DNA from: a virus
Length of the DNA: 64,000 bases
Direction: 5' to 3' (one strand)
Virus record (IMG/VR): IMGVR_UViG_3300037297_000066
Location: 186,001-250,000 of that record
In this document: in pieces, positions 1 to 64,000 of the stretch
Position numbering within the stretch: the first letter of the stretch is position 1
How the letters are laid out: the number at the start of each line of letters is the position of its first letter
The notes under the pieces: generated by a model
What the model was told of the DNA's origin: nothing
The model's input: the letters and a program-made list of their open reading frames with translations, nothing else
Database searches by the model: none
Translations under genes and position numbers: made by a program

Positions 1-518
1 TCGTACCCCAGAAAGTTCAGAATAGCTCGGGTGATGTCGTCTTGAAGGAAGCTCCGGCCTTGAGCGACTCGAAACTGGAGCTCCTCCGGTGAAAGCAAGT
101 GGCTCCCGGCCAACGCTAGCCTCTGGTACACCGCAACGTCCCACTCACCATCATCAGGACGGTACCACGTAGCCGCAGCGCCCAAGAAGTACTCCCCTAA
201 CCTAGAGCCCCCGTGGAATGCCTCCTCAACCGCCTCCACCAAATGCACGTACCGGGCCCCCGGCTCGCCTCGGAAGGGCCCCTCATAGGAAGGCCCCGAC
301 TCCTTCCTCGACAGCGCTTCCATGATGAAAGGCGTTAGAGGGATCGGGATCTGACTTAGATCCTGAGGGATCTCCCTTCCGCTGGAAGTGACCGCCCACA
401 CAGTGAAGACCCCTCCCTTTGGAACCACTTGGATCTCGTACCAGGAAGTCGAATCCTCGCTCTCGGCTACCCTGTACATATCCGTTCCCACCAGCTTGCT
501 GGAAGCGACGATCTTCAT
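1..518 (-). CDS. Array-family protein 1 (ND+CD), cut by window edge
   Basis: The gene runs off the left edge after about 172 codons. The N-domain has a strand-rich start and IPIPLTPFIMEAL near residues 57-69. The C-domain has WYRPDDGEWD, LSPEELQFR and FLQDDITRAIL. The ATG overlaps the stop of the upstream gene (ATGA). Function is unknown; this is one of at least 14 tandem relatives. Confidence 0.85.
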   Translation of the reverse strand, partial: MKIVASSKLVGTDMYRVAESEDSTSWYEIQVVPKGGVFTVWAVTSSGREIPQDLSQIPIPLTPFIMEALSRKESGPSYEGPFRGEPGARYVHLVEAVEEAFHGGSRLGEYFLGAAATWYRPDDGEWDVAVYQRLALAGSHLLSPEELQFRVAQGRSFLQDDITRAILNFLGY

Positions 519-1039
519 GCCTGCCCCCGAGCCCTACTCACCACCTCCACAATGGCTCGGGTGATAGCCTCTGGAGAGTAGGCGTTTTCATGAGACCGAC
601 GTAATTGCCGTTCTTGCTCCGTCAAGTCTAGATGGTAATGGCTGACAACGTATTGGTACACCTCAGGATCCCAATCAGAATCACTGGGGTAGTGCCACCT
701 TTCCGCAGCCAAGTAACCCCCCAAGTTGTGCCAGAGCTCCACCTCCCTCTCAACCACACTCACCAACAGGTCGTAGCCATACTCAGGACCCTGAGGGTCT
801 CCTTGGAAGACCCCCTGGTAAGGCCCAAGCTCCCCTTTCGACAAGCTCAGAGCTTCCAGAATGGAGGGCAGCAGGAACAACGGTATAGCCCCAATCCGGA
901 CAGGAGAGCCCCCCTCAAGGACCTCGTAGAGATACACCACCATCCCCACCCGGATCTGGTAGCTAACCCGAGAGGCTCTGCTCTCAGCCACCGTGTAGGT
1001 GTCTAAGCCCTCCACGGTCTCAACGCCAATGAGCTTCAC
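515..1039 (-). CDS. Array-family protein 2 (ND+CD)
   Basis: 174 residues. The N-domain opens MKLIGVE and contains IPLFLLPSILEAL; the C-domain contains WHYPSDSDWD, LTEQERQLR and YSPEAITRAIVEVV. The start is GTG, overlapping the upstream stop as GTGA, so it is probably translationally coupled to array protein 3. No catalytic motif or signal peptide is visible. Function unknown. Confidence 0.87.
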   Translation of the reverse strand: MKLIGVETVEGLDTYTVAESRASRVSYQIRVGMVVYLYEVLEGGSPVRIGAIPLFLLPSILEALSLSKGELGPYQGVFQGDPQGPEYGYDLLVSVVEREVELWHNLGGYLAAERWHYPSDSDWDPEVYQYVVSHYHLDLTEQERQLRRSHENAYSPEAITRAIVEVVSRARGQA

Positions 1040-1599
1040 GGTTCAGGCTCCCGTAGCCGTGTCACCACCTCCACCACAGCCCGGGTGATGCTTTCCTGAC
1101 CGTACGTCTTACCCCTTATCAACCGAAACCGACACTCCCCGTTGGTAAGTCGGTACATATCGTTGTTCACCACATAGAGGTATTGACTTCGAGTCCAGTC
1201 CGACCTCCGAGGGTTGACCCAGTTGTTGACAGTGCGAGAATGCCGGTAGGTACCAAGGCCGCTCGATCTCGACTGAGCAAAAGCCGCCTCCACTTGCCCG
1301 ACTAACCTTTTGTAACTCGCAGAACGATCCCCAGGCTCCTCCCCAAAGGACCCCACACAAGGGACCTGCTCGCCCCGGGTGGCCTCCAGGATGAACGGAG
1401 TCAGAAAGATCGGAATCGAGTTCAACCGGATTGGGTGCCCTTCCAAAGACGCCCAGTGCCACACCTGGTAGGACCCTCGCCCTCTTTCAGGGCCATCGGT
1501 CCGATAGACACGGATCTCGTAGCCCTCAGACTCAGACTCATCAACGGCTACCCGATAAGTGTCGAGACCGTCTTGCCTGTGCTTCCCAATGAAATGCAT
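1036..1599 (-). CDS. Array-family protein 3 (ND+CD), first gene of its unit
   Basis: 187 residues: IPIFLTPFILEA in the N-domain, SFGEEPGD in the linker, then GLGTYRHS, a W-rich stretch and YGQESITRAVVEVV in the C-domain. The ATG lies 7 nt after the TACGGT of an L-box that overlaps the end of the upstream gene. Proteins 2 and 1 probably follow on the same transcript. Function unknown. Confidence 0.87.
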   Translation of the reverse strand: MHFIGKHRQDGLDTYRVAVDESESEGYEIRVYRTDGPERGRGSYQVWHWASLEGHPIRLNSIPIFLTPFILEATRGEQVPCVGSFGEEPGDRSASYKRLVGQVEAAFAQSRSSGLGTYRHSRTVNNWVNPRRSDWTRSQYLYVVNNDMYRLTNGECRFRLIRGKTYGQESITRAVVEVVTRLREPEP

Positions 1600-1604
1600 C
1601 CATC

Positions 1605-2162
1605 CTACCGTACACCAAGAGACGCCCCAAACCGCCGACTAAGTACCTCCAGGACCGCTTGGGTGATCTCCGCTTGAGTGAACCGCATCCCCAGTCGAAG
1701 CCGAAACTGAACCTCTTCAGCTGTGAAAAAGTACCCCTCACTCATCGCTACCCCCCGGTAAGCCTCCTCACTCCACCCAACCTGGCCCGGCTCATACCAA
1801 TCCCCCTCAAACGTTCGGTAACTCCCCAACGCAACACCACTAGACTCACTCTCTTCCTCGATCATTTGAACCAGGGCAGCGTAGTCGGAGCTCCCCCCAC
1901 CCTCCCTAAAAGGGCCCTCCCCACACGGGGCAGGCTCAGCAGCCAACAACTGCAAAATGAACGTAACTAGTCCCTCGGGTAGCCAGTCTGCCGCCCCGAA
2001 GAAACGATTCCCACTCCGACGTTGAAGCACATCGAAATGCCTTCCTCCTTCTGAGCCCTTACGGCGAACCAAGATCTTGTAGGCAGTGGTGCCCGGCCCC
2101 TCCGAGACCTCACAAACCATCACGTGACCGCTGTTATTGAACTCGGTGATCCCAAAGCCCAC
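1605..2162 (-). CDS. Array-family protein 4 (ND+CD)
   Basis: 185 residues from a GTG at 2162, chosen because it sits 4 nt after the upstream stop, has GGGAG ahead of it, and gives the normal family length. The longer frame would run deep into the upstream gene. It has GEGPFREGG in the linker, GSYRTFEGDWYEPGQVGW, AEEVQFR and FTQAEITQAVLEVL. Function unknown. Confidence 0.82.
   Translation of the reverse strand: MGFGITEFNNSGHVMVCEVSEGPGTTAYKILVRRKGSEGGRHFDVLQRRSGNRFFGAADWLPEGLVTFILQLLAAEPAPCGEGPFREGGGSSDYAALVQMIEEESESSGVALGSYRTFEGDWYEPGQVGWSEEAYRGVAMSEGYFFTAEEVQFRLRLGMRFTQAEITQAVLEVLSRRFGASLGVR
1607..1616 (-). promoter_or_regulatory. L-box promoter of array protein 3
   Basis: GGTGTACGGT on the minus strand; TACGGT is 7 nt from the ATG, predicting a leaderless mRNA. 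Confidence 0.6.
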
Positions 2163-2166
2163 TACC

Positions 2167-2775
2167 TTACTCCCTACTGCGACGCTCGTACAACACGTCC
2201 AAAACAGCCTGGGCAATGTCCTCACGACTGTAGCCGTCCTGGTACGCAGTGGCATAGAAATTCAGCTCATCCGGCCGAAGCTGAACCGGGGGCCGCAGTG
2301 CCTCAAAGTAACCAGCCTGAGACCAATCAGGGTCGGAAAACATAACCCACCCACCCCCACGCCTGGGATACGCCCCCGTCACAGTCCCCACACTGACAGA
2401 CCTGTGCGCCCACAACCTCAAGTGCTCAAGGTCGAGATCGTTAGCATCGTACCCTGACTCACTACCATCCTCGTAGTCCCAGGCAGGCTCCCCTCTCCAC
2501 ACACCCTCAGGAATAGTGCCCTCCGGCACTCCCCCAGCCTCCTGACAAACCCAAAGGATCGATGTGAGCAGGCTCATGGGCCAAAACAGCTCCAACTCCC
2601 ACCCTTGGGGGGCCAACCGACGGATTTGAACCACCGGGGAACTCTTCGGGTCAACCTGAACCTCAACCCGGTACCTGCAGCTCGTGTCCTCGGACCACAC
2701 CACCTCACGTTGGTAGATCTGAGTGGCCCCCTCCTGCCTCGTGGAATCTCGTCCAGCGACTACAATCCAGGTCAC
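2167..2775 (-). CDS. Array-family protein 5, divergent member
   Basis: 202 residues and the most divergent full-length member. The N-domain core reads PMSLLTSILWVCQEAGG instead of IP.FL.PFIL. The C-domain keeps GAYPRRGGGWVMFSDPDWS, LRPDELNF and YSREDIAQAVLDVL. Its ATG overlaps the stop of protein 6 (ATGA). Function unknown. Confidence 0.82.
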   Translation of the reverse strand: MTWIVVAGRDSTRQEGATQIYQREVVWSEDTSCRYRVEVQVDPKSSPVVQIRRLAPQGWELELFWPMSLLTSILWVCQEAGGVPEGTIPEGVWRGEPAWDYEDGSESGYDANDLDLEHLRLWAHRSVSVGTVTGAYPRRGGGWVMFSDPDWSQAGYFEALRPPVQLRPDELNFYATAYQDGYSREDIAQAVLDVLYERRSRE

Positions 2776-3350
2776 TGACGCCCCCTACCGTGGCTCATCA
2801 AGCGTGCCTCAGTTTCCCGGAAGACCCGTATCCGAACCCGGTCACCAACGAAAGGCCCCTGACGAGTCAGCACGGCCACCCGAAACATACCCCGGTCCAA
2901 AACCCGGACCCATGCGTGGAAGAAGCCAGCATCGTTCACCCACATCGCTCGAACAATCCCGTAGAACTCTTGATACTCACGCCCACGAGCATCCACAAGG
3001 TAGTTTACTCCCTCCTCCCACTCGACGTGGCTCCCTAATGACTCACGCACCAGCGGCTCCTCCTCTACCCCCTGAACAGCCTGAGGGTCGGAAAACGCTC
3101 CCATCTGGTCCGGCCTACGAACCTCCGAGAACGCCTTCATGATGAAGGGCAACAACTTCTCTGGGATGGTATGAAGCACAATGCGGCGCCAGCTCATGTC
3201 CTGATCTTGAACGTAGACCTCGAATTGGTACGGGTGATGGATCTGGGTGGGAGAGTAAACCCACAGCTCGTACCGGGGCCAACCCTCCAGAGTCTCACCG
3301 ATCACGTAGACCGTTTTGACCCCCTCACACTGGGTGTCGAGAATATGCAC
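2772..3350 (-). CDS. Array-family N-domain fused to a different C-terminal domain
   Basis: 192 residues. Residues 1-85 are a normal family N-domain (YVIGETLEGW, IPEKLLPFIMKAF). From about residue 100 the C-domain is replaced by a V/R/F-rich stretch (AWVRVLDRGMFRVAVL, GPFVGDRVRIRVF) suggestive of a small beta-barrel, which is inference. GTG start, overlapping the upstream TAG by one base. It indicates domain shuffling within the array. Confidence 0.8.
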   Translation of the reverse strand: MHILDTQCEGVKTVYVIGETLEGWPRYELWVYSPTQIHHPYQFEVYVQDQDMSWRRIVLHTIPEKLLPFIMKAFSEVRRPDQMGAFSDPQAVQGVEEEPLVRESLGSHVEWEEGVNYLVDARGREYQEFYGIVRAMWVNDAGFFHAWVRVLDRGMFRVAVLTRQGPFVGDRVRIRVFRETEARLMSHGRGRQ

Positions 3351-4186
3351 TAGAACGGAACCTGCCTGTCGTGGATCGCCTGAATCACAGCCTCAGTGAT
3401 AGCCTCTTGGCCGTAGGCAGGTTCATGCTCATGCCTAAACCTACGCTCACCTCCGCTCAAAAAGATAGGGAGTATCTGGACCGTGCGCCGGTACTCACCA
3501 GGATCCCAAAGGATATTCCAAGCCGACATGAACTCCCCATCAACCAGAAGATAGTTTCCTAACCTCTGGCCTTCGTTCAAGGCCCTCTCAACCAACGCCC
3601 CCAATCGAACGGGGGGCTCAGTCTGAACAACAGGCTCGGGAATACGAGACGCCCCCACCACTTCCAAGATCGCTTCCGTGATCTCATCCTGGCTGAACAC
3701 CCTCCCATGGTCCCGCCGAAAACACTCCTCGGGAATGTCCGAGGCTCCTACACCATGCGTGTAAGCGTTCCGGTACTCAGCCTCATCCCAGTCGGAATCT
3801 CTAATCCCGTGCCAGACCTCGTCGGCATAATAACCCCCCAAATCCACCCCCCTCTCCAGGGCCTCACCCACCCGGTCCCTCAGGTAGGACAAGGCCCGAT
3901 CCAATGAGGCGGTGTGGCCCACCGGTTCCTGAAAGAGCTCTTCCTGGCAAGAAGTAGGCTGGCTCAGAGCTTGTAGGATGAACGGCACCAAGAAGAGAGG
4001 CACCATGTCGATCGGCTGAGAAACCCCTCTAACCGTAGCTCGATGACGCACCTGGTATGCATCCCCTTCCTCCGCAGGATCCAAAGGAGGAACTACCCAG
4101 ATCTCATACCAAGAAACAGAGTCCTCCCGCTCGGCCACTTTGAAGGCTTTCCCCTTGACGAGCTTCTGCAGCGGGATGAACAACAT
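3350..4186 (-). CDS. Array-family protein 7 with duplicated C-domain (ND+CD+CD)
   Basis: 278 residues. One N-domain (VPLFLVPFILQAL) is followed by two C-domains, each ending in an I-T-motif helix (FSQDEITEAILEVV and YGQEAITEAVIQAI). The ATG lies 6 nt after L-box TATGGT; the longer frame starts inside the promoter. Probably the first gene of a unit with proteins 6, 5 and 4. Function unknown. Confidence 0.88.
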   Translation of the reverse strand: MLFIPLQKLVKGKAFKVAEREDSVSWYEIWVVPPLDPAEEGDAYQVRHRATVRGVSQPIDMVPLFLVPFILQALSQPTSCQEELFQEPVGHTASLDRALSYLRDRVGEALERGVDLGGYYADEVWHGIRDSDWDEAEYRNAYTHGVGASDIPEECFRRDHGRVFSQDEITEAILEVVGASRIPEPVVQTEPPVRLGALVERALNEGQRLGNYLLVDGEFMSAWNILWDPGEYRRTVQILPIFLSGGERRFRHEHEPAYGQEAITEAVIQAIHDRQVPF

Positions 4187-4192
4187 GCCCTC

Positions 4193-4202
4193 ACCATACA
4201 CC
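4193..4202 (-). promoter_or_regulatory. L-box promoter of array protein 7
   Basis: GGTGTATGGT, then GAGGGC, then ATG. It fits in the 21-bp gap after protein 8. Confidence 0.65.
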
Positions 4203-4207
4203 ACAGG

Positions 4208-4756
4208 TCAAATCCCCATTCGCCTCAAAACCCTCAGGATGGCCTGCGTGATCTCATCCTGAAAGAAACTCCGACCCCACATGATCCGAAACCGGAGCTC
4301 ATCCAGGGAGGGATTATCACCGGCATCCTCAACCGTCTCCCGGTACTCGTCAGCGTCCCACCCCTCATCACCAGGAAAGAACCAGTCCCCTTGAAGGGAG
4401 CCCGTAGGATAGGCCCCCAAGGCAAGATCATCCTCTCCCAAAGCCCTCTCTACAGCTGTCTCCAAAGCGGACTCTGAAGTAACTTCCCCGCTGGAAGCCT
4501 CACCCCCGAAAGGCCCCTCTTTTACCGAAACACGCTCCCACTCCAACACCTGGAGCGCAAATGGTACCAAGCAGGCCGGAAGCCCCTTCAGAGGGACAAC
4601 CTGCCCATACCGTAACTGCTTGGCCGCATGTACCCGTAGACTGGTCTCGCTCTCAGCCGGACGAACCATCAGGTGGTACGGACCAGCGTCACCCTCTTCC
4701 TCCCCAATGAGGTAAACCCTACCTTGATGGGAGTGCTCAACCCCGATGATCTTCAT
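4208..4756 (-). CDS. Array-family protein 8 (ND+CD)
   Basis: 182 residues. The N-domain is MKIIGVE...YLIGEEEG...CLVPFALQVL, the linker EGPFGGEAS, and the C-domain GAYPTGSLQGDWFFPGDEGWD, LDELRFR and FFQDEITQAILRVL. It is acidic in the middle. The ATG overlaps the stop of protein 9 (ATGA). Function unknown. Confidence 0.87.
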   Translation of the reverse strand: MKIIGVEHSHQGRVYLIGEEEGDAGPYHLMVRPAESETSLRVHAAKQLRYGQVVPLKGLPACLVPFALQVLEWERVSVKEGPFGGEASSGEVTSESALETAVERALGEDDLALGAYPTGSLQGDWFFPGDEGWDADEYRETVEDAGDNPSLDELRFRIMWGRSFFQDEITQAILRVLRRMGI

Positions 4757-5343
4757 GTGTCCAAAAAGCTCCGAAGAATTTCGTCTATGACGGCCATAAT
4801 AGCCCGGGTGATCTCCTCCTGCGTAAACCGAGCCCCCTGAGTGAGCCGGAATACCACCTCCTCAGAGCTGAGCTGAGAGGGTCGCTCTCTCACAACCGCC
4901 AGGTACTCCTGGAGCTCCCACTGGGGAACCGTAAACCTAACCCATATAGGAGGCCCCATCCCGATCCGGTTGGAGTTGGAATAAGCCCCAAGCCACTGTC
5001 CCTGATGTATAACCTGAGCCACCTCGTGCCTCAATGCCCCCACATCAGGTGTGTAGTCCTCAGGCTCATCCCCAAACGCTCCCCCCTTGGGTAATCCGGA
5101 CCTCAACCCAAAATTGGTCACCTGCAGGATGAACGGGACGAGAAAGCTGGGAACCACTCCCAGGCGGTTAGGGGGACCCCCAGCGCCATTCTGATGAAAG
5201 ACCGCAAAGTGCTCCCTGTCACCCCCAGGGTTGTACACCCGGATCACGTAGACGTAGGGAGACTCATCATCCTCCGTTACCTTGTAGACAGCCGGGTTGA
5301 ACCCCGTCTCGGTGCCTTTACGCTCGGTACTGAGTATCCTCAC
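4753..5343 (-). CDS. Array-family protein 9 (ND+CD)
   Basis: 196 residues from a GTG exactly 6 nt after TATGGT (MRILSTERKG), matching the RIL start of proteins 11 and 13. Landmarks are VPSFLVPFILQV, GAFGDEPED, LSSEEVVFR and FTQEEITRAIMAVI. The longer ATG frame begins upstream of the promoter and is rejected. Function unknown. Confidence 0.87.
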   Translation of the reverse strand: MRILSTERKGTETGFNPAVYKVTEDDESPYVYVIRVYNPGGDREHFAVFHQNGAGGPPNRLGVVPSFLVPFILQVTNFGLRSGLPKGGAFGDEPEDYTPDVGALRHEVAQVIHQGQWLGAYSNSNRIGMGPPIWVRFTVPQWELQEYLAVVRERPSQLSSEEVVFRLTQGARFTQEEITRAIMAVIDEILRSFLDT

Positions 5344-5349
5344 TCCCCC

Positions 5350-5359
5350 ACCATACACC
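5350..5359 (-). promoter_or_regulatory. L-box promoter of array protein 9
   Basis: GGTGTATGGT, then GGGGGA, then GTG; the promoter sits in a 19-bp gap between genes. Confidence 0.65.
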
Positions 5360-5362
5360 AAA

Positions 5363-5920
5363 TCACCCCGGGCCCCGCCATTTCCCCACCACCTCCACAA
5401 TGGCTCGGGTGATCTCGTCTTGATTGAAGGTCCGGCCCCACTCTAACCGAAACCGGATCTCAGCCGAGGAACTCTCCTCCCCCCAGTTGATTACACGCTC
5501 TCGGTACTCATCAGGATCCCACTCTGGATCCTGATGATTGCGTCGTACCATCCAGCCGTCCTGCCGGGTGGTATCACGTATGTAATAGGACCCTAAATCT
5601 ACCCTATCCAAAACCCCCCTAACCGCCTCCAGGAGCTCCGAGTAGTCCCGGGTGGCCCATCCCTTAGCTTCCTCCCCAAACGCTCCCACAGGGGCAGTAG
5701 GGGGCCCTCCAAGCGCTTCCAGGATGAAGGGCAGCAAAAAGGACGGAGTCCGTTCTAGTTTTACACTGGGACCACCCCGAGAGTTACGACGGTAGGTAGC
5801 AAAGTGAGCCCCCATGGACGAACGAAGCACCTCAATCCGATAGGTCTCTTCAGATGCCTCGTCCTCGGCCAGAACATACAAAGTCGTGTCCCTACTCGGG
5901 AGCACCTCGATGATCCGCAT
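5363..5920 (-). CDS. Array-family protein 10 (ND+CD)
   Basis: 185 residues from the ATG at 5920 (a GTG directly upstream is also possible; GGGGAG precedes both). The N-domain is close to that of protein 12 (LAEDE.SEETYRIEV and RGGPSVK shared), a sign of recent duplication. C-domain: WDPDEYRERV and FNQDEITRAIVEVV. Function unknown. Confidence 0.86.
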   Translation of the reverse strand: MRIIEVLPSRDTTLYVLAEDEASEETYRIEVLRSSMGAHFATYRRNSRGGPSVKLERTPSFLLPFILEALGGPPTAPVGAFGEEAKGWATRDYSELLEAVRGVLDRVDLGSYYIRDTTRQDGWMVRRNHQDPEWDPDEYRERVINWGEESSSAEIRFRLEWGRTFNQDEITRAIVEVVGKWRGPG

Positions 5921-5929
5921 CACTCTCCC

Positions 5930-6727
5930 CTACCTGGCACGACCCAGCAGCCCCTGCACCACCAAGTCGGTGATCAATGCCTGGCTATGCCCAAAGCCGT
6001 TTTCACTGCGGAACTGACGCTCCTCCCGAGTCAGATTGTGGGTAAAATAGGTGGCTGTGTGCCGATACCGCTCAGCATCCCAGACAGCATCCTCAGGGTA
6101 AGTCCACACCCCCTCATTATCGCTCGGGTAGGCCCCCAAAGGCACACCCTCGTTCAAAGCGTCGAAAACCCGGGTTCGGAGCGGGGCCTCCTGCCCAGAT
6201 CCTTCAGAATTAGGCCCACGAGCCTGAGCCTGCTCCAGCACAACCTCCACAACCGCCTCCGTAATGGCCTCCTGGGTTAACATCTGGCCGGGGTGGAGCC
6301 TAAATTGGATCTCATTGTCAGCAAGATGGTAGCCCTCGTTCAAACTCACACGCCGGTACTCGTTGGCATCCCACCTGGGATTGCTGGGCATTATCCACCC
6401 AGAATCAGGAGGCCCGGTCTGATAGGTCCCAAAACCAACACCTGTGTCCCTGATCAACCGAACCAGATCCGAAGGGTCCCCCGAAAGGGACTCCCCCGAG
6501 AACTCACTCCCCACCCGAGCCCGAGTGGAAACCACTTCCAGAATGAACGGAAGCAAAGCCACCGGGATGGTCTGGAGCCTTACACAGTCCTCCCGCTCGC
6601 AACGGTAGATCTCTAAAAAGCTGTTTTCCTGATAAAAACATAGCTCGTATTTCGGCCGGCAATCCGGACCCTCCCCAATCACGTAGATCTTAGAAGTCCC
6701 CCTTCGCCTGGTGTCGAGTATCCTCAC
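5930..6727 (-). CDS. Array-family protein 11 with duplicated C-domain (ND+CD+CD)
   Basis: 265 residues from a GTG 6 nt after L-box TATGGT. The N-domain contains IPVALLPFILEVV. Two C-domains follow: WDANEYRRV with LTQEAITEAVVEVV, and WDAERYRHT with HSQALITDLVVQGL, joined by a polar linker. Protein 10 follows after 9 nt. Function unknown. Confidence 0.88.
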   Translation of the reverse strand: MRILDTRRRGTSKIYVIGEGPDCRPKYELCFYQENSFLEIYRCEREDCVRLQTIPVALLPFILEVVSTRARVGSEFSGESLSGDPSDLVRLIRDTGVGFGTYQTGPPDSGWIMPSNPRWDANEYRRVSLNEGYHLADNEIQFRLHPGQMLTQEAITEAVVEVVLEQAQARGPNSEGSGQEAPLRTRVFDALNEGVPLGAYPSDNEGVWTYPEDAVWDAERYRHTATYFTHNLTREERQFRSENGFGHSQALITDLVVQGLLGRAR

Positions 6728-6733
6728 TCCCCC

Positions 6734-6743
6734 ACCATACACC
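6734..6743 (-). promoter_or_regulatory. L-box promoter of array protein 11
   Basis: GGTGTATGGT, then GGGGGA, then GTG. Confidence 0.65.
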
Positions 6744-6746
6744 GAC

Positions 6747-7619
6747 TTACCCCGGGCTCGAACCAGAGTCCGTGCCCCCAATAATCCCGCTCTCCCGCAA
6801 CTCCTCCACCACAGCCCGGGTGATGGCCTCACTCCCATAGCTCGAAATAGCACCCCTGAACCGTCGCTCCCCTTCGCTCAAATCTACGTTGGAATGACGG
6901 GCCACCCGCTCATAAACCTCAGATACCCAGCACACCATCTCAGGGGTAACCCATTGACCGTTCAGAGATAGATAGGACCCTAGGGATACCCCAGAGCTCA
7001 AAGCTTCACTCACCCTGGCCCTCAACATCCCAAGGGAAGGCGCCTCCTCCACACTCCTATCCCTCCACCGGGGCTCAGCCAGTACCTCCACAATGGCCCG
7101 AGTGATCTCATCCTGGCCAAAGGTCCGGCCCCACAAAAGTCGGAACTCTAGCTCCTCAGGTGAAAGCTCGGCCCCAGACTCGGAAACATAGTCTAGGTAC
7201 TCTGCCTCGTCCCACCCAGGATCGTCCCTGTAGCGAAACGTATACCCCGGTCGCTGCTCTGGCCTAGGAACCGGATAGCTCCCAAGGTAAGGGCCCTCCT
7301 CCAAAGCTGCTCTCGCTACCTCCAAAAGCTCCTGGTAGTCGTGGGTGACCCAACCCCTAGGCTCTTCCCCAAACGCCCCAGTCGGGAACCCGAAGCCATC
7401 CCCGAGCACCTGAAGCACACAAGGCATCAGGAAGGAAGGGACATGCTCCATTTTCACACTGGGACCCCCACGGGCCTGACGGCAGTAGACAGCGAAGTAA
7501 AGCGTTCCCCTCGCACCCCTCATTACCTCAATCCGATAGGTCTCCTCAGACTCCTCGTCCTCAGCCAGTCTGTAGTGGGTCCTATTCTCACCCCGGATGG
7601 TGTCGATGACCCGTAGCAT
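6747..7619 (-). CDS. Array-family protein 12 with duplicated C-domain (ND+CD+CD)
   Basis: 290 residues from the ATG 6 nt after TATGGT. The N-domain contains VPSFLMPCVLQVL and GAFGEEPRGW. The first C-domain has LSPEELEFR and FGQDEITRAIVEVL; the second has LSEGERRFR and YGSEAITRAVVEEL. The N-domain is most like protein 10 and the three-domain layout is like protein 11. Function unknown. Confidence 0.88.
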   Translation of the reverse strand: MLRVIDTIRGENRTHYRLAEDEESEETYRIEVMRGARGTLYFAVYCRQARGGPSVKMEHVPSFLMPCVLQVLGDGFGFPTGAFGEEPRGWVTHDYQELLEVARAALEEGPYLGSYPVPRPEQRPGYTFRYRDDPGWDEAEYLDYVSESGAELSPEELEFRLLWGRTFGQDEITRAIVEVLAEPRWRDRSVEEAPSLGMLRARVSEALSSGVSLGSYLSLNGQWVTPEMVCWVSEVYERVARHSNVDLSEGERRFRGAISSYGSEAITRAVVEELRESGIIGGTDSGSSPG

Positions 7620-7625
7620 GCCCCC

Positions 7626-7635
7626 ACCATACACC
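7626..7635 (-). promoter_or_regulatory. L-box promoter of array protein 12
   Basis: GGTGTATGGT, then GGGGGC, then ATG. Confidence 0.65.
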
Positions 7636-7641
7636 AGAACC

Positions 7642-8190
7642 TCAGGGGAACGTCCCCACTCGCTCCCCCAAGAGCAGGAGAACCTCCCGGGTGATCTCCT
7701 CCTGCGTAAACCGAGCCCCATGGCGAAGCCGAAACCGAACCTCCTCCGGCGTGAGTAGATTCCCCCAATACTGAACTACCCTCTCGTACTCCTCAGAATC
7801 CCACCCCTCACGCCCGGGCTCGGACCACCCCCCTCCATGGACCCTCTGGTAGCTCCCTAGCTCTACCCCCACCTCCTGGAAAAACTCCTCAACCAGCTGG
7901 GCCAGAGAGTCCGGGCCCTCAGGAGCGTCTAGAAATGGGCCCTCATAAGCCCCAGGGTCCTCCCCCATGGCCTGTAGGACAAAAGGCACCAGTCTGAATG
8001 GAACGGCCTTCAACTCTACCCACGCAACCCCAAAATCGCTCCGATAGTAGATGTGGACAAACCCGAGCTCCTGAGTGGAAGGGGCCGGACGTACCCAAAT
8101 CCGAAACAGAATGGGAGAACCCTCGCTCTCCCCTACCGTGTGGACGAAAGTCAGGTCCTCAGACCGCTGCTCGACCTTGAGAATGCGCAC
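7642..8190 (-). CDS. Array-family protein 13 (ND+CD)
   Basis: 182 residues from a GTG 6 nt after TATGGT (MRILKVEQ). The N-domain ends VPFRLVPFVLQAM; the linker is YEGPFLDAPEG; the C-domain has WDSEEYERV, LTPEEVRFR and FTQEEITREVLLLL. It forms its own unit, with a hairpin element upstream. Function unknown. Confidence 0.87.
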   Translation of the reverse strand: MRILKVEQRSEDLTFVHTVGESEGSPILFRIWVRPAPSTQELGFVHIYYRSDFGVAWVELKAVPFRLVPFVLQAMGEDPGAYEGPFLDAPEGPDSLAQLVEEFFQEVGVELGSYQRVHGGGWSEPGREGWDSEEYERVVQYWGNLLTPEEVRFRLRHGARFTQEEITREVLLLLGERVGTFP

Positions 8191-8196
8191 CCCTTC

Positions 8197-8206
8197 ACCA
8201 TACACG
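8197..8206 (-). promoter_or_regulatory. L-box promoter of array protein 13
   Basis: CGTGTATGGT (first base off consensus), then GAAGGG, then GTG. Confidence 0.55.
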
Positions 8207-8226
8207 AGCACACCCCCACTCCTCCA

Positions 8227-8266
8227 GGGGGAAGAACCCTTGCGGGATGAGAAGAGTCCTTCCCCC
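8227..8266 (-). terminator. Hairpin element, copy 1
   Basis: GGGGGAAG pairs with CTTCCCCC across about 24 nt, and the stem can extend by three weaker pairs. The core TTGCGGGATGAGAAG (plus-strand reading) recurs at 9309-9323. It lies downstream of the 8494-9245 operon on the minus strand and just before the next promoter, so termination is likely. There is no long U-tract. Confidence 0.4.
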
Positions 8267-8307
8267 TCCAACTTGACCCTTTAACCCAAACCTGTGAGAA
8301 TTGGCCC

Positions 8308-8514
8308 ATGGCCCCAAAACCTGACCTGGCCTCAGTCTTCAAGGCGCTAGACGCTCACGACCTGCCCTTCCTGTCCAATATGGGCCAAAGCACCGCCCAC
8401 CTCCTGGACGAGAATAACCCCAACGGGGTGGTCGTCCTCCGGGATGAGAGAGGAAATGACCGCCTCTACATGCCCCGTAGCGTCTGGGATGAGCTACGAG
8501 CTGGCAGATGCTAG
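8308..8514 (+). CDS. Small hypothetical protein, opposite to the array
   Basis: 68 residues, charged, with VVVLRDERGNDRLYMPRSVWDEL near the C-terminus. It is the only plus-strand candidate in the first 11 kb and its end overlaps the C-domain-only gene by 21 bp. GAGAAT lies 6 nt before the ATG, a weak promoter match. It is plausible from composition but not recognised. Confidence 0.45.
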   Translation: MAPKPDLASVFKALDAHDLPFLSNMGQSTAHLLDENNPNGVVVLRDERGNDRLYMPRSVWDELRAGRC

Positions 8515-8829
8515 CGAGTTCAGAATCTCTGCCACAATGGCATCGGAGATCTCCTCCTGGTCGTAATACCGCCCCCAAACAAAGCGGAACTGAAGTTCAC
8601 CATCTAGCAATAGACTGGGAGCCTCTGCAACCGTGTCCAGATAGTCAACTAAACTCCACCCACCCGTAGCTGGAGTCACCAGGGGGAAGTCTTCCCCTTC
8701 CCCCTCAGATCCATAGAACTGACCAAGCTCTACCCCATTTTCCAAGGCTTGTTTCACCGAAGCCTGAAGATCCCCATCAAGAGTCGTGTCAATAGAGTCA
8801 TCAAACGGACCCTTAGGCAAAACCAGCAT
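8494..8829 (-). CDS. Array-family C-domain-only protein
   Basis: 111 residues. It begins around the GPF linker (LPKGPFDDS) and holds only the C-domain: GQFYGSEGEG, DGELQFRFVWGRYYDQEEISDAIVAEIL. The whole N-domain is missing. The ATG overlaps the stop of the 8829-9245 gene (ATGA). It is a solo domain or a truncated relative; the intact start and coupling favour a working gene. Confidence 0.8.
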   Translation of the reverse strand: MLVLPKGPFDDSIDTTLDGDLQASVKQALENGVELGQFYGSEGEGEDFPLVTPATGGWSLVDYLDTVAEAPSLLLDGELQFRFVWGRYYDQEEISDAIVAEILNSLASASS

Positions 8830-9245
8830 CAGTGGTCCGTAAGGGCCCGCTTGAGCCCCTGGTACAACGCCTCTACCCTCGGCCAGTTCAACCCCATCAA
8901 GGGAACCTTCAGTTGAGCAGTCCCCACCCGGACCTTCACACCCTCACTGTCGGCTATGACCAGTGAAAGATGCTTCGGGTCCCAGCACAACCATACGGGT
9001 CGCCCCAAACGCTCCAGAGCCCCCTCCACATCACAAAAGGGTAGCTTGTCGTCATCTACGACCGTCCCCCGATACTCGATGCCCAGTAGCTGAGCTAGTA
9101 CCTCCCCCAGCCCCGTAGAACGGCCCTTTCCCCATACCTCGTCCCGGTAGGTCTCGTAGACCACCCCGAAAGCTTCCGGGGGCTCAGCCCTCTTCCAACC
9201 CTCCTGGGTCGGTACGTAGACCTTTGTGTCGTCTCGGATGCCCAT
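8829..9245 (-). CDS. Hypothetical protein co-transcribed with the C-domain-only gene
   Basis: 138 residues from the ATG 6 nt after TACAGT. The sequence is not of the array family: YRDEVWGKGRSTGLGEVLAQLLG, then VWLCWDPKHLSLVIADSEG. One cysteine-rich spot (LPFCDVE, WLCW), no signal peptide. Not recognised. Its coupling to the C-domain-only gene suggests the two products act together. Confidence 0.75.
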   Translation of the reverse strand: MGIRDDTKVYVPTQEGWKRAEPPEAFGVVYETYRDEVWGKGRSTGLGEVLAQLLGIEYRGTVVDDDKLPFCDVEGALERLGRPVWLCWDPKHLSLVIADSEGVKVRVGTAQLKVPLMGLNWPRVEALYQGLKRALTDH

Positions 9246-9251
9246 GGCCTG

Positions 9252-9261
9252 ACTGTACACC
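9252..9261 (-). promoter_or_regulatory. L-box promoter of the 8829-9245 gene
   Basis: GGTGTACAGT, then CAGGCC, then ATG. Confidence 0.65.
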
Positions 9262-9293
9262 ACAAGAGAGCTCCCCCGAAAGGGCTCAGGCCC

Positions 9294-9337
9294 AAGGGAG
9301 AAGATTCCTTGCGGGATGAGAAGGTTCCTTCCCCCCT
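9294..9337 (-). terminator. Hairpin element, copy 2
   Basis: Shares CCTTGCGGGATGAGAAG with copy 1 at 8227-8266, with weaker pairing arms. It sits in the same place relative to neighbours: after the 9394-9651 gene and before the next L-box. Confidence 0.35.
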
Positions 9338-9393
9338 CACACCCCTCCCCCCATGGGGATGGCCCGGCGTAGCCCCGCCACCCCCCACAGAAC

Positions 9394-9651
9394 TTAGCTA
9401 GGTAAGGGCTGTGAGCGGCCCCCAAGGCCCGCTTCCTTCTTAGCTACCTCGATTACCTCAAGTACTAGCATTCGAAGGAGTACTTGAGACGTGGGAGGAA
9501 AATGGCCGATGAGCTCTTGGACACCCTCCAAACAAGCCCTCTGAAGCTCCCCCACTGATACTCCTTGGCGAAGCCCCACGCTGAGCTGTCGAGCTAGATC
9601 CATGAACATGGCTGTGTCTTTCTCTACCTGCTCTTCTTTCGAGATGGACAT
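9394..9651 (-). CDS. Small helical hypothetical protein
   Basis: 85 residues starting MSISKEEQ, chosen from the L-box just upstream (TACGGT then GAGGGT then ATG). It is largely helical, with LRQGVSVGELQRACLEGV and VLLRMLVLEVIEVAKKEAG. It is the last gene before the 9.7-10.4 kb noncoding block. Not recognised. Confidence 0.72.
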   Translation of the reverse strand: MSISKEEQVEKDTAMFMDLARQLSVGLRQGVSVGELQRACLEGVQELIGHFPPTSQVLLRMLVLEVIEVAKKEAGLGGRSQPLPS

Positions 9652-9657
9652 ACCCTC

Positions 9658-9667
9658 ACCGTACACC
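9658..9667 (-). promoter_or_regulatory. L-box promoter of the 9394-9651 gene
   Basis: GGTGTACGGT, then GAGGGT, then ATG. Confidence 0.6.
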
Positions 9668-10334
9668 AGCCTCCTGAGCCCCCTACTAGGTTTTCTTTGG
9701 GAGGCCCCTCCCCCAAAAGGTCCCCCAGGGAGGGGTTGGGGCCTATGTAGGCGTATTCTCTCAGGGTTTCGGGGAGGCGTAAAAATCCTGCGGACAAAAA
9801 GGCCGGACATTTCGTGATGAAGAATCTTAGGGAGGTTTTGTACGTAAAGCCGTCTTTTCCCGGGGTTTTTGGATATACCGGCTCATTGGCCGAATCCGGC
9901 CCATGGGCAAAGCAACGATCAGGCCAAGGCACAGCTTTGAGATTCTGTCAATATTATTCGACTCCGGCCCTACGAATCATTGGTCATACCGGCCCACGGG
10001 TCATTTTAGGGCCGGGGCCCGGGGCTTCGCCGGGGCCGACGGCTGGAGGTTGCCCTGTTGGGGGGAGGGCCGGGGAATGGCGGAATCGAAGCAAGGAATT
10101 GACAACTCCCTATTTGGAAGATCCGGAATTTGGAAATCCCTAAGTTGGGCATTGCCGAATTACAAAATGCACAATCCCACCGCCGGCCCCTGGTGGGGGG
10201 AACCGAGGTGGGATCAGGTAGACAAAAAGGTGAGCGGCCCGGCCCTGGGCGTGGGGGGGAAACGCCTCTGGGGCCAGACCGCTCTGGAGCCTCGACAGTA
10301 GATCGGGCAGGTCGCCTTGTCCAGACAAAACGAC
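9668..10334. other. Noncoding block, no gene recognised
   Basis: About 670 bp without a credible gene: open frames here lack promoters and have odd composition. It mixes AT-rich tracts (TCAATATTATTCG) with dense GC inverted repeats, including GGGGCTTCGCC and several CCGGCCCA/CGGCCCA units around 9890-10040. It could hold an origin, an RNA or regulatory sites; nothing visible decides. Confidence 0.35.
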
Positions 10335-10371
10335 TGACCCCCTCCAGACACAGCAGCCAATGAGGGGGTCA
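10335..10371 (-). terminator. Hairpin after the 10453-10686 gene
   Basis: Perfect 10-bp arms, TGACCCCCTC and GAGGGGGTCA, around a 17-nt loop. On the minus strand it is followed by GTCGTTTTG, compatible with an intrinsic terminator. Confidence 0.5.
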
Positions 10372-10452
10372 TAGTCGTACGCAGAGACTCGATTATAGTG
10401 CTACTCGATAGGGCCTCCGTTCCTTGATGGTTGTAGGGTTGTTGTTACGCTC

Positions 10453-10686
10453 TCAGGAGAAGAAGTTGGTCTCGGTCCGGTCGTCGTACTGGTCCACGGC
10501 CTGGGCCCGGTACTTGCCGTCCGCACACAGGAACACTCGGCAGTAGGTCCCGAAGAGGATTCGGAACCCCCGGTACTTCTCGGTTCCGTCCGTGGTGTAC
10601 TCGTCGTCCAACCAATCGGTCTGGGGGCCAGTTCTCCAGCGGTTTCCGGTGTTCAGCTTGAAGCAGTGTTCGGCGTGGTGAGTCAT
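10453..10686 (-). CDS. Small hypothetical protein
   Basis: 77 residues starting MTHHAEHCF, fixed by a T-box with TGTAAT 6 nt upstream. It is aromatic and charged (TDWLDDEYTTDGTEKYRGFRI) with three cysteines and ends in a polar tail. Not recognised. Confidence 0.72.
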   Translation of the reverse strand: MTHHAEHCFKLNTGNRWRTGPQTDWLDDEYTTDGTEKYRGFRILFGTYCRVFLCADGKYRAQAVDQYDDRTETNFFS

Positions 10687-10692
10687 GTCTCT

Positions 10693-10719
10693 ATTACACG
10701 TGAGAGGGTTGGATCTTAA
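10693..10719 (-). promoter_or_regulatory. T-box promoter of the 10453-10686 gene
   Basis: TTAAGATC-N13-TGTAAT, 6 nt before ATG. Confidence 0.65.
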
Positions 10720-10735
10720 CCCGGGCTCCTCGGAA

Positions 10736-11059
10736 TCAGTACGCCTCGGCCCAGCCGCCACACTTGGGGCACCGGATACGCTGACCGGGCCGGTAGCCGA
10801 AGGACAGGAGGTCCTCGCAGGCACCGCACTGGCACTCCCCGTTGCTGCTGCGTCGGGGCCGGGGGCTGCTGGTGCCCTTCGAGGATTCGGTCTGGACCAG
10901 GGTCACCTTGCCGTCGGTCCAGAGGACACGTTGCACTGTGGCTGTCCAGGTCTTGCCGGCCTTGGTGTTGATCTCGATGATGGCGCCTTGTTGAACTGAA
11001 CCCTGAACTCGGGCACCCCAGGAGCCGTCACGGAGCTTGGAGGGAGTTGCTTTCGTCAT
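10736..11059 (-). CDS. Zinc-ribbon hypothetical protein
   Basis: 107 residues from the ATG 6 nt after a T-box TGTAAT. The first 60 residues look like a beta-rich domain (GAIIEINTKAGKTWTATVQRV). The C-terminus has CQCGAC and CPKCGGW, a likely two-part zinc site. Binding partner unknown. Confidence 0.78.
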   Translation of the reverse strand: MTKATPSKLRDGSWGARVQGSVQQGAIIEINTKAGKTWTATVQRVLWTDGKVTLVQTESSKGTSSPRPRRSSNGECQCGACEDLLSFGYRPGQRIRCPKCGGWAEAY

Positions 11060-11065
11060 GCCCTT

Positions 11066-11092
11066 ATTACACGTGAGGGGCTCCGATCTTAA
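11066..11092 (-). promoter_or_regulatory. T-box promoter of the 10736-11059 gene
   Basis: TTAAGATC-N13-TGTAAT, 6 nt before ATG. It is divergent from the T-box at 11128-11154, about 36 bp away. Confidence 0.65.
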
Positions 11093-11127
11093 CCCGGGCC
11101 CCTTTCAAAAAATCAGAGACGGCTGGG

Positions 11128-11154
11128 TTAAGATCCAACCCTCTCAGGTGTAGT
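11128..11154 (+). promoter_or_regulatory. T-box promoter of the 11161-11361 gene
   Basis: TTAAGATC-N13-TGTAGT, then GAGATC, then ATG. The whole stretch recurs almost unchanged at 13854 and 14377. Confidence 0.68.
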
Positions 11155-11160
11155 GAGATC

Positions 11161-11361
11161 ATGGCATACCCGTACAACAACTGGGCCATCAAGCACGACG
11201 AACTAGGATTCTACGACGGCACCCTCCACGGGAAGCCCTGGTTTGGGGCGGACCAGTATGACGCCCACGGCTACCGGACCCGGAAGGATGCCCAGGCTGT
11301 GATAGACGGGGACCCCGAAGGGTTCAAGAACGCCCGGCCAGTGAACCTGAAGAAGTTGTAG
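11161..11361 (+). CDS. Small hypothetical protein
   Basis: 66 residues: MAYPYNNWAIKHDELGFYDG, then GADQYDAHGYRTRKDAQAVIDGDPEGF. It may be a compact alpha/beta fold. It has a T-box promoter and its 3' end overlaps the convergent 11324-11524 gene by 38 bp. Not recognised. Confidence 0.72.
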   Translation: MAYPYNNWAIKHDELGFYDGTLHGKPWFGADQYDAHGYRTRKDAQAVIDGDPEGFKNARPVNLKKL

Positions 11362-11524
11362 AGGGAAGCCCTGCTACGGCTCTGCCCAGAGCCTCCCCTA
11401 GGCTACCCTCAGGGAACAGGTCAGCAGCCCAGGCTCCTGCCTCTTGAATCTCAGCTCGAAGGCGACGCTTCCCAGCTGGGGTTCTGAGGTAGGCGGCCAG
11501 GGCCTGTTCTTCTTGTGGAGTCAT
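11324..11524 (-). CDS. Small helical hypothetical protein
   Basis: 66 residues, alanine and glutamate rich, fully helical in appearance (TPQEEQALAAYLRTPAGKRRLRAEI). TACTCT lies 8 nt before the ATG, a weak promoter candidate. Convergent overlap with the 11161-11361 gene. Not recognised. Confidence 0.55.
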   Translation of the reverse strand: MTPQEEQALAAYLRTPAGKRRLRAEIQEAGAWAADLFPEGSLGEALGRAVAGLPSTTSSGSLAGRS

Positions 11525-11539
11525 CTCGACCCAGAGTAG

Positions 11540-11573
11540 GCCCCCAGGGAGGGGCTGTCTACTCCCTGGGGGC
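11540..11573 (-). terminator. Strong hairpin between small genes
   Basis: Perfect 12-bp arms, GCCCCCAGGGAG and CTCCCTGGGGGC, with a 10-nt loop, just after the stop of the 11579-11806 gene. There is no U-tract, so it could terminate, attenuate or protect the RNA end. Confidence 0.45.
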
Positions 11574-11578
11574 TCTGG

Positions 11579-11806
11579 TCAGATGTTGCGAATCAGGGCG
11601 TCCCGGCCCTTTCCAGTGGCAGCGTAGTGCCCCCTGGGGCCCCGGTGCACCCAGAGCTTCTTAGCCATCCTCAGGAGGGTAAGGGAGGCCCAGGCTGAGG
11701 CTGTCTGGGGAGGCTTGCCCCCGACGTCGATGCCCACCCGGGTGGGGGAGACGTAGCCGCCTTCGGCCACGAGATAGCCCAGGATGGCTTCTTCTTTGGA
11801 GGTCAT
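11579..11806 (-). CDS. Winged-helix-like protein
   Basis: 75 residues starting MTSKEEAILGYL, in the ATGA overlap with the upstream gene. It is a paralogue of the 11803-12057 product: an N-terminal helix M-T-x3-E-x-I-L-x2-L, a middle helix pair and an RGPRGHYAATGKG wing. It may bind DNA as part of a small regulator pair. The target is unknown. Confidence 0.68.
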   Translation of the reverse strand: MTSKEEAILGYLVAEGGYVSPTRVGIDVGGKPPQTASAWASLTLLRMAKKLWVHRGPRGHYAATGKGRDALIRNI

Positions 11807-12057
11807 GCGGCCTTCTTCTGGGACCGTTCCCGGCATTTCTTGAGTTGAGAGAGGATTGACTTGCCCTCCTCGGAGACTTCGTAGCGACGGCCGTGTTGGT
11901 CCACCAACCCGTGCCGAACCAACTTCTGGAGGGGAGAGGCGGCCCAGAGGGGGGCGATGCTATGGTGATGGTTACCGACCAAAACCCCGATCTTCGTGAG
12001 GGAGGTGGGGCCCCTGCGGGCCAGGAAGGCTAGGATCGATTCCTGTCGGAGGGTCAT
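11803..12057 (-). CDS. Winged-helix-like protein, paralogue of the next gene
   Basis: 84 residues, MTLRQESILAFLARRGPTSL, then KLVRHGLVDQHGRRYEVSEEGK, the usual recognition-helix-plus-wing layout, and a basic tail (CRERSQKKAA). Its start overlaps the stop of the 12057-12263 gene (TGATG), so the three genes form one operon. Confidence 0.7.
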   Translation of the reverse strand: MTLRQESILAFLARRGPTSLTKIGVLVGNHHHSIAPLWAASPLQKLVRHGLVDQHGRRYEVSEEGKSILSQLKKCRERSQKKAA

Positions 12058-12263
12058 CAGATCCTCACAATGGAGTCAGGGGCCACTCCGAAGTGGTCCA
12101 AGAGCCACTCTTCGGCCGTGTTCCTTCGGAGCTCGAAGGACAGGACGACCTCTCTGTTGCCCCCCACGATGTTGCTGGGCATGTCTGTGTGCAGGTAGAC
12201 CCGATCGACGCCCATCTTGTCGTAGACGACGTTGACCCGGGTGACTTGGAAGTGAGGAGTCAT
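12057..12263 (-). CDS. Small hypothetical protein, first gene of a regulator operon
   Basis: 68 residues: MTPHFQVTRVNVVYDKMGVDRVYLHTDMP, then VVLSFELRRNTAEEWLLDHFG, a beta-beta-alpha pattern. Unlike most T-box genes it has a leader of about 30 nt with GAAAGGAA as SD before the ATG. Not recognised. Confidence 0.72.
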   Translation of the reverse strand: MTPHFQVTRVNVVYDKMGVDRVYLHTDMPSNIVGGNREVVLSFELRRNTAEEWLLDHFGVAPDSIVRI

Positions 12264-12294
12264 TGGGTTCCTTTCAGGTGTGGAGCCTACTTCT

Positions 12295-12321
12295 ACTACA
12301 CGTGAGGGGGCTGGATCTTAA
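12295..12321 (-). promoter_or_regulatory. T-box promoter with a leader
   Basis: TTAAGATC-N13-TGTAGT, with a 31-nt leader and SD before the ATG at 12263. This case supports the box being a promoter rather than a ribosome-binding element. Confidence 0.68.
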
Positions 12322-12324
12322 CCC

Positions 12325-12525
12325 TCACCGGAAGGTAACACTCCGACGCCTCTTGCACTCGACCAGAAGGCCCGCTGCCGACAGCTTCCGGAGGTAGCGG
12401 ATGGCCACCTCTCGGGAGGGGAGGCCCAAGGCTCTCCTGGCATCATGAGCCGTGAAGGGCCTGTCCGGGTAGACGCCTCGGAGGAAGTCAGCGTTCCGGG
12501 CGTCGTCCTGGGTTACCTTGGCCAT
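12325..12525 (-). CDS. Winged-helix DNA-binding protein
   Basis: 66 residues: FTAHDARRALGLPSREVAIRYLRKLSAAGLLVECKRRRSVTFR, a typical helix-turn-helix followed by a basic wing. ATG 6 nt after a T-box. Probably a small transcription regulator; target unknown. Confidence 0.75.
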   Translation of the reverse strand: MAKVTQDDARNADFLRGVYPDRPFTAHDARRALGLPSREVAIRYLRKLSAAGLLVECKRRRSVTFR

Positions 12526-12531
12526 GCCCTT

Positions 12532-12558
12532 ATTACACGTGAGGGGGTTGGATCTTAA
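12532..12558 (-). promoter_or_regulatory. T-box promoter of the 12325-12525 gene
   Basis: TTAAGATC-N13-TGTAAT, then AAGGGC, then ATG. Confidence 0.65.
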
Positions 12559-12577
12559 CCCTGATCGGAGAGAGGGG

Positions 12578-12769
12578 TCAGTCCTTCACGACCCGGGGCA
12601 TCATGCGAGCGGTAGCCCCGTACCTTCGGGCACGCTCGTTGGCCTGTTCTAGGGTGAGGCCCCGAGCTGAGATGTAGTGAGGCTCGCCCCCGATTCGGAC
12701 CTCCACGTGGTAGGTGGGCTCCTTGGGCTCCTCGGGGGAGATGTTCTTGGAAGTGTTGTCGGTTGCCAT
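12578..12769 (-). CDS. HVE/VVKD-module protein 1
   Basis: 63 residues from the T-box start (MATDNTSKN). It contains the module TYHVEVRIGGEPHYISARGLTL...A..YG...VVKD shared with the products at 12940-13263 and 13887-14156. It has no zinc ribbon, unlike those two. Role unknown. Confidence 0.75.
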   Translation of the reverse strand: MATDNTSKNISPEEPKEPTYHVEVRIGGEPHYISARGLTLEQANERARRYGATARMMPRVVKD

Positions 12770-12775
12770 GCCCCT

Positions 12776-12802
12776 ATTACACGTGAGGGGGTTGGATCTT
12801 AA
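12776..12802 (-). promoter_or_regulatory. T-box promoter of the 12578-12769 gene
   Basis: TTAAGATC-N13-TGTAAT, then 6 nt to ATG. Confidence 0.65.
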
Positions 12803-12815
12803 CCCTGAACGTAGT

Positions 12816-12877
12816 GACCCCCGGGAGTTTCTGAGGCTCCCGGGGGTCGGGGTTCGGAGTTCTAACAGATATACCCC
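12816..12877 (-). ncRNA. Candidate small RNA, L-box to hairpin
   Basis: An L-box at 12878-12887 has no start codon at the usual distance. About 30 nt further on lies a perfect 12-bp hairpin (GACCCCCGGGAG / CTCCCGGGGGTC, 12816-12848). A transcript of about 60 nt ending in the hairpin would fit; a short leader to the next gene is the alternative. Confidence 0.35.
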
Positions 12878-12887
12878 ACCATACACC
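12878..12887 (-). promoter_or_regulatory. L-box without an adjacent start codon
   Basis: GGTGTATGGT followed by GGGGTATATC; no ATG or GTG within the normal window. Confidence 0.5.
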
Positions 12888-12908
12888 GGAGCTCAGGGTT
12901 TGGAGCCA

Positions 12909-12942
12909 GGTTTTTTGAGGGGTCAGGTTTTTTGAGGGGTCA
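12909..12942. repeat. 17-bp tandem duplication at a stop codon
   Basis: GGTTTTTTGAGGGGTCA occurs twice in direct succession. On the minus strand each copy begins with TGA, so the duplication repeats the stop codon of the 12940-13263 gene. It looks like a slippage product. Confidence 0.7.
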
Positions 12943-13263
12943 GTCCTTCACGACCCAAGCTTTCATGGGATGGTACTTCTGAGCCCACCTCTGGGCCTCT
13001 TCGAGAGTACGCCCCCGAGGGGACACGACGACAGGGTAACTCCTCACATGGATCTCCACGTGAAAGGTGGGCTCTGGAGTGGGGTTCTTCTTGGCTTCCC
13101 ACCGGGCCAGGACGGCCTGGCACCGGGTGCAGTTGACGTGCTCCTTGGCGGACGTGGTGCTGTGAGCTCGTCGGTTCCCACACACGGGCCTTCCTCCCCC
13201 GGTTTGGGAGAAGTGCATCACGAGGCCCTTGCGGGTCTTTTTGCTGGGGGTGCCGGTTGCCAT
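12940..13263 (-). CDS. Zinc-ribbon plus HVE/VVKD-module protein 2
   Basis: 107 residues from the T-box start. A cysteine/histidine stretch (CGNRRAHSTTSAKEHVNCTRC) suggests a zinc knuckle. The C-terminus is the shared module FHVEIHVRS...RGRTLEEAQ..A.KY...WVVKD. The same module without zinc occurs at 12578-12769. Function unknown. Confidence 0.77.
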   Translation of the reverse strand: MATGTPSKKTRKGLVMHFSQTGGGRPVCGNRRAHSTTSAKEHVNCTRCQAVLARWEAKKNPTPEPTFHVEIHVRSYPVVVSPRGRTLEEAQRWAQKYHPMKAWVVKD

Positions 13264-13269
13264 GCCCCT

Positions 13270-13296
13270 ATTACACGTGAGGGGGGCCGATCTTAA
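13270..13296 (-). promoter_or_regulatory. T-box promoter of the 12940-13263 gene
   Basis: TTAAGATC-N13-TGTAAT, then AGGGGC, then ATG. Confidence 0.65.
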
Positions 13297-13434
13297 CCCG
13301 GCCCGTGGGTATAAAAACAGGCCCGACCCGAGACCCGAAGCACCCATAACTCCCCGTATGGGGGCCTCGGATCGGGGGAAAAACGGGGTGAATTTTCGAC
13401 CGGGGTTCGATATCAGAAATAGCCTGGCCCGGGG

Positions 13435-13461
13435 TTAAGATCCGAGGCTCCCAGGTGTATT
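13435..13461 (+). promoter_or_regulatory. T-box promoter of the small secreted peptide
   Basis: TTAAGATC-N13-TGTATT, then AGGGGC, then ATG. The 140 bp between this and the minus-strand T-box hold no gene. Confidence 0.65.
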
Positions 13462-13467
13462 AGGGGC

Positions 13468-13593
13468 ATGAGCAAGAAGACGATGGTCACCCTGGCTTGT
13501 TGGATGCTCGCCCTGGCAACCTCGTCTGCTCAGACACCCCCCAAGGCCCGGACAGTGGAGCTCGAAGCCACCCTGGTTCAGGCCACCCTGTGA
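13468..13593 (+). CDS. Tiny secreted or membrane peptide
   Basis: 41 residues: basic start MSKKT, hydrophobic core LACWMLALATSS, then SSA/QTPPK, a good signal-peptidase I site near residue 21. About 20 residues would be released. T-box promoter; the stop lies just before the SD of the next gene. Function unknown. Confidence 0.6.
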   Translation: MSKKTMVTLACWMLALATSSAQTPPKARTVELEATLVQATL

Positions 13594-13601
13594 GGACCCC
13601 C

Positions 13602-13835
13602 ATGAACGCCTACCTGATTCACAAGGACAAGATGGCCCGGATCGCCTTCCCCGATGACGCCCCTTCCGAGGTAGTGGACCGGATCAAGCGGGCCGTGGCC
13701 TCCCACATGACCCACCCCGATGGGATCCGACGCCCGGAGATGAGGGTGTGTGGGTGCCGGGTCTACTGGGCCTCCCCACTGTACTACTCGGACGTCCCCT
13801 CGGACCGCATCGAGTCGGCCTCGGACTACGTCTGA
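13602..13835 (+). CDS. Small hypothetical protein
   Basis: 77 residues starting MNAYLIHKDK, with GAGGA 5 nt before the ATG, second in an operon with the secreted peptide. It contains FPDDAPSEVVDRIKRAVASHM, then VCGCRVYWASPLYYSDVPSDRIES. Not recognised. Confidence 0.7.
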   Translation: MNAYLIHKDKMARIAFPDDAPSEVVDRIKRAVASHMTHPDGIRRPEMRVCGCRVYWASPLYYSDVPSDRIESASDYV

Positions 13836-13853
13836 GAATCGCTCCTCTCCGGG

Positions 13854-13880
13854 TTAAGATCCAACCCTCTCAGGTGTAGT
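13854..13880 (+). promoter_or_regulatory. T-box promoter of the 13887-14156 gene
   Basis: TTAAGATC-N13-TGTAGT, then GAGATC, then ATG. Confidence 0.68.
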
Positions 13881-13886
13881 GAGATC

Positions 13887-14156
13887 ATGGCAAGAAAACC
13901 TCGTCCTGACTGCCCCAACTGTGGGCATTCCCGGTGGACCTACAGGCTGTCCCAGCACTACTGGGCTTGTCAGAGGTGCCATGCCACCTGGGCGACGAAC
14001 GCCTACCAGAACAGGCCCCAAACCTACCACGTGGAGACCCGTCCACGTTACTCCGTCTCCAAGCGGGGGCTCACTCTCGTCGAGGCCCAACACAAGGCCC
14101 GAAAGTACAACTCCACCCATTTCCCCCAAGCCCACGTCGTGAAGGACGCATCATGA
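13887..14156 (+). CDS. Zinc-ribbon plus HVE/VVKD-module protein 3
   Basis: 89 residues. The N-terminus is a clear zinc ribbon, CPNCGHSRWTYR...WACQRCHATW. The C-terminus is the shared module TYHVETRPRYSVSKRGLTLVEAQHKARKY...HVVKD. Likely a nucleic-acid or protein-binding adaptor; the role is not known. Confidence 0.78.
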   Translation: MARKPRPDCPNCGHSRWTYRLSQHYWACQRCHATWATNAYQNRPQTYHVETRPRYSVSKRGLTLVEAQHKARKYNSTHFPQAHVVKDAS

Positions 14157-14362
14157 ACAAGAACGAAGTTTGGAAACGCTACCGTCGAGGCGACCACATC
14201 ACGGACCACGAGCTGGAAGTGCTCCTCAAAGACACGAAGCGGGCTCTGGACTCCCTGGTCTACCGGAACGACTACGGAGTCGTCACCCTGGCCCTGGCTG
14301 CGGATGTGGCCGCCCTGGAGGGGTACCAGCGTTCCCGGGAAATCCGGAAGCTCGAAGGCTGA
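14153..14362 (+). CDS. Small helical hypothetical protein
   Basis: 69 residues from the ATG in an ATGA overlap: MNKNEVWKRYRRGDHITDHELEVLL, then a long helix with LALAADVAALEGYQRSREIRK. The start HxITDxEL recalls small phage proteins, but no family is claimed. Coupled to the zinc-ribbon gene. Confidence 0.7.
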   Translation: MNKNEVWKRYRRGDHITDHELEVLLKDTKRALDSLVYRNDYGVVTLALAADVAALEGYQRSREIRKLEG

Positions 14363-14376
14363 GCCCCCTCTCCGGG

Positions 14377-14403
14377 TTAAGATCCAACCCTCTCAGGTGT
14401 AGT
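14377..14403 (+). promoter_or_regulatory. T-box promoter of the 14410-14637 gene
   Basis: TTAAGATC-N13-TGTAGT, then GAGATC, then ATG. Confidence 0.68.
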
Positions 14404-14409
14404 GAGATC

Positions 14410-14637
14410 ATGGCACAGAACAAGACCCCTGGTGGATTCAAGGTAACCCCCGCCCGTGCTGGGCAACCCCCGGTGGGTTCCAAGGTGGCCGTCAAGGCCC
14501 GAGTCAACCCCCTGGACTGGCCCTACAAGGACCGGGAGGGGACGGTCCTCGGCTACTCGGTCCCCCACGGGTTTGCCGTCCTCTCCTCCCATGGAGAGGA
14601 GCTCCTCATCCACCCCGAGAACCTGGACCTGGTCTGA
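14410..14637 (+). CDS. Small beta-rich hypothetical protein
   Basis: 75 residues. The pattern GSKVAVKARVNPLDWPYKDREGTVLGYSV followed by ELLIHPENLDLV resembles a KOW/SH3-like barrel, in which a basic loop often contacts RNA or protein. That fold is inference. T-box promoter. Confidence 0.7.
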   Translation: MAQNKTPGGFKVTPARAGQPPVGSKVAVKARVNPLDWPYKDREGTVLGYSVPHGFAVLSSHGEELLIHPENLDLV

Positions 14638-14657
14638 GCAGAAATCGTAGGCCCGGG

Positions 14658-14684
14658 TTAAGATCCAACCCTCTCAGGTGTAGT
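14658..14684 (+). promoter_or_regulatory. T-box promoter of the kinase operon
   Basis: TTAAGATC-N13-TGTAGT, then GTAGGT, then ATG at 14691. Confidence 0.68.
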
Positions 14685-14690
14685 GTAGGT

Positions 14691-14981
14691 ATGACCAACG
14701 CAACCCTCCGAATGGTCCCTCAGGAAGCGGTAGACCCCCGGACCACTGAGGCCCGCTACAGCCACCCAGCCGTCTGCCACTGGTTCCCGACCACGCAGGC
14801 TTGGACCTGGGACGGAGGGGATGCCCTGGTGGTCGTGACCGGCCACTGCCCCGAGGTTCAGCCCTACGTGATCCTCAGGGTCGAGGACAAGGTTCACGTG
14901 GTCCCCGCTGAGGGGCTCACCTCGGCCGCTAGGGCCTTCGGGCTCGACCTGGCTCTGGCCCCCCTCCCCGAGGAGAACTAA
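14691..14981 (+). CDS. Hypothetical protein upstream of the kinase
   Basis: 96 residues, beta-rich and aromatic (YSHPAVCHWFPTTQAWTWDGGDALVVVTG, VILRVEDKVHVVPAEG). Its stop overlaps the kinase start (TAATG). Not recognised; co-expression hints at a partner role. Confidence 0.72.
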   Translation: MTNATLRMVPQEAVDPRTTEARYSHPAVCHWFPTTQAWTWDGGDALVVVTGHCPEVQPYVILRVEDKVHVVPAEGLTSAARAFGLDLALAPLPEEN

Positions 14982-15418
14982 TGCAGGTCGTCATCCTGAG
15001 AGGGCTCCCGGGGTCAGGCAAGAGCTACATGGCCCGTACCATTGAGGGGGCCGTGGTCTGCTCGACGGACGACTACTTCGTGGACGGGGACGGACACTAC
15101 AAGTGGGAGGGAGCCAAGGTCCACTGGGCTCACAAGCAGTGCTTCCGGAAGTTCCTGCGGACCCTCCAGGAGGGCACGGCTCAGGTGGTGATTGTGGACA
15201 ACACTAACCTCCTGGCTTGGGAGATCGCCCCCTACTACCAGCTGGCTGAGTCCCTCGGGCACCAGGTGGTGATTGTGACCATCGAGGCCCCGGTGGAGCT
15301 CTGCAAGCGTCGGAACGTCCACGAGTGCCCCCCTGAGGTCATCGACCGGAGATACCGGGCTATGGTCCTGGAGCAGCTACCCCCCTACTGGGAGCACATT
15401 GTTCACCGGGAGGGTTAA
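14981..15418 (+). CDS. P-loop nucleic-acid kinase-like protein
   Basis: 145 residues. Walker A GLPGSGKS at residues 7-14, STDDYF after the second strand, IVDNTN as the Walker B-like segment, and an arginine-bearing lid (RRNVHECPPEVIDRRYRAM). This is the small AAA_33 / polynucleotide-kinase-like fold, which phosphorylates nucleic-acid ends or related substrates; no phosphatase domain is present. The substrate cannot be read from the sequence. Confidence 0.85.
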   Translation: MQVVILRGLPGSGKSYMARTIEGAVVCSTDDYFVDGDGHYKWEGAKVHWAHKQCFRKFLRTLQEGTAQVVIVDNTNLLAWEIAPYYQLAESLGHQVVIVTIEAPVELCKRRNVHECPPEVIDRRYRAMVLEQLPPYWEHIVHREG

Positions 15419-15441
15419 GATCTGGGCCCCTCACGTGTAGT
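15415..15441 (+). promoter_or_regulatory. T-box facing a noncoding gap
   Basis: TTAAGATC-N13-TGTAGT with no start codon 6 nt downstream (TATGGTGAACG follows). It converges with the T-box at 15640-15666. Confidence 0.5.
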
Positions 15442-15639
15442 TATGGTGAACGGACGACATACCAGGACACGCCGAGAACAGCCTAGTGAGAGGTTCTGAC
15501 CGGCAGCGGCCCACGGGGGCGGGGAGATCTAGGCCCTGGAGAAACCCTTTGACAGATCCCCCCGAGGCCGGGCCTCATTAGCGGTCAGTCAGTCTCGGTA
15601 CTGGGGTCTCGCCTTGTGGGTTCTATGTCGTTCCCTTCC

Positions 15640-15666
15640 ATTACACGTGAGGCCCTCAGATCTTAA
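15640..15666 (-). promoter_or_regulatory. T-box facing the same gap from the other side
   Basis: TTAAGATC-N13-TGTAAT; GGAAGGGAACG follows and no usable start codon lies at 6 nt. The two convergent boxes bound about 200 bp with only 18-codon frames. Confidence 0.5.
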
Positions 15667-15856
15667 CCTGAGGGGGGCGGAAATTACGCTTTGACCCCGG
15701 GAGGCTCCCGCACCGATCGCAACACTCCCCGGGCTGTCCCTGGGAGTCGGTGCAGAGGACCCCTTCCCGGGGGAGGGGGCGGCCACAGTTTGAGCAGTGG
15801 CGGCCCTGCCAGTAGGAGGGGTCGGGGGAGGGAGGCTTGGGGGAGGCGTGGGGCAT
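15656..15856 (-). CDS. Small zinc-ribbon protein
   Basis: 66 residues from the T-box start (MPHASPKPPSPDP). The core HCSNCGRPLP...LCTDSQG...CCDRCG gives two CxxC pairs. Proline-rich start, basic tail. Probably a zinc-stabilised binding module. Confidence 0.75.
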   Translation of the reverse strand: MPHASPKPPSPDPSYWQGRHCSNCGRPLPREGVLCTDSQGQPGECCDRCGSLPGSKRNFRPPQVKI

Positions 15857-15862
15857 GTCCCT

Positions 15863-15889
15863 ACTACACGTGAAAGGGCCAGATCTTAA
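15863..15889 (-). promoter_or_regulatory. T-box promoter of the 15656-15856 gene
   Basis: TTAAGATC-N13-TGTAGT, then AGGGAC, then ATG. Confidence 0.65.
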
Positions 15890-15901
15890 CCCATGGAGAA
15901 A

Positions 15902-15934
15902 GGAAAGCCCCAAGCAGGGGGCCAGGGGCTTTCC
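15902..15934 (-). terminator. Intrinsic-type terminator hairpin
   Basis: Perfect 10-bp arms GGAAAGCCCC and GGGGCTTTCC around 13 nt, followed on the minus strand by TTTCTCC. It ends the transcript expected from the T-box at 16065-16091. Confidence 0.55.
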
Positions 15935-16003
15935 GGTATCCTGTCGATCAGCATGTCAAAAATTCCGGAGTCGATCCCGGATTACGCTTTAGCAGGCTAA
16001 CAC

Positions 16004-16057
16004 CTACTTCGGAGGCCCTCTGGCCTGGGCTCTCGGTGCGGGTTCTTGATTCCTCAT
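16004..16057 (-). CDS. Possible 17-residue peptide
   Basis: ATG 7 nt after T-box TGTAGT, frame MRNQEPAPRAQARGPPK then TAG. Proline- and arginine-rich, too short to judge by composition. The promoter position is its only support. Confidence 0.3.
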   Translation of the reverse strand: MRNQEPAPRAQARGPPK

Positions 16058-16064
16058 GTTCTCT

Positions 16065-16091
16065 ACTACACGTGAGGGGCCCAGATCTTAA
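16065..16091 (-). promoter_or_regulatory. T-box promoter, divergent from an L-box
   Basis: TTAAGATC-N13-TGTAGT. The plus-strand L-box at 16097-16106 starts 5 bp away, the only T-box/L-box divergent pair seen. Confidence 0.62.
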
Positions 16092-16096
16092 CCCGT

Positions 16097-16106
16097 GGTG
16101 TATGGT
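16097..16106 (+). promoter_or_regulatory. L-box without an adjacent start codon
   Basis: GGTGTATGGT followed by AGGTGTGTATTTC; the next gene candidate begins about 90 nt on, after a hairpin. Confidence 0.5.
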
Positions 16107-16170
16107 AGGTGTGTATTTCAGGTCTCTAAGGTAAGGAAGGGCTCCTCCGGGGGCCCTTCTCGCTATTTTC
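16107..16170 (+). ncRNA. Candidate small RNA or attenuated leader
   Basis: Downstream of the L-box, AAGGGCTCC and GGGGCCCTT (16137-16158) form a 9-bp stem with a TCCG loop, followed by CTCGCTATTTT. A transcript of about 60 nt, or an attenuator for 16193-16536, would fit. Confidence 0.38.
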
Positions 16171-16192
16171 CCTTTGGACAGGCTCTAGACGC

Positions 16193-16387
16193 ATGAGGGC
16201 AGTTCTACGCCGGCTTCGACGTCGGCTCATACTACGGTGGTACCAGCGGTGTGCCTGCTGTGGGAGGGTGTACTGTCGGGCTTCCCGTCGGGCCGGGGAC
16301 GGAGTATGCTCAGCCACCTGCCAGGTATTGATTGACTCAGGGACTGAGGTATGGAGCTCACATACATCGCATCGACCGTCGGGGTGA
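16193..16387 (+). CDS. Possible basic zinc-finger protein
   Basis: 64 residues: arginine-rich start (VLRRLRRRLILRWYQR) then CACCGRVYC and GVCSATC, a plausible zinc site. It overlaps the next frame by 37 nt. No clear SD. Composition is the only support. Confidence 0.38.
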   Translation: MRAVLRRLRRRLILRWYQRCACCGRVYCRASRRAGDGVCSATCQVLIDSGTEVWSSHTSHRPSG

Positions 16388-16536
16388 TAGTAGGACTTGC
16401 CCTTGGGTTGTGGGTGGGTGAGATCCGAAGTAGTCGAGCATACCGAAGAGGGGTTGAGGATGAGCACCGGAGGGCAGGCCGGTGTTGGGTGAGGCAGCAG
16501 GTCGAGGGGCAGCTGCCCCCCGGAGTAGGTCAGTAG
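16351..16536 (+). CDS. Possible small single-pass membrane protein
   Basis: 61 residues: MELTYIASTVGVIVGLALGLWVG is a convincing membrane segment, then a charged helix (EIRSSRAYRRGVEDEHRR). N-out/C-in anchoring is likely. The SD is weak and it overlaps the upstream frame. Confidence 0.45.
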   Translation: MELTYIASTVGVIVGLALGLWVGEIRSSRAYRRGVEDEHRRAGRCWVRQQVEGQLPPGVGQ

Positions 16537-16897
16537 GCCAATCGACAATCGAGTGTCGATTTCGGTTGCCCGGGGTGGACGGGTGTGCCTGCGGTTCAAC
16601 CACCGGCCCGCCGTAAAAAAACCGCTCCATTAACTTTTTCGGTTGTACCGAGAGTGGAAATGGGCACATTCAATGTCCGTGAATCCAGAAACTGTCGGGG
16701 GGTCAAAATCCCAGTAATTCAGACCCTCCTTGGGGGGAGGGGGACCCTTTTGGAGTCCCTGAGCTCTGGAATGGATCTCGAAATTTTCTAGGGTTCGGAA
16801 ATTTCTGGGAGATCTGGGTTAAACCAGGGGTTTGGCTCATGCTCCCCTGGGGGGCCAAGCAGATTCCCTAGCCTGGGTTGGTAGTTCTGGGGGCCGT
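16537..16897. other. Noncoding stretch with an inverted repeat
   Basis: No gene recognised. AATCGACA and TGTCGATT (16540-16561) form an 8-bp inverted repeat with a 6-bp spacer, a possible operator. The rest has lower GC patches and no convincing motif. Confidence 0.35.
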
Positions 16898-16907
16898 AGT
16901 GTACAGT
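16898..16907 (+). promoter_or_regulatory. L-box of candidate RNA copy 1
   Basis: AGTGTACAGT, then GATGGA, then the first base pair of the RNA stem. Confidence 0.55.
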
Positions 16908-16913
16908 GATGGA

Positions 16914-16989
16914 GGCAGGGCCCTCTTTTGTGCCCACCTCTTTGGCACCGGGTCCGTCATTGCCCGTTATCTTTCCGGGGGGTCCTGCC
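16914..16989 (+). ncRNA. Candidate structured RNA, copy 1
   Basis: GGCAGGGCCC at the predicted transcript start pairs with GGGTCCTGCC at 16980-16989 (10 bp, one G-U), enclosing about 56 nt that include GTGCC/GGCAC and CGGG/CCCG hairpins. Both arms and the promoter distance are the same at 28422-28493, but the loop differs. It is tRNA-sized yet lacks a T-arm. Not a known family to me. Confidence 0.5.
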
Positions 16990-17035
16990 ACTTACTTCTA
17001 GCCACGAGCCTTTTTTTAGGGCTACCTTCGGGGCC

Positions 17036-17290
17036 ATGGTCAACAACAAGAAGCCGGGCCGTCCCCCGACCCCCAAGAAGTCTCAGTTACTCCCTCCTCA
17101 AGTGACCACGGTTGCCCAATGGTACCGGACCGGACTTTTCAATAGCGAAGAGGAAGCCAGGGGGGCGTTCAGACTCGCTCACCAGCAAGGGCTCGATGGG
17201 ATGGGGACAGGGGTTTCGGCGTGGATGGGGTTGCACGAGCAGGAGTACGACTCCTGGATGCGAGACGACTCCCTCCCTCCGAAGAGGTAA
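17036..17290 (+). CDS. Small hypothetical protein with basic N-terminus
   Basis: 84 residues starting MVNNKKPGRPPTPKK, an AT-hook-like GRP context, then VTTVAQWYRTGLFNSEEEARGAFRLAHQQG and an aromatic C-terminus (EQEYDSWMRDD). No clear promoter or SD, but codon content looks natural. DNA binding is a guess. Confidence 0.5.
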   Translation: MVNNKKPGRPPTPKKSQLLPPQVTTVAQWYRTGLFNSEEEARGAFRLAHQQGLDGMGTGVSAWMGLHEQEYDSWMRDDSLPPKR

Positions 17291-17521
17291 CATTTCTCAG
17301 AGCCCGTCTCCTGACTCTATGAGGGGGCCCTGAGGGGTTTGGCTGACCCGATGGGCCCTCACACCTCCAGGGGAGAGAAAGGCTCTCTGGGGGCGTTCTC
17401 GTGGGGGTGGCGGGGCCTTAGGGGTTGCATGGTTCCTCTGGGGTCCCGCCCTCTCCTAGGAGTCCCATGGTTCTGGGGGTGTGAGCCTCGGGATTTTTGG
17501 CCCGGTGGACTTTTTGGCTAG

Positions 17522-18277
17522 TTAGGCCGTCTGGACTGGCCAGTAAAAGGCTTCCCCTTCCAGCTCGAACCTAGTACCGGGTTTGACTCGGTAGGAGGGG
17601 CTCTTGACGCCTACGAAGCGGACTTCCTCGCAATGGTATCTGAGGGCATCGAGGAGCACAGGCTCTTTGGGCCTACAACCGAACACATCGGTCACACGAT
17701 CTTGGAGGGTACCCAAGTCGAGGGTGTCCTCTTGCAGGAGGATAGCGACTTGTTTTTCCAGGTCATTTGGGGGGAGGAAGCGGAAGGGCCCTGAGGGTTC
17801 TTGGCTGAGGCGCAGCTGCAGGGTGAGCAGGGCATCTTCCCCACTCCTTGAGCCCAAGTTAGGCCATTTGTCTTTACGCAGGTCACGGCAGACTTTTTGG
17901 CCGTGGGTGAGGACCAAGGGGATGTCGTGGAGCAGGGCTGCTTCGAGGAGGGCTTCCCAATCCTCCGAGTCTTGGTGTTGGGTGAGGGCCAAGATGTCGT
18001 GGTAGGCGAGGTAGACCTGTTTCCAGGAGCGGCAATTGGAGAAGCAGGCCCCGAAGGTAGCGGCATCAATCAGGCAGAGGGCCAGTTCTTCGTCGTCCAG
18101 GGATTCGATGACCTCGACAGCTTGCCCCAGGGTGAGGAATTCTTCCTCTCCGAAGACGAGGGCTGTCAGGCAGGCAGCGGGGGTTATCTTCAGCAAGTCA
18201 GCCAGGGCTTGGAGGTTCTTCTGGAAGGCTTGGGGGTTGTTGACGGGCCATTCGAGGGAGATGGTTGTATTGGGCAT
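17522..18277 (-). CDS. Hypothetical protein, 251 residues
   Basis: Helical N-terminus (NNPQAFQKNLQALADLLKITPAA), acidic middle and a beta-rich C-terminus ending YRVKPGTRFELEGEAFYW. A similar V-[KR]-PGT-x-F element occurs in the 38700-39449 product (WTVRPGTVFWF). The ATG is 5 nt after TATGGT. No catalytic motif. Function unknown. Confidence 0.75.
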   Translation of the reverse strand: MPNTTISLEWPVNNPQAFQKNLQALADLLKITPAACLTALVFGEEEFLTLGQAVEVIESLDDEELALCLIDAATFGACFSNCRSWKQVYLAYHDILALTQHQDSEDWEALLEAALLHDIPLVLTHGQKVCRDLRKDKWPNLGSRSGEDALLTLQLRLSQEPSGPFRFLPPNDLEKQVAILLQEDTLDLGTLQDRVTDVFGCRPKEPVLLDALRYHCEEVRFVGVKSPSYRVKPGTRFELEGEAFYWPVQTA

Positions 18278-18282
18278 GCCTC

Positions 18283-18292
18283 ACCATACACC
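18283..18292 (-). promoter_or_regulatory. L-box promoter of the 17522-18277 gene
   Basis: GGTGTATGGT, then 5 nt, then ATG. Confidence 0.65.
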
Positions 18293-18296
18293 GGGG

Positions 18297-18506
18297 CTAC
18301 CAGGCACCGACGTCGCAACTGATGCCTTGGGGCCAGGGGAGCTGGAGGAGGACTGGGCCATCTTCGTCTTGGGGACCTTCCACGACACAGAGGCCGCTCC
18401 CTCCCTCGATGAAAATGTGGGGGTCCTGGGCCCCCTGGGCTTTGGCTGTTTGGATGCAGTCTTGGAGGAGTTTCTCCCACCGGCGAGCCAGTTGTTTTTG
18501 GGTCAT
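18297..18506 (-). CDS. Small hypothetical protein
   Basis: 69 residues from the ATG 6 nt after TACCCT (MTQKQLARRWEKLLQDCIQTAK). The second half, DPHIFIEGGSGLCVVEGP, looks like a beta hairpin with a glycine loop. Not recognised. Confidence 0.68.
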   Translation of the reverse strand: MTQKQLARRWEKLLQDCIQTAKAQGAQDPHIFIEGGSGLCVVEGPQDEDGPVLLQLPWPQGISCDVGAW

Positions 18507-18512
18507 GGGTAG

Positions 18513-18537
18513 AGGGTACACCGGTTTGGTGTATGGT
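18513..18537. promoter_or_regulatory. Divergent L-box pair
   Basis: Minus-strand GGTGTACCCT (18513-18522) drives the 18297-18506 gene; plus-strand GGTGTATGGT (18528-18537) drives 18545-18817. Only 5 bp separate them, so the polymerase sites must overlap. Confidence 0.6.
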
Positions 18538-18544
18538 GGAGGGT

Positions 18545-18817
18545 ATGTCGAAAAACTCAACGCAGCTCGACCAACTGCGAGCCGAGACGGGTGCCGCTTT
18601 GGAACGTTACGGAGTGGCTTGTATGTCTTTGGCCAAGGCGATGGTGGAATACGAAATGGAACATAGCTCGGTTCCTCCTCTCCACTACTCGAAAGACGAT
18701 CCCAGGATGACTCGTATCATCGCCGCTCACAGGGAGATCGATAGAACGGAGCGTCTTGCAAGAGAGGCCAAGGTCCGCCTCCAGGAGGCTGAGACTTCTT
18801 CAGAGGTGGTGGAGTAA
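18545..18817 (+). CDS. Helical hypothetical protein
   Basis: 90 residues, almost entirely helical: LDQLRAETGAALERYGVACMSLAKAM and a C-terminal coiled-coil-like stretch (IDRTERLAREAKVRLQEAETS). ATG 7 nt after TATGGT; the stop TAA lies in the terminator. Not recognised. Confidence 0.72.
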   Translation: MSKNSTQLDQLRAETGAALERYGVACMSLAKAMVEYEMEHSSVPPLHYSKDDPRMTRIIAAHREIDRTERLAREAKVRLQEAETSSEVVE

Positions 18818-18844
18818 AAAGATCCCCAACTTGGGGATCTTTTT
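18816..18844. terminator. Intrinsic terminator, usable in both directions
   Basis: AAAAAGATCCCC and GGGGATCTTTTT pair perfectly around five central bases: a textbook GC stem flanked by A and T tracts, directly after the 18545-18817 gene. Confidence 0.85.
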
Positions 18845-18845
18845 G

Positions 18846-19115
18846 GTGTACTCTCCTGGGGATGGGAAGAAGAACGCTGCCCTGGCCTTTGGGGATGCCC
18901 CGGACTCGGGAGAACGAGCATTTGTACCAATCGCATGTGGCGTTGGTATTGGGTTGGCCGGTTCGGTCTTTCTGGCACTGGCTCAGGAGTTTTGGGGGAC
19001 GTTCATGAAGAGGGGAGTCAAGACGCAGCTTCTGGTGCTTGAGATTGCGGTACTCTTGGAGGGGGTGGCACTCATGTGGCATTTGGTCCACACGCATGGG
19101 GATTGGTTTTGGTGA
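18846..19115 (+). CDS. Small two-pass membrane protein, start uncertain
   Basis: About 89 residues from a GTG just after the terminator. Two hydrophobic segments (VPIACGVGIGLAGSVFLALA and LLVLEIAVLLEGVALMW) flank a basic loop (MKRGVK). A shorter start at the internal ATG 19005 would give a one-pass peptide of 36 residues. Holin-like size, but no holin evidence beyond topology. Confidence 0.48.
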   Translation: MYSPGDGKKNAALAFGDAPDSGERAFVPIACGVGIGLAGSVFLALAQEFWGTFMKRGVKTQLLVLEIAVLLEGVALMWHLVHTHGDWFW

Positions 19116-19214
19116 GCTTTGCCTCAAAAGGGGATTTTCTGGTTTGACAAGGCAAGCTTTTTCGGAAGAAATGAGGGGGAAACAACTCCAGCTCTGCGGT
19201 TTTAAGGCAGAGAC
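19116..19214 (+). repeat. Structured intergenic repeat, copy 1 of 3
   Basis: About 99 nt, directly after a stop codon and ending at the stop of the convergent 19216 gene. Landmarks: GCTTTGCCTCAAAAGGGG, TTTGACAAGGCAAGC, TTTTTCGGAAGAAAT, then CTCTGC-N9-GCAGAG. Arms GCTTtGCC/GGCAAGC and CTCTGC/GCAGAG pair in all copies. Copies 2 and 3 are at 40108 and 43514. Confidence 0.8.
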
Positions 19215-19215
19215 C

Positions 19216-19752
19216 TCAGTCAACCAGTAGGGGGTGGCAGTACATTGGGAAGCGGGTGAAGTCTATGGGGGGCCTCACCTGTTTCTCCCCTGAGGGTGGT
19301 TTCCAGTGGAGCTGCTCATCACGTTCATCGGGGAGGTAGGCCCACCCTGGGGGGATTTCTCGGGAGACGTAGACCCTGAGCTTGTTGTAGTTACCGATGT
19401 GACCATCTTGGAGTTCTTCTCGACGTAATTCGGGGGTGAACTCGGGGTCATGCCGGAGGGTAACCAGGTCGATAGCGTTGAGGTAGCAGATACCTTCTCT
19501 GTAGGAGAGGGTGTCTTGGAGTTCCTGGAGGGTAGCTCGGGTTAGATTTCCGGCTGCTGTCTCCATGGCTTGCCACATATCGAGTTCAGGCTCGGTGGCT
19601 TCTCGGGTCTCACTTTTCCAGCCTGCGTGTTCGGTGAGCCACCCGATGCGTACATGGGGGTTGGGGCTCATCTCGATGTGGAAGGCCAGGTGGCAGCGTC
19701 CGGCGATACGTTTGGCTCGGACGGTATGGGAATCCCAGGGCTCGTAGGGCAT
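19216..19752 (-). CDS. Hypothetical protein, 178 residues
   Basis: Mixed alpha/beta, with CHLAFHIEMSPNPHVRIGWLTEHAG near the start and a proline-rich end (PPIDFTRFPMYCHPLLVD). TAGACT lies 6 nt before the ATG, a weak promoter of the same geometry. No recognised domain. Confidence 0.68.
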   Translation of the reverse strand: MPYEPWDSHTVRAKRIAGRCHLAFHIEMSPNPHVRIGWLTEHAGWKSETREATEPELDMWQAMETAAGNLTRATLQELQDTLSYREGICYLNAIDLVTLRHDPEFTPELRREELQDGHIGNYNKLRVYVSREIPPGWAYLPDERDEQLHWKPPSGEKQVRPPIDFTRFPMYCHPLLVD

Positions 19753-19828
19753 GGGCCCAGTCTACCATTTCCGGCCCCTGAGGGAGCTCTTGAGTCCCGG
19801 GGTTCGGAGATTTTCTGGGGGGTCCGGG

Positions 19829-19855
19829 TTAAGATCTGGGCTTCCCAGGTGTAGT
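19829..19855 (+). promoter_or_regulatory. T-box promoter of the 19862-20080 gene
   Basis: TTAAGATC-N13-TGTAGT, then AGGGGC, then ATG. Confidence 0.67.
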
Positions 19856-19861
19856 AGGGGC

Positions 19862-20080
19862 ATGGCTACAAAGTCCGAAACAACCTGGAGTACGGTTGTT
19901 GAAGCCAAGAAGGGTCTTCGCCAACATTTGGGGCGTCTCTCATGGCTCAAGGTGGTCACGGCTAGCTATGACGCTCAAGGCTACCACCTTCTGGTCAAGG
20001 TACGACGAATCGATGCTGAGGTACGGGCGGCCGTGGGGGAGACTTTCCAAGGGGTTCGGGTAAAGACCGAACTAGGGTAA
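19862..20080 (+). CDS. Small hypothetical protein
   Basis: 72 residues. SWLKVVTASYDAQGYHLLVKVRRIDAEVRAAVGETFQGVRVKTEL reads as a beta-alpha-beta unit, as in small ferredoxin-like or BON-like folds; that is inference. First gene of a two-gene unit. Confidence 0.7.
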   Translation: MATKSETTWSTVVEAKKGLRQHLGRLSWLKVVTASYDAQGYHLLVKVRRIDAEVRAAVGETFQGVRVKTELG

Positions 20081-20088
20081 GGCAAGGC

Positions 20089-20370
20089 ATGACCACGAAA
20101 GTTGTTCAAGAAGAGAGCTGGGAAAACGGTGATCTTAAGGTAGGCTTCAAGATCATCTGGGAGTCTGGGGAAGAAGGTTCTTCTGAGGGGGGCTACGTGG
20201 TAGAGGTTTTTGAGCTCCTGATCGGGCTACCTATTCGGGTGACCCGGTTGTCCCGGGCTTCTGACCTAGTAGTGGCGCTTTTTGCGTGTGAAGGGGTCAA
20301 GGCTGGGTTTTACGCTGCTGGGTTCAAGCCTTTGGTTGGTGTGGCTGGAGGAGAGCTGACCAGGTCATAA
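20089..20370 (+). CDS. Hypothetical protein, second in the unit
   Basis: 93 residues, 8 nt after the previous stop with AAGGCAAGGC before the ATG. Strand-rich first half (LKVGFKIIWESGEE) and a partly hydrophobic helix (DLVVALFACEGVKAGFYAAGF). Not recognised. Confidence 0.7.
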   Translation: MTTKVVQEESWENGDLKVGFKIIWESGEEGSSEGGYVVEVFELLIGLPIRVTRLSRASDLVVALFACEGVKAGFYAAGFKPLVGVAGGELTRS

Positions 20371-20391
20371 TCCCAGGCACAGGTAAGACGG

Positions 20392-20799
20392 TCACGGGAG
20401 CTCGGCGACTGCCTGAAGGAGCTCGGGTGAGGGGCGGATACTCTGGGGTTCAGGGTAGCTACAGAGGATTAGCTCGGTATCTGGGGTCAGGCTTTTGAGG
20501 AAGCGCCGGCACTCCTTGTAGACGGGGGAACCTTCCAGGGCTTTCAGGGCAGTTTCCAGCTGGTCTGGGTGGTCATTGAGGTTTTGGATGAGCCAGCATT
20601 GGAGCTCTTGGGGGGAGATTTCCAGATCTTGTATAGCCTGGAGCATTCGGTTGATGGGGGGTTCTAGTTTCCCCATGAGTTCCAGCAAGAAGGCGGTGAT
20701 TTCTTCACCGTCGAACTCTTCACACAGTTGTTCGGCGGCAGCTTCGGTCGAGGTGGTTTGGTCTTTGACCAGCTGTTCGATTCGTTGTTTCAGGTCCAT
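20392..20799 (-). CDS. Helical acidic hypothetical protein
   Basis: 135 residues, helical and acidic: MDLKQRIEQLVKDQTTSTEAAAEQLCEEFDGEEITAFLLELM. TAGAAT lies about 17 nt upstream of the ATG, so unlike most neighbours it would have a short leader. Not recognised. Confidence 0.7.
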   Translation of the reverse strand: MDLKQRIEQLVKDQTTSTEAAAEQLCEEFDGEEITAFLLELMGKLEPPINRMLQAIQDLEISPQELQCWLIQNLNDHPDQLETALKALEGSPVYKECRRFLKSLTPDTELILCSYPEPQSIRPSPELLQAVAELP

Positions 20800-20830
20800 G
20801 GGGTTTCTCGACGGGGATTCTACACGATTT

Positions 20831-20840
20831 GGTGTATGGT
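20831..20840 (+). promoter_or_regulatory. L-box promoter of the 20847-21161 gene
   Basis: GGTGTATGGT, then GGGGGT, then ATG. Confidence 0.67.
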
Positions 20841-20846
20841 GGGGGT

Positions 20847-21161
20847 ATGTCTGATCCCCCGGTGACGAACGAAGAGGTTGAGTCCTTCTTGAAGGTGTCT
20901 TTGGAGCGTTCTAGAACTCCGAGGGAGGCCCTGGTGGTTTGGGAGGTCTGCCGTTTGGTTGACCACGGTCGAGCTCACCTGACTCCGCCGGGGGTTCCCC
21001 CCAGTTCCCCTAGAGATGCTTTTCCGCCGCTCCCAAAGATTCCGCTCACGTTCTTTTCCCTGGGTGGGGGCCTGACGCAGCGAATCAAGGTTTCCGAGTT
21101 GCTGTGGGTGACGGCAGCGGTGGGGGCTTTGATGGTACTTTGTTGGTTTCTAATCCACTGA
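20847..21161 (+). CDS. Tail-anchored membrane protein
   Basis: 104 residues: a soluble helical start (TNEEVESFLKVSLERS), a proline-rich linker, then ELLWVTAAVGALMVLCWFLIH at the C-terminus as a single membrane anchor with most of the protein in the cytoplasm. Function unknown. Confidence 0.75.
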   Translation: MSDPPVTNEEVESFLKVSLERSRTPREALVVWEVCRLVDHGRAHLTPPGVPPSSPRDAFPPLPKIPLTFFSLGGGLTQRIKVSELLWVTAAVGALMVLCWFLIH

Positions 21162-21170
21162 GAGGTAGTC

Positions 21171-21515
21171 ATGACGGTTTTGAACGGGGACGGATCTCCT
21201 GATTGGGAGGTCATCGAGCCTTCCGACATGTTGTTTGCGGTGACTCTGGATGGTCGTGACCCGGAAGGGAACGAGATCGAGGATGGCCCCACGGTGATCA
21301 TGTGTCCCCGGGAGTACTGGGAGGAAAACCTAGAGTGTTGGGACGACGACATCGCCTACGACTGGGTAGAAGAGAACGTCCCGGAGGAGCTGGAGCAGGG
21401 GATGGAGTCCACGTTCTACTTCGACAACAGGGACGATTGGCCGAGCATCCGGGATCGTTTGTTGAAGGCGGGGTTCAAGGAAGAGCCTCGGCTTTGGGAG
21501 GCCCCACCTGGGTGA
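21171..21515 (+). CDS. Acidic hypothetical protein
   Basis: 114 residues, strongly acidic (NLECWDDDIAYDWVEENVPEEL). Starts after GAGAGGTAGTC as SD, 9 nt behind the membrane protein. Very acidic small phage proteins sometimes mimic DNA, but nothing here proves it. Confidence 0.72.
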   Translation: MTVLNGDGSPDWEVIEPSDMLFAVTLDGRDPEGNEIEDGPTVIMCPREYWEENLECWDDDIAYDWVEENVPEELEQGMESTFYFDNRDDWPSIRDRLLKAGFKEEPRLWEAPPG

Positions 21516-21531
21516 ATGTGGGGAGTCCGGG

Positions 21532-21558
21532 TTAAGATCCGGGTCCCCCAGGTGTAGT
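21532..21558 (+). promoter_or_regulatory. T-box promoter of the 21565-21960 gene
   Basis: TTAAGATC-N13-TGTAGT, then AGGGGC, then ATG. Confidence 0.67.
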
Positions 21559-21564
21559 AGGGGC

Positions 21565-21960
21565 ATGGAAGAGACAAAGCCACAGGTTGTTTGGAGCAAG
21601 TTCGACTTCATTAAGAGGCGAGGGAACCGCTACACTTTCGAGAGCCCTTTGAGTATCGGAGTCGAAAAGTACCTCTACATCGAGATCTGGAAGCGTCCCC
21701 TGGGAGGGTGGACGGGCCGCCTCGGGGACGAACTGCTCCCCCCATTCACTGAGGTGAGGCCGGAGTCTTTGAACAGCGCCACCAAGGAAGCGGCTCTGAT
21801 AGAGCTTCTGGACTGTTGGAGGGAGGCCCGCTCGTACCTGTTGAAGCTGGGGATGCGCAATCGCAGATCAGCTTCTCGCAAGCCGAAACGTCGTACTATT
21901 CCCTCACACCTGAGGGTGATCGAGGGTGGGCGCCGGGACGATTCTCCATTTCGCTACTAG
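21565..21960 (+). CDS. Hypothetical protein with basic tail
   Basis: 131 residues: a beta-rich first half (NRYTFESPLSIGVEKYLYIEIWKRPLGGW), a helical segment, and a basic C-terminus (MRNRRSASRKPKRRTIP). It is distantly like the ALxxAYxxL proteins at 24062 and 43133 in layout. Not recognised. Confidence 0.72.
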   Translation: MEETKPQVVWSKFDFIKRRGNRYTFESPLSIGVEKYLYIEIWKRPLGGWTGRLGDELLPPFTEVRPESLNSATKEAALIELLDCWREARSYLLKLGMRNRRSASRKPKRRTIPSHLRVIEGGRRDDSPFRY

Positions 21961-21968
21961 GTACCACC

Positions 21969-22163
21969 ATGGACGACTTTCGATACCAACAGAAGCGGTT
22001 CTGCATTGGGGGCCCCCGGGGGAACAAGTTCCGGTACGGGTGCCCTTGCTGCCGGATCATTGGGGACCCGGTTCGGTTCCGGCGGGCCACTCGCAAGTGG
22101 GCGAAGGGGCGTCTGCGAGGGACTACGTCCCAGTTCCTACGCAACTGGGAGAGTCAGTACTAG
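21969..22163 (+). CDS. Small basic zinc-like protein
   Basis: 64 residues, very basic, with FRYGCPCCRIIGDPVRFRRATRKWAKGRLRG. One CPCC cluster and a C-terminal basic helix could bind nucleic acid. ATG at 21969, 8 nt after the previous stop. Confidence 0.62.
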   Translation: MDDFRYQQKRFCIGGPRGNKFRYGCPCCRIIGDPVRFRRATRKWAKGRLRGTTSQFLRNWESQY

Positions 22164-22172
22164 GGGGATCCT

Positions 22173-22376
22173 TTGACCCTACACGAGCGAATCGCTGAGG
22201 CCCTGGGCTGGAGCGTAGAGCAAGTCCAACAGTTCAACTTCCAGCAGCTCCGGGAGCTCGTGAGTTCGGTCTCCCCAAAGCTTGCTTGGGAGCTCACCTG
22301 TCTGATCCGGGGCGGGGGATACATTCTGGGGGCACCCCTTCGGGGCCCAGAGAAAAACCCCGGCGTGTGGGGGTAA
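22173..22376 (+). CDS. Small hypothetical protein, TTG start
   Basis: 67 residues from a TTG preceded by AGGGGGATC. LHERIAEALGWSVEQVQQFNFQQLRELV is helical. CCCCGG-c-GTG and CACCGGGG pair across the 3' end (22358-22390), a possible terminator. Not recognised. Confidence 0.55.
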   Translation: MTLHERIAEALGWSVEQVQQFNFQQLRELVSSVSPKLAWELTCLIRGGGYILGAPLRGPEKNPGVWG

Positions 22377-22414
22377 ACCAGACACCGGGGGGGTTAAGAG
22401 GGATTTCTAGGCCC

Positions 22415-22894
22415 TCAAGAGGGAAGCCTAGGCTTGGAGCTCGGGGTTGTCAAACTTCCCCTAGGCATCGGGGTTTCGAGAGGCTTCGAAACGGATGTGA
22501 GAGCAGGTTTCGGGGGTGTAGGGGTATCAAAGGGGGCCCAGAGCTCCAGCAGGTGCTGGAACCTGGCTTGCAGGAACTTCCGGACTTCCGGTTCATCCGC
22601 CTGGCAAACCTCGACTTCGAGACCGGCGTGAGAGCCCTTCCCCTGGAAGAAGACGAAGATCTTCAAGAGGCCGTCTCGGTAGTAGGGGTCGGGACCCGGT
22701 TGGTAGCCTTCTTCTGTTGAATCGGTCCAATCCCACCGGAAGACCAGGCTTCTAGAGGGGCAGGAGCCCTCCCAATCGGAGAGGAAGTCTGCCCAGGATC
22801 GGTAGTGTTCGTTGGGGGACCCACTGCTACCGGTACCGTAGTAATGGTCTCCGGTGCAATAGCCCGGGTGGTCAACTTCCCACAGGTGAGTCAT
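22415..22894 (-). CDS. Hypothetical protein, 159 residues
   Basis: Aromatic N-terminus (HYYGTGSSGSPNEHYRSWADFLSDWEG), a strand pair (GLLKIFVFFQGKGS) and a low-complexity proline/threonine-rich tail. SD GTGAGGATCC before the ATG. Second gene of a unit with 22901-23452. Not recognised. Confidence 0.7.
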   Translation of the reverse strand: MTHLWEVDHPGYCTGDHYYGTGSSGSPNEHYRSWADFLSDWEGSCPSRSLVFRWDWTDSTEEGYQPGPDPYYRDGLLKIFVFFQGKGSHAGLEVEVCQADEPEVRKFLQARFQHLLELWAPFDTPTPPKPALTSVSKPLETPMPRGSLTTPSSKPRLPS

Positions 22895-22900
22895 GGATCC

Positions 22901-23452
22901 TCACGGGGAGCAGTTTAGGCGGGAGTCATACCACTTAAGGAGTGCTTTCAGAAGGCGGGGCCCTTCCTTGAACCAGAACTTGGGACTGGCCGAGCAGACG
23001 TGGAAGCCCACGAGGTTAGACTGGGCCACGACTCTCCAAGGTACCCGTACGGTGTACCCCCACTTGGCCCCTTCCTCTGGGGCGATGTCCGTATAGTAGT
23101 TGCTGGGAGCGGGTTCTTTGAAGGCTAGGATATCCAGGAGCCGTTGGAAGTCTTCTTGGATGACCTCAGAGGGTAGGGCATTCACAGCCACAACGTCGAT
23201 GAAGCTAGTGACTTCGTTGTCCCCGAGGGGGATGACGGTTTTTCTGTCCACCAGTTTGACATCCCACTGGTCGAAGTGATCCTTGTCGATTTGGGTGGTG
23301 AGGGGGAAGCCAGACTTGCCGTGGTCGTAGTGGAAGAAGTGGTCTGCCTCGGAGGGTTCAAGGCTAGGATTTGGGCCAGAACCGTGACAGTGCCCCGGCA
23401 GAGCTGGGTGTTTTTCGTAGTTGCGTAGAATGTGTTGGGCAGAGAGGTACAT
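22901..23452 (-). CDS. Hypothetical protein, 183 residues
   Basis: Start taken as MYLSAQHIL at 23452 with AGAGAAAG upstream; a GTG at 23470 is the alternative. It contains HFFHYDHGKSGFPLTTQIDKDHF and a C-terminal helix (GPRLLKALLKWYDSRL). Diverges from the 23485 gene. Not recognised. Confidence 0.7.
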   Translation of the reverse strand: MYLSAQHILRNYEKHPALPGHCHGSGPNPSLEPSEADHFFHYDHGKSGFPLTTQIDKDHFDQWDVKLVDRKTVIPLGDNEVTSFIDVVAVNALPSEVIQEDFQRLLDILAFKEPAPSNYYTDIAPEEGAKWGYTVRVPWRVVAQSNLVGFHVCSASPKFWFKEGPRLLKALLKWYDSRLNCSP

Positions 23453-23484
23453 CGCTTTCTCTTTTATCACAATGGTTGGGTGTC

Positions 23485-24039
23485 ATGCAGAAAATCGCCA
23501 ATTCTGATGAGCTCCAGGTAGAACTCCAAAGGATTCTAGCTACATGTCGAGGCCCAGATCGACCAAGCCGTATTTTGATCGCTAGGGACTTGAGAGTTCT
23601 CGCTCATTGTCTTGTGGCGATGGAGCATCCGTCCGAAGAAGCCAAGAAGAAGTACCTCAGTGAGCATCCGGACGCTGATCCCAAAAACCATACGGTGAAG
23701 GATGGGGGTGTGGACAAGGCGCAAGGGGCTGTCAACGATTGGCTGAAAAAGAACCCAAAGGTCATGATGGGATTGATTCAGTCAATGTCTTCGGAAGCCA
23801 AGAAGGACAAACAACCGTTCGGGATGAGAGACGCCCGTTCTGCTTTGAAAGCTTGGTTCGATGGTAAGGAGCCTTCGGATCCGAAAGGTAAAGCGGCTTG
23901 GCGTTACATGACCTCAGACAAAGGCAAGAAAGCCTTAGGGAAGCTCACCAAGGGAGTGGGAGACGCTCTGAAGAAGGGTGGGGGGAAGGTCGGCTTCCGA
24001 GACATTGCCAAGGCCGTAGATACCTGGATGAGCTATTAG
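23485..24039 (+). CDS. MQKIA-domain protein 1
   Basis: 184 residues. The N-terminal helical domain MQKIANSDELQVELQRILA...LARDLRVLAHCLV is shared with the 35694-36158 product. The rest is lysine-rich and helical (KAWFDGKEPSDPKGKAAWRYM, VGDALKKGGGKVGFRDIAKAV). The shared N-terminus may be a sorting or assembly module; unproven. Confidence 0.75.
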   Translation: MQKIANSDELQVELQRILATCRGPDRPSRILIARDLRVLAHCLVAMEHPSEEAKKKYLSEHPDADPKNHTVKDGGVDKAQGAVNDWLKKNPKVMMGLIQSMSSEAKKDKQPFGMRDARSALKAWFDGKEPSDPKGKAAWRYMTSDKGKKALGKLTKGVGDALKKGGGKVGFRDIAKAVDTWMSY

Positions 24040-24061
24040 AGAGGTTGCCAATCTCGGGAGC

Positions 24062-24394
24062 TCAAGAACCTTTTCTAACGGCTTTCTCGAAGCGTTCCAA
24101 AGCTTTGAGTTCCCCTTGGAGCTTTTTCCGGAGCTCTCTTTTCCGAAAGGCTAGACCTCGGAGGTAGTCCCGATAGGCCACATCCAAGGCTTCGAAGGGG
24201 TCAGAAAGAATACGATCCAGGGTACTCCCTCTTTCGTTATCCTGGGGGTGTGAGACATGGGCGACCCATCCATCCCTGTTCACGGGCCAAGCTCTGAATC
24301 TCAGACGGGAGGAGGGTTTAGACTTGAGGATGCCGGGTTCGGAGTGATCGACCGTCATCCCTTTCCAAGTGGATCTGGGCTTACTTGTGCTCAT
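24062..24394 (-). CDS. AYxxL-helix family protein 1
   Basis: 110 residues. A strand-rich core (LRFRAWPVNRDGWVAHVSHP) is followed by a charged helix FEALDVAYRDYLRGLAFRKREL...LKALERFEKAV. Paralogue of 24391-24762, 32056-32427 and 43133-43501. ATGA overlap with the upstream gene. Function unknown. Confidence 0.75.
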   Translation of the reverse strand: MSTSKPRSTWKGMTVDHSEPGILKSKPSSRLRFRAWPVNRDGWVAHVSHPQDNERGSTLDRILSDPFEALDVAYRDYLRGLAFRKRELRKKLQGELKALERFEKAVRKGS

Positions 24395-24762
24395 GAGATC
24401 GGGTCTTCCTGGGCAGCCTTCTCGAAGCGCTCAATGTCCTTGAGGTCTTTCTGAAGCGTCCTCCTTCTTCGGGCTAGCTTCTGGAGGTAGTTTTGGTGAG
24501 CGGCTTTGAGGGCAGCCTGGGGCTCGGAGCACAAGCCTTTTTGGCACCAGCCCACGTTTTCTGTGGTGAAGGGATCTCTCGGGTGTCGGATCTCGGCACC
24601 CCACCATTTAGCTTTCTCTGGAGCAGCGGCGACCCAGTTTCTACCATCCAAACCATAGAGCCAGACGTACAAACGAGCACTGGGCTTTGACCGGTAACTG
24701 GCTGCTTCCCCTTTGTGGAGACGGATACCATTCCAGGCTGTAGGGATCTCTGGAGTACTCAC
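24391..24762 (-). CDS. AYxxL-helix family protein 2 (cassette copy A)
   Basis: 123 residues from a GTG in a GTGA overlap. LYVWLYGLDGRNWVAAAPEKAKWWGAEIRHP, then QAALKAAHQNYLQKLARRRRTLQ. It has the same length as its cassette partner at 32056-32427 (also 123) and lies directly downstream of a paralogous gene, as that one does. Confidence 0.77.
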   Translation of the reverse strand: MSTPEIPTAWNGIRLHKGEAASYRSKPSARLYVWLYGLDGRNWVAAAPEKAKWWGAEIRHPRDPFTTENVGWCQKGLCSEPQAALKAAHQNYLQKLARRRRTLQKDLKDIERFEKAAQEDPIS

Positions 24763-25349
24763 AGGACGCCTTCGGCTTTCTCCACGAGTTCTCGCATGGC
24801 TTGGCGAATGGGCTCCATAGCTTTGGTGAGGCCGGGTTTGGCCAGCTTCTTGATTCGTTCTTCGTAACCTTTCGTACCAACGCTTGCCTTTTTCATGAGC
24901 TCCATCCAATTGGGAAGGGTGGAGAGCATACTGTGTGAAGCCTCCTCGGGGTAGACATAGACTCCGAACGTATCCACTTGGCACCAGTGGAGGCGTTCAG
25001 GGACCTTCCGTTTGTATTCGGGTCCTATGACGGGCCACGACTCGAACCCATCGTAGCGGAGGTAAGGGACGGGTACGGGGAAGGGTTTCTCAACCTCATT
25101 GATAGAGAAGCCTCGTTGCCGCCGGCCCCAGTTGAGGGCAACCCACCGGAGAATGGCGAAGACGAACTCCTTGGGGACCCCATGGGTGGTGGAGTATTTG
25201 AGCCCGAGCCTTCCCTTCTCGACCCACCAGGGGGATCCGTAGGGCCACTTGAAGACTTCCAGGGGTTCGGGGGTGTGTTTTTCTAGGAACTCACCCACCT
25301 GTTCGGCTTTTCGGGGGGAACGACAAACGACTTCGAGACTGGCGCCCAT
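24759..25349 (-). CDS. MGAS-family protein (cassette copy A)
   Basis: 196 residues: MGASLEVVCRSP, LGLKYSTTHGVPKEFVFAILRWVALNWGRRQR, VPVPYLRYDGFESWPVIGPEY, W-C-x-VD. It matches the 32436-33020 product over nearly its full length. ATG 6 nt after TATAGT. Conserved W, R and D residues suggest an enzyme or binding fold, not recognised. Confidence 0.78.
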   Translation of the reverse strand: MGASLEVVCRSPRKAEQVGEFLEKHTPEPLEVFKWPYGSPWWVEKGRLGLKYSTTHGVPKEFVFAILRWVALNWGRRQRGFSINEVEKPFPVPVPYLRYDGFESWPVIGPEYKRKVPERLHWCQVDTFGVYVYPEEASHSMLSTLPNWMELMKKASVGTKGYEERIKKLAKPGLTKAMEPIRQAMRELVEKAEGVL

Positions 25350-25355
25350 GGGGGC

Positions 25356-25391
25356 ACTATACACCGGAGCGGGTCACTTGTGGTGTACAGT
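25356..25391. promoter_or_regulatory. Divergent L-box pair
   Basis: Minus GGTGTATAGT (25356-25365) serves 24759-25349; plus GGTGTACAGT (25382-25391) serves 25398-25610. Both are 6 nt from their ATG. Confidence 0.65.
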
Positions 25392-25397
25392 TGACTT

Positions 25398-25610
25398 ATG
25401 TTACGGGTGAACATGTTGTCCAAACCAAGAAGAGCCGGTCCCACTCCTCCTCTGCTCTTAGGGGCTTTTCTGGCTTTGACCATCATCTTCATGTCGGTGT
25501 GGGCGACCCTGCACAACCCAGATGTGAAACCTGTTGTGGAGGACAATCTTGGGGCTTCGCCTTGCATTTGCCAGTGCAAGTGTGAGCCGTGCCCTTCGGT
25601 CAGGGAGTGA
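25398..25610 (+). CDS. Small membrane protein with cysteine-rich tail
   Basis: 70 residues: basic start, membrane segment PLLLGAFLALTIIFMSVWATL, then an outer or periplasmic tail with CICQCKCEPC. The four spaced cysteines may form disulphides or bind metal. Function unknown. Confidence 0.72.
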   Translation: MLRVNMLSKPRRAGPTPPLLLGAFLALTIIFMSVWATLHNPDVKPVVEDNLGASPCICQCKCEPCPSVRE

Positions 25611-25643
25611 CTTTTCATAGGTTTTGGGATAGCCTCCCGGACC

Positions 25644-25967
25644 ATGACGGAACGAAGGCTTGCTTGGACTCGGGAGCGACGGGCAGCTATGTGGGCGATA
25701 GTCGAGCTCACGAAGCTGATCGGGGACATCCGGAACCGGGATCTTGCCTGGGTAGAAGGAGATCTTCGGAGGCTTCGGGGGGACATTCGTCACCACCTGA
25801 AGCTCAAGGACAACTGTTCCAAATGCCAAGGACGGGGGCTCTGTCCTGGCAGGCCCATGCTTCATCCGGCCATTGGGCAGATCCCCTGCGATGTGATCTG
25901 CTCGGCTTGCTCAGGAACGGGTCAGGACCCCAAGGAGGAGCTCAATCAGGAGGAAACTCTTCCTTGA
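25644..25967 (+). CDS. DnaJ-type zinc-finger protein
   Basis: 107 residues: a helical, basic N-terminal half and two CxxCxGxG-like motifs (CSKCQGRGLC and CSACSGTG), the zinc-binding pattern of DnaJ/HSP40 cysteine-rich regions. There is no J-domain. It probably binds protein or RNA. Confidence 0.72.
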   Translation: MTERRLAWTRERRAAMWAIVELTKLIGDIRNRDLAWVEGDLRRLRGDIRHHLKLKDNCSKCQGRGLCPGRPMLHPAIGQIPCDVICSACSGTGQDPKEELNQEETLP

Positions 25968-26148
25968 CGATGGCCGTGACGCTCAGGTGACCGGTGGGAC
26001 GGTACAGGCGAATCACATCGACAACCCTCCATCGCCCTTGTGTGAAGAGGATCACCTCTCCAATGCGAGGGCTTTCGGGAACGTCGTTGAAGTTATTCAG
26101 GAGAGCTCCATGGGGGGCGTCCATTCGAAATTCTAGGTAGATGCTCAT
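25942..26148 (-). CDS. Small hypothetical protein
   Basis: 68 residues, beta-rich: RIGEVILFTQGRWRVVDVIRLYRPTGHLSVTAIVKEE, a likely small barrel. ATGA overlap with the upstream gene; its end overlaps the convergent zinc-finger gene by 26 bp. Confidence 0.7.
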   Translation of the reverse strand: MSIYLEFRMDAPHGALLNNFNDVPESPRIGEVILFTQGRWRVVDVIRLYRPTGHLSVTAIVKEEFPPD

Positions 26149-26801
26149 TTGAAGAGTTTTTCCTTGAGAGCCTGGATATCGTCGAGGCAGAGGTATCGCT
26201 GACCGTGGAATATAGCAGCTTCTCTATGGTCCTCGGGAAGACACAAAACGTAGTCGATGAAGTCTTTGAGTTGTTTCTTGGGCCGTTTTTCCTTTAGGCC
26301 GTCATCTTCAGTCATCAGAGGCAGCAGCTTGTCGATCTGGTCGAAAACGGGTTTCAGGTCTGGACGCAGGTAAGGAGCGAAGAAGTCTCTACATTGTTGT
26401 TTGACACTCTCTCCTTGGAGGTGGGTGAGGGCCCGTTCGATGATAGCGATGGCTTCTTCGCTGTACATCTTGGAGAGAACGTTTCGTTCAAAGAGACGGG
26501 CCTTGGCGTACTCGGATCTAGACAAAAGAGTGGCCAAGGTAATGGCCTTTTCCTCCCGATCCTCTTCGAGGATTTCTTCCTCGGTCCAGGGGCGAATGAT
26601 GACTTTGACTCGTTGACCGTAAAAGAAGGCTGCCTCCTCCAGTTCCTCTTCGTTCAGGTACATGACGAGGTTCGTGCCTCTGGACACGACCTGCAGTCTT
26701 CCGGCGGCCTTCCTACTGAGGGGGTGTTGGTTGTTCTCGTCCGTACCGATGCTCTTGACGGTGCAGAAATCTAGGGAGATGCCTTTGGTGATGTTTTCCA
26801 T
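26145..26801 (-). CDS. Helical hypothetical protein with repeated GQR motif
   Basis: 218 residues from MENITKG (an SD is not obvious; the longer frame runs through the upstream gene). Two GQR motifs, FFYGQRVKVIIRPW and IFHGQRYLCLDD, bracket a charged helical middle. No recognised domain. Confidence 0.72.
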   Translation of the reverse strand: MENITKGISLDFCTVKSIGTDENNQHPLSRKAAGRLQVVSRGTNLVMYLNEEELEEAAFFYGQRVKVIIRPWTEEEILEEDREEKAITLATLLSRSEYAKARLFERNVLSKMYSEEAIAIIERALTHLQGESVKQQCRDFFAPYLRPDLKPVFDQIDKLLPLMTEDDGLKEKRPKKQLKDFIDYVLCLPEDHREAAIFHGQRYLCLDDIQALKEKLFK

Positions 26802-26809
26802 GATGGGGG

Positions 26810-27037
26810 CTACTTTCTGCGGACTTGAGCTAAAGTGTCTCGCAGATCTTCGTAGAGTCCCCGTACTTCGGGACTCATTCTTGATCCTCGATTGATCAAA
26901 GCAATGACGGTTTCGGCCTGCAGGATCTCGGCTTGTCTTTGGGTCACCTTGAGGGTCACCTTGTAGACGGTTTGCCGACTGGCCTTGGTTTCGTACTCTC
27001 TGCCCACGGGTGCGGGGTCTGCGAAGTCTTTGCTCAT
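26810..27037 (-). CDS. Small hypothetical protein, first of its unit
   Basis: 75 residues: YKVTLKVTQRQAEILQAETVIALINRGSRM, strand then helices. ATG 7 nt after TATGGT. Leads the unit 27037 to 25942. Confidence 0.7.
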   Translation of the reverse strand: MSKDFADPAPVGREYETKASRQTVYKVTLKVTQRQAEILQAETVIALINRGSRMSPEVRGLYEDLRDTLAQVRRK

Positions 27038-27044
27038 ACGCCTC

Positions 27045-27054
27045 ACCATACACC
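27045..27054 (-). promoter_or_regulatory. L-box promoter of the 26810-27037 gene
   Basis: GGTGTATGGT, 7 nt before ATG. Confidence 0.63.
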
Positions 27055-27090
27055 GGGGGGTTGGGTTGACGGCTTGGATTCTGAGTTTTT

Positions 27091-27100
27091 GGTGTATGGT
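27091..27100 (+). promoter_or_regulatory. L-box promoter with a leader
   Basis: GGTGTATGGT, then a 17-nt stretch holding GAGGAACG as SD before the ATG at 27118. Here the box must act as a promoter, not as part of the ribosome site. Confidence 0.65.
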
Positions 27101-27117
27101 GGAAGAAGCGAGGAACG

Positions 27118-27417
27118 ATGCCCAGAAAACCAGTAATCATCTATCGGGAGAGCCTCACGTTACCAGGATTGGTAGGCAATCCCCGATCGAACACTTTGCT
27201 CAAAGCCTTCAACGAGGCATGGGGTTTCCCAGGGGGCGCCTGCCACAAGATTGAGGGAGGCCAGTACGTTGACGCAAAGCCTTTCCCTGAGGGGTTTGAG
27301 GAAGCCCAGGCTCAACTCTACAGATCCGAGCTTGTCTACGTAGAGGTCTCGGTCTACAAAGACGGATCTCGAAAGCTCAAACTCGTGGGCTCTCCGGAGA
27401 GGGATCATGACCGCTAG
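27118..27417 (+). CDS. Hypothetical protein
   Basis: 99 residues: LLKAFNEAWGFPGGACHKI, then QLYRSELVYVEVSVYKDGSRKLKLV, a helix and a beta hairpin. SD GAGGA. Its end overlaps the next gene by 11 nt. Not recognised. Confidence 0.72.
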   Translation: MPRKPVIIYRESLTLPGLVGNPRSNTLLKAFNEAWGFPGGACHKIEGGQYVDAKPFPEGFEEAQAQLYRSELVYVEVSVYKDGSRKLKLVGSPERDHDR

Positions 27418-27787
27418 CCTTCCAGAGACGCTGACTTGGCGGGGACAGACCCTGAAGGATCTCAAGGAAATGAACCCTCAGGTGGGGGTGGAATACGTGG
27501 GGTATGTAGAGAGCTCCAAGATCAGCGTTTATTCGTGGGAGCCGGAGCCGGGTCTGCAGAGGATTTGGTACGCTAACATAGGAGCCTCTGGAACCGCTTA
27601 CGAAGAAGGCGGATGGGAGGCTGCCTTGGAAGAGGCTCTTCGAAGGCACAAAAAAGTCATTGCCAGTCACGAGAAGTTCTTGCAGGAAGCCCGTTGGCTG
27701 CAGGAAGTGTTGGATCCTACTTTCGATCCAAACCCCCCTCCAGAGCTTCCCCCTTTGGCGCCCCCCAAGGACTCGGGAGAGCGTTAG
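27407..27787 (+). CDS. WEG-module relative
   Basis: 126 residues with LTWRGQTLKDL, VSSKISVYSWE-like strands and GWEAALEEALRRHKK, an order similar to the C-terminal module of 29633-30499 and the start of 33908-34447 (strand, aromatic pair, W-E helix). Proline-rich C-terminus. SD GGAGAGGGATC. Function unknown. Confidence 0.72.
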   Translation: MTASLPETLTWRGQTLKDLKEMNPQVGVEYVGYVESSKISVYSWEPEPGLQRIWYANIGASGTAYEEGGWEAALEEALRRHKKVIASHEKFLQEARWLQEVLDPTFDPNPPPELPPLAPPKDSGER

Positions 27788-27826
27788 TTCAGGTTGCTGA
27801 AGTATGGGGCAGGCCCTTAGGCCGGG

Positions 27827-27853
27827 TTAAGATCCAGCTCTCTCAGGTGTAAT
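27827..27853 (+). promoter_or_regulatory. T-box promoter of the 27860-28036 gene
   Basis: TTAAGATC-N13-TGTAAT, then GTAGGC, then ATG. Confidence 0.66.
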
Positions 27854-27859
27854 GTAGGC

Positions 27860-28036
27860 ATGGCTAAGAGAAGCAAGAGGCTACCGCCTCACTCACGCCC
27901 TTGTTGTTCGGACCCCCGTCCCGAATACCACAGCAGTTGGAAGGACGAGACGGGTCTTTGTGCCAACTGTGGCCGGAGGTACAGTCCCGGTACGGTGGCC
28001 TACTGGAGGAAGTACCCTCAGGGGCACAAGCGTTAG
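27860..28036 (+). CDS. Tiny zinc-binding protein
   Basis: 58 residues: MAKRSKRLPPHSRPCCS, then GLCANCGRRYSPGTVAYWRKY. CC and CANC could bind one zinc. Basic at both ends, so nucleic-acid contact is possible. T-box start. Confidence 0.68.
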   Translation: MAKRSKRLPPHSRPCCSDPRPEYHSSWKDETGLCANCGRRYSPGTVAYWRKYPQGHKR

Positions 28037-28051
28037 TTCAGGTTCGGCCCT

Positions 28052-28085
28052 CAACCTAAAACAGCGGGTCCCCTATTTTAGGTTG
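28052..28085. terminator. Hairpin between genes
   Basis: Perfect 10-bp arms CAACCTAAAA and TTTTAGGTTG with a 14-nt loop, 15 nt after the 27860-28036 stop. Confidence 0.5.
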
Positions 28086-28100
28086 CTCAAGTAGCGACCT

Positions 28101-28110
28101 GGTGTACAGT
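28101..28110 (+). promoter_or_regulatory. L-box promoter of the 28115-28417 gene
   Basis: GGTGTACAGT, 4 nt before a GTG. Confidence 0.58.
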
Positions 28111-28114
28111 GGGG

Positions 28115-28417
28115 GTGAGCAGGGGCTTCTTTTCAGACCTAATTCGGGGTCGTCTCGTGCTAAACGAAGCCCCTGCCAAACCCTTCATGCTGAAGCTACT
28201 GGAGAAGACGGTTGAAGCCCTCACAGGGGAGCCTGTAGAGGTCCTCAGGGCTCGGAGCCTGGAGGAGGGTCGTAGGCTGGCGGAGCTACGGAACGGGGCT
28301 CCTATGCGATTCTCGGGGGATCCAGAGGGTGTCATCCTTACCCACGAGAGGGTTGAGGCTGATTTGGACCGAGCTCTGGACCAAGATCCGCGTTTTGTGG
28401 ATCTTGGTGTACGGTAG
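28115..28417 (+). CDS. Helical hypothetical protein
   Basis: 100 residues from a GTG just after the L-box: FFSDLIRGRLVLNEAPAKPFMLKLLEKTVEALTG, then SLEEGRRLAELRNGAPM. The first part resembles a small helix-turn-helix, weakly. Its stop lies inside the L-box of candidate RNA copy 2. Confidence 0.62.
   Translation: MSRGFFSDLIRGRLVLNEAPAKPFMLKLLEKTVEALTGEPVEVLRARSLEEGRRLAELRNGAPMRFSGDPEGVILTHERVEADLDRALDQDPRFVDLGVR
28406..28415 (+). promoter_or_regulatory. L-box of candidate RNA copy 2
   Basis: GGTGTACGGT, then AGGGGA, then the first pair of the RNA stem, the same geometry as copy 1. Confidence 0.55.
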
Positions 28418-28421
28418 GGGA

Positions 28422-28493
28422 GGCAGGGCCCTAGGGCTTTGGCAATCGGCTCCCGGGCTCCAACCCCGGGGGCCTTCTTCCGGGGGTCCTGCC
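28422..28493 (+). ncRNA. Candidate structured RNA, copy 2
   Basis: GGCAGGGCCC and GGGTCCTGCC (28484-28493) form the same 10-bp closing stem as at 16914-16989. The interior differs in sequence and length but also folds (CCCGGG/CCCGGG around 28452-28470). Conserved stem, promoter and spacing with a changed loop argue for an RNA, not a protein. Confidence 0.5.
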
Positions 28494-28550
28494 ACTAAAC
28501 TCCCCCGGTGTGTTGAGGACCTATCAGGGGGAGATTTTTCAAGGTTCGGG

Positions 28551-28577
28551 TTAAGATCCGGCTCCCTCACGTGTAGT
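28551..28577 (+). promoter_or_regulatory. T-box promoter of the 28584-28736 gene
   Basis: TTAAGATC-N13-TGTAGT, then AGGTAC, then ATG. Confidence 0.67.
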
Positions 28578-28583
28578 AGGTAC

Positions 28584-28736
28584 ATGACGCAATATCCCGA
28601 AGCAATTCCTGGTGAGAGCCGTTACGTTGACTTCGACGAGGAGACCCAGTGCTGGGGCATCTTTGGAGAGGACAGCGGACACTGCTACGAGTTGTACAGT
28701 GACAGGCAGGAGGCTCGGGACCGGCTGCAATCGTAG
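28584..28736 (+). CDS. Tiny acidic protein
   Basis: 50 residues: ESRYVDFDEETQCWGIFGEDSGHCYELYSDRQEARDRLQS, a strand pair then a helix. The T-box fixes the start. Not recognised. Confidence 0.66.
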   Translation: MTQYPEAIPGESRYVDFDEETQCWGIFGEDSGHCYELYSDRQEARDRLQS

Positions 28737-28747
28737 GATCATGGGCC

Positions 28748-28789
28748 GAGGGGTCCTTCTGGCTTCTTCATTCCCCAGAGGGGCCCCTC
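28748..28789 (+). terminator. Hairpin after the 28584-28736 gene
   Basis: GAGGGGTCC pairs with GGGCCCCTC and an inner TCTGG/CCAGA stem stacks on it. No U-tract follows, so the role (terminator or leader of 28817) is open. Confidence 0.4.
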
Positions 28790-28816
28790 TCCCACCACCT
28801 CCAAGAAAGGGTACAA

Positions 28817-29176
28817 GTGGCGCGTAAACACTTGATGCGTGTGGTTTTGAAAGAAGCTGGGCCGGTGGATCTCTACGGAGAGAAAGAGCTGTCGGTCGCT
28901 GACTACAGCCAGCTGTCGCAGATCGCCAAGACTCTTCAGGACGGAGGAGTCCAGTTCAAGGTGAAGCTGACAGATCCGAACATGGAGGTGTGGGTGCCGT
29001 CAGCCCAACAGTTTGTCGAGGCTCTCAGCTTGGTTGGTGACCCGAAGGCGGTTCTGGCTCAGGTCCAGTCGGTTATAGAGGGGCCTGCTTGCTCTGGTAG
29101 CGGGCCCCAATGCCCGGAGATGATGAGTAGGTTGGGCCGGTACCGTAGGCAGCACAGAAGCAAGGCGGCCAAGTAG
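28817..29176 (+). CDS. Hypothetical protein, 119 residues
   Basis: GTG start with AAGAAAGGG upstream. MRVVLKEAGPVDLYGEKELSVADYSQL, then VQFKVKLTDPNMEVWVPSAQQF, alternating strands and helices; C-terminal CSGSGPQC and a basic tail (RYRRQHRSKAAK). Not recognised. Confidence 0.7.
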   Translation: MARKHLMRVVLKEAGPVDLYGEKELSVADYSQLSQIAKTLQDGGVQFKVKLTDPNMEVWVPSAQQFVEALSLVGDPKAVLAQVQSVIEGPACSGSGPQCPEMMSRLGRYRRQHRSKAAK

Positions 29177-29237
29177 ACAGGGCTGTCCCCTGATCCCCTC
29201 CAGCTTTAAGCTTCAACCTCCTAACTGGAACAGGTCC

Positions 29238-29597
29238 ATGGGCAAAACAAGGATAGACTATCACGGTGGGGCGTCGAAAGAGGTATCCACCAAGGTTTGG
29301 TACCTAGAGGATATCCCCGACACTACCTTTTACCGTCAGCTGGAAGAGAGGGTTCGTCCGTTGGTGTACGTCCTACGTCAGCACGGTATCAACACTGAGA
29401 GCTCCTGTCACCACAGGGGGTACATTCAAGTTGATGGGAGTGCGTTCTCAAACAACGTCCATTTTTCTAGGGAGCTGTACTTCGCAATGTACGAGGTTAA
29501 CTGCCTACCCTACAACGTTCGGTGTGAACGGTACGTGGATGAGACGGGCCACTTCCACGAGATTTGCCGTATCCAGAGCGAGTTGTTGAAGATTTGA
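29238..29597 (+). CDS. Hypothetical protein, 119 residues
   Basis: VLRQHGINTESSCHHRGYIQVDGSAF and a final CRIQSELLKI. The HGINTxSSCxxRGYI segment is a compact loop between strands; the cysteine and histidines might bind metal. SD is weak. Not recognised. Confidence 0.7.
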   Translation: MGKTRIDYHGGASKEVSTKVWYLEDIPDTTFYRQLEERVRPLVYVLRQHGINTESSCHHRGYIQVDGSAFSNNVHFSRELYFAMYEVNCLPYNVRCERYVDETGHFHEICRIQSELLKI

Positions 29598-29617
29598 GGC
29601 TCGTGTTCCAACCTCTC

Positions 29618-29627
29618 GGTGTATGGT
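29618..29627 (+). promoter_or_regulatory. L-box promoter of the 29633-30499 gene
   Basis: GGTGTATGGT, 5 nt before ATG. Confidence 0.65.
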
Positions 29628-29632
29628 GGGGC

Positions 29633-30499
29633 ATGCAGATCCGACAACTGAGCTACGAAGAAGCCGTCGAACGTCACCCCGAGCAGGTGCAAGCCATCAT
29701 CACGAAGCTCCGCAAGAGCAGGAGCAAGTCGAAGGAAACAGCCCCCGAGGCCATGAAGTGGAGCTACGAGTGTTCCGTCACGATTGAGGGCTCTGGACGC
29801 CTTGATCAGGTCTTGGCGGCATCTCAACGTATAAAGAGCATGTCCACGGAGGAGCAGATTGCTGACGAAGTGCGCCGGACTCACACCGCACTTTCAGGAT
29901 CGGCTGGGAGATGGGGATGGTCTGAGAAGGTTCCCAACCCTCCTGAGGTAGAGGAGAGGGTCAGAGCTCATTTCCGGGAGCGTGAAGAAGATCAGAAGAA
30001 GATGGATCAGATGTCCCCTGAGGAGCGGGAAGAGAGCTTCCAGGCGACTTTGGGAGCCTTCTTTGGGGGAGGGGGTGTGGCCCTCACCATGGGAGGGGGT
30101 GGCCGGGCCCAACTTTCTCGAACCCCTGAGGAGTTCAACCAGGCTCAGCAAAGGGGGCCCGGGGTGGGGGCCTTGAATCCGGATTTCGATGGGGAACCGG
30201 AGACGCTCAACTTTTTCGGAGTCGAGCTGACGTTGAACCAGCAAGCCTACCCGCAGGTAGCTTTCTGGGAGGGAACGTTGGATACGGGACCAGCGAGTCA
30301 AATCCGTGTCAAGCTGGAAAAGTTCCCTGAAAATCCCCTCATTCCTCGATATGCTGTGCTAGTTTCCTTCAAAGGGAAAACCCCTGCTCAGGTCTTCCAC
30401 ATGACATCCACTGGGAACTCTTGGGAGGATCTGCAGGAGCGATTCCGAAGTCAGGCTCAAGAGATTTCTAGAACTCTCAAGGTTCTCTGCGGGGAGTAG
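29633..30499 (+). CDS. Multi-domain hypothetical protein with WEG module
   Basis: 288 residues. The charged helical N-terminal half includes HPEQVQAIITKLRKSRSKSK and a glycine-rich stretch (GAFFGGGGVALTMGGGG) near residues 150-165. From about residue 190 comes the module LNFFGVELTLN...YPQVAFWEGTL...YAVLVSFKGK...SWEDLQERF, shared with 33908-34447. Function unknown. Confidence 0.75.
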   Translation: MQIRQLSYEEAVERHPEQVQAIITKLRKSRSKSKETAPEAMKWSYECSVTIEGSGRLDQVLAASQRIKSMSTEEQIADEVRRTHTALSGSAGRWGWSEKVPNPPEVEERVRAHFREREEDQKKMDQMSPEEREESFQATLGAFFGGGGVALTMGGGGRAQLSRTPEEFNQAQQRGPGVGALNPDFDGEPETLNFFGVELTLNQQAYPQVAFWEGTLDTGPASQIRVKLEKFPENPLIPRYAVLVSFKGKTPAQVFHMTSTGNSWEDLQERFRSQAQEISRTLKVLCGE

Positions 30500-30556
30500 G
30501 CCGAGGCTTCTCAACCTACGGACATTCTGGTTGTGGGTTCAGAGTCGGCATATACC

Positions 30557-30802
30557 TCAGAAGCTTAAGGCGCTGAAGGATCCCCGAAGCTTGAACTTGC
30601 TACTGGTGACAACGGGGTGGCCTTCGAAGATGTGAGGCACCTGGACTTGCACGGGTGCCTCGGGGACATTCGGTTTGAGGACGGCGAGCAGGGTGGTCTT
30701 GCCTTCGGTGTCTTGGACGAAGCCTGTGTGGTCGAGCCAAGGCTTTGGTCCGATTCGTTTTCGGAGTCTCCAAGCGGCCTGCAAAGCTTCGTGGGAGGTC
30801 AT
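30557..30802 (-). CDS. Small hypothetical protein
   Basis: 81 residues from the L-box start (MTSHEALQAAWRLRKRIG). The second half is KTTLLAVLKPNVPEAPVQVQVP, beta-rich. The product may be a small wedge-shaped domain; not recognised. Confidence 0.68.
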   Translation of the reverse strand: MTSHEALQAAWRLRKRIGPKPWLDHTGFVQDTEGKTTLLAVLKPNVPEAPVQVQVPHIFEGHPVVTSSKFKLRGSFSALSF

Positions 30803-30808
30803 GTTTGG

Positions 30809-30839
30809 ACTATACACCAGGACCTCTTGCAGGTAGGGT
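30809..30839. promoter_or_regulatory. Divergent promoter pair
   Basis: Minus GGTGTATAGT (30809-30818) lies 6 nt before the 30802 ATG; plus TAGGGT (30834-30839) lies 6 nt before the 30846 ATG. Confidence 0.6.
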
Positions 30840-30845
30840 AGACAA

Positions 30846-31028
30846 ATGGCGGGAGACGACTCCAAACAGCTTCAAGAGGCTATCGACCATTGTTTGGAGA
30901 AAGCCAAGGGTGGGAGCAAGTGTGCTCAAGATCACGCTCAGCTAGCCTACTGGCTCATCGAGCTTCGAGAATGCAGAAAGGTATCTGGGAATGGCAACCG
31001 GCGTAGGACTGATTCTTCAGGAACGTAA
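30846..31028 (+). CDS. Small helical protein
   Basis: 60 residues: SKQLQEAIDHCLEKAKGGSKCAQDHAQLAYWLIELRECRK, two helices with three cysteines. It overlaps the next gene by 38 nt. Not recognised. Confidence 0.66.
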   Translation: MAGDDSKQLQEAIDHCLEKAKGGSKCAQDHAQLAYWLIELRECRKVSGNGNRRRTDSSGT

Positions 31029-31332
31029 CCGTCAGATCGAAGAAGAGGGGTGGACGCCCGAGCATGACGATGAGCACACGGGGGGAGAGCTAGCTTTGGT
31101 AGCAGCTTTGTTTGCCTCTCCGATGGATCTGTTTCGTCGTTCCCGGTCAGGGTTAGGCTACAGTGACCCGTGGCCCGAAGACTGGGACCGTAGGTGGGAC
31201 AAGCGCACTACGGTCGTGGATACTTCGAGCAGAATCAAGGTACTCGTCAAAGCGGGAGCCTTGATCGCTGCAGAGATCGACCGGCTACAAAGAGAACTCA
31301 GGGCTGAGACGGAGGATTCCCAGCCTTCATGA
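30991..31332 (+). CDS. Conserved phage protein (RQIEEEGWTPEHDDEH type)
   Basis: 113 residues: ILQERNRQIEEEGWTPEHDDEHTGGELALVAALFA, then SDPWPEDWDRRWDK and RIKVLVKAGALIAAEIDRLQR. This arrangement is common in uncharacterised proteins of many tailed phages and supports phage origin. The acidic HDDEH centre suggests a MazG/nucleotide-hydrolase-like helical fold, which is inference. Confidence 0.8.
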   Translation: MATGVGLILQERNRQIEEEGWTPEHDDEHTGGELALVAALFASPMDLFRRSRSGLGYSDPWPEDWDRRWDKRTTVVDTSSRIKVLVKAGALIAAEIDRLQRELRAETEDSQPS

Positions 31333-31525
31333 CGTGAGCCAGAAGGGGGATACCTTCAAACTCTGAGGGGAGTCCGTCAATGGTCTTCTGGTCCTTGACG
31401 AAGACTCGGATTCGGAACCCGTCTTGGTTCAATGACAGGTTCGAAGCCACGACTCCCAGGTTTGAGTCCTGTTGCTTCTGGAATCGGTACAGGGACTGCA
31501 ACTTCTCTGGGTACTGGTCGATCAC
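31298..31525 (-). CDS. Small hypothetical protein
   Basis: 75 residues, GTG start after GAAGGGGCC. LYRFQKQQDSNLGVVASNLSLNQDGFRIRVFVKDQKTIDGLPSEFEGIPL is a beta-alpha-beta pattern. It overlaps the previous gene's end by 35 bp (convergent). Confidence 0.67.
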   Translation of the reverse strand: MIDQYPEKLQSLYRFQKQQDSNLGVVASNLSLNQDGFRIRVFVKDQKTIDGLPSEFEGIPLLAHVMKAGNPPSQP

Positions 31526-31535
31526 GGGGGCCCCT

Positions 31536-31733
31536 TCAGTGGGTGGTTGATTCTGGCTTTCCCAGGTCTACCCATTGAGAGATAGACCGCAAGACGCCCA
31601 TGACAGATCGGGCTCGGTAAGCTCGGGTTTGCATGGTATGGATGTCCCATATGGGAAGGTTGGCATTCTCCATGGCCTGGGTAGCGACCTGGATCAGGGA
31701 TTCCTTGGAGAGCTCGGGAGGAGCGGGCGCCAT
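31536..31733 (-). CDS. Small helical protein
   Basis: 65 residues from MAPAPPELSK with GAGGGAG as SD. ESLIQVATQAMENANLPIWDIHTMQTRAYRARSVMGVL is helical. Middle gene of a unit running 32019 to 31298. Not recognised. Confidence 0.66.
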   Translation of the reverse strand: MAPAPPELSKESLIQVATQAMENANLPIWDIHTMQTRAYRARSVMGVLRSISQWVDLGKPESTTH

Positions 31734-31767
31734 GGGTCTCCCTCGGGGATTGTAGGCCCGCACAGGT

Positions 31768-32019
31768 TCAGTCCTCTTCCCGGGATGTCAGGGGCATCCC
31801 CACGGCCTTCATGGAGGGGAGCAACTGTTTGGACGTCTGGGGACACCCACAGTGGGGGCAGTAGAAGATCCGGGGATCTGAGCGTGGGTGGTAGGTGAAA
31901 CTCTCGTGGCAGTTGTAGCACTGCACGTCTAGCTCACACACAGATCCTCTCATGCGTTGAAACACGGCGGTGATAGCTGTGGGATCGGCTTTAGGTTTGG
32001 GAGCGTTAGCGGTAGTCAA
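31768..32019 (-). CDS. Zinc-ribbon protein
   Basis: 83 residues from a TTG with GAGGGG 7 nt upstream. CELDVQCYNCHESFTYHPR then FYCPHCGCPQ gives a clear two-CxxC zinc ribbon. TATAGT at 32055-32060 may be the promoter. Confidence 0.68.
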   Translation of the reverse strand: MTTANAPKPKADPTAITAVFQRMRGSVCELDVQCYNCHESFTYHPRSDPRIFYCPHCGCPQTSKQLLPSMKAVGMPLTSREED

Positions 32020-32055
32020 TGTAAGACCCCTCAAGATGATAGTTGAGCTATTTCA

Positions 32056-32427
32056 CTATAACAGATGGTTCTTGCATCGGGCCCAACGCTCTAGCTCTCT
32101 TTGAGCTTCTTTCTCATGCTGTTCTAGTTTCCTGACGCACTGTCGATAGGCATCTTCGAGGGCTACGTGGGCGTCTCGGAAAACTCGGGTAGTGATGCCT
32201 CGGATAGAGGGTTCTTTGGGGTACTTTACCTCGGCTTCCCACCGAACAATGGGATTGTCTTTCGTGGGGTTGTTGCAGATGTGATTCTCAACATCCAAGC
32301 CATAGACCCGAAACCAGAGTCGAGCTGTTTTAGCGGACGTCAGGAAGCCTGGGTGAGGGCGGTAGACCTTCATTTTCCTCCACCATTGGGGGACTAGCAT
32401 GGAGGCTGTTTTTCTGGATTTTGCCAT
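32056..32427 (-). CDS. AYxxL-helix family protein 3 (cassette copy B)
   Basis: 123 residues from MAKSRKTASM. LWFRVYGLDVENHICNNP, VRWEAEVKYP, then VALEDAYRQCVRKLEQHEKEAQRELERW. Paralogue and same length as 24391-24762, again immediately downstream of an MGAS-family gene (gap of 8 nt). Confidence 0.76.
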   Translation of the reverse strand: MAKSRKTASMLVPQWWRKMKVYRPHPGFLTSAKTARLWFRVYGLDVENHICNNPTKDNPIVRWEAEVKYPKEPSIRGITTRVFRDAHVALEDAYRQCVRKLEQHEKEAQRELERWARCKNHLL

Positions 32428-32435
32428 GGGTATTC

Positions 32436-33020
32436 TCAGATGGTCATTAGACAGGGAAGGATACCTCTCAAGGCGGTTCGAACTGGCTCTAGTCGTTCTT
32501 CCAGGAGGGGGCCCGCTGCTTCTTCTAGTCGGTCGTAGATCCCGGGAGTGTGGGGTTGGCACTCGTAGTAGATCTTCTCGGTGTCTGGGTAGTCCTTGAT
32601 GAGGGGGTAAGTCCTTCCGAGTTGAATGGGGAGTCCCAGCTCATCCACTCTACACCACTGGAGAGAGGAAGTGACTACGTGAGAGTAATCGGGTGCTAGC
32701 ACCGGCCAATTCTCGAACCCATCATACCGAACGTAAGGTACCGGTTGAGGGAACGGGTTCGGGGCTTCTCGGATCTTGAAGCTCCGTTGCCGCCGGCCGT
32801 AGTTGCAGGCAATCCAACGGAGAACGGCATAGACGAAGACTTTGGGCGCTCCGTAGTAGTTGGAGTACTTGATGCCCAGGTGACGTTTGTTTAACCGCCA
32901 GAAGGGGCGTTCAGAATGTCCCAAGTAGCTAAGGTGCCGAGGGGTGTACTTGTCGAGAGTTTGATGGATTTGAGTAGCTTCTTGGGGGGATCGGAAGACG
33001 ACGGCTAGAGAAGCACCCAT
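32436..33020 (-). CDS. MGAS-family protein (cassette copy B)
   Basis: 194 residues: MGASLAVVFRSPQEA, LGIKYSNYYGAPKVFVYAVLRWIACNYGRRQR, PYVRYDGFENWPVLAPDY, LQWCRVD. Full-length match to 24759-25349. SD GAGGCGAGCC. Not first in its operon, unlike copy A. Confidence 0.78.
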   Translation of the reverse strand: MGASLAVVFRSPQEATQIHQTLDKYTPRHLSYLGHSERPFWRLNKRHLGIKYSNYYGAPKVFVYAVLRWIACNYGRRQRSFKIREAPNPFPQPVPYVRYDGFENWPVLAPDYSHVVTSSLQWCRVDELGLPIQLGRTYPLIKDYPDTEKIYYECQPHTPGIYDRLEEAAGPLLEERLEPVRTALRGILPCLMTI

Positions 33021-33028
33021 GGCTCGCC

Positions 33029-33466
33029 TCAATTGGGTTTGGGGTCTCCTGCTACCATATCCTGGAGGTCGGACTCCATTTCCGGGTGAATGGCAGCGGC
33101 CGTAGCCATGGTTAAGAGTTTCCAAGGGCTGAGTTGTCTCCAACCTCCGGATTCTTTCATTTCCTGTAGGACTCCCCGAGGATCTTCAGTGATACGACGA
33201 GCGATCTCATCTCGTTGTTCGGTGGTAGTGATGTAGGGTCGCATGGGTTTCAAGGTTGACTTGGCGGCCATGAGTTGAAACCGAATCCAACAGTTTCCTA
33301 CGGTGAATCCCAACCACGAGTCGGAGGCGTTGGTGCCAGTGTGGTTCTTTTGCACCACCGGGCTTTCGAAACGGATAGCTGCGGTGCACACTGCTGTGAA
33401 GAAGGCGCAGATGTTGTTGAAGTCGAAGACTTCAAGGGACTGGGGGGAAGGTTTCTGGTCGGTCAT
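33029..33466 (-). CDS. Hypothetical protein, 145 residues
   Basis: Start at the second of two adjacent ATGs, with AGGTGGT upstream. LEVFDFNNICAFFTAVCTAAIRFESP, then TVGNCWIRFQLMAA and a helical end (WKLLTMATAAAIHPEMESDL). Overlaps the upstream gene by 35 nt. Not recognised. Confidence 0.7.
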   Translation of the reverse strand: MTDQKPSPQSLEVFDFNNICAFFTAVCTAAIRFESPVVQKNHTGTNASDSWLGFTVGNCWIRFQLMAAKSTLKPMRPYITTTEQRDEIARRITEDPRGVLQEMKESGGWRQLSPWKLLTMATAAAIHPEMESDLQDMVAGDPKPN

Positions 33467-33659
33467 CATACCACCTGTATCTGAAGTAGAGTTTCCAAAC
33501 GAGTCGGTAAAGAGAACGTTGGGTGCCTTCGTGGAACTGCCAGCAGCGCCGGTCCATCCAGTCAAGAACACGCAACGCCCCAGCTTTGATGAAGTAGGAG
33601 GGGGGCCGGTTAGCCCTTCGGGTATTGTGTTCGAGAGGCTCCCAAACCCACCCGCTCAT
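33432..33659 (-). CDS. Small basic hypothetical protein
   Basis: 75 residues from MSGWVWEPL in a TAATG overlap. YFIKAGALRVLDWMDRRCWQFHEGTQRSLYRLVWKLYF, helical and rich in W, R and Y. Not recognised. Confidence 0.68.
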   Translation of the reverse strand: MSGWVWEPLEHNTRRANRPPSYFIKAGALRVLDWMDRRCWQFHEGTQRSLYRLVWKLYFRYRWYDDRPETFPPVP

Positions 33660-33847
33660 TAGTCCCCCTGAAGGCTGTTGTTGAGAGAGTTGTTGATGCT
33701 CCACTCACCGTACGAAGCGGCGCAACTAATGACCACGCTGAAAATGAAGATACAGACGGAGATGACGGTCGCCCCAACCTTCATGATCTTTCGTCTTCGC
33801 CGGCCGCCTTCCAGAAGCTTCTGTTCCAAATCGCCAAGGTCTGTCAT
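33659..33847 (-). CDS. Small single-pass membrane protein
   Basis: 62 residues: DLEQKLLEGGRRRRKIMK then VGATVISVCIFIFSVVISCA, a membrane anchor with a basic cytoplasmic edge, and a short outer tail. ATG 7 nt after TATAGT. First gene of the unit ending at 32056. Confidence 0.72.
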   Translation of the reverse strand: MTDLGDLEQKLLEGGRRRRKIMKVGATVISVCIFIFSVVISCAASYGEWSINNSLNNSLQGD

Positions 33848-33854
33848 GCCAGAG

Positions 33855-33902
33855 ACTATACACCAGAAAGAAGCTCTTCAATCCCGAACTTTGGTGTATC
33901 AT
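33855..33902. promoter_or_regulatory. Divergent L-box pair
   Basis: Minus GGTGTATAGT (33855-33864) for the membrane protein; plus GGTGTATCAT (33893-33902) for 33908-34447, 5 nt before its ATG. Confidence 0.63.
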
Positions 33903-33907
33903 GAACT

Positions 33908-34447
33908 ATGCCTGAGCTTCCTGAAAAACTGTCGTTCTTTGGTCACGATCTTCTGAAAAAGACCCTCTACCCAGCAGAGGACGGGTACACCATTTGGGAA
34001 GGGGAGTTCGTACTCGCTGGCAGCAAATGGCGAGTGAAAGCTCACTGGATGCCAGAGAACCGGCGAACCTTAGGTCACACGAAGCCGTGGTATATGGACG
34101 TTTCTTTTGAGGGAGGGAGCTCGATGGGTTCCGGGGACACCTGGGAAGAAGCCCAGGCTGACTTCTGGAATCGGGTGAAGCCGACACGGGATACTCTCGA
34201 TGCTCTCAAGTACCCCCCTGAGAGGTATTCGGACTACTTGGAAACAGGTCTTCGCTACATCCTTTCCACAGCCATAATCGAACCCATGCATTCCAAAGAT
34301 CGGGCGACGGCGGCTTATGCTGCGGTGATGCTCCAGAAGCTTGGGTACGAGGTGGAGGAGAGCATCCTTCAGGAGCTCGGATCCAAGGGAGGGACGGACC
34401 TTGACCAACTGGCCGAAGTCCGGGATCAGATGGGGCAATTCGAGTAA
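33908..34447 (+). CDS. WEG-module hypothetical protein
   Basis: 179 residues. The N-terminal half (LSFFGHDLLKKTLYPAEDGYTIWEGEFV...YMDVSFEGG...TWEEAQADFW) matches the C-terminal module of 29633-30499. The second half is a helical repeat-like region (STAIIEPMHSKDRATAAYAAVMLQKLGYEVEE). Function unknown. Confidence 0.75.
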   Translation: MPELPEKLSFFGHDLLKKTLYPAEDGYTIWEGEFVLAGSKWRVKAHWMPENRRTLGHTKPWYMDVSFEGGSSMGSGDTWEEAQADFWNRVKPTRDTLDALKYPPERYSDYLETGLRYILSTAIIEPMHSKDRATAAYAAVMLQKLGYEVEESILQELGSKGGTDLDQLAEVRDQMGQFE

Positions 34448-34485
34448 TCCCGAGTTCACAGGGAGATTCCGATCCCACTCGAACT

Positions 34486-34495
34486 GGTGTATGGT
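34486..34495 (+). promoter_or_regulatory. L-box promoter of the Ntn-peptidase operon
   Basis: GGTGTATGGT, then GGGGGC, then ATG at 34502. Confidence 0.67.
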
Positions 34496-34501
34496 GGGGG
34501 C

Positions 34502-34753
34502 ATGCGGTTCGACGAACAGGTACGTGTCAGCAGAGAAACAGCCCAAACCGTGTGTTCGGCCGAAAACCTAGTTGGGGGAGTCCGAGCAACGGCTGAGTGC
34601 AAAGGTCTAGGGTGGCTTTGCTACTCTGCCGAGGGCCGGCACTACATCGCCATGTATCTGGAAGGGGAGAGTGTCGATCTGGACAGCGTCTTCGAGGCGG
34701 ATAAGGACGACATTCTGCTCTACAGCATTGATCCCAAAGAGGTTTTTCAGTGA
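34502..34753 (+). CDS. Small hypothetical protein upstream of the Ntn peptidase
   Basis: 83 residues: SRETAQTVCSAENLVGGVRATAECKGLGWLCYSAEGRHYIAMYLEGE, strand-rich with three cysteines. Its stop overlaps the peptidase start (GTGA). It could be a partner or substrate of the peptidase; not shown. Confidence 0.7.
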   Translation: MRFDEQVRVSRETAQTVCSAENLVGGVRATAECKGLGWLCYSAEGRHYIAMYLEGESVDLDSVFEADKDDILLYSIDPKEVFQ

Positions 34754-35298
34754 CCTGCATCGCTGCTATTGCGGCAAATGGCGTAGTCTGGATGGGAGGG
34801 GATTCCCAAGGGACCTACGAGAACAGCAACTCCATCATTTCTCTCAAGACCCCCAAGGTTTTCCGGATAGGGCCTTACCTGGTTGGAAACTGCGGGACGC
34901 TTCTCGTCGGGAATTCGTTGCTGTACCACACGGAGTTGCCGGACCCTCCCAAGACGGGACTCATGCGATTCCTTTCTCACAAGGTGGTTCCCGTTTTCAG
35001 GAAGAGTCTTCAGGAAAGAGGGAATTCGTACGGCTTCCCTGGCACCACAGGCATTTTGCTAGGCGTTCTGGGAAAGCTGTTCATGATTGATGCGAACTCG
35101 CAGCACTACGAGGTTCGAGAAAGCTACCACGCCATTGGCACCGGGGAGGCCGTTGCTCGGGGATCCCTCCACACTTCGGCTTGCCTGTGTCCTAAAAAGA
35201 GCCCCAAGGTTCGTCTCAAGCTGGCTTTAGAAACGGCCGAGAAGTACAACAACAGTGTTCGGGGGCCCTTCGTCATCCTTCGAGGAGCGCATGTTTGA
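34750..35298 (+). CDS. Proteasome/HslV-like Ntn peptidase
   Basis: 182 residues. After Met removal Thr2 would be the catalytic N-terminus: TCIAAIAANGVVWMGGDSQ matches the HslV/20S beta start, with the Asp of GGDSQ at mature position 17 and the Lys of KVFRIG near position 35 as the expected partners. The following strand-glycine pattern (GPYLVGNCGTLLVGN) fits too. No unfoldase (HslU-like) gene is in the window. Self-compartmentalised proteolysis or prohead-type processing are both possible. Confidence 0.8.
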   Translation: MTCIAAIAANGVVWMGGDSQGTYENSNSIISLKTPKVFRIGPYLVGNCGTLLVGNSLLYHTELPDPPKTGLMRFLSHKVVPVFRKSLQERGNSYGFPGTTGILLGVLGKLFMIDANSQHYEVRESYHAIGTGEAVARGSLHTSACLCPKKSPKVRLKLALETAEKYNNSVRGPFVILRGAHV

Positions 35299-35491
35299 GG
35301 GGGCCTCGCCGGCTGAGCTTGATCCCGAGGGGGTTTGGGAAGAGCCTCCCAAGCAGGTTTCCAACTATTCTCCGGTCCGGGACTGGGGACTTTGGGTGGT
35401 GGGACTGACGGTACCTGTGACGTTCTTGGTGTTGTGGACCCTATGGCACTTCTTTCCAGGGGTATGGGATTGGCTGCAGAGTCCCTTGTGA
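35291..35491 (+). CDS. Small tail-anchored membrane protein
   Basis: 66 residues, with CGAGGAG as a strong SD and the start overlapping the peptidase end by 8 nt. Proline-rich, acidic start, then LWVVGLTVPVTFLVLWTLWHFF as a C-terminal membrane anchor. Co-expressed with the Ntn peptidase. Confidence 0.72.
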   Translation: MFEGASPAELDPEGVWEEPPKQVSNYSPVRDWGLWVVGLTVPVTFLVLWTLWHFFPGVWDWLQSPL

Positions 35492-35581
35492 AGCCTTCCT
35501 AAGCCTTCCAGGGATGTGGGCCCAGGAAGAGAGGGGAACGCAACAGGGCCCCTCCTCGTCGGACTATGGTACTATGCCGGC

Positions 35582-35636
35582 GGGGTCCCCAGAGTACCCA
35601 GTCTTCAACTCCGAGAAATCCCCTTCTGGGGGCCCC
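35582..35636 (+). ncRNA. Possible third stem-closed RNA
   Basis: GGGGTCCCC and GGGGGCCCC pair (9 bp, one G-U) around 37 nt. TACTAT lies 6 nt before the first G, the same geometry as the 16914 and 28422 candidates, but without shared sequence or a GGTG upstream. Weak. Confidence 0.28.
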
Positions 35637-35693
35637 GTTTCTTAGGCCGGCGTTCCGAATTCTCTTGTGGGCAACCTATCGGCAGAGGTTGTC

Positions 35694-36158
35694 ATGCAGA
35701 AGATCGCTGGTCCCCGAGAACTCCAGGCCGAGCTCCACCGACTCTTGGAGCAGGTGAAGACGAACCCCAACCGGGCAGAGCTGGCTCAGGAGCTGAGGAC
35801 CCTGGTGGCGAGGCTGGACAAGACGTCCAACTGGTGGACGACTGTCCTTTTCCGGGACAACAACAACACGTTCAACTTGACGGTAGCTGGAGGGATGACT
35901 CCCGGGGGGTGGTCATCCCTCGACTACGTGCTGGGCGAGTTGAACGGCCGCATCAAGAAGGCGATGAGTCAGACCCAGACGTATCTGGAGGGCCTGGGCT
36001 ACCAATTCCGCTCTGCTCCTCATCGAGTCATGGGAGACGACAAAAAGGAAAAGTACGTAGGGTGGGCTACCTACGGACTCAAGCCCCAGGATCGGGACCT
36101 GCAAGCGGACCTCAAGGCCAGTCCGGTGAAGGCGTACATCCGAGAAGGTGGGATGTAG
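35694..36158 (+). CDS. MQKIA-domain protein 2
   Basis: 154 residues: MQKIAGPRELQAELHRLLEQ...LAQELRTLVARL matches the start of 23485-24039. The remainder (WWTTVLFRDNNNTFNLTVAGGMTPGGWSSLDYV) is different and strand-rich, so the shared part behaves as a mobile N-terminal module. SD GAGGTTGTC. Function unknown. Confidence 0.75.
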   Translation: MQKIAGPRELQAELHRLLEQVKTNPNRAELAQELRTLVARLDKTSNWWTTVLFRDNNNTFNLTVAGGMTPGGWSSLDYVLGELNGRIKKAMSQTQTYLEGLGYQFRSAPHRVMGDDKKEKYVGWATYGLKPQDRDLQADLKASPVKAYIREGGM

Positions 36159-36182
36159 ACCCTCCTGGGGGGATCACGGTGT

Positions 36183-36659
36183 CTAGCTGACAGGGATCGG
36201 CGGCAGGGTAGCCAGGAAGTTCCTGAGGGTTTTCTCAAACAAGTTGAGCTGCCCACTGAGCCAGAGAACCTGCTTGGCGATCATGTCGTAGTCGCCCTCC
36301 TGGTTAAGGCGCAGCATGACTCCTGCTTGCATCTCACGCTCGAAGGGACGGGGGCTGCCCCTGCGGCAGGTGTAGCCGTAGACTAGAGCTAGCCCGTTCT
36401 CTTCAGGCTTCCCCTTGCAGTTGGTTCGTACACACAGGTAGACGTCATATTCTCCTGAGGGTGTGACATACTGAAGGTCCTTCAGAATGGGCCACTCCTT
36501 GGTCTTGATCTGGGCTGGCCATTCCTTGGTGAGGTAGACACAGATCTTTGGGAGCGCCTCGTATTCCTTGGGAGACTCAGGCCGTTTGGCTTTGGCCACA
36601 GCCTTCTGCAGGTTTTTCTTGGTGGGGGCCTTCTTGGCTCTTGTGTTGGTACGTGTCAT
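36183..36659 (-). CDS. Hypothetical protein with basic tail
   Basis: 158 residues: a lysine-rich start (RTNTRAKKAPTKKNLQKAVAKAKRP), then strands (ICVYLTKEWPAQIKTKEWPILK, YDVYLCVRTNC) and a C-terminal helix (QVLWLSGQLNLFEKTLRNFL). The basic tail suggests nucleic-acid contact. ATG 6 nt after TATGGT. Confidence 0.72.
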   Translation of the reverse strand: MTRTNTRAKKAPTKKNLQKAVAKAKRPESPKEYEALPKICVYLTKEWPAQIKTKEWPILKDLQYVTPSGEYDVYLCVRTNCKGKPEENGLALVYGYTCRRGSPRPFEREMQAGVMLRLNQEGDYDMIAKQVLWLSGQLNLFEKTLRNFLATLPPIPVS

Positions 36660-36665
36660 GCCGCT

Positions 36666-36675
36666 ACCATACACC
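36666..36675 (-). promoter_or_regulatory. L-box promoter of the 36183-36659 gene
   Basis: GGTGTATGGT, then AGCGGC, then ATG. Confidence 0.66.
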
Positions 36676-36698
36676 AACTCTCAGGACAGGAGCGTGGA

Positions 36699-37214
36699 AT
36701 GTTGGGAGTGGAGGCCCAGAAGGCTTACGACGTAGCATGCAAGTATGATCGCTCGATCAAGGCCACGGATCCCAGGCTGTGTCGGATGGTTATCATTCGG
36801 GACACTGATGAGATGACCAGCATGGTTTTCGATCGGGCTTTCGTTGTAGTCTACAAGGCACACTACCTGGTTTTCACGGAGCACCAGGGGTTTCATGTCT
36901 TCGACCGAAACACATACGACGTGTTGCAGCTGCTACGGAGAGTCATCCAGCCCCTGGACAATCAACGAGCGTTCGATGAGGATCCTCCAGGACCCTGGCC
37001 CGGAGAGATGTGCCGACGATGTGGGAAACGCAACACGGTAGGCTTCACGGTTTCTGACGAGCTCTGGACCAAGGTAGTTGGGGACCCCCACACAGTCAGG
37101 TGTTTGACCTGTTTTGACGAAGAGGCTCAGGAGAAGGGTGTACGGTACACAGGTCAGGACATTCTGGAGTTCTACCCTGTATCTTGGAGCGATTGGGAAG
37201 ATGATGACGCCTGA
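36699..37214 (+). CDS. Hypothetical protein with zinc-ribbon
   Basis: 171 residues. The N-terminal part is alpha/beta (DRAFVVVYKAHYLVFTEHQGFHVFDRN). The C-terminal CRRCGKRNTVGF...VRCLTCFDEEAQEKG is a likely zinc site. SD CAGGAG. The end overlaps the next gene by 14 nt. Confidence 0.73.
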   Translation: MLGVEAQKAYDVACKYDRSIKATDPRLCRMVIIRDTDEMTSMVFDRAFVVVYKAHYLVFTEHQGFHVFDRNTYDVLQLLRRVIQPLDNQRAFDEDPPGPWPGEMCRRCGKRNTVGFTVSDELWTKVVGDPHTVRCLTCFDEEAQEKGVRYTGQDILEFYPVSWSDWEDDDA

Positions 37215-37491
37215 ACACACGAAGCAGTTGCTGAGAAACTATCGAAAGCTTTTGGCGAGGTATGGCGCTAACAAGCTCGCTCCGGATTCTCCTTCACTAA
37301 CAGGAGGCTACTACACCACAGTTCAGAAACTAGAACACATGGCTTGGATGTGCGAGGAAGCTTTGACGTTCGTCGATGAGAAGTTCGACAAAGCTCAGAG
37401 ATGGTTGGGGTTCATCCAGGGGATCCTGTGGGCCACCAACCTGAAGACCATCTCCAAGATGCGAGACGAGAGCCGGTCCCCTGAACTGTAG
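37201..37491 (+). CDS. Helical hypothetical protein
   Basis: 96 residues: TKQLLRNYRKLLARYGANKL, then TVQKLEHMAWMCEEALTFVDEKFDKAQRWLGFIQGIL. Y-R-K and L-A-R-Y-G recall small phage helical proteins that bind neighbours, without an assignable family. Overlaps the gene before it. Confidence 0.7.
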   Translation: MMTPEHTKQLLRNYRKLLARYGANKLAPDSPSLTGGYYTTVQKLEHMAWMCEEALTFVDEKFDKAQRWLGFIQGILWATNLKTISKMRDESRSPEL

Positions 37492-37499
37492 GATAAGCT

Positions 37500-38186
37500 A
37501 TGTCGAATCTGTACGATACGGTCAAGGAGCTCAAGAGCCGTTACCATAGCTTCGGAAAGGATGTGAATCTTGAGGAAGGCCCCACAACCGTAGAAGTTTC
37601 GACCTACGATCTCGCCCGGCTCTTTGCGGTTTTTGACGTTGAACCCCCTCCGATTCGGGAACCTTGGGAGGGCTCCCCTCTTCGGGAAGCTTCCGCTCGT
37701 CTCGCCCGAGCCATCACTCCTCTTCTGGACGGAACTCGGGGGCATTTAGATCTTTACGAGCTCCATAGAGCTCATGAGGCTTGTCTAGAAGCCTTGAAGA
37801 CGGATGCCGAGCTGGAACGCTTGTCAAAGACTCACCCGTCTGATGAGGACATCGATCTTGCTCGTATCGAGGGCGGTATTGTCACCCTTCAGCATATGAG
37901 TGAAGATCTAGAAGAGAAAAGAGGGTTGGGAGGTTTGGATATCTCGGACGTGTTCGAAAGCCTACGGGAAATGTACAAGGCTTTGAAGGCCCAGTTCGAC
38001 ATCCAGAATGGCGACCGAGAGAAGCGTGCTCAAGAAGTGCGGAAGGTATTGGACCTGCTGGGTTCATTGGGGGTAAGCAACCCCAACGTCGAGGCCGCCT
38101 TGTACACTCTGGCCAATGCGGGTCCGCCTCCTGGAAGAGAGACTCAGGCTACCTCAGCCAGTCTGGGCTTGAAGGACTCTGAGTGA
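37500..38186 (+). CDS. Helical hypothetical protein, 228 residues
   Basis: Almost all helix: DTVKELKSRYHSFGKDV, REASARLARAITPLL, ITSDVFESL-like segments and a coiled stretch (KALKAQFDIQNGDREKRAQEVRKVL). Acidic. Stop overlaps the next start (GTGA). Not recognised. Confidence 0.7.
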   Translation: MSNLYDTVKELKSRYHSFGKDVNLEEGPTTVEVSTYDLARLFAVFDVEPPPIREPWEGSPLREASARLARAITPLLDGTRGHLDLYELHRAHEACLEALKTDAELERLSKTHPSDEDIDLARIEGGIVTLQHMSEDLEEKRGLGGLDISDVFESLREMYKALKAQFDIQNGDREKRAQEVRKVLDLLGSLGVSNPNVEAALYTLANAGPPPGRETQATSASLGLKDSE

Positions 38187-38518
38187 ACGAGATCCGTCTG
38201 TTTCCCTGGGAGTTAGATTCGATGGGAGAGTATTCTTGTACTCTCCCCTCATGCACGACTCTCTGGAAGATGTGGAAGTGTGACAAGAATGCCTACCGCA
38301 ACATTCCAGGAGAGAAGCGGTTGGAACCTCACTGGGTAGTGGGACAGTACGTTCCTCACCTTGGGGGTGATCCGAAACTAGTGAGCATCCGGTGGTTTGA
38401 AGTCAAGCTCAGGGAAGGGCCCAAGCCGCTTGGTTGGGTAGCCCCTGACTGGAGCAACCATCAACCACGTGCTCAGACGTTGCCCCACTCGAAATCGGAG
38501 TCTTCTTGTACCAACTGA
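38183..38518 (+). CDS. Small hypothetical protein
   Basis: 111 residues: MNEIRLFPWELDSMGEYSC, then TTLWKMWKCDKNAYRNIPGEKRLEPHWVVGQYV, a compact strand-rich protein. GTG start, coupled to the helical gene. Its 3' part overlaps the convergent 38473-38724 gene by 46 bp. Confidence 0.7.
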   Translation: MNEIRLFPWELDSMGEYSCTLPSCTTLWKMWKCDKNAYRNIPGEKRLEPHWVVGQYVPHLGGDPKLVSIRWFEVKLREGPKPLGWVAPDWSNHQPRAQTLPHSKSESSCTN

Positions 38519-38724
38519 ACCTTGTAACCTTTACCGGTCCCCACTTCTGAGGCCGGAAAGTCTACAAGGCGTCCGATGCCTTTGACTTCCAGTAGGAGAT
38601 AAATACCGTACCCGCCATGAACGAAGACGGCCACGATTCGCCCAATCCTTCCTTGGAGATCGGACTTGGAGCTGGACTTGTCGAACCTGACTTTCCGGTT
38701 CAGTAGGTTGCTCTGCACTGACAT
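38473..38724 (-). CDS. Small beta-barrel-like protein
   Basis: 83 residues: NRKVRFDKSSSKSDLQGRIGRIVAVFVHGGYGIYLLLEV has the glycine-turn pattern of a KOW/SH3-like barrel. SD AAGGTGGGCC. It overlaps the upstream gene by 25 nt. Not assigned. Confidence 0.68.
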   Translation of the reverse strand: MSVQSNLLNRKVRFDKSSSKSDLQGRIGRIVAVFVHGGYGIYLLLEVKGIGRLVDFPASEVGTGKGYKVQLVQEDSDFEWGNV

Positions 38725-39449
38725 GGCCCACCTTCCTTGCCGCTATTGTAGAGAACCGTGTAGATAGTGTTACCGGGAATCAGCTGGTAGAGACGCTGCC
38801 CTTTCTTGCCCTTGCTGACGTTGACTAGCCCGATCTGGACTAGTCCGGTGAGAGCTTTGAGGACATCGGTCCGGCTGTATTCAACACGCCCAGACCATGT
38901 GGTCTCATCCAAGATCTTCTTGAACGGAAGGGGTTCTTTTCGGTTCTTGAAAATAGCTACGTACACAGCGTAGGTCACTTGGGGGAGTCCTTCGGGAAGG
39001 GAGTGACACCAGTACAGATCCCTGTCGCTGAACCAGAATACAGTTCCAGGGCGTACTGTCCAGGGGCCTTCTCTACTTCCGACGCAGCACTTGGAAGCCG
39101 CTTCTTCGATGGTGTTTCGAGAGATTCGGGCTCCGAAGCGTCTCTCCAGTTCTGCCTGCAGGAAGGAGCAGCTGACGGGACTTCTACTATAGGCCGATCT
39201 TCCGTAGATGTCCGGTAGCTCGTTTCCTCCCCCTATGAGCATGGCGATGTGAACGAAGAGGGGGTAGCACATGGTTCCCGGGGAGAACCTATCAGGATAG
39301 AGCCTTTGTTCGGACTTCTCGGCCATCTCGTGGATGGTTAGTAGGTCGTGGTCCGGAAAATGGTTCTTCCAGAGCTCGACGGCCCGAGCGATAGGGAGGG
39401 ATTCTGGGGTAGAGGCGATGATCTTGGCAGCTTGCTGAAGTGTGAACAT
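38700..39449 (-). CDS. Winged-helix-containing hypothetical protein
   Basis: 249 residues. The C-terminal half has helix-turn-helix-like segments (FLQAELERRFGARISRNTIEEAA and YSRTDVLKALTGLVQIGLVNVSK...RLYQL), a duplicated winged-helix layout. In between, WTVRPGTVFWF resembles the end of 17522-18277. May be a regulator. ATG 5 nt after TATGGT. Confidence 0.7.
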   Translation of the reverse strand: MFTLQQAAKIIASTPESLPIARAVELWKNHFPDHDLLTIHEMAEKSEQRLYPDRFSPGTMCYPLFVHIAMLIGGGNELPDIYGRSAYSRSPVSCSFLQAELERRFGARISRNTIEEAASKCCVGSREGPWTVRPGTVFWFSDRDLYWCHSLPEGLPQVTYAVYVAIFKNRKEPLPFKKILDETTWSGRVEYSRTDVLKALTGLVQIGLVNVSKGKKGQRLYQLIPGNTIYTVLYNSGKEGGPCQCRATY

Positions 39450-39454
39450 GCCTA

Positions 39455-39464
39455 ACCATACACC
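39455..39464 (-). promoter_or_regulatory. L-box promoter of the 38700-39449 gene
   Basis: GGTGTATGGT, 5 nt before ATG. Confidence 0.65.
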
Positions 39465-39510
39465 GGTCGTCCGGGTCCCCGTTCCAGGTTTTGAGTTTCC
39501 AGGATCTTGC

Positions 39511-39516
39511 TATGAT
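39511..39516 (+). promoter_or_regulatory. Extended -10-like promoter
   Basis: TGCTATGAT, then an 11-nt leader ending CAGGGGC, then ATG at 39528. Confidence 0.5.
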
Positions 39517-39527
39517 TTCGCAGGGGC

Positions 39528-40103
39528 ATGTCTCTCTCTACTCGGGTCGCTGCCAAATACGCTGCCAAGGTACAGCGGTCGGCAGTGATCAAGGCTGTCA
39601 AAGAAGCCTTCCTTCGGAGCGGGGGAAACACTCGACTCTTGCAGCAAGATCGAACCCCCGCTTCTATCCCTCTCCTGAGTTTCTGGTGGCCCGAGCGAGC
39701 GGGGTCCAATCTGGATTGGAGCCACTTCACCCAGTTGCTCCAGGCTGGCGGCCTGAAGATCAAAGAGAAGCGTCCCAATGCTGTGAAGGTCGAGTACCCT
39801 GAGCAAACCAAGCCTTCAAAGTCCCGAGGGTTACCTGAAGGCACAGCAGGGTATGTTTGGGCAGGGGTGTTGGCAGGAGCCTACCTGCACGGGAGCCCAA
39901 AGGAAGATCGTTCGGAGCTAAATCACGCTATTTGGGTGGATGCACGAGGTGACTGGCTTGGAGAGAAGACCGCCTGCAACAAGATCAGATTGGATCGGAT
40001 GGCTGACGTAGGCGGTCAGAAATCTCCGTTCTGTTCGGCTTGCGAGTCTAGGGTACGAAGACTCAAGCAGCCCCACCTCCCTAAGTTTGAGAACTTGATC
40101 TAG
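39528..40103 (+). CDS. Hypothetical protein, 191 residues
   Basis: A basic, alanine-rich helical start (STRVAAKYAAKVQRSAVIKAVKEAFL), then a mixed region and a C-terminal cysteine cluster (PFCSACESRVRRL). WWPERAGSNLDWSHF and HAIWVDARGDWLG are aromatic patches. Zinc binding is possible. Ends right before repeat copy 2. Confidence 0.72.
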   Translation: MSLSTRVAAKYAAKVQRSAVIKAVKEAFLRSGGNTRLLQQDRTPASIPLLSFWWPERAGSNLDWSHFTQLLQAGGLKIKEKRPNAVKVEYPEQTKPSKSRGLPEGTAGYVWAGVLAGAYLHGSPKEDRSELNHAIWVDARGDWLGEKTACNKIRLDRMADVGGQKSPFCSACESRVRRLKQPHLPKFENLI

Positions 40104-40107
40104 ATAG

Positions 40108-40206
40108 GCTTTGCCTCAAAAGGGGTGATTCTGGTTTGACAAGGCAAGCTTTTTCGGAAGAAATTAGGGAGAAGTAACGCCAGCTCTGCGGCTCACAAGC
40201 AGAGAC
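40108..40206 (+). repeat. Structured intergenic repeat, copy 2 of 3
   Basis: Same 99-nt element as 19116-19214, again just after a plus-strand stop and facing a convergent gene. The final hairpin keeps CTCTGC/GCAGAG but its loop is changed (GGCTCACAA), which suggests selection for pairing. Confidence 0.8.
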
Positions 40207-40238
40207 ATCTAGACAGCTCTCACCAAGGAGAGGGGTCC

Positions 40239-40958
40239 TCATCTAGCAGAGGTATTCGAACACCTTTCCAGCATAAGCATGGCTTGTTTGGAAGGGGAGT
40301 ACTTACGAACGACTTCGGGCCACCCTTTTTCCAAGAGTGTGCTGGCAAGCTCAAATGCCAAGTACACGTCTATGGAGATTGAGATGGTACCGTCTGTGAC
40401 CAGGAAGGTATCTTTGCTTTCGGGCTGCAGTTCAATCGTCTTGTTGCCACTCCCGATAATTTTGCCTGAAAAAGGCCACTCTAGGGGAGCTCGTTCAGGA
40501 ATCATTGGGAGGGGGCCCCAGAGGACGTCTCGCTCGTCTTGAATGAGCACTGAATGTGGAGGAGTGTCTTTAGGGTCGTTCAAGACTCTCAGATTAGGGC
40601 CCCGGGGTCTCGTGTTATGGAAAGGATCGGGTATGTGTATGTCTGGAGTTACGTAGACAGTTCTTGTTCTTAGGTCCAGAGCTTCGATGAGAGCCACGTA
40701 AGTGCAGACACGGTCTACCAAAGCGGCTTCAAGTCCTTCTTCGTACAGACGAAGGGAGGTCACCCGAGTGGGTACCGGCCCTTCTTCACGAAGGGGTGAC
40801 AGGTAGCCCACCTTTTGATCCATGTGTGCTACTCGCCAGGGGAACCCACTTTGATCCAACAGTTTGGTCTTGAGAGGGATGACAGGGTTTTTGAAACAAA
40901 CGGCTACGCAGGGTTGGCAGCTTGTGATCTCAGTATCGATCTTGATCTTTGGAGCCAT
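40239..40958 (-). CDS. Hypothetical protein, 239 residues
   Basis: Beta-rich: ITSCQPCVAVCFKNPVIPLKTKLL, GLEAALVDRVCTYVALIEAL, RTVYVTPDIHIPDP, and TFLVTDGTISISIDVYLAFELASTLL near the end. Three cysteines at the start may form a small site. ATG 6 nt after TATAGT. Not recognised. Confidence 0.72.
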   Translation of the reverse strand: MAPKIKIDTEITSCQPCVAVCFKNPVIPLKTKLLDQSGFPWRVAHMDQKVGYLSPLREEGPVPTRVTSLRLYEEGLEAALVDRVCTYVALIEALDLRTRTVYVTPDIHIPDPFHNTRPRGPNLRVLNDPKDTPPHSVLIQDERDVLWGPLPMIPERAPLEWPFSGKIIGSGNKTIELQPESKDTFLVTDGTISISIDVYLAFELASTLLEKGWPEVVRKYSPSKQAMLMLERCSNTSAR

Positions 40959-40964
40959 GTCGGT

Positions 40965-41010
40965 ACTATACACCTACTCTGAAGGCCGAGGGGGTCTTTT
41001 GGTGTACGGT
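40965..41010. promoter_or_regulatory. Divergent L-box pair
   Basis: Minus GGTGTATAGT (40965-40974) for 40239-40958; plus GGTGTACGGT (41001-41010) for the winged-helix gene at 41019, 8 nt before its ATG. Confidence 0.63.
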
Positions 41011-41018
41011 GGATTGCA

Positions 41019-41336
41019 ATGCCTAAACCCCCTGGTGAGTTGACGAACAAGGACGACATCTTCATCACAGTGAAGGTGTGCAAGAGGCCCGTTCCGTCCA
41101 GCCATGTGGTTGAGTTGACGGGCCTCCATTTGGGGACCGTCAACCGAAGACTCGGGGAACTGGTGAAGGAGGGGAAGCTTCTTCGGCAGTACCTTTACCC
41201 AGAGGGGAAGCATCGAGGAGAGTTCTACTACCGGCTGCCTGGGGTGGCTCCTTTGAAACTGCCGCCCAAGCAGTTCAACTGCAAGACCGTTCGAATCCGT
41301 CGAGCTAAAGGACTCTCTACCAAGGGGAACCGGTGA
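41019..41336 (+). CDS. Winged-helix transcription regulator
   Basis: 105 residues. SSHVVELTGLHLGTVNRRLGELVKEGKLLRQ is a helix-turn-helix, followed by a wing (GKHRGEFYYRL) and a basic tail (KTVRIRRAKGLSTKGNR). MarR/ArsR-like size, no sensor domain. Its stop overlaps the next start (GTGA). Confidence 0.74.
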   Translation: MPKPPGELTNKDDIFITVKVCKRPVPSSHVVELTGLHLGTVNRRLGELVKEGKLLRQYLYPEGKHRGEFYYRLPGVAPLKLPPKQFNCKTVRIRRAKGLSTKGNR

Positions 41337-41758
41337 GTAACATTGTAAGGTTGCTGGGAGAAGGAGGTTCCCGAAAAGTCTACCTTCTCAGGTCAGGGAA
41401 TGTTTTGAAGATCGAGAAAGATGTTTGTATCGCAGACAACGATGTTGAAGCTCGGATCTACCAATTAGCAAGAGAGTTAGGACTGCAACATCGGTTAGCT
41501 CAATGCCACCTGCGTTCCGACGGACTCGTAATGGAGTACGTAGACACCACTGCGCAATGTTTGGGTAAAAAGCTTCCTGTGTGGACCAGGTTGATCGACA
41601 ACAACCAAGTGGGGTTCAACCGAAAGGGTGTGTTGGTGGCTTATGACTACACCAACCTTTTACCTCAGGAACCTGCCGTCTACTTTGACGGCTCTCGTTT
41701 CTCAGTAAAATCTGAGAAGGAAGCGTTGGAGGAAACCCTTCGTCTGATGCAGAAATAG
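41333..41758 (+). CDS. Kinase-like fold protein lacking catalytic loop
   Basis: 141 residues. LLGEGGSRKVYLLRSGNVLKIEKD resembles a protein-kinase glycine loop and lysine strand, and GLVMEYVD resembles the hinge; YDYTNLL follows where a DFG-like region could be. No HRD-type catalytic loop is visible, so it is a shortened kinase relative or pseudokinase. GTG start, coupled to the regulator upstream. Confidence 0.55.
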   Translation: MSNIVRLLGEGGSRKVYLLRSGNVLKIEKDVCIADNDVEARIYQLARELGLQHRLAQCHLRSDGLVMEYVDTTAQCLGKKLPVWTRLIDNNQVGFNRKGVLVAYDYTNLLPQEPAVYFDGSRFSVKSEKEALEETLRLMQK

Positions 41759-41932
41759 GCTTTTTTCGCTTGTTTAAGTGACCTACTTACTGGTATAGAG
41801 TTGATCAATCGCTGGGTGGGGCAAGGTCCCATCCGTCAACCGTCGGAATCGACCGAATGGAGTGATGTGACAGGGAGAGTCACCTGGGGTGGTCCCGCCC
41901 AGAAAACACGGGACTCAATCACAGGTGGAATA
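41759..41932 (+). promoter_or_regulatory. Promoter and long leader of the Fis-like gene
   Basis: TGGTATAGAG near 41791 looks like a promoter. About 130 nt of leader follow, with GGGTGGTCCCGCCC hairpins and several G/C runs, then CAGGTGG as SD. The leader is unusually long for this window, so RNA-level control is possible. A TTG frame runs through it but has no SD. Confidence 0.4.
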
Positions 41933-42121
41933 ATGGACGAACTACCGACTGTCAATCTCCAGGAACTCGAACGTCTAGCAATTCAGCAAGCCCTCCGGCA
42001 AGTGGACGGTAATCGAGTAGCGGCCGCCAAGTTGCTGGGGATCGGAAGAGCCACTCTTTACCGGAAGCTGCAAGAACTGAGGAATTCCGGGATCAGTGTC
42101 GAGTCTAGTAGAGATGTCTGA
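41933..42121 (+). CDS. Fis-type helix-turn-helix protein
   Basis: 62 residues from MDELPTVN, with AGGTGG as SD. LERLAIQQALRQVDGNRVAAAKLLGIGRATLYRKLQEL is the Fis/NtrC C-terminal DNA-binding helix set, here without AAA or receiver domains. Likely a DNA-bending or promoter-binding regulator in the cytoplasm. Confidence 0.85.
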   Translation: MDELPTVNLQELERLAIQQALRQVDGNRVAAAKLLGIGRATLYRKLQELRNSGISVESSRDV

Positions 42122-42467
42122 TCACACTTGTTCCAGCTTGGACGAATACCTGGCTGCTTTGAAAGCCCAAGTGGCTGCTCACGGAAAAGGGCAGTTGGAG
42201 GCGTTCGACCAACTGCACTGCCTCACAGTGGGGTTCAAGTCCCCCTCGGGCACGTGGTCTCTCCCCTTGGGAGCCCTCAAGCGAGCTTTCCAAACCGACA
42301 CGTGGAGAAGGAATACCGAGCTGGAAAACACGTACCGTAGAATGGGAGGAACAACTCCCTTGCAGACGATGACTCGTACCCCTCCAAGGGAAGAGCTCGT
42401 GTCCTCGTATCTTAAGCGTGTACGGGAAGCCATTGAAGACGGGGAGAAAGACTACCTAGCTCGGTAG
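42114..42467 (+). CDS. Hypothetical protein after the Fis-like gene
   Basis: 117 residues: SSLDEYLAALKAQVAAHGKGQ, then LHCLTVGFKSPSGTWSLPLGALKRAF and a charged helical end. Overlaps the Fis-like gene by 8 nt with TAGTAGAG before its ATG. Not recognised. Confidence 0.7.
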   Translation: MSDHTCSSLDEYLAALKAQVAAHGKGQLEAFDQLHCLTVGFKSPSGTWSLPLGALKRAFQTDTWRRNTELENTYRRMGGTTPLQTMTRTPPREELVSSYLKRVREAIEDGEKDYLAR

Positions 42468-42488
42468 TCTCTTTCTACTTTCGCTGGA

Positions 42489-42556
42489 GTGCCTCTGGGA
42501 GGGAGGCCCCGCCTCGTTACCCAGTCCCCCCGCAGTCCCCTCCCAGAGGCACTTTT
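42489..42556 (+). terminator. Long stem with T-tract
   Basis: GTGCCTCTGGGAGGG and CCCTCCCAGAGGCAC pair perfectly (15 bp) around 34 nt, followed by TTTT. It lies 22 nt after the 42114-42467 gene. Probably a terminator; a structured RNA is an alternative. Confidence 0.6.
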
Positions 42557-42584
42557 CGACCGTGGCCGAATTGTATGGGGAGGG

Positions 42585-42611
42585 TTAAGATCTGGGCCCC
42601 TCGGGTGTAGT
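42585..42611 (+). promoter_or_regulatory. T-box with a damaged start codon
   Basis: TTAAGATC-N13-TGTAGT, then GAGGGT, then ATTGGCC where other copies have ATG-GC. Frames from here close within about a dozen codons, so the gene it served seems lost. Confidence 0.55.
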
Positions 42612-42655
42612 GAGGGTATTGGCCAAGCCACTTTCGTAAGGCAGGCCAGATAGCC

Positions 42656-42665
42656 GGTGTACAGT
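42656..42665 (+). promoter_or_regulatory. L-box promoter of the 42677-42901 gene
   Basis: GGTGTACAGT, then 11 nt including GAGGTG as SD before the GTG at 42677. Confidence 0.58.
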
Positions 42666-42676
42666 CGAGGTGACCA

Positions 42677-42901
42677 GTGTCCGATCAAACCCAAGATCCC
42701 AACGACCTGATTGACGAGGCAGAGGAGAGTCTTCGAGAGTGCGTGAAGACTCTCAAAGCTCTTAGGAAGGCTGCTCCCAGTCTGGAACCCGTTCTTCGAG
42801 TTTACACGTTGGGGAATCTGGAAGCGTTTCTGGAGGAGCGGCAGCCAGGGTCGATCAGCGACCTTCGGGACCGTCTGGAGGAAGACGAATGCGACGCATA
42901 G
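42677..42901 (+). CDS. Acidic helical protein
   Basis: 74 residues from a GTG: DEAEESLRECVKTLKALRKAAPSLEPVLRVYTLGNLEAFLEE, then an acidic tail (RDRLEEDECDA). Not recognised. Overlaps the next gene by 13 nt. Confidence 0.68.
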   Translation: MSDQTQDPNDLIDEAEESLRECVKTLKALRKAAPSLEPVLRVYTLGNLEAFLEERQPGSISDLRDRLEEDECDA

Positions 42902-43122
42902 TCAAGAGCCGACCCACGAAGCAGAACATCTGGGTTCAACGGAGCAAGACCGGGATAAACAGCTTCGTCATCGTGGTTCAGAACCATAAGCACCTCCCGG
43001 GATCAATGATCGACGGGAAGTTCGTGAGCCGCCTGTCAGCGAACCAGAACCACGCCATCACCCGAGCCATCAAGGCAGAAGACTTCGCTCCTTGTTGGGC
43101 GATCCCCGCTAACACGAGGTAA
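42889..43122 (+). CDS. Small basic protein
   Basis: 77 residues: RRIVKSRPTKQNIWVQRSKTGINSFVIVVQNHKHLPGSMIDGK, basic and strand-rich, with FAPCWAIPANTR at the end. Not recognised. Confidence 0.68.
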   Translation: MRRIVKSRPTKQNIWVQRSKTGINSFVIVVQNHKHLPGSMIDGKFVSRLSANQNHAITRAIKAEDFAPCWAIPANTR

Positions 43123-43132
43123 CCAGGCAACC

Positions 43133-43501
43133 ATGAGCAAGAGAAGTCGAGTGAGGCGCATCCAGAAGTGGAGGGGGCACAGGGTTCGGTACGTGTGCGC
43201 TGGATGGGTGAAGAGTCTGAAGACGGCCAAACCCTTGCAGTTCGAGGCTACGGCTGTTCGCAACTACTCCTTGTACGGCCCCTCCGAAAACACAAACCGT
43301 TGGCGGGTTTCAATCTGCCATTCCAAGTTCCCTAGCATAGGGGGTTTCACAGTTTACGAAGGCGTCGAAGGTCTGGAGGCGGCCTTGGAAGCGGCCTACA
43401 AGGATCTCCAAAACAAACTCTGGAAGGAACGAGATCGACTGCATGAGGAGGAGCGTACTTTGCTTAAAGCTCTCAAGGACCTGCTCTGGGTCACCCCTTG
43501 A
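43133..43501 (+). CDS. AYxxL-helix family protein 4
   Basis: 122 residues: GHRVRYVCAGWVKS, NRWRVSICHSKFPSIGGFTVYEG, then LEAALEAAYKDLQNKLWKERDRLHEEERTLLKALKDL. This is the layout of the 24062, 24391 and 32056 products, here alone without an MGAS-family partner. The stop lies 13 nt before repeat copy 3. Confidence 0.74.
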   Translation: MSKRSRVRRIQKWRGHRVRYVCAGWVKSLKTAKPLQFEATAVRNYSLYGPSENTNRWRVSICHSKFPSIGGFTVYEGVEGLEAALEAAYKDLQNKLWKERDRLHEEERTLLKALKDLLWVTP

Positions 43502-43513
43502 AAACCCGAGGTA

Positions 43514-43611
43514 GTCTCTGCCTTAAAACCGCAGAGATGGCGTTGTTTCTCCTCATTTCTTCCGAAAAAGCTTGCCTTGTCAAGCCAGAATCACCCCTTT
43601 TGAGGCAAAGC
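43514..43611 (-). repeat. Structured intergenic repeat, copy 3 of 3
   Basis: Same element as 19116-19214 in the opposite direction, between two plus-strand genes. It keeps GCTTTGCCTCAAAAGGGG, TTGACAAGGCAAGC, TTTTTCGGAAGAAAT and CTCTGC/GCAGAG. Here it would be antisense to any read-through transcript. Confidence 0.8.
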
Positions 43612-43625
43612 CCCCGAGGTACAAC

Positions 43626-43910
43626 ATGAAGATCGAACGAATTCTGTGGGAAAGAGTGGCAGTGGTGTGTTCCTGTAACCCCGAACACAACGAGGAGTTT
43701 TCGAACGCCACTGTCACAGTACAACCCCAGGTGAACGGCGTTGAGATTCGAGAAGAAGGGGTTTCCAGACAGGGGCGGTCCGCTTTGTACGCCAAAGCCA
43801 AACTGAAGGCCCTGACTTCGAACAGCCTGGTGTTCGAGGCATGCTGGTGGTCGGCGCCTGTCAAGGGAGAGGCGGTATTCGTCCCCGTGACGATCACAGC
43901 CACCTTCTAA
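43626..43910 (+). CDS. Hypothetical protein, 94 residues
   Basis: Starts MKIERILWERVAVVCSCNPEH with GAGGT as SD (the longer frame runs into the repeat). NATVTVQPQVNGVEI and GEAVFVPVTITATF are beta strands. Two cysteines at the start. Not recognised. Confidence 0.7.
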   Translation: MKIERILWERVAVVCSCNPEHNEEFSNATVTVQPQVNGVEIREEGVSRQGRSALYAKAKLKALTSNSLVFEACWWSAPVKGEAVFVPVTITATF

Positions 43911-43947
43911 ACGATAGTGTTTTCTACCTCTCGCACATGATACTCCA

Positions 43948-44166
43948 ATGCGTTGCAACTTCTGTGGTGGGGTGGCCCTCCCGGCTACGGGCTGTGCGTA
44001 CGGCCCCCGAACCATCTCTTGCTGGAGGTGTACGCTGGAGTGTTGGAAGTGGGTTCGGCAGCACACAACCCGTCGGAGTAGAAAGTGGCCTAACCTCTCT
44101 TTCTACGAAGCGGCCGGCAAGTACGGACCTGGGACTATCTGGCCTGTGAAAAACAGGAGCTCCTGA
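43948..44166 (+). CDS. Small zinc protein
   Basis: 72 residues: MRCNFCGGVALPATGCAYGPRTISCWRCTLECWKW, four or more cysteines in two CxxC pairs, then a basic C-terminus. GATACT lies before the ATG as a weak promoter. Zinc binding is likely. Confidence 0.7.
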   Translation: MRCNFCGGVALPATGCAYGPRTISCWRCTLECWKWVRQHTTRRSRKWPNLSFYEAAGKYGPGTIWPVKNRSS

Positions 44167-44175
44167 ACCCGTCTT

Positions 44176-44185
44176 GGTGTAGGGT
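44176..44185 (+). promoter_or_regulatory. L-box with uncertain target
   Basis: GGTGTAGGGT. An ATG only 3 nt later opens a 44-codon frame that looks unnatural; the likelier target is the gene at 44265. Confidence 0.42.
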
Positions 44186-44264
44186 TCCATGAGGCTCTTG
44201 CTTGCTTCTGGTGGGGAGCCTCTGAACACAGACCCACCAGAAGCGCATCCACAGTGTGACGCCC

Positions 44265-44549
44265 ATGCCCAAAGACTCAGAGCTTCCTCCCCTTCCCCAT
44301 ATGAACGGAAACTACACAGATAAACCCTCCTATGGTTGTGCTCTCACTGCGATCATTTTGCTGGTAGTGTTGGTGGGAGTCGTGTTGTTCTGTGGTCTCC
44401 GATCTGACCAGATCAAGGAAGAGCACAACCGGTTCCGGGAGAAGTGTAGGGCTGAAGGGGGCGTTACCTACTACCAGGATTTGGAGAACAACGTTGGCAA
44501 GCTGGTGTGCGTGAAAGGGGGTACCGAACGTGTCGTCGAAGACAGGTGA
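44265..44549 (+). CDS. Single-pass membrane protein
   Basis: 94 residues: soluble proline-rich start, then CALTAIILLVVLVGVVLFCGL as a membrane segment, then a charged C-terminal domain (IKEEHNRFREKCRAEGGVTYY...GKLVCVKGG) with two cysteines. A GTG at 44256 is the alternative start. SD is poor. Confidence 0.68.
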   Translation: MPKDSELPPLPHMNGNYTDKPSYGCALTAIILLVVLVGVVLFCGLRSDQIKEEHNRFREKCRAEGGVTYYQDLENNVGKLVCVKGGTERVVEDR

Positions 44550-44712
44550 CAAGGCCCGAGCTCGATGGAGTCTCGGGGGCTCCTACCCAGGGAGTGCCTA
44601 TGACCTTTCGAACCGTGCCAAACCCGAGCGTCCTAAAATCAAGCATCACGGGCCCCGCAACTCCCCGGGCCCGGGGAGCGCCTACGATCTTTCGACTCGT
44701 CCAAAGTGGTAA
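44530..44712 (+). CDS. Short protein with GSAYDLS repeats
   Basis: 60 residues, GTG start after GGGGGTACC, overlapping the membrane gene by 20 nt. GSAYDLSNRAKPERP and GSAYDLSTRPK are near-identical repeats in a proline/basic context, suggesting a disordered protein with two linear binding motifs. Confidence 0.52.
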   Translation: MSSKTGDKARARWSLGGSYPGSAYDLSNRAKPERPKIKHHGPRNSPGPGSAYDLSTRPKW

Positions 44713-44736
44713 TTCTCTTTTCCTATTGCCTAGGTA

Positions 44737-45291
44737 ATGACCCAGAGAACTGCCAAAGGCCGAGTAGACATCAAGATCGAGGGATGGGGCGGGGCACGCA
44801 AGATTCCTGTGAAACAGCTCAGGAATTTCGCCAAGGATGTCCTCACCATACCCCAAGCAGGCTTCGACAGCTTCGGACAAAAAGTCCAACTGGACGACAA
44901 GTACCTGGCCAAGCTGAAGGCTGTCGTCGAGAAACATGGCTTGAGGTTGGGTCCTCAAGAGAAGGCCCGAAGCTACTGGGGGCCGAAGGATACGAAGGTT
45001 GCTGTGATCGCTGTTCGCTACGCTGTTGAACAGCAAAGGCGTGAGGCGGCAGCCAAGAAGCCTGTTGAGTTCACACGGGTGGTGTTGATGAAGAACAAGG
45101 AGGGGAAGGTTCTGAAGAAGCCTTTGCTTCAGAAATTCGTCAAAGAGGTCCAACAAGCCATCCCTGAAGCTACTTGGCAAGCAGCTTCAGACGCCCTTGT
45201 GATCCCTAAAAAGTCTCGAAAGAAGCTCACCCCGATCTTGACCAAGTACTGGGTGAACATTCAGTATGAGAGGTTCGACCACAACGAGTAG
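44737..45291 (+). CDS. Basic protein with internal duplication
   Basis: 184 residues. KIPVKQLRNFAKDVLTIPQAGF...KYLAKLKAVVEKHG and KPLLQKFVKEVQQAIPEATW...KKLTPILTKYWV are two copies of one 50-60-residue unit. Lysine-rich. ATG after TAGGTA. Possibly nucleic-acid binding. Not recognised. Confidence 0.74.
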   Translation: MTQRTAKGRVDIKIEGWGGARKIPVKQLRNFAKDVLTIPQAGFDSFGQKVQLDDKYLAKLKAVVEKHGLRLGPQEKARSYWGPKDTKVAVIAVRYAVEQQRREAAAKKPVEFTRVVLMKNKEGKVLKKPLLQKFVKEVQQAIPEATWQAASDALVIPKKSRKKLTPILTKYWVNIQYERFDHNE

Positions 45292-45312
45292 CCCCGAGCT
45301 TGGGGGTGGTTG

Positions 45313-45513
45313 ATGCCAGAGTACATACAAGACAACAGTCCTGAGGCCACGGGGGAGTGGGTGCAGTGGAACGACCCGGGGACCACGGGAGAATTTGTCT
45401 ACTGGGTGCCGCCTTCAAGGGTGTATGCTCTTGGGCATGATCACTTTCGAGGAAGCACAGAAGTGGCATCGGCGGTTCACGTGGGACGACCGCATCACGC
45501 CGGGGGCCGCTAG
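45313..45513 (+). CDS. Possible short protein with TGE repeats
   Basis: 66 residues: EATGEWVQWNDPGTTGEFVYW shows a repeated TGE[WF]V-x-W unit. GGGGGTGG precedes the ATG. Its last 25 codons overlap the next gene out of frame, which lowers confidence. Confidence 0.42.
   Translation: MPEYIQDNSPEATGEWVQWNDPGTTGEFVYWVPPSRVYALGHDHFRGSTEVASAVHVGRPHHAGGR
45420..45429 (+). promoter_or_regulatory. L-box promoter of the 45437-45871 gene
   Basis: GGTGTATGCT, 7 nt before ATG. Confidence 0.58.
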
Positions 45514-45871
45514 AATCAGCGTGGATGTCAGTGGCTCGGGGCTGTACCAAGCGTTGGGCTCGGCCGTTGCTCTGCAGAAGAACCAGGGGAAGATCCCTCA
45601 GGTCATCCTGATCCCTTGGGCCTGGGCTGCCCTTCTTTCGGAGTTCTCGCACGAGCATTTCTCGAAAGGTGGTCGGCTGAAGGACCTTACGCTCTGCTAC
45701 AGCGACTACGATCCATTGCTGTGGGGCTACTTTGCGCTCTTCCAGGGAATCGATGTCTTTGCCAGCCATCTCGTCAGTTCCAGACAGTTTCCCGCTTGTG
45801 TGTGCGCCAGTCGGGACCCCCACCAAATGAACGAGGGGGAGAACCTCGTCATCCTGGAAGAAGCTACGTAG
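45437..45871 (+). CDS. Hypothetical protein, 144 residues
   Basis: Starts MITFEEAQKWHRRFTW, then LYQALGSAVALQKNQGKIPQVILIPWAWAALL and VIDVFASHLVS-like strands: an alpha/beta protein with no clear catalytic motif. Its end overlaps the convergent gene by 8 bp. Confidence 0.7.
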   Translation: MITFEEAQKWHRRFTWDDRITPGAARISVDVSGSGLYQALGSAVALQKNQGKIPQVILIPWAWAALLSEFSHEHFSKGGRLKDLTLCYSDYDPLLWGYFALFQGIDVFASHLVSSRQFPACVCASRDPHQMNEGENLVILEEAT

Positions 45872-46193
45872 CCCCTGGGTAGTAGTTTCGGGGCAGATGC
45901 TCATCGTAGTCTACCAAGCGCCAGTGATCGATTTGCTGACTGCTCAGCTCAGATCGCATCTGGACGAGCCTCTTCCGTTCTTTTTCGGGAAGGTTCTTCC
46001 AGAGCTCGTTTTGTCCGTAGTACGAGGGGCCTGCCAGGGTTCCTGTCACCCAGGTGAGGTAGCGTTTCCCACAGATCTCTCGTACGGAGATTTGGGGTTC
46101 TGGCCCTAATCGCTCGGCGAACCGAAGGGTTTGGTCTTCCCCATGCTTCTTGATGATAGGTTCCAGATCGTAAATGAAGAGTCCGATTGGCAT
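45864..46193 (-). CDS. Hypothetical protein, 109 residues
   Basis: MPIGLFIYDLEPIIKKHGEDQTLRFAERLGPEPQISVREICGKRYLTWVTG: a helix then strands, with a long charged helix at the end (LPEKERKRLVQMRSEL). ATG 6 nt after TACGGT. Not recognised. Confidence 0.7.
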   Translation of the reverse strand: MPIGLFIYDLEPIIKKHGEDQTLRFAERLGPEPQISVREICGKRYLTWVTGTLAGPSYYGQNELWKNLPEKERKRLVQMRSELSSQQIDHWRLVDYDEHLPRNYYPGAT

Positions 46194-46199
46194 GCTGGT

Positions 46200-46222
46200 A
46201 CCGTACACCGCCGGTGTACAAT
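46200..46222. promoter_or_regulatory. Face-to-face L-box pair
   Basis: ACCGTACACC (46200-46209, minus promoter) and GGTGTACAAT (46213-46222, plus promoter) are 3 bp apart and nearly palindromic. They serve 45864-46193 and 46228-46413. Confidence 0.65.
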
Positions 46223-46227
46223 GAGGT

Positions 46228-46413
46228 ATGATCAGATTGGAAGTCCGAGACGTAACAGGAACCATCCTGAAACCCTTTACTTCGGTGGACGCGGTCCCTC
46301 CAACAGGAGCTCAGATGCGGTTCAACCGTGTTGCCTACAAGATCGTTCACCAAGAATGGGAATACGAAGGGGTATACCCCATCGTCAGGCTGTTCGTCCG
46401 AAAAGCAAAGTAG
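46228..46413 (+). CDS. Small beta-rich protein
   Basis: 61 residues: MIRLEVRDVTGTILKPFTSVDAVPPTGAQMRFNRVAYKIVHQEWEYEGVYPIVRLFVRK, a compact barrel-like pattern. ATG 5 nt after TACAAT. Not recognised. Confidence 0.7.
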   Translation: MIRLEVRDVTGTILKPFTSVDAVPPTGAQMRFNRVAYKIVHQEWEYEGVYPIVRLFVRKAK

Positions 46414-46436
46414 CTCACCTGTAAGCGAGATAGAGC

Positions 46437-48020
46437 ATGCCTGAGCTCTCTAAAGCTTTGGAGGAGAATCTTCATGCCGCTGTGAAGACAGCCAGAGAGA
46501 AGCACATAGCTATCTGGAAAGAGGCGCTGGAGGAGCACCAGAACCATCCGAGCTTTAGGACCAAACAAGACCCAATAAAAAGGCTACTTGGGTTCACCTG
46601 TGAGTGTGGGGGAAGTGTTCAGGAGTGGATGGTTGATGTCTGCGACCTGAAGAGAGTGGAAAAAGAAGCTCGTCAAAGATTGATGAGAATCCTGCATAAC
46701 AAGCGGAACTGTGGGAACAAGGCCAGAAAACGGAAAGCTCGTAGGGCTCAGGTCAAAGCCTGGTCTATACTCTGTCGGCATCTCACTCGGGAACAGAAGC
46801 GAGAACTACGCCACCTCCAACGGTTCCAAGTCCAAGGACAGGATGGGAAAACTTACGAAATACGTTCCAACAACATCCACAACATCCGACGCTTGGACGA
46901 GGAGGGGGAGCCTGACTACGCTTTCTGTCTCGTGACCAACACTCAGGTCTCTGGAACGGTCCCCATCTTCGACACCATCTTGACCCAGAAGGTGTTGTTG
47001 GAAGGGGCCCTCCGAGTCTTCTTGGAAACAGCGCACGCTGAGAGTCTGAAAACAGGGGAGATTTTCGAGAACGGACTCCACCTGATCGATGCTTCGAAGA
47101 CTCCCAAAGTTATTTGGAAGCGAGGCTCTTTAGGAGAAGTGTTGAGGACAGCCCGTGAGACTCGTAACCTACAAGTAGTCACGAAACCTCGGATCTGGAG
47201 GCTATGCGATAGGGGGACTCCCGAGATTTTGACGATTGACGTGGTCTACGCTGATGCCACTTACGACACTCTTGAAGGGGTGGGGTGGGTACTAGATCCG
47301 GAACTAGGAGTGACTGTCCAGTTCGGAGATCTGCTGAAGGTCCCCCCTATCACCAAACCAGACACTCGAAAGTGCCTCATCAAACTATTCACAGGTGTCC
47401 CTGCTTCTGTTTACCCCACCTTTGACCAAGTACTGAATCACTTTCGAACGGCTGATTTGCCCTGGATGTTCACCCTCTCCCATCCGATGACAGAGTACCC
47501 TGACAAGATACGAGGGGTGTTCCGAATCGAAGACAAGCTTCTTCCCGTGGGGAAAATCTACTGCCTGTCAGAAGCCTCGATGGTGGGCATGCACGTGGTT
47601 TGGCAAGAGAGTGATGACCGAGGCTTTGCCCTCTTCAACCTGAATGGTATCTGCATCTACGAGACTGGGATATGTCGAAGAAAACTGCTAAGGCCAGTAC
47701 CAAGAAGCCGGCTAAGAAGCGTCAGTCGAAGCCGAGGCCACAACAAGCAAAAGCACCGGCCAAGGCCAAGAAGAAGCCCGCCAAATCGAAGGCTCAGCCG
47801 AAGCGTGTTGCCAAGAAAGCGGCCAAGAGGCAGACTCGAAAGTCCCAGCCCCAGCCGAGGAAACCCCAGTCCCTCCCTGAAGGCTTCTTGCTCAAGGTCG
47901 AATGGGACCCGGAGAGTAGTGAAGACAAGCAAGTTGCTAACCGCATCTACCAAAGGCAGTGTAGAGCCCGACATCGCCTGTACACCATTGCCAAGGATGG
48001 GAAAATTGGAGAACGTCTAA
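46437..48020 (+). CDS. Large hypothetical protein whose 3' end overlaps the next gene
   Basis: 527 residues as read. A CECGG...C metal site lies near residue 55, then a basic stretch and the segment FQVQGQDGKTYEIRSNNIHNIRRLD...VPIFDTILTQKVLLEG, a module seen in other phage and bacterial hypothetical proteins. From codon 413 the frame continues for 349 nt inside 47672-48109 as an R/S/P-rich tail that looks like a shadow. Either a true long overlap, a lost stop, or a frameshift joins the two. Confidence 0.72.
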   Translation: MPELSKALEENLHAAVKTAREKHIAIWKEALEEHQNHPSFRTKQDPIKRLLGFTCECGGSVQEWMVDVCDLKRVEKEARQRLMRILHNKRNCGNKARKRKARRAQVKAWSILCRHLTREQKRELRHLQRFQVQGQDGKTYEIRSNNIHNIRRLDEEGEPDYAFCLVTNTQVSGTVPIFDTILTQKVLLEGALRVFLETAHAESLKTGEIFENGLHLIDASKTPKVIWKRGSLGEVLRTARETRNLQVVTKPRIWRLCDRGTPEILTIDVVYADATYDTLEGVGWVLDPELGVTVQFGDLLKVPPITKPDTRKCLIKLFTGVPASVYPTFDQVLNHFRTADLPWMFTLSHPMTEYPDKIRGVFRIEDKLLPVGKIYCLSEASMVGMHVVWQESDDRGFALFNLNGICIYETGICRRKLLRPVPRSRLRSVSRSRGHNKQKHRPRPRRSPPNRRLSRSVLPRKRPRGRLESPSPSRGNPSPSLKASCSRSNGTRRVVKTSKLLTASTKGSVEPDIACTPLPRMGKLENV

Positions 48021-48109
48021 CTACCTTCAACGAGAAGGCAGGGGCGTTCATGGTACTCAGGGGATTCACGGTTTGGGATCAAATTCAGGAGAATACCAAT
48101 GAAGCATGA
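47672..48109 (+). CDS. Histone-tail-like basic protein with WDP domain
   Basis: 145 residues. Residues 1-65 are lysine/alanine/proline repeats (KKPAKKRQ, KAKKKPAKSKAQPKRVAKKAAK), typical of DNA-condensing tails. The C-terminal domain VEWDPESSEDKQVANRIYQ...YTIAKDGKIGERLTTF is related to 48099-48326. A DNA-binding accessory protein is likely. Confidence 0.8.
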   Translation: MSKKTAKASTKKPAKKRQSKPRPQQAKAPAKAKKKPAKSKAQPKRVAKKAAKRQTRKSQPQPRKPQSLPEGFLLKVEWDPESSEDKQVANRIYQRQCRARHRLYTIAKDGKIGERLTTFNEKAGAFMVLRGFTVWDQIQENTNEA

Positions 48110-48326
48110 GATGAACATCTTAGGACAAGAAGGCCACACCTGCTGCACTTGGGACCCGAGCAACCCCGAAAGTGTGTCCGCTGCCAATGAGACCTTCGAA
48201 GGGTTGAGATCCCAAGGCTATCGAGCGGCTGCCATGAACGCTGATGGATCTACGGGGTCTTTCGTGGAGAGTTTCGATCCTAGTTCTGAGAACATCCTGT
48301 TCGTCCTTCCCGTTGTGGGAGGGTAG
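48099..48326 (+). CDS. Conserved phage protein (WDP...FDP...VVGG type)
   Basis: 75 residues: CTWDPSNPESVSAANETFEGLRSQGYRAAAMNADG, then FDPSSENILFVLPVVGG. The final FDP...GG pattern is common in small phage proteins of unknown role. Same fold as the C-terminus of the preceding gene, overlapping it by 11 nt; tandem duplicates. Confidence 0.75.
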   Translation: MKHEMNILGQEGHTCCTWDPSNPESVSAANETFEGLRSQGYRAAAMNADGSTGSFVESFDPSSENILFVLPVVGG

Positions 48327-48360
48327 ACCGTGTTCGTGGGGCTCACCCTTTGGTGACGTC

Positions 48361-48648
48361 GTGCTTAGAGTCGTCGGGAAGACTGAAGAAGGTCAGCTCA
48401 TAGTAGCGGGTGTCTACCGCTACTACGAAACGACGGGGCTACCCCTCGACGTGATGTTTGATTGCCTTCGTCAGAAGGGGGCCATCCCTGACTGGTTGAC
48501 CTTTTACGTGGAGGCTGTCCGAGCCGGGATGAAGCACGAACGCATCCTGGCCAAGCTGGATCCAGCCCTCGTTGACGCTTACGGTTTCGCCTTCCGAGAC
48601 GTTGTGATAGAACGTTTGGAACTGGTGACTCGTCATTGGACGGAGTAG
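48361..48648 (+). CDS. Hypothetical protein, 95 residues
   Basis: Start taken as GTG 48361, giving MLRVVGKTEEGQLIVAGVYRYY; upstream parts of the frame have no start or SD. DCLRQKGAIPDWLTFYVEAVRAGMKHERILAKL is helical. Not recognised. Confidence 0.66.
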   Translation: MLRVVGKTEEGQLIVAGVYRYYETTGLPLDVMFDCLRQKGAIPDWLTFYVEAVRAGMKHERILAKLDPALVDAYGFAFRDVVIERLELVTRHWTE

Positions 48649-48652
48649 CGCT

Positions 48653-49219
48653 ATGGAACGACGAACGATCATGAAGGTTTTGGGCTTGCTTCCTTTCGCA
48701 GGGGGCCTTTCAGCAAAGCCTGCTAGAGCTAGTTTCGAGCCCGATGAATCCGAAGGGATTTCCTACGTCTGGCTGGCTCGCACAGGACCTGAGGATTTCG
48801 AGAGACAGCTACAGTCAAAGGGGTCTGCCATTTGGTGGAACTGTCCTCTCCAACGCAGGTTCCAAGAGGGTATAGAAGAGTCGGAAGCCAAGTTGCGTAG
48901 GCGGGGCCTCCAACCCATCTTGGAAGGGCCTTTTCACTTCATGTTTCGCCAAGGGGAGGAGCGAGAACCGTGGGGCGGTCCTGCTTGGAACGAGCCGCTT
49001 CATTTGGAAAATGCCGGAATCATCTTCAGGGATCGCCGGTGGGGAACCATCCTTCGGGCTTTTGACTTGAGGCGAAGGGCCTTGTGCTCGGAGCTCATGA
49101 CCCCGAAAACAGGAATGTCCTTCCGTGCCTACGACGAACTTGCAGAGAAGAGGTTTGGATGGCCCACGGAGGTTTGTGCCTGCTACAAGGTTCGTAAGCT
49201 GCCTGGCTTTGCAGGGTGA
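48653..49219 (+). CDS. Exported paralogue with Tat-like signal
   Basis: 188 residues. ERRTIMKVLGLLPFAGGLS followed by ARA/S is a signal peptide with a twin arginine. The mature part is GPEDFERQLQ...CPLQRRFQEGIEESEAKLRRRGLQ...FMFRQGEEREPWGG, matching 49232-49714. Export and function unknown. Confidence 0.73.
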   Translation: MERRTIMKVLGLLPFAGGLSAKPARASFEPDESEGISYVWLARTGPEDFERQLQSKGSAIWWNCPLQRRFQEGIEESEAKLRRRGLQPILEGPFHFMFRQGEEREPWGGPAWNEPLHLENAGIIFRDRRWGTILRAFDLRRRALCSELMTPKTGMSFRAYDELAEKRFGWPTEVCACYKVRKLPGFAG

Positions 49220-49231
49220 GGGCAGGCTTTC

Positions 49232-49714
49232 ATGCCAATCAGAGCCTACGCCATTCCAGGGAGGTGTTGCGAACAAGCCATCGTGGTGTGGTCTACAGTC
49301 CTAGGCCCTTCTGACTTCAAACAATCTAACTGGGGAGGCCAACCTTTTTTCACAGGCTGCATCAAAGGCAAGTTCGAGCAGGGCATGCAAGAGACACTGG
49401 GTTGGATGAAGCTCAAAGGTCTAGAGGTTGTTCCTGATAGCTACATCAACTTTGTGTTTCAGCGGCAGGAAGAACCTTGGGGAGATAGATCGCTCAAAGA
49501 CACTCTAGTAGCAGAAGCGAAAGGCAGCTTGGGAGAGAGACGTTTCGACATTGTGGACCGAGCCTGGCAAATACTGGATACGGAGGCTAGCGTACGTCTA
49601 CGACCTCCAGAGCCAGGCAAAACACCCTCAAGTTCCCGAGGGGCTGCTATGGAGGCTTTCGGGTTGCCTGATGGTTTGGAAGTATCGATCTTGGCTAGGA
49701 CCATCGAACCATGA
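49232..49714 (+). CDS. Paralogue of the previous gene without signal peptide
   Basis: 160 residues: GPSDFKQSNWGG...GCIKGKFEQGMQETLGWMKLKGLE...FVFQRQEEPWG aligns with 48653-49219 throughout, but the Tat-like signal is absent (MPIRAYAIPGRCCEQ). A cytoplasmic/exported pair is implied. Its stop overlaps the nucleoside-hydrolase start (ATGA). Confidence 0.74.
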   Translation: MPIRAYAIPGRCCEQAIVVWSTVLGPSDFKQSNWGGQPFFTGCIKGKFEQGMQETLGWMKLKGLEVVPDSYINFVFQRQEEPWGDRSLKDTLVAEAKGSLGERRFDIVDRAWQILDTEASVRLRPPEPGKTPSSSRGAAMEAFGLPDGLEVSILARTIEP

Positions 49715-50613
49715 CTGACTTCATCTTCGATTGTGAGACCGGGGACCCGGACGACATTCTCACCGTTATCCTGCTCGCTACGCACCCTAGGAGCCGTCTC
49801 AGGGCCGTTACGGTAACCCCGGGGACCCGAGGCCAGGTCGGGGTCGTAAAGCACGTCTTGGGGCTCCTAGGGCTCCCCAAGGTGCCAGTGGGGTCAGCCA
49901 AGCCGGACCACCCCAAGAACTGCGTCTCGGATTTCCACTACCACTGGCTTGGAAGGGATATTCCGGACGCTGAGCCGGATGGTTACGGCTACGAAATCAT
50001 CCACGACGTTCTGGTGCCTCCGCCGGGGCTCATCGTGGAGGATTACGGCCCGAGAGGAGAAATCGAGCCCGTCACCATTGTGACAGGGGCTCCTCTCACG
50101 AACATCTGGGAGGCTATCAAGCACGGGGTTCGTATTCCCAGCATCTACATCCAGGGAGGATTCGCCGGAGACAACCTGGTGGCCCCTGAGGACCGGCTAG
50201 AGAAGTTTGCTGGGAAGACGACGGTAGCCACCTGGAACCTGGGAGGCAACTCTAAGGCAGCGGAGGGGGTTCTTGCTTCTGGCTTGGTAGGAGAACGACA
50301 CCTAATCGGGAAGAACATCTGTCACGGAGTGACCTACACGGCCGAACTTCACGAGAAGGTCAAGCAGGTCGATCACCTGGAGGTGTTGGCCTCAGCAATG
50401 ACCTCTTATCGGGCTCGTCACAGTCACAACAAGGCGCTCCACGATCCTCTGGCAGCATGCACAGCCCTTGACCCAAGCATCTGTACGTTCGTCGAAGCCC
50501 AGGTCTACCGGGAGAAGGGGCAGTGGGGATCCCGAGCTATGGCTGGGACTGACACTTGGGTAGCGGTCAAGCATGACCAAGAGCGGTTCGAGCAAGTGTT
50601 CCTGGGAGGCTGA
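49711..50613 (+). CDS. Nucleoside-hydrolase-like protein
   Basis: 300 residues. FDCETGDPDD (residues 6-15) is the metal-binding acidic motif of inosine/uridine-preferring nucleoside N-ribohydrolases. ATHPRSRLRAVTVTPG, IVTGAPLTNIWEAIK, YIQGGFAGDN and KALHDPLAACTALDP match the later family motifs in order. These enzymes cleave N-glycosidic bonds of ribonucleosides; NAD-related substrates occur in relatives. Substrate not decided. Confidence 0.85.
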   Translation: MTDFIFDCETGDPDDILTVILLATHPRSRLRAVTVTPGTRGQVGVVKHVLGLLGLPKVPVGSAKPDHPKNCVSDFHYHWLGRDIPDAEPDGYGYEIIHDVLVPPPGLIVEDYGPRGEIEPVTIVTGAPLTNIWEAIKHGVRIPSIYIQGGFAGDNLVAPEDRLEKFAGKTTVATWNLGGNSKAAEGVLASGLVGERHLIGKNICHGVTYTAELHEKVKQVDHLEVLASAMTSYRARHSHNKALHDPLAACTALDPSICTFVEAQVYREKGQWGSRAMAGTDTWVAVKHDQERFEQVFLGG

Positions 50614-50614
50614 G

Positions 50615-51001
50615 ATGAAGACGAGCGTAATCCAAAGCAAGCTGAAGGAGATCGTAGGGAACGAACCCAACAGATACCAAAAGGCTGTCGTTGCACTGAG
50701 AAAGGGAGCGTTGCAACTTCAAGAGGCGATGGGAAAGCCTTTCAAAGTGTGGTTCAAACCGAGCGAATTTTGCAGCGAGCACCACATACGGTTTCATCTG
50801 AAGGTGGTGTCTGAGGGGAAGCTCGACGAGACTCTTTTCTCAGCCCTCGTGTCTTCTGAAGGATTCCCCATCGTCTTCAGAGACCACAACTACGAACGCC
50901 AGGCTTCTTGTGCTGGAAAAGTCGGAGCTTGTATGGCGGAGATGCTGAACAACCCGAGTCTGAATCTACGTCTTCGGGGAATCCTGATTCTCGGGAGGTG
51001 A
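50615..51001 (+). CDS. Hypothetical protein after the hydrolase
   Basis: 128 residues with GGGAGGCTGAG as SD, immediately behind the nucleoside hydrolase. KLKEIVGNEPNRYQKAVVALRKGALQLQEAMGK, then a cysteine/histidine patch (FCSEHHIRFHLKVV). Not recognised; its end overlaps a convergent gene by 36 bp. Confidence 0.7.
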   Translation: MKTSVIQSKLKEIVGNEPNRYQKAVVALRKGALQLQEAMGKPFKVWFKPSEFCSEHHIRFHLKVVSEGKLDETLFSALVSSEGFPIVFRDHNYERQASCAGKVGACMAEMLNNPSLNLRLRGILILGR

Positions 51002-51376
51002 GCTTGGGCTAGGAGGTAGCTCTCCTACGGCCACACAGAAGGCTCTAACCACTGCCTTGGCCTCATCAGTGACTGGATTTTCAGCCACCCGTCGGGCAGA
51101 AAGGGTCACTCGGAAGTATCGGTATGTGGGGCTCTCCCAGTAACCGCTGCCAGCCGTCTTCAACATACGCAGCCCATTCCGGAAATCTGGGCAGTGGGGC
51201 CTGCCTGGTCCATTGTACGTGGTCCACTGCTTAGCCCAGGAGTTCCCCTCAGAGGCGGCCTTCCTCACTACCTCTGTGAAGATGTAGTCACAAGCCAGAA
51301 AGCTGGGTTCTGGCAGCGTGTTACAGATAGCAACTGCTAACTCTTCGGCTATCTTGAGAACCTTCGACTCATCCAT
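50966..51376 (-). CDS. Hypothetical protein, 136 residues
   Basis: Helical start (ESKVLKIAEELAVAICNTLP), TEVVRKAASEGNSWAKQWTTYNG, then a strand region and a proline/serine-rich tail. It overlaps the upstream gene by 28 nt. Not recognised. Confidence 0.68.
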   Translation of the reverse strand: MDESKVLKIAEELAVAICNTLPEPSFLACDYIFTEVVRKAASEGNSWAKQWTTYNGPGRPHCPDFRNGLRMLKTAGSGYWESPTYRYFRVTLSARRVAENPVTDEAKAVVRAFCVAVGELPPSPSSPPENQDSPKT

Positions 51377-51573
51377 GGGACTACCCCTCTTGGACGAAGG
51401 AGCCTCCCCAACCTATGAAGGATCGACCCCCTGGACTGCAACCTTTCTACTTCATCAACCAAGTCCAGGCTCAAGTCAATGAGATCTACGGCCCCACTGT
51501 GTTTTTTGAGCCAGGCCCGTAAAGCCTCAGGATCCGATGAGGTTACCCATCTAGCAGAACGCTTCAGTTGCAT
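51349..51573 (-). CDS. Small basic helical protein
   Basis: 74 residues: MQLKRSARWVTSSDPEALRAWLKKHSGAVDLIDLSLDLVDEVERLQSRGSIL, helical and basic. ATG 5 nt after TATGGT. Not recognised. Confidence 0.68.
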   Translation of the reverse strand: MQLKRSARWVTSSDPEALRAWLKKHSGAVDLIDLSLDLVDEVERLQSRGSILHRLGRLLRPRGVVPWMSRRFSR

Positions 51574-51578
51574 GCCTA

Positions 51579-51602
51579 ACCATACACTCTCTGGTGTATG
51601 GT
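51579..51602. promoter_or_regulatory. Face-to-face L-box pair
   Basis: Minus ACCATACACT (51579-51588) and plus GGTGTATGGT (51593-51602), 4 bp apart, for 51349-51573 and 51610-51786. Confidence 0.65.
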
Positions 51603-51609
51603 GCTAGCT

Positions 51610-51786
51610 ATGAAACGCTTCAAAGCAGTCGCTGTCCTCAACACGGATACCAACGAGAGGTTTGCCCAGGAACTGGAAAGGGCCTTGAACGGACTGGATT
51701 CTGAGGGGTACGATCCGGACTCTGGCTTCAGCTACCAGAATGGCAACCATGTGGTGATCGTAGGAAAAAGGAAGCCCTGTAAATGA
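51610..51786 (+). CDS. Small hypothetical protein
   Basis: 58 residues: MKRFKAVAVLNTDTNERFAQELERALNGLDSEGYDPDSGFSYQNGNHVVIVGKRK, a clear beta-alpha-beta-beta fold of the kind used by small toxins, antitoxins or phage accessory proteins. The stop overlaps the lipoprotein start (ATGA). Confidence 0.7.
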   Translation: MKRFKAVAVLNTDTNERFAQELERALNGLDSEGYDPDSGFSYQNGNHVVIVGKRKPCK

Positions 51787-52598
51787 ACCGACTGATTTTC
51801 GTTACTCTTGCGTTGCTGCTGTCCGCTTGCGAGAGGACCCAGCCCCCCACCTTTTTCGATCAGCTCCTGGACGCCTCCCCTCCTCAGAGCCCTTGGAGTT
51901 TGGAAGAAATTCTCTACTCTCACAATGTGGAGTGGCCCACGCTACCCATCGTGGAAGGGGCGTGGTGTGCTATGGACACCATGTACTGGTGGCACCGGGC
52001 AGAAGCCTCTTTGGACAAGGATGCCTTGGTTCTCGACAAGGAGGACGGAGAGTGGCACCTGTGGGTCTACAGCTACATATGGGATCTAGGCAATGATCCG
52101 GTACCGGGACGAGGCACAGACATATGGTCTACGGTTCACTGTAAGATCAACCCAGAACTCAAACGGTTGCAGGACTTGTCCGATGACATTCCCTGGAAAC
52201 GAAACCAGTTCGAGTTCTACCAAAACCACTACTGGGGAATGTGTGAGAGGGCGCATTCCGATGATGAGCGGGTCACAGGGTGGAGTCGATCTTTGATTAG
52301 GCTGCAAGGGTTAGGAGGACGAGTAACGCTGAGCATTGGAAGCGTTGACAGGCTCTTCTCACAAGATCCTATAGAGGAGGAAGACCGGATCTCAGGAGGG
52401 TGGGCTGAGATGGGAACCTGCCCCTGGATCGACCACCCTTACCCGAAAGAGGAGTTGACCTCGAAAGACCGGGACCGAGTCAAGAAGTGGGTCTGGTCAC
52501 CGTTGGGAGAAGACGCTGAGCTAGACGACACGGCTGAAGAGGCTACGGCCCGGACTCGTGAGTACATCGAAAGCCAGAATTCTCTTTTGCACCAGTGA
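51783..52598 (+). CDS. Lipoprotein, 271 residues
   Basis: MNRLIFVTLALLLSAC is a signal peptide with lipobox LSAC, so Cys16 would be lipidated. The mature part is acidic and aromatic (HLWVYSYIWDLGND, FEFYQNHYWGMCERAH) with three further cysteines. Periplasmic or surface location expected; possibly a superinfection or envelope factor. Function unknown. Confidence 0.76.
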   Translation: MNRLIFVTLALLLSACERTQPPTFFDQLLDASPPQSPWSLEEILYSHNVEWPTLPIVEGAWCAMDTMYWWHRAEASLDKDALVLDKEDGEWHLWVYSYIWDLGNDPVPGRGTDIWSTVHCKINPELKRLQDLSDDIPWKRNQFEFYQNHYWGMCERAHSDDERVTGWSRSLIRLQGLGGRVTLSIGSVDRLFSQDPIEEEDRISGGWAEMGTCPWIDHPYPKEELTSKDRDRVKKWVWSPLGEDAELDDTAEEATARTREYIESQNSLLHQ

Positions 52599-52600
52599 TT

Positions 52601-52783
52601 ATGATGAGCAGCCGAACTCGAAACCTGATCTTTGCTTACCGTCAGAACAACCCTGCTCTGCCGTGGAAGGACTTACTTGAGCTCATCTCCAAAGAGGTTG
52701 GAGTTCCCGAAGAGGTGGTCAGCAAGGTGCTTCTGGACCGCCTACGGTTGGAAGCTTTGGTAGGCCCTGTCGCTTTCGTATGA
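52601..52783 (+). CDS. Small helical protein
   Basis: 60 residues from an ATG a few bases after the previous stop (an overlapping GTG is possible). LIFAYRQNNPALPWKDLLELISKEVGVPEEVVSKVLLDRL is helix-turn-helix-like. Not assigned. Confidence 0.62.
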   Translation: MMSSRTRNLIFAYRQNNPALPWKDLLELISKEVGVPEEVVSKVLLDRLRLEALVGPVAFV

Positions 52784-52800
52784 CTGAACTCACCTACGTT

Positions 52801-52810
52801 AGTGTACAGT
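52801..52810 (+). promoter_or_regulatory. L-box promoter of the 52817-53203 gene
   Basis: AGTGTACAGT, then CAGAGC, then ATG. Confidence 0.63.
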
Positions 52811-52816
52811 CAGAGC

Positions 52817-53203
52817 ATGGGTGTTTTCGGAAACAGGTCTCACGTAGTCAAGTGGCATTCTGAAATCCCTCCCGAAAGGGCGGATGCCAAACCCTCTATC
52901 CAGGCAGGGAATCCTGATCCGACTTTCTTCAAGATCCAACAGTTCCTATCCATCGGTAGATACACCGCTGTACGGATTCGTTACCCTACCTGCACCAACT
53001 ACCAAGGAATGAAGATCCTAGTCTACGAGGCCACCCAAGAACAGGTTGAGAAGCAACGTGCCTTAGATCCCCACTTCTCGGAGAATGCTATGTTCTTCTC
53101 TCCAGTGGCTCGGTTTGAACCTACGGACAAAGGTTGGGGCCTGGCCCGCAAGTTCATGGAGGCTCTCACCCCCACTGTGTGGGACCAGATAGTCGAGGAG
53201 TAG
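52817..53203 (+). CDS. Hypothetical protein, 128 residues
   Basis: Starts MGVFGNRSHVVKWHSEIPP; RYTAVRIRYPTCTNYQGMKILVYEATQEQVEKQ is strand-rich and basic. No catalytic motif. Not recognised. Confidence 0.7.
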   Translation: MGVFGNRSHVVKWHSEIPPERADAKPSIQAGNPDPTFFKIQQFLSIGRYTAVRIRYPTCTNYQGMKILVYEATQEQVEKQRALDPHFSENAMFFSPVARFEPTDKGWGLARKFMEALTPTVWDQIVEE

Positions 53204-53210
53204 TAACGGC

Positions 53211-53657
53211 CTAAGCTGGCAGCTCTGGAAGCCGGGCTTTCCAGGATTCTCTTAGAGCTTGTCTGCGATCGTTAACGAACTGCTGCAGTTCTCTGTCTAG
53301 CTGTTTGAACTGAGTGATCCTCATTCGAAGGATCCGAGCCGTTCCTGACTCAGTGTCGTAGAGAGCTACCCCGAACCGAAGATTTTTCGGATTATCGGCT
53401 AGGACGGCGTTGTCTTGACCCAAAGCCTCTAGGTAGGCATCAAGGTCAACATCTTCGACTGAAGGAGAAAGTTCCTTCCCAAGGAAGGGCCAGACGACGC
53501 GAAGGCTTTCCTCATCCTCGGGCTTCCCGCGGAAACCCACGTAGCCGAGACAAGCCCGTTCAGGCTCATCTGCTGAAACTACAGACCATCCTTCTGCTCG
53601 CAGCCTGGCCGCTTCCTGCAGGAGGCTCTCCCCGCTGGATACGATTCTAATCTCCAT
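53211..53657 (-). CDS. Hypothetical protein under a palindromic operator
   Basis: 148 residues: MEIRIVSSGESLLQEAARLRAEGWSVVSADEPERACLG, an alpha/beta start, then a helical C-terminus (RITQFKQLDRELQQFVNDRRQAL). A perfect 10-bp inverted repeat (53650-53672) overlaps its start codon. Not recognised. Confidence 0.7.
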   Translation of the reverse strand: MEIRIVSSGESLLQEAARLRAEGWSVVSADEPERACLGYVGFRGKPEDEESLRVVWPFLGKELSPSVEDVDLDAYLEALGQDNAVLADNPKNLRFGVALYDTESGTARILRMRITQFKQLDRELQQFVNDRRQALRESWKARLPELPA

Positions 53658-53672
53658 AGTATCTATGGAGAT
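53650..53672. promoter_or_regulatory. Inverted repeat over a start codon
   Basis: ATCTCCATAG and CTATGGAGAT flank 3 bp. One arm contains the ATG of the 53211-53657 gene. As DNA it could be an operator; as RNA it would hide the start. Confidence 0.6.
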
Positions 53673-53687
53673 TTCACAAATAGATCC

Positions 53688-54332
53688 TCAAAGGCGGGGA
53701 GCAACCCCTAGAGCTTTTCGTTCTTCGGGGGTTAGCTTTTGGAGGCCCGAGGCTTGGAGTTCCCGTCTCTTTTGAGTCTCTTCCGATGCGTAGTCATCCC
53801 CGATCTCGAATTTGAAAGAGGGTTGCCGAGAGTCGAAGATTGACACAGTACCGTCTCCCCAAACCATGATGGTCCAGTGCTGAATCTCTCCCTTCCCTTC
53901 CCCGATCTCGTACTTGAGATAGTCTTCAGCGACACGAAGCTTTGTGAACACTCCTAGGGCCTCGTAGCCCCCTTTGGGAGTCACCACGTAACCTGTGACG
54001 ACGTGTCCTTGACTTTGGGGGTGACGGAACTTCATGCTTTCCCTCTTTCTGCGGTTTTCCGCTCTTCGCCTACGTCGTTTAGCAGTTCGAGAATACTGCT
54101 TGTAGTCAGAAATCCCACTGAACACAATCTCTTGTTCGGTATGTGGGGTCTTCCCAACGGGCCCCCGAACGATGACATCGTCTAGCTTGCCCCACGGACG
54201 AAGGGCCTCTTCATCCAGGGAGCGTTGTTTGACGATACCCACGGCTTCAGTGATGTTGTTTGCTTGCAGGTAGCCGGTGTGTTCAGTGCCGGCACACCCG
54301 GCGCTACTGGAGACGATTTGATACTTTGGCAT
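53688..54332 (-). CDS. Hypothetical protein with arginine patch
   Basis: 214 residues: MPKYQIVSSSAGCAGTEHTGYL, an alpha/beta N-terminus, then RTAKRRRRRAENRRKRESMKF near residues 82-102, then VVTGYVVTPKGGYEALGVF and an acidic-basic C-terminus. The arginine patch suggests RNA or DNA contact. Start overlaps the upstream stop by one base (TGATG). Confidence 0.72.
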   Translation of the reverse strand: MPKYQIVSSSAGCAGTEHTGYLQANNITEAVGIVKQRSLDEEALRPWGKLDDVIVRGPVGKTPHTEQEIVFSGISDYKQYSRTAKRRRRRAENRRKRESMKFRHPQSQGHVVTGYVVTPKGGYEALGVFTKLRVAEDYLKYEIGEGKGEIQHWTIMVWGDGTVSIFDSRQPSFKFEIGDDYASEETQKRRELQASGLQKLTPEERKALGVAPRL

Positions 54333-54598
54333 CAGGCCCTCTGGTTGTGTCGCTTGAGACGGCGGCGTTCTCGCTTGGAAAGGAAGGGCTCCACTTCCAG
54401 GTCCCTGCAGGTGAAGGTCTTCCCTTGGTTTGGACAGCTGGCCCCATGGCCTTTTTCGAACCTAGGATGGTAGTACTCTCCTCTCCCACTACAAGGTTCA
54501 AGGTCTCTCATGATAACCCCGCAGCCTTTGCAGACAGCCCTTCGGTAGACACCGTGGGGCCCATCGGGGAAGTTCTGCCCTCGGTTGAGCGTGTCCAT
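54332..54598 (-). CDS. Zinc-finger-like basic protein
   Basis: 88 residues from MDTLNRGQN. CKGCGVIMRDLEPCSG, CPNQGKTFTC and several histidines make a likely zinc site; the C-terminus is strongly basic (SKRERRRLKRHNQRA). ATG 7 nt after TATGGT. Confidence 0.7.
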   Translation of the reverse strand: MDTLNRGQNFPDGPHGVYRRAVCKGCGVIMRDLEPCSGRGEYYHPRFEKGHGASCPNQGKTFTCRDLEVEPFLSKRERRRLKRHNQRA

Positions 54599-54605
54599 CC
54601 TCCTC

Positions 54606-54629
54606 ACCATACACCAACTGGTGTATGGT
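54606..54629. promoter_or_regulatory. Face-to-face L-box palindrome
   Basis: ACCATACACC-AACT-GGTGTATGGT, a perfect 10-bp palindrome with 4 central bases. Each arm is the promoter of the gene it points away from (54598 minus, 54635 plus). Both promoters cannot be occupied at once. Confidence 0.75.
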
Positions 54630-54634
54630 GTACC

Positions 54635-55150
54635 ATGCTCAAGAACTTTCCCGTAATGGAACTCTCGGAAGCGATAGAGAACATCGGCGTGGCAGCCAAG
54701 GTCAAGGCAGAGCCTGGTTGGTACACTGTAATTGGGCTGCCCCTGACTGAGGAAGATTCTGAAGTCCTTACCGAAGAAGGGAAGAAGGCCGACACGCAGT
54801 TGTTAGTCTTCGAGATCAAGGAATGGGGCCTGCCCAATCCTCTCATTCGTCCAGAAACCACGGTCCCCAAGCCTGACCTTTCTCTGTTTGGCCTTGAAAA
54901 GATGGAAGTCACTCCGGATCTGGTGAAGCTGACCATGAAAAACCTTCCGGCGTGGTTGCCTCTTCACCCAAACGATTCCTCGAAGTTCCTTGCTCCTTTG
55001 CTGACCGTTGCGATCTACTCTCCTGGGGAGGTAGCGAGTGCTGAAGAAGCCTTGGCCCGAACTCAAAAGTCGCTGAAGGCAGCGACTGAAGGCTTGAAGG
55101 CAGAGGACTCTACAGGAGATCTGTTCGGGGACTTGTTCAGGAGGGGCTGA
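54635..55150 (+). CDS. Hypothetical protein, 171 residues
   Basis: MLKNFPVMELSEAIENIGVAAKVKAEPGWYTVIGLPL, an alpha/beta protein with many acidic residues; a charged helical tail (EEALARTQKSLKAATEGLK) and final GDLFGDLFRRG. ATG 5 nt after TATGGT. Stop overlaps the S24-type gene start (TGATG). A longer frame upstream is antisense to another gene and is rejected. Confidence 0.73.
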   Translation: MLKNFPVMELSEAIENIGVAAKVKAEPGWYTVIGLPLTEEDSEVLTEEGKKADTQLLVFEIKEWGLPNPLIRPETTVPKPDLSLFGLEKMEVTPDLVKLTMKNLPAWLPLHPNDSSKFLAPLLTVAIYSPGEVASAEEALARTQKSLKAATEGLKAEDSTGDLFGDLFRRG

Positions 55151-55452
55151 TGGGCTGGGCTTCTGCTCACATAGCCTCTCTCCAAGAAGGCAAGACCGTG
55201 TCCTTTCGGCCCCGGGGAAACTCGATGGCTCCTCGAATCAGGTCGGGTCAGCTCTGTACCGTGGAGCCCGTGGAGCCCGATGCAATCCGGAAGGGGGACA
55301 TCGTCCTGTGCAAGGTCAGGGGCTCGGAATACCTGCATCTGGTAAAATCAGTCCAGGGGCGCCGCTTCCTCATCGGGAACAACCGAGGAGGTATCAACGG
55401 ATGGATTGGTTCTACCAGTGTATTTGGCCGGCTGACCAAAGTGGAGACGTAG
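55150..55452 (+). CDS. S24/S26-type peptidase domain protein
   Basis: 100 residues. FRPRGNSMAPRIRSGQ carries the serine of the Ser-Lys dyad (GNSM), and IRKGDIVLCKVRGSEYLHLVKSVQGRRFLIGNN supplies the second strand with a lysine at the expected site. This is the LexA/signal-peptidase-like fold without DNA-binding or membrane parts. Self-cleavage or cleavage of a partner is possible. Coupled to the gene before it. Confidence 0.75.
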   Translation: MGWASAHIASLQEGKTVSFRPRGNSMAPRIRSGQLCTVEPVEPDAIRKGDIVLCKVRGSEYLHLVKSVQGRRFLIGNNRGGINGWIGSTSVFGRLTKVET

Positions 55453-55536
55453 GTATCCGTCGAACTCTCCTCTCGAACAAGCCTCTACCTAGCATGAGCT
55501 GCCGTGGGCTACTTGTTGCATTTTTTCTTCCTGAAT

Positions 55537-55546
55537 GGTGTAGGAT
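55537..55546 (+). promoter_or_regulatory. L-box promoter of the ATP-grasp gene
   Basis: GGTGTAGGAT, then TTCTTC, then GTG at 55553. Confidence 0.62.
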
Positions 55547-55552
55547 TTCTTC

Positions 55553-56299
55553 GTGAGCCTCCCTGATCTGAGAGTAGAGAAAGCCTACATCCTCCACCGG
55601 GAAGACTACCCCATCAACGCTGTGGCCAGTACGGCCTTGCACGGTTTCCAGGAGCTGGGGATTGAGACGGCCCCCATCCACGGATTTGGGGACATCCAGG
55701 AGCTAACAGACCTGGGGCCCACTGTGATGGTGGAAGGGTGGCTCCAAACCGTCTGGGAGGCCCTGGAGAGGGTGGGTATCAAACCCCCTCCTCCCCTCGA
55801 CTACCCAGAGGAGCTGAGACCATTTCTAGGGAGAGATCTCTGGAAGGATACTCTGGGGAACGTCCGACGAGGAGTTCAGAAGGTCTTCGTCAAACCTGTG
55901 AAGGCCAAACTTTTCACCGGAGTCATATGGGACGGGGGCTGGGAAGCTCGTCGAAGAACAGTGACTTGCGACGACTCCACCGAGGTCTGGGTAGCCTCTA
56001 CTCTTGAGTTCAAGGCTGAGTTTCGGGCCTTTGTTCTGGATGGCCGGTTGCTGGATGTACGGAGGTACAAGGGGGATTGGTGGCACTCGCCTTCTCGAAA
56101 GGTGGTCGAGGCCGCCGTGAAACGCTACAAATCTGCCCCACGAGCCTATTGCCTAGATTTCGGCGTGACGAAAGACCGGTTCACCTGTCTGGTGGAAGCC
56201 AATGACGGATACGCCTTCGGGCACTACGGACTGCACCACGTCCTTCTGGCCAGGATGCTAGCTGCCAGGTGGGAGGAACTCACCAATTCACTTGTGTAG
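55553..56299 (+). CDS. ATP-grasp family protein (R2K-like)
   Basis: 248 residues. The late part EFRAFVLDGRLLDVRRYKGDW...YCLDFGVTKDRFTCLVEANDGYAFGHYGL matches the ATP-grasp R-x2-K/DUF4343-type pattern: R then K on adjacent strands, D and N for metal. FVKPVKAKLFTGVI is the first lysine strand. Such enzymes ligate a carboxyl group to an amine using ATP. Target unknown. Confidence 0.72.
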   Translation: MSLPDLRVEKAYILHREDYPINAVASTALHGFQELGIETAPIHGFGDIQELTDLGPTVMVEGWLQTVWEALERVGIKPPPPLDYPEELRPFLGRDLWKDTLGNVRRGVQKVFVKPVKAKLFTGVIWDGGWEARRRTVTCDDSTEVWVASTLEFKAEFRAFVLDGRLLDVRRYKGDWWHSPSRKVVEAAVKRYKSAPRAYCLDFGVTKDRFTCLVEANDGYAFGHYGLHHVLLARMLAARWEELTNSLV

Positions 56300-56395
56300 A
56301 CGGATAGGTAGGAGCGGCCGTCCCCGGGAGGTTGCTGTCTCCTGATGGCCAGTGCGCCAAGCCTCTCTGTCCCAGTGTGTTCCTCCCGGGGACCT

Positions 56396-56737
56396 TTACC
56401 CCTCAGGCCACGACCCACAATCGTAAAGCTCCTTTTCAGAAGCGTGTGGCGGGATCTTCCTCTTGGCGGAGAGTCCCCCATGCTCTTGGAAGAGCTTGCC
56501 GATAGGACAAGGCTTTCCTCGTTTGGGAAGGAAATCTGGGTCGTAGTTGGAGTTTCCGTAGATGTGGCAGGGGCTGCCCTTGAACCAGGACTCCCCGTGG
56601 ACGGCACAGCAGGCTTGAGAGCCCTCAAAGGATAGGTGGGGGCACTGACGTCCTTCGGGTTTCAGAACAGCCTTGTCTTCGATCCTAATGACGACGGCCA
56701 TGGTGATACAGCAGTTTCCGCAACGCTGGCAGATCAT
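56396..56737 (-). CDS. YkgJ-like cysteine-cluster protein
   Basis: 113 residues from MICQRCGNCC, with CAGGAG upstream (a TTG at 56743 is possible). The CxxCxxCC start, then CPHLSFEGSQACCAVHG and SPCHIYG, is the YkgJ family pattern, thought to bind zinc or an iron-sulfur cluster. Role unknown; the family often accompanies modification enzymes. Confidence 0.77.
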   Translation of the reverse strand: MICQRCGNCCITMAVVIRIEDKAVLKPEGRQCPHLSFEGSQACCAVHGESWFKGSPCHIYGNSNYDPDFLPKRGKPCPIGKLFQEHGGLSAKRKIPPHASEKELYDCGSWPEG

Positions 56738-56769
56738 AGGCAAGTCTCCTGAGGCAGATACTCTACCCT

Positions 56770-56793
56770 ACCGTACACCACTTGGTGTATGGT
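56770..56793. promoter_or_regulatory. Face-to-face L-box pair
   Basis: ACCGTACACC (56770-56779, minus, leader type) and GGTGTATGGT (56784-56793, plus, 7 nt before ATG 56801), 4 bp apart. Confidence 0.66.
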
Positions 56794-56800
56794 CCCTCCT

Positions 56801-57091
56801 ATGAAACGGTACTTGCTGCTGCTGTGCCTTCTGGCGTTGGGGTGCGAGGAGCGGGTTGTTACCAAAGCTGACACAGCTGCTTCAGCTTCAGCCGTGATTT
56901 CAGCTTCTGCACAACCACAGGTTTCCAAGGCTCCACCCCCTCCCCCTTGTATGGATACCCTCTACAATTTGGCCAACTACAAGTCCATCCAATGCAGCTC
57001 GAACCAAACTATGGGGGTTCCTGCCAACGGAGTGGTAGTATGCAGGTGCAAGGAACAACCGTATCCAACCGGAGAGGACGCTCTAGAATGA
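56801..57091 (+). CDS. Four-cysteine lipoprotein 1
   Basis: 96 residues: MKRYLLLLCLLALGC signal peptide with lipobox, an alanine/serine linker, then PPCMDTLYNL...IQCSSNQTM...VVVCRCKEQ. The spacing C-x-D...C...Q...C-x-C-K is shared with the next two genes. Stop overlaps the next start (ATGA). Confidence 0.76.
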   Translation: MKRYLLLLCLLALGCEERVVTKADTAASASAVISASAQPQVSKAPPPPPCMDTLYNLANYKSIQCSSNQTMGVPANGVVVCRCKEQPYPTGEDALE

Positions 57092-57327
57092 AAGCTCTAC
57101 TGTTCTTGGTTGCTTTGACACTCCTGGGGTGCGAGTACTCCCCTGGGAACAATGAAAAGGAGAAGCCTTGCCAGGATGCCCTCATCAAATTGGACTCTTG
57201 GACGGTATCTGCTGTCGTTTGCCGGGACAACCAAGAGATGAAGATCTTGGATCAAGAACGAGTCCTCTGCATGTGCAAGGATTCGAAGAGCCTGGTCTCC
57301 TCTTCCAAGGAGCTCGAAGCCAAATGA
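57088..57327 (+). CDS. Four-cysteine lipoprotein 2
   Basis: 79 residues: MKALLFLVALTLLGC lipobox, then KPCQDALIKLDSW...VVCRDNQEMKI...VLCMCKDS. Same four-cysteine core as its neighbours. Membrane-anchored outside the cytoplasm, probably disulphide-bonded. Confidence 0.77.
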   Translation: MKALLFLVALTLLGCEYSPGNNEKEKPCQDALIKLDSWTVSAVVCRDNQEMKILDQERVLCMCKDSKSLVSSSKELEAK

Positions 57328-57617
57328 AAGCTCTGCTACTCCTGGTTACTTTGTTTGTCTGGGGATGCGAAGCCTCATCCTCCATCAAAGGTTCCGAAGA
57401 CAAGTGCAAAGACTCAGTCATCAAGCTTGCTACTATAGGCGGCCAAACCAGGGAGTGCCAACCTGGTCAACAGATCGAGAAGGTGAACGACAACACCTTT
57501 TTGTGCCGTTGCAAGACTCCTGCTTCTGTCCAAGCGGTTGGGGTCCCTGCTCCTGTCCAAGCGGTTGTTGCTGAACCAGCTCCTGAACCTGCTGAAGAGG
57601 AAGGCGGCTTGGAGTAG
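57324..57617 (+). CDS. Four-cysteine lipoprotein 3
   Basis: 97 residues: MKALLLLVTLFVWGC lipobox, DKCKDSVIKL...RECQPGQQIEK...FLCRCKTP, then a VPAPVQAVV proline/valine-rich repeat tail. Third tandem copy, start overlapping the second (ATGA). The set looks like a duplicated surface factor. Confidence 0.77.
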   Translation: MKALLLLVTLFVWGCEASSSIKGSEDKCKDSVIKLATIGGQTRECQPGQQIEKVNDNTFLCRCKTPASVQAVGVPAPVQAVVAEPAPEPAEEEGGLE

Positions 57618-57627
57618 GGTCCTAAGC

Positions 57628-58386
57628 GTGTACTGGTTGAGCCTTGACTGGGACTTCTTCTGTCGGGAAGAGTCGGAGTGGGACTGGGGCCACGCCGAAA
57701 CGGACTTGTTCCAGACAGCTGTGTGGGAGATCCGAGCCGCACAACTAGAAAACCCTCGCAAGACTACAGCTCTCCTTCCGTACCCAAAGCCTTTTCTCAA
57801 GCGACTGGCTGCTCATCTCGACTTCGAGGGATGTCGGTTCCTCCAGGCAGCTGACAGCCACAAATACGCTTTTCGTACCTTCGAAGAAGCCTACGAGGGG
57901 ACCATCCTTCAGATAGATGCCCACCACGACATTGCCTACAGCGCCCGGGACACGGTGGACCCGAACAAAGTGGACTGCTCTAACTGGTTAATCCAGAGAC
58001 TGGCCAGTAGACCAAACCTCAAGCTCGTAGTGGTGTACCCTCCTTGGAAAGGGCTTAGGGAGGCCGCCGACATCCATCGGTTGGTACCCCAGGAAATCCT
58101 GTCTAGGGTGGAGTTTCGGGTATGGCCTAATTTGCCGCCACCAGGAACTGTCTCTGGAGCGTTTTGCTGTCGTTCAGGAGGCTGGGCTCCCCCCTGGCAT
58201 GATAGGGCCTTCACGAGGTTCCTAGCCGGGCTAGAAGAGGTGTGTGGGTGTAGCCGGCAGATGGTTCAGGAGCTCCCCGTCCGGAAGTTCTCCTGGAAGA
58301 GGGTCAAGGCCCTTGCTGGGGGAATAGCCTCCTTGAAAGACCCCACTTCCACGGCCCGGGACCGAATCTTAGAGGGTGTAGTGTAG
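57628..58386 (+). CDS. Arginase-like (DHHD) protein
   Basis: 252 residues from a GTG 11 nt after the lipoprotein stop. LSLDWDFF near the start and ILQIDAHHDIAYSARD (residues about 93-108) give a D-x-D-F and D-A-H-H-D metal pattern, as in arginase/UPF0489-like hydrolases; DCSNWLIQ follows. Late CGCSRQM and HDRAF. Likely a metal-dependent hydrolase; substrate unknown. Confidence 0.5.
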   Translation: MYWLSLDWDFFCREESEWDWGHAETDLFQTAVWEIRAAQLENPRKTTALLPYPKPFLKRLAAHLDFEGCRFLQAADSHKYAFRTFEEAYEGTILQIDAHHDIAYSARDTVDPNKVDCSNWLIQRLASRPNLKLVVVYPPWKGLREAADIHRLVPQEILSRVEFRVWPNLPPPGTVSGAFCCRSGGWAPPWHDRAFTRFLAGLEEVCGCSRQMVQELPVRKFSWKRVKALAGGIASLKDPTSTARDRILEGVV

Positions 58387-58399
58387 AGCGTTGCTCTGG

Positions 58400-58405
58400 T
58401 AGAGT
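58400..58405 (+). promoter_or_regulatory. TANNNT promoter of the 58411 gene
   Basis: TAGAGT, then GGGCC, then ATG; the upstream bases GG match only part of the L-box. Confidence 0.45.
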
Positions 58406-58410
58406 GGGCC

Positions 58411-59340
58411 ATGGCCAACTATCCTTTCAAGTCTGCCAGAGACGCTCTCCTGAGGGCCTCGGAGAAAGCGAAGTCCAGCCACCCGGAAATAGACACTCCG
58501 TTGTCTCGGGAAGATATCGCTCTTTTGCTCCAGCACATGCGGCCCCCGTGCAAGCTCCATGGTCTGTGCTCTGGGGAACTCGAAGATGTGCCTCCAGCCA
58601 CACGGGCGTTCTACCTTCCGGAGACGGGACACACCTGGTACTTCTGTGATGAGTGCGACTTCGACGATGAGCATTTCGAAGATCACAGAGAGGAGTTGGA
58701 AGTCTGTTACGGAAAGTGGCCGCCTGCTTTCTTGGTCACTGACCTGCCGTGGGCAGATGCGATTCGCAGAGCTCAGAAGGCTCTGGATCCTGAGGGATGG
58801 TTCGAGAAGCAACGACAAGCCTATCTCAAGAACCAGCAGTACTTGGAGAGCATGAAAGACTGGCCGGAAACAACCGACCTTCAAGTTTCCGTTCGGCAAG
58901 CCTTTCTCTCTCTGGCCCATGCGTTGAAGCCCTGGCTACCCCAAGCCAGTTACTGCCCTGCCACTACACACGTTCTAGACGATTACGAAACATGGCGGGA
59001 CCTTGGACTGGCCCAAGAGGTGGTTGAGGTGGAGAGTCGAATCCTTTTCCTGACCTCGAAGGACAACAAGGTAGGGGTAACCCTAACGCCTATTCACATC
59101 CTGAGAAAAGGACGGTTCTCCGCTATCCTGACCTTCAACATGTTTCCTAGTGCAGGATCCAAGTCGGAGATGAATCTTTCTTGGAGGCAACAGATCGTAG
59201 TGCGCCGAACAGACTCTCAGGCCATAATTGCAGAACTCCAAGGTAGTCGCTGGAAGGGAACGCCCCTAGCCGAGCTTCTCAGAAAGGATCTGGCCCAATG
59301 TTTGTCAGAGACGGAACCAAGTACGGTGGCCCCGGACTGA
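58411..59340 (+). CDS. Hypothetical protein with zinc cluster
   Basis: 309 residues. CKLHGLC and FCDECDFDDEHFEDH near residues 47-90 suggest a zinc site, followed by helices (AIRRAQKALD, LSLAHALKPWLPQ) and a beta-rich end (VGVTLTPIHILRKGRFSAILTF). It overlaps the next gene by 43 nt. Not recognised. Confidence 0.72.
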   Translation: MANYPFKSARDALLRASEKAKSSHPEIDTPLSREDIALLLQHMRPPCKLHGLCSGELEDVPPATRAFYLPETGHTWYFCDECDFDDEHFEDHREELEVCYGKWPPAFLVTDLPWADAIRRAQKALDPEGWFEKQRQAYLKNQQYLESMKDWPETTDLQVSVRQAFLSLAHALKPWLPQASYCPATTHVLDDYETWRDLGLAQEVVEVESRILFLTSKDNKVGVTLTPIHILRKGRFSAILTFNMFPSAGSKSEMNLSWRQQIVVRRTDSQAIIAELQGSRWKGTPLAELLRKDLAQCLSETEPSTVAPD

Positions 59341-59555
59341 GCGAATGCTACCGCCCCTCGGAGGCTGACCCCGTCGTCGAGGTGGTGGTGGGTAAAGTCA
59401 GTTCCCGGCCTGACTACATGACAGTTTCTCAGTGTCGTCGTAGGCTCGACCAGGTCCTGGGGTTGCTGGAGTGGCACTCGAACGAGTTCGACGAGGATCA
59501 GCTCACATTCCTCAGGACCGAAGCTGACCATCTGAAGAAAGCGCTCAAACTCTGA
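59298..59555 (+). CDS. Small hypothetical protein
   Basis: 85 residues: VEVVVGKVSSRPDYMTVSQCRRRLDQVLGLLEWHSNEFDEDQLTFLRTEADHLKKAL, strand then two long helices. GGATCTGG as SD. The end overlaps the convergent 59545 gene by 11 bp. Not recognised. Confidence 0.7.
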   Translation: MFVRDGTKYGGPGLSECYRPSEADPVVEVVVGKVSSRPDYMTVSQCRRRLDQVLGLLEWHSNEFDEDQLTFLRTEADHLKKALKL

Positions 59556-59973
59556 GGGGCAAGTACCTTCGGAGTTCCTCGGGGGGATCCCACCAATCTT
59601 CTAGTTGAGGGGCTAGCTCTTCTTCGTACTTGGGATCGACATACCAGATTCCGAATCGAACCAGCCTTGGTTTGCCGGGGCCCAGGTAGAGAGGGCGTCT
59701 TATGGTCACCATGAGGACACCCGTTTTGCGTCGTAGTTTCTTGGCGACCTTTTTGATGTCTCCACGGACGTGAGTAACCGGTGCCTGTAACATGTGAGGG
59801 GCCACCCTCAAGAACCCGACAGGGCGCCAGCAAAGCTTCTTAGGCTCTTCAGGATAGAGCTGATGTCCACAAGTTTTGCAGCGTTTGACCAGGTTTGCCC
59901 ACATCATACTCTCCGGCGGACAGTCCGTTACTACATGGGCAGCATCAGAAACCTTGTCGTAGTAGACTCGCAT
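59545..59973 (-). CDS. Hypothetical protein with cysteine site
   Basis: 142 residues from MRVYYDKVSD. CPPESM, VKRCKTCGHQLYPEEPKKLCW is a possible zinc knuckle; then a basic strand region (KKVAKKLRRKTGVLMVTIRRPLYL) and FGIWYVDPKY. TATAAT lies 6 nt before the ATG. Not recognised. Confidence 0.72.
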   Translation of the reverse strand: MRVYYDKVSDAAHVVTDCPPESMMWANLVKRCKTCGHQLYPEEPKKLCWRPVGFLRVAPHMLQAPVTHVRGDIKKVAKKLRRKTGVLMVTIRRPLYLGPGKPRLVRFGIWYVDPKYEEELAPQLEDWWDPPEELRRYLPLRV

Positions 59974-59979
59974 GGCCGG

Positions 59980-59989
59980 ATTATACACT
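59980..59989 (-). promoter_or_regulatory. L-box promoter with perfect TATAAT
   Basis: AGTGTATAAT, then CCGGCC, then ATG: the L-box hexamer here equals the consensus -10, supporting its promoter role. Confidence 0.68.
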
Positions 59990-60301
59990 AGTACGAGCGA
60001 CGAGGCCCTCTGCCACCAAGGCATCTAGCAGCAGGGACATGTGACCGCTTTCCTTGTTGTCCCATTCGCAGACGATCTCACAGCCTTGGAACACTCCGTT
60101 TGCTCGAAGACGTTTGACCCGGGGCCTCACAACCGTGTCTCGGTTCAAGCCCAGGAAACGAGCAATCCTGTCAGCGTTGGGGCCCACCTGAAGGGAGGCC
60201 AACAAGATTCTGACGCTGTCCTTCACGGGGAAGTTGTCTTCAGAGAAGAAGGGATCCTGAAGAATCCTCTCAATCTCCTGCAATGTCTGCTCTTTGCTCA
60301 C
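59981..60301 (-). CDS. Winged-helix-like regulator
   Basis: 106 residues, GTG start 5 nt after TATGGT. DRIARFLGLNRDTVVRPRVKRLRANGVFQG is a helix-turn-helix, then a strand wing and SLLLDALVAEGLVA. Likely a small DNA-binding regulator. Its last codons overlap the next promoter. Confidence 0.72.
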   Translation of the reverse strand: MSKEQTLQEIERILQDPFFSEDNFPVKDSVRILLASLQVGPNADRIARFLGLNRDTVVRPRVKRLRANGVFQGCEIVCEWDNKESGHMSLLLDALVAEGLVARTSV

Positions 60302-60306
60302 GCCCT

Positions 60307-60330
60307 ACCATACACCAGTTGGTGTACAGT
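60307..60330. promoter_or_regulatory. Face-to-face L-box pair
   Basis: ACCATACACC (60307-60316) and GGTGTACAGT (60321-60330), 4 bp apart, for 59981-60301 and the 60337/60357 pair. Confidence 0.67.
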
Positions 60331-60336
60331 AGGCAC

Positions 60337-60360
60337 ATGGCTCTTGGAGAAGGTTCGTGA
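60337..60360 (+). CDS. 7-codon leader peptide
   Basis: ATG exactly 6 nt after TACAGT; frame MALGEGS then TGA. Its TGA overlaps the GTG of the next gene (GTGA). A leaderless first frame handing ribosomes to a coupled second gene fits; the frame could also be incidental. Confidence 0.45.
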   Translation: MALGEGS

Positions 60361-60827
60361 TCATTCGAGTCAAGCGTTTCCGGGGAGAGCCTGCTGTGTG
60401 GAGGGTAATACCCGTTTGGGATGAGTGCCCTCAGTCTTTGGTGTTGGCCACCCCCATTGACAACACTGTCAGTGATTACAACGGGATAATGGTCAGCTCA
60501 GGCCCCGAGGGCGTTCTCAACGAACCTGTAATCCTCAAACCGGATGATAATACCATATGGGAAGGGGACACATACGGGTTGTACTACCTCAGCTTGCAAA
60601 ACCAGAGCTGGTTCGTAACCGATGACGAATGGGATAGGTACGTTGTGGAGCTCCTGGCTTACAAAGGGTATCTCAAGATTGGCATGTTTTCTCACGGACA
60701 CGAGGCCCACAGGATGGAGGTGTGGTATCCTCTTCCCCAGAACTTTAGACCCGGAAAGCCCCTCCCCCATCAGGAAGTTCCCACCAGTTGGGAACGCTTG
60801 CTCAATGTACCAAGAGTGGATCACTAG
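60357..60827 (+). CDS. Hypothetical protein, 156 residues
   Basis: GTG start with GGAGAAGG upstream. MIIRVKRFRGEPAVWRVIPVWDECPQSLVLATPIDN, then YGLYYLSLQNQSWFVTDDEWDRYVVELLAYKGYLKIG, strand-rich. Not recognised. It overlaps the next gene by 23 nt. Confidence 0.7.
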   Translation: MIIRVKRFRGEPAVWRVIPVWDECPQSLVLATPIDNTVSDYNGIMVSSGPEGVLNEPVILKPDDNTIWEGDTYGLYYLSLQNQSWFVTDDEWDRYVVELLAYKGYLKIGMFSHGHEAHRMEVWYPLPQNFRPGKPLPHQEVPTSWERLLNVPRVDH

Positions 60828-61104
60828 GTGGAGAGCTAACTCTCCGATGGCTCAAGGGAGCTGCAGGTCGGCAGCTCTGAAGATGGCAGCCGCCTTTCCG
60901 GAGCTACGAGTAGCTCAAGGATGGGTAAGCATCCCCGCCGTCAATGGCCTGTCTCGGTTGCAGCCCATCCCGGGGGCAATCATGGTGGTGGGGCAGAAAG
61001 CCAGGGCCACTCATTGGTGGTGTGTGGCTCCCGACGGAAGCGTGTGGGACCCAACTGGTGATCAGTTCACCCTGATCTACGAGTACATCGAAGCCAAGCC
61101 ATGA
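60805..61104 (+). CDS. Conserved phage protein (C...HWW...DPTG.QF type)
   Basis: 99 residues. GSCRSAALKMAAAFPELRVAQGWV then HWWCVAPDGSVWDPTGDQF...YEYIE is a frequent phage family of unknown role. The Cys near residue 20, the His of HWW and the Asp of DPT have a papain/transglutaminase-like order, so thiol catalysis is possible (inference). Confidence 0.77.
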   Translation: MYQEWITRWRANSPMAQGSCRSAALKMAAAFPELRVAQGWVSIPAVNGLSRLQPIPGAIMVVGQKARATHWWCVAPDGSVWDPTGDQFTLIYEYIEAKP

Positions 61105-61316
61105 CCTGGTCTTGCCCGACCTGTGGAGCTCGGCACAACGATCCTCCCATCTGGGTAGTCCCGGTAGCCTTTGTTGGGGACCATCGTTCCATCTTCTACT
61201 GCTGTCAGTGTGATGCCCAGATCTGTATCCGTTGCTACGTGGAGCACACTGAGAAACAACACCCAAGACGATTCACCAGTTGGTTGGGACAAGACCGGAA
61301 GCGCCGGAAGTTCTAG
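61101..61316 (+). CDS. B-box-like zinc protein
   Basis: 71 residues: CPTCGARHND, then FYCCQCDAQICIRCYVEHTEKQHPR, a C-C/C-C/H pattern like B-box zinc fingers; basic tail. ATGA overlap with the gene before. Probably protein-protein contact. Confidence 0.76.
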   Translation: MTWSCPTCGARHNDPPIWVVPVAFVGDHRSIFYCCQCDAQICIRCYVEHTEKQHPRRFTSWLGQDRKRRKF

Positions 61317-62257
61317 GTCCTCCAGCTCGGAGGGAACTCGCTTTGTCCCCGAAGGAGATTCTGGTCTAGCTCAACGAGCTCCAGGTAGTCCTCTACGGTG
61401 TCGAACTCTTTCATTGCGTCGGGACCGTAGTAGGCCCCCGCCAGAGCTCCCGTGATGGCGGCATTGGTGTCAGTGTCCCCTCCTCCATGCACGGCCATGT
61501 GGACGGCATCCTTGAAGCTCTCTGTAGCCAGGAAGCAGTAAAAGGCGGCCGGCACTGATTCCGTGACACAAGCCCCCGTTCCCATGTCTATTAAAGTGGC
61601 CAAAGAGGACTCCTTACGAGCCTTTATGGCCGCTGTTCGGACACCTTTGACCACTTTGTACAGGTGCTCGTTCTGCAGCTGGAAGGCTCTGGACACCAGG
61701 TGGTGGTCGAGCGTTTCCAACACGTAGGCCGGGACATCCTGTTTCTGGATCCCAAGCCGGGCGTAGAAGACTCCCAAGGCCACGATTGCCGCTCCGATCT
61801 TGGCCTCCATACTGTCGTGGGTCAAAGCTGAATCTTGGGAGGCTACTGCGATGATCTTGTTCGGGTCTCGGAAAAACATCCCAATGGGGGCGGCCCTCAT
61901 AGCAGATCCATTGCCTTTCGACCCTTTGATTCCTGGGTCAGGGTACCCTCGCAGTATCCGTCGAAGAGCGTGGTTGGTGGTGTCTCCGATCCCTCGGAGA
62001 TCTTTAGACTTGTACCACTCAAGGTAGCTCTGGCTGACCTCGTGGGGATCAAACTCGTTGCATTGCAACAAACTTTGAGCCAAGGCCCGAGCCATCTTGG
62101 TATCATCGGTCCACTGGCCAGCTTTCAAGTTAGCGTTGATGGGGCTGACGCTGTCTCGGAATCGCCCATCCCAGTTCATCAGGTTTTTGCCCGTGAAGTG
62201 GTGAGTCTCGAAGGGCATTCCGAGAGCATCCCCAATGGCTAGTCCGAGTACGCTCAT
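61313..62257 (-). CDS. ADP-ribosylglycohydrolase family protein
   Basis: 314 residues from MSVLGLAIGDALG with GAGGAGTC as SD. GLAIGDALGMPFE, GQWTDDTKMA, KGNGSAMRAAPIG, THDSMEAKIGAAIVAL and GGGDTDTNAAITGALAGAYYG are the DraG/ADPRH motifs in order, with the acidic residues that bind two magnesium ions. Family members remove ADP-ribose from proteins or nucleic acid, or cleave ADP-ribose compounds. Confidence 0.94.
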   Translation of the reverse strand: MSVLGLAIGDALGMPFETHHFTGKNLMNWDGRFRDSVSPINANLKAGQWTDDTKMARALAQSLLQCNEFDPHEVSQSYLEWYKSKDLRGIGDTTNHALRRILRGYPDPGIKGSKGNGSAMRAAPIGMFFRDPNKIIAVASQDSALTHDSMEAKIGAAIVALGVFYARLGIQKQDVPAYVLETLDHHLVSRAFQLQNEHLYKVVKGVRTAAIKARKESSLATLIDMGTGACVTESVPAAFYCFLATESFKDAVHMAVHGGGDTDTNAAITGALAGAYYGPDAMKEFDTVEDYLELVELDQNLLRGQSEFPPSWRT

Positions 62258-62295
62258 GGAAGACTCCTCAAAGTCGATCTCCAATTTTGTCAAAC

Positions 62296-62305
62296 GGTGT
62301 ACAGT
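62296..62305 (+). promoter_or_regulatory. L-box promoter of the 62311-62724 gene
   Basis: GGTGTACAGT, 5 nt before a GTG. Confidence 0.64.
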
Positions 62306-62310
62306 AAGGC

Positions 62311-62724
62311 GTGGCTCTAGGCAAGTACGGTACTCACGGGATTCAGTGTGTTTGTGGAGCGGTAGAACAACTAGCAACACTCGGCAAACACCGGTACGAC
62401 AGACAGCCCCAACAATACCTTCCCAAAGGCTGGTCTCGATGGGGCTGGAAGTACTTTCTCTGTGACAAGTGTTCCGAAAACAAGGACCTCCTGGAAGAAC
62501 TGCATCACTCCTACGTATCCCTCAGTATCAAATCAAACTCAGGGTCCTGGTGTGTAGATCTGGTCGAAGGCGGAGTGAACCTCTGCAAAGAGGAGACCGT
62601 TGTGCTTCGAGTGGAGCCTCGGGAGCCTGTGGTTTACCTTCTGGGGGAACCTTTCGACGGAGGCGTGGAGGAAGCTTTAGCGTCTTCCTTGGCCAAGAGC
62701 TGGTTGGCTGAGAACGGAGGCTGA
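62311..62724 (+). CDS. Hypothetical protein with CxC...CxxC
   Basis: 137 residues, GTG start. IQCVCGAVEQL and FLCDKCSENKD make a likely zinc site; CVDLVEGGVNLC and VVLRVEPREPVVYLL are strands. First of a run toward the window end. Not recognised. Confidence 0.72.
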   Translation: MALGKYGTHGIQCVCGAVEQLATLGKHRYDRQPQQYLPKGWSRWGWKYFLCDKCSENKDLLEELHHSYVSLSIKSNSGSWCVDLVEGGVNLCKEETVVLRVEPREPVVYLLGEPFDGGVEEALASSLAKSWLAENGG

Positions 62725-62726
62725 CC

Positions 62727-63767
62727 ATGGGCCCTGAAGAGCTCCGAAAACTCCGGGAGAAAGCAGCCGACTTGCAAGAAGAGATGCTCTCTCATTTACC
62801 TCCAGCTCAGCGAGTGTGCCCTCCCAAACGTGATCTTGTCGAGATGGGGAAGGCTCTTTGGACGCAGAGTTACCGTCATAGTCAGGATGATGGAGAAGCT
62901 TTCGGCCACCTTTTCTGGTGGTTCCGAGAGATGGCTAAACTGAAGCCCGAGATAGTGCCTTTGGCCTCGGCTTTCATTTTCCTGCCTCAAGAGCAGATCC
63001 TGCAGTGGTGGTCAGCTCGATGGGCAGACCAAGGGTTTCCCACCTTTCAGCTCGGTCACAAGTACGCTGCTGCCCTCATGGCCACTATGGTGCGGCCCCA
63101 GGATGTGCAGGACATCAGACCTCCCTTCAAGGCGTTCTTAATCGAGGTACCCAAAGGGTTGTTGAGCGTCTGTCACACTGAACAGGACAAGCAGTACCCC
63201 ATCATCAAAGTTGCCGTGCACTACAATCTCCGGCCAGATGGTGAAGCGTCTTGGAACTACTCAGCCTTGACCGAAGGCCCAGTCACTACTTGGAAGCATG
63301 GGCTTCCCACAAAGGTTTTGGCAGGCGAAGAGTTTGAAGGAGCTATGGAGGACTGGGAAAGCTACTCTTTCGCTTTCGAATGGGGCGATCAGGACGAAAG
63401 GGTCAACGCTCTAATTTCTCGTCTCATTGTGGGCGTTTGCTTGACGGCTTCCTCTCCGGACGAATCCAAGCCCGTAGGCAAGGGCCACCAGAAGTCTGCG
63501 GGCCAGCTTCGAGAGGGCCCGGAGCCTGAGGTACGTACCTACGTGTTGGGGAAGCCTATCAAGCTAGACGTGCGGCAGGCCATCAAGGACTACGTGGCCG
63601 GAGGTATCAGGAAGAGCCCGAGTGTCCAGACGCTCGTGAGAGGGCACTGGAAGAGGCAACCCCACGGACCTCGCTCATCCCTTCGGAAGTGGATATGGAG
63701 AGAGCCTTTCTGGCGAGGACTTGAGAACGCTCCTATCCTGTGTCGCCCCCACCAGATTGGGGAGTGA
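62727..63767 (+). CDS. Conserved phage protein ending in VRGHWKRQPHGP...IWREPFWRG
   Basis: 346 residues. The N-terminal two thirds are alpha/beta (FGHLFWWFREMAKLKPEIVPLASAFIFLP, PIIKVAVHYN). The last 40 residues, VRGHWKRQPHGP and LRKWIWREPFWRGL, are a tail conserved in many phage proteins of unknown role. SD is weak; 2 nt behind the previous stop. Confidence 0.78.
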   Translation: MGPEELRKLREKAADLQEEMLSHLPPAQRVCPPKRDLVEMGKALWTQSYRHSQDDGEAFGHLFWWFREMAKLKPEIVPLASAFIFLPQEQILQWWSARWADQGFPTFQLGHKYAAALMATMVRPQDVQDIRPPFKAFLIEVPKGLLSVCHTEQDKQYPIIKVAVHYNLRPDGEASWNYSALTEGPVTTWKHGLPTKVLAGEEFEGAMEDWESYSFAFEWGDQDERVNALISRLIVGVCLTASSPDESKPVGKGHQKSAGQLREGPEPEVRTYVLGKPIKLDVRQAIKDYVAGGIRKSPSVQTLVRGHWKRQPHGPRSSLRKWIWREPFWRGLENAPILCRPHQIGE

Positions 63768-63773
63768 TTCCTG

Positions 63774-64000
63774 GTGCTGCACAAGACTAAAAGAGACTCA
63801 CCCTCCCGAACTCTTTGTGGGGTATCCATCGACCATCTTGAGGGAGATGACACGTATACCTGCCTGTCCCTTTCTATGGGAGAGGACACCTGTCCCTTGT
63901 GTCACAGTCTCCAGGGATTTGAGGAAGATCTGGAAACTCTTTCGGACCAACAGGCTACTTGTGAAGAGAGATGCAACATTCTGGAAAGAGAAGTAGGCTT
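63774..64000 (+). CDS. Zinc/coiled-coil protein, cut by window edge
   Basis: Open to the right edge. GTG start with GGGGAG 8 nt upstream, 6 nt after the previous stop and in the same frame. CGVSIDHLEGDDTYTCLS, CPLCHSL and CEERCNILEREV give several CxxC-type pairs beside a predicted coil. Not recognised. Confidence 0.6.
   Translation, partial: MLHKTKRDSPSRTLCGVSIDHLEGDDTYTCLSLSMGEDTCPLCHSLQGFEEDLETLSDQQATCEERCNILEREVG

Follow-up and report, generated by a model that had tools for sequence, protein, structure and literature searches.

A tandem array of two-domain genes

The window analysed here is a 64,000-nucleotide stretch of DNA comprising bases 186,001–250,000 of the 437,331-bp IMG/VR virus record G000. 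Its first 8829 nucleotides carry 14 related genes on the minus strand. A usual gene of this kind encodes one N-domain, a disordered linker with a conserved Phe-centred peptide, and one helical C-domain. The genes and the accompanying promoter-like elements are as follows (window coordinates; N and C give the i-Evalues of the N- and C-domain profile matches).

1–518, minus strand: N-C member, truncated at the left edge of the window (complete gene 185982–186518 of the record); N 3.8e-19, C 1.0e-24
515–1039, minus strand: N-C member, overlapping the next gene by 4 bp; N 4.2e-16, C 2.8e-26
1036–1599, minus strand: N-C member with an unusually basic C-domain; N 2.4e-21, C 1.6e-25
1605–2171, minus strand: N-C member, ORF open from 2255, start probably near 2165–2171; N 1.5e-12, C 1.8e-27
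1606–1616, minus strand: GGTGTAnnGTR promoter-like element, upstream of 1036–1599
2167–2775, minus strand: N-C member whose N-domain is of the 'MAW...WP' type found in the left array; N 7.0e-14, C 8.4e-22; best N match 180707
2772–3350, minus strand: N-domain gene with an OB-like C-terminus; N 1.2e-11, no C; RsgA_N E = 0.009
3350–4186, minus strand: N-C-C member; N 7.4e-18, C 1.1e-25 and 1.4e-15
4192–4202, minus strand: GGTGTAnnGTR promoter-like element, upstream of the 3350–4186 start
4208–4756, minus strand: N-C member; N 7.7e-16, C 3.7e-25
4753–5343, minus strand: N-C member, ORF open from 5400, start probably at 5343; N 5.1e-19, C 7.4e-25
5349–5359, minus strand: GGTGTAnnGTR promoter-like element, upstream of the 4753–5343 start
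5363–5923, minus strand: N-C member, used for the first structure model (AF2 mean pLDDT 87.6); N 1.0e-22, C 9.6e-25
5666–5686, minus strand: linker peptide G-A-F-G-E-E-A with the conserved F, residues 80–86 of the 5363–5923 gene
5930–6727, minus strand: N-C-C member, ORF open from 6853, start probably at 6727; N 1.9e-16, C 1.1e-21 and 1.9e-19
6733–6743, minus strand: GGTGTAnnGTR promoter-like element, upstream of the 5930–6727 start
6747–7619, minus strand: N-C-C member, closest copy of 5363–5923 (57% N, 48% C)
7625–7635, minus strand: GGTGTAnnGTR promoter-like element, upstream of the 6747–7619 start
7642–8190, minus strand: N-C member; N 5.8e-20, C 1.7e-26
8494–8829, minus strand: gene with a C-domain only, closing the array on the right; C 2.3e-16

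All 14 genes listed in a preliminary description of this DNA are present, and their kinship is confirmed by N- and/or C-domain profile matches with i-Evalues of 1e-11 to 1e-27. In a shuffled proteome five times as large, the same profile matched nothing below E = 0.04. The shared plan of an N-domain followed by a single C-domain, as given there, applies to most of them; 2772–3350 has no C-domain, and 3350–4186, 5930–6727, and 6747–7619 carry two. These 14 genes are the right-hand end of the array only. The array continues past the left edge of the window, as had been proposed, for another ~36 kb. It spans ~150.2 to 194.8 kb of the record, with every gene on the minus strand, and its ~50 diverged copies take up ~45 kb, or ~10% of the 437-kb genome.

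An iterated profile search over all open reading frames (ORFs) of the record collected 55 members. A confident N- or C-domain match is present in 48 of them, while the other seven are weak and possibly partly wrong. The confident members comprise 34 N-C, three N-C-C, eight C-only, and three N-only genes. When the record was searched separately with the A1 profile, 51 stretches matched, all of them in open frames; the three flagged stops are the ends of the genes themselves. Many neighbouring array genes overlap by exactly 4 bp, an arrangement that resembles translationally coupled operons. Gene starts were called automatically and some are uncertain; several ORFs extend upstream of the conserved N-domain start, and the probable start is often preceded by a GGTGTAnnGT element.

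Protein architecture and predicted structure

AlphaFold2 models of two members that are ~20% identical (mean pLDDT 87.6 and 87.5) share one two-domain plan. The N-domain is predicted to be a four-stranded antiparallel sheet with one helix, to which the second model adds a fifth short strand. The C-domain is predicted to consist of a helix, a short hairpin, and three further helices. The pTM values are low (0.54 and 0.53), and the relative placement of the domains is therefore not predicted. Linker residues 77–89 in the model of 5363–5923 have pLDDT below 50 and are predicted to be disordered.

The most conserved positions (G111, W135, Y140, Y113, P60, Y28, and L97) look structural. No catalytic-looking set of His, Cys, Asp, or Lys is found among the conserved positions of the family, and the array proteins are probably non-enzymatic. 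E155, R159, and T172 are also highly conserved and could be functional, so that an enzymatic role is conceivable. The proteins are small and mostly acidic, with a mean pI of 5.4 versus 7.2 for the other genes, and the mean net charge is −2.4 for N-domains and −5.3 for C-domains.

Apart from the usual plan, the array contains N-C-C, C-only, and N-only genes, genes with a helical N-terminus, and one with an OB-like C-terminus. Specifically, the sheet domain is replaced in two genes by helical N-termini that are related to each other (mutual BLAST 9e-8), and the C-terminus of 2772–3350 is called OB-like from a weak RsgA_N match that lies below Pfam's cut-off. N-terminal types (sheet, helical, or absent) are thus combined around the linker with C-terminal types (one, two, OB-like, or absent).

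The GPF/GAFGEEP linker noticed earlier is real, and its version in the left part of the array is S-x-F-x-E-x-S-V; S/G-x-F-x-E-x-S-V-like linkers occur there in 19 genes. Of 33 aligned members, 30 retain the linker Phe despite the predicted disorder, and the motif is retained even in N-only, C-only, and helical-N genes. The amino acids of the linker are conserved while their codons vary synonymously, indicating selection on the short peptide; a DNA-level recombination seam as the source of the conservation is ruled out by the same variation.

Genomic setting and a promoter-like element

G000 is a jumbo myovirus record, in agreement with the phage-like genome proposed from the window. One co-oriented module contains the genes for its terminase, portal, head-maturation protease, and major head protein. 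The late part (~297–437 kb plus 0–37 kb; 177 kb) is mostly colinear with the 452-kb related record G004, and the middle of the record, including the array, is poorly conserved among relatives. By terminase, the closest named phage is LR745208.1, an uncultured huge phage (46% identity). The terminase of Tunturiibacter phage Tunturi_5, an acidobacterial jumbo phage, is 28% identical to that of G000. These two phages and 22 IMG/VR contigs belong to the same broad terminase lineage as G000.

The element GGTGTAnnGTR occurs 34 times in the window (0.44 expected) and 79 times in the genome, with no copy in the 177-kb late module. All 16 copies in the array region are oriented along the genes, and an ATG or GTG lies within 16 nt of 65 of the 79 copies. 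Related records have 4–9 copies each. Judged from its position, we read GGTGTAnnGTR as a promoter-like element of non-late genes, and its distribution supports a predicted non-late expression of the array.

Evolutionary history

Mean identity between copies is 20% for N-domains and 25% for C-domains, and the closest pair is 57% (N) and 48% (C) identical in amino acids. Similarity is slightly higher between neighbours (Mantel rho −0.23 for N and −0.13 for C), and the N and C distances are only weakly congruent (rho 0.23). Both observations fit tandem duplication followed by long divergence with some exchange. For the closest pairs, pS is 0.57–0.77 and pN/pS is 0.4–0.7. These values indicate old copies whose synonymous sites are nearly saturated, and purifying selection on them. 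A recent gene-accordion amplification is ruled out by this near-saturation and by the lack of near-identical copies.

Search for relatives

The preliminary description recognised no known family in these proteins, and profile searches likewise placed them in none. Pfam, PHROGs, NCBIfam, PADLOC, and PDB sequences gave no above-threshold profile match, only weak matches of single members. PADLOC, a library of defence proteins, gave no match, and no known anti-defence homologue was found for the family; both results count against the counter-defence role proposed below. Comparison of the predicted structures with known folds, which had been suggested at the outset, gave no convincing match: Foldseek returned nothing at E ≤ 0.001 against PDB and BFVD, and the best PDB match had E 0.07, 62 aligned columns, and TM 0.24.

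A tblastn search of phage and plasmid records gave no match of note (one chance match, E = 8). Pattern scans, which detect only fairly close relatives, found nothing in IMG/VR viral contigs (single members and the A2 profile), in bacterial genome contigs (A3), or at 80 phage loci around DUF5662 relatives. The family is also absent from the 21 virus records of the same terminase lineage that were searched, some of them fragments, with the window's own record as the positive control. The complete ORF sets of G004 and G012 and the first 400 kb of G011 contain neither the family nor a comparably large array; their largest paralogue families have 4–8 members, some HNH-like by eye. With no sequence relative in anything searched, the array appears to be lineage-specific.

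Tandem paralogue families in giant phages are already known. The only lead that we found in the literature on large phage paralogue arrays is SPN3US, whose paralog family B has 20 members, largely tandem and all head proteins, and a copy number that varies between phages (PMC5694885). The array is more than twice the size of this virion family, the largest tandem phage paralogue family that we found. What is new here is the size of the array, its non-late setting, its modular plan, and the lack of any sequence relative or PDB/BFVD fold relative found.

Proposed role of the array

We tentatively propose, with a probability of about 0.45, that the array encodes a diversified, non-enzymatic set of host-binding proteins serving in counter-defence or takeover. 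This reading is inferred from the non-late setting, the conserved scaffold, the diverse surfaces, and the shared linker peptide. It is also favoured by the position of the array in a poorly conserved part of the genome and by genes further along the window, among them those for an ADP-ribosylglycohydrolase, an R2K ATP-grasp protein, and a nucleoside hydrolase. The proteins would be expressed from polycistronic runs, separately from the late (virion) programme. Each of the two folded modules would act as a scaffold, with variable surfaces that recognise different host proteins, and the linker peptide would dock on a single partner common to the family. Such a repertoire of host-takeover or counter-defence binders may have arisen by duplication, divergence, and the swapping of modules.

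Pressure for diversity against host factors, the explanation first offered for the expansion, is plausible in view of the non-late setting, the old, intact, and diverged copies, the restriction to one lineage, and the module swapping. However, the closest copies show purifying selection and nearly saturated synonymous sites, so that the array is no recent arms-race accordion.

Copy-number gain of phage anti-defence genes has precedents. T4 tifA is an anti-defence gene present in multiple copies (PMC9391042), and SegB-driven amplification is reported as a further case (PMC13096335). Compared by description only, the T4 dmd-tifA system resembles the array in that it involves small phage inhibitor proteins whose copy number rises under defence pressure (PMC9391042), but its amplified copies are recent tandem repeats, whereas the array copies are old and at most 57% identical.

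A more specific version of the host-binding reading, which we regard as rather unlikely, is a combinatorial host-targeting repertoire. Here the ~50 genes would be cassettes of an interchangeable N-module, a constant F-x-E-x-S-V docking peptide, and one or more interchangeable C-modules; the peptide would recruit one shared phage or host machine, and the modules would choose the targets. A protease, a chaperone, or a polymerase are examples of such a machine. If the copies do bind different host proteins, the array would offer ~50 natural inhibitors ready for use, and it would allow ideas on what giant phages do with their additional coding capacity to be tested.

Alternative explanations

The main rival, which we disfavour as unlikely, is that the array encodes virion head (inner-body or ejected) proteins, namely paralogues that are packaged with the DNA, injected, and possibly processed at the linker by the prohead protease. 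The closest documented precedent, SPN3US family B, consists of head proteins (PMC5694885), and it too is a big set of strongly diverged paralogues, most of them in tandem, from a jumbo myovirus; the disordered linker of the array proteins also has an F-x-E-like motif. However, hhalign detects no profile similarity to family B (probability 0.1%), whose members are ~270–500-aa proteins of the virion head, whereas the array has ~50 members with a two-domain plan and non-late promoter-like elements. The array shows no sign of being encoded and regulated together with late or structural genes: it lies far from the late module, on the opposite strand. The presence of GGTGTAnnGTR in the array and its absence from the late module argue against head proteins.

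Giant-phage proteases cut after Glu at A/S/G-x-E (PMC5694885), but the invariant residue of the linker is Phe and the position of Glu is not fixed, and we therefore rejected prohead-protease cleavage as the main reading of the linker. No such cleavage motif is seen near the N-terminus of the G000 major head protein. The inner-head proteins of phiKZ/SPN3US paralog family A (pfam12699) are similar in that each giant phage has several paralogues in differing copy number. They are cleaved by the prohead protease, whereas the array family has no fixed cleavage-type motif and no PF12699 match.

Less likely still is a relaxed, largely dispensable expansion, in which a duplication-prone locus produced drifting copies, few of them needed, as filler in a large genome. 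The greater likeness of neighbouring copies is what tandem duplication predicts, and the C-only and N-only fragments suit this explanation as well. Nevertheless, the profile matches lie in open frames, and pN/pS stays well under 1. In addition, the predicted fold persists at 20–25% identity, and the linker peptide is conserved against synonymous variation.

It is also quite improbable that the copies are nucleic-acid-binding proteins, with an N-domain like the Whirly, PUR, and PC4 ssDNA- or RNA-binding folds, that regulate different host or phage genes. The order of strands and helices in the N-domain does resemble that of these folds, and Foldseek lists a human PURA chain at a low rank (E = 1.5, probability 0.08), but there is no significant fold match. 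Most nucleic-acid binders are not acidic like the array domains, although acidic DNA mimics would still fit. Least probable is that the proteins are scaffolding or structural parts of an intracellular phage compartment, or of some other assembly built from many related subunits. Operon-like runs of numerous related, acidic two-domain proteins would suit such a role, but assembly components are usually conserved, and none of the related records searched in the terminase lineage has the family.

A promoter-like element in the non-late region

Across the record, 79 copies of a promoter-like element, GGTGTAnnGTR, were found, 34 of them in the window. The copies are distributed over record 37–296 kb, and none is present in the 177-kb late module of the record. 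The start codon usually follows about 10 nt after the element, and some sites form back-to-back divergent pairs (window 54605/54620 and 60306/60321). GGTGTAnnGTR is rare in related records.

Example GGTGTAnnGTR sites (window)
4192–4202
5349–5359
9657–9667
54605–54630

A longer intergenic repeat, GGGTTAAGATCnnnnnCCCTCACGTGTAATAnGGGCATG, occurs in about 40 copies at record 64–271 kb. It looks like the GGTGTAnnGTR promoter class with an extra upstream box.

GGGTTAAGATCnnnnnCCCTCACGTGTAATAnGGGCATG-type repeats (window, among others; repeat families D2/D3/D10)
10688–10729
11061–11102
12290–12331
12527–12568
12771–12812
13265–13306

ARAGORN predicts a tRNA-Gly (gcc) at window 29528–29628, overlapping a GGTGTAnnGTR element. 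At 101 nt, the call is unusually long for tRNA-Gly and may be intron-containing or false.

Other genes

Three further window genes lie in this non-late region.

61313–62380, ADP-ribosylglycohydrolase
55553–56299, R2K-clade ATP-grasp protein
49711–50613, inosine-uridine nucleoside hydrolase

In the paralogue array, the minus-strand gene at window 2772–3350 carries an OB-like C-terminus (window 2772–3038), which replaces the usual C-domain behind the N-domain and weakly matches RsgA_N (E=0.009). Near its left end, the array also contains a DUF5662 gene (record 151546–152046, L011:11546–12046; Pfam E=1.6e-38), a family widespread among phage contigs.

An apparent GroEL-like chaperonin gene, judged by eye, is located at record 307963–309684 (L024:7963–9684), with a 61% identical homologue in the related 452-kb record G004.
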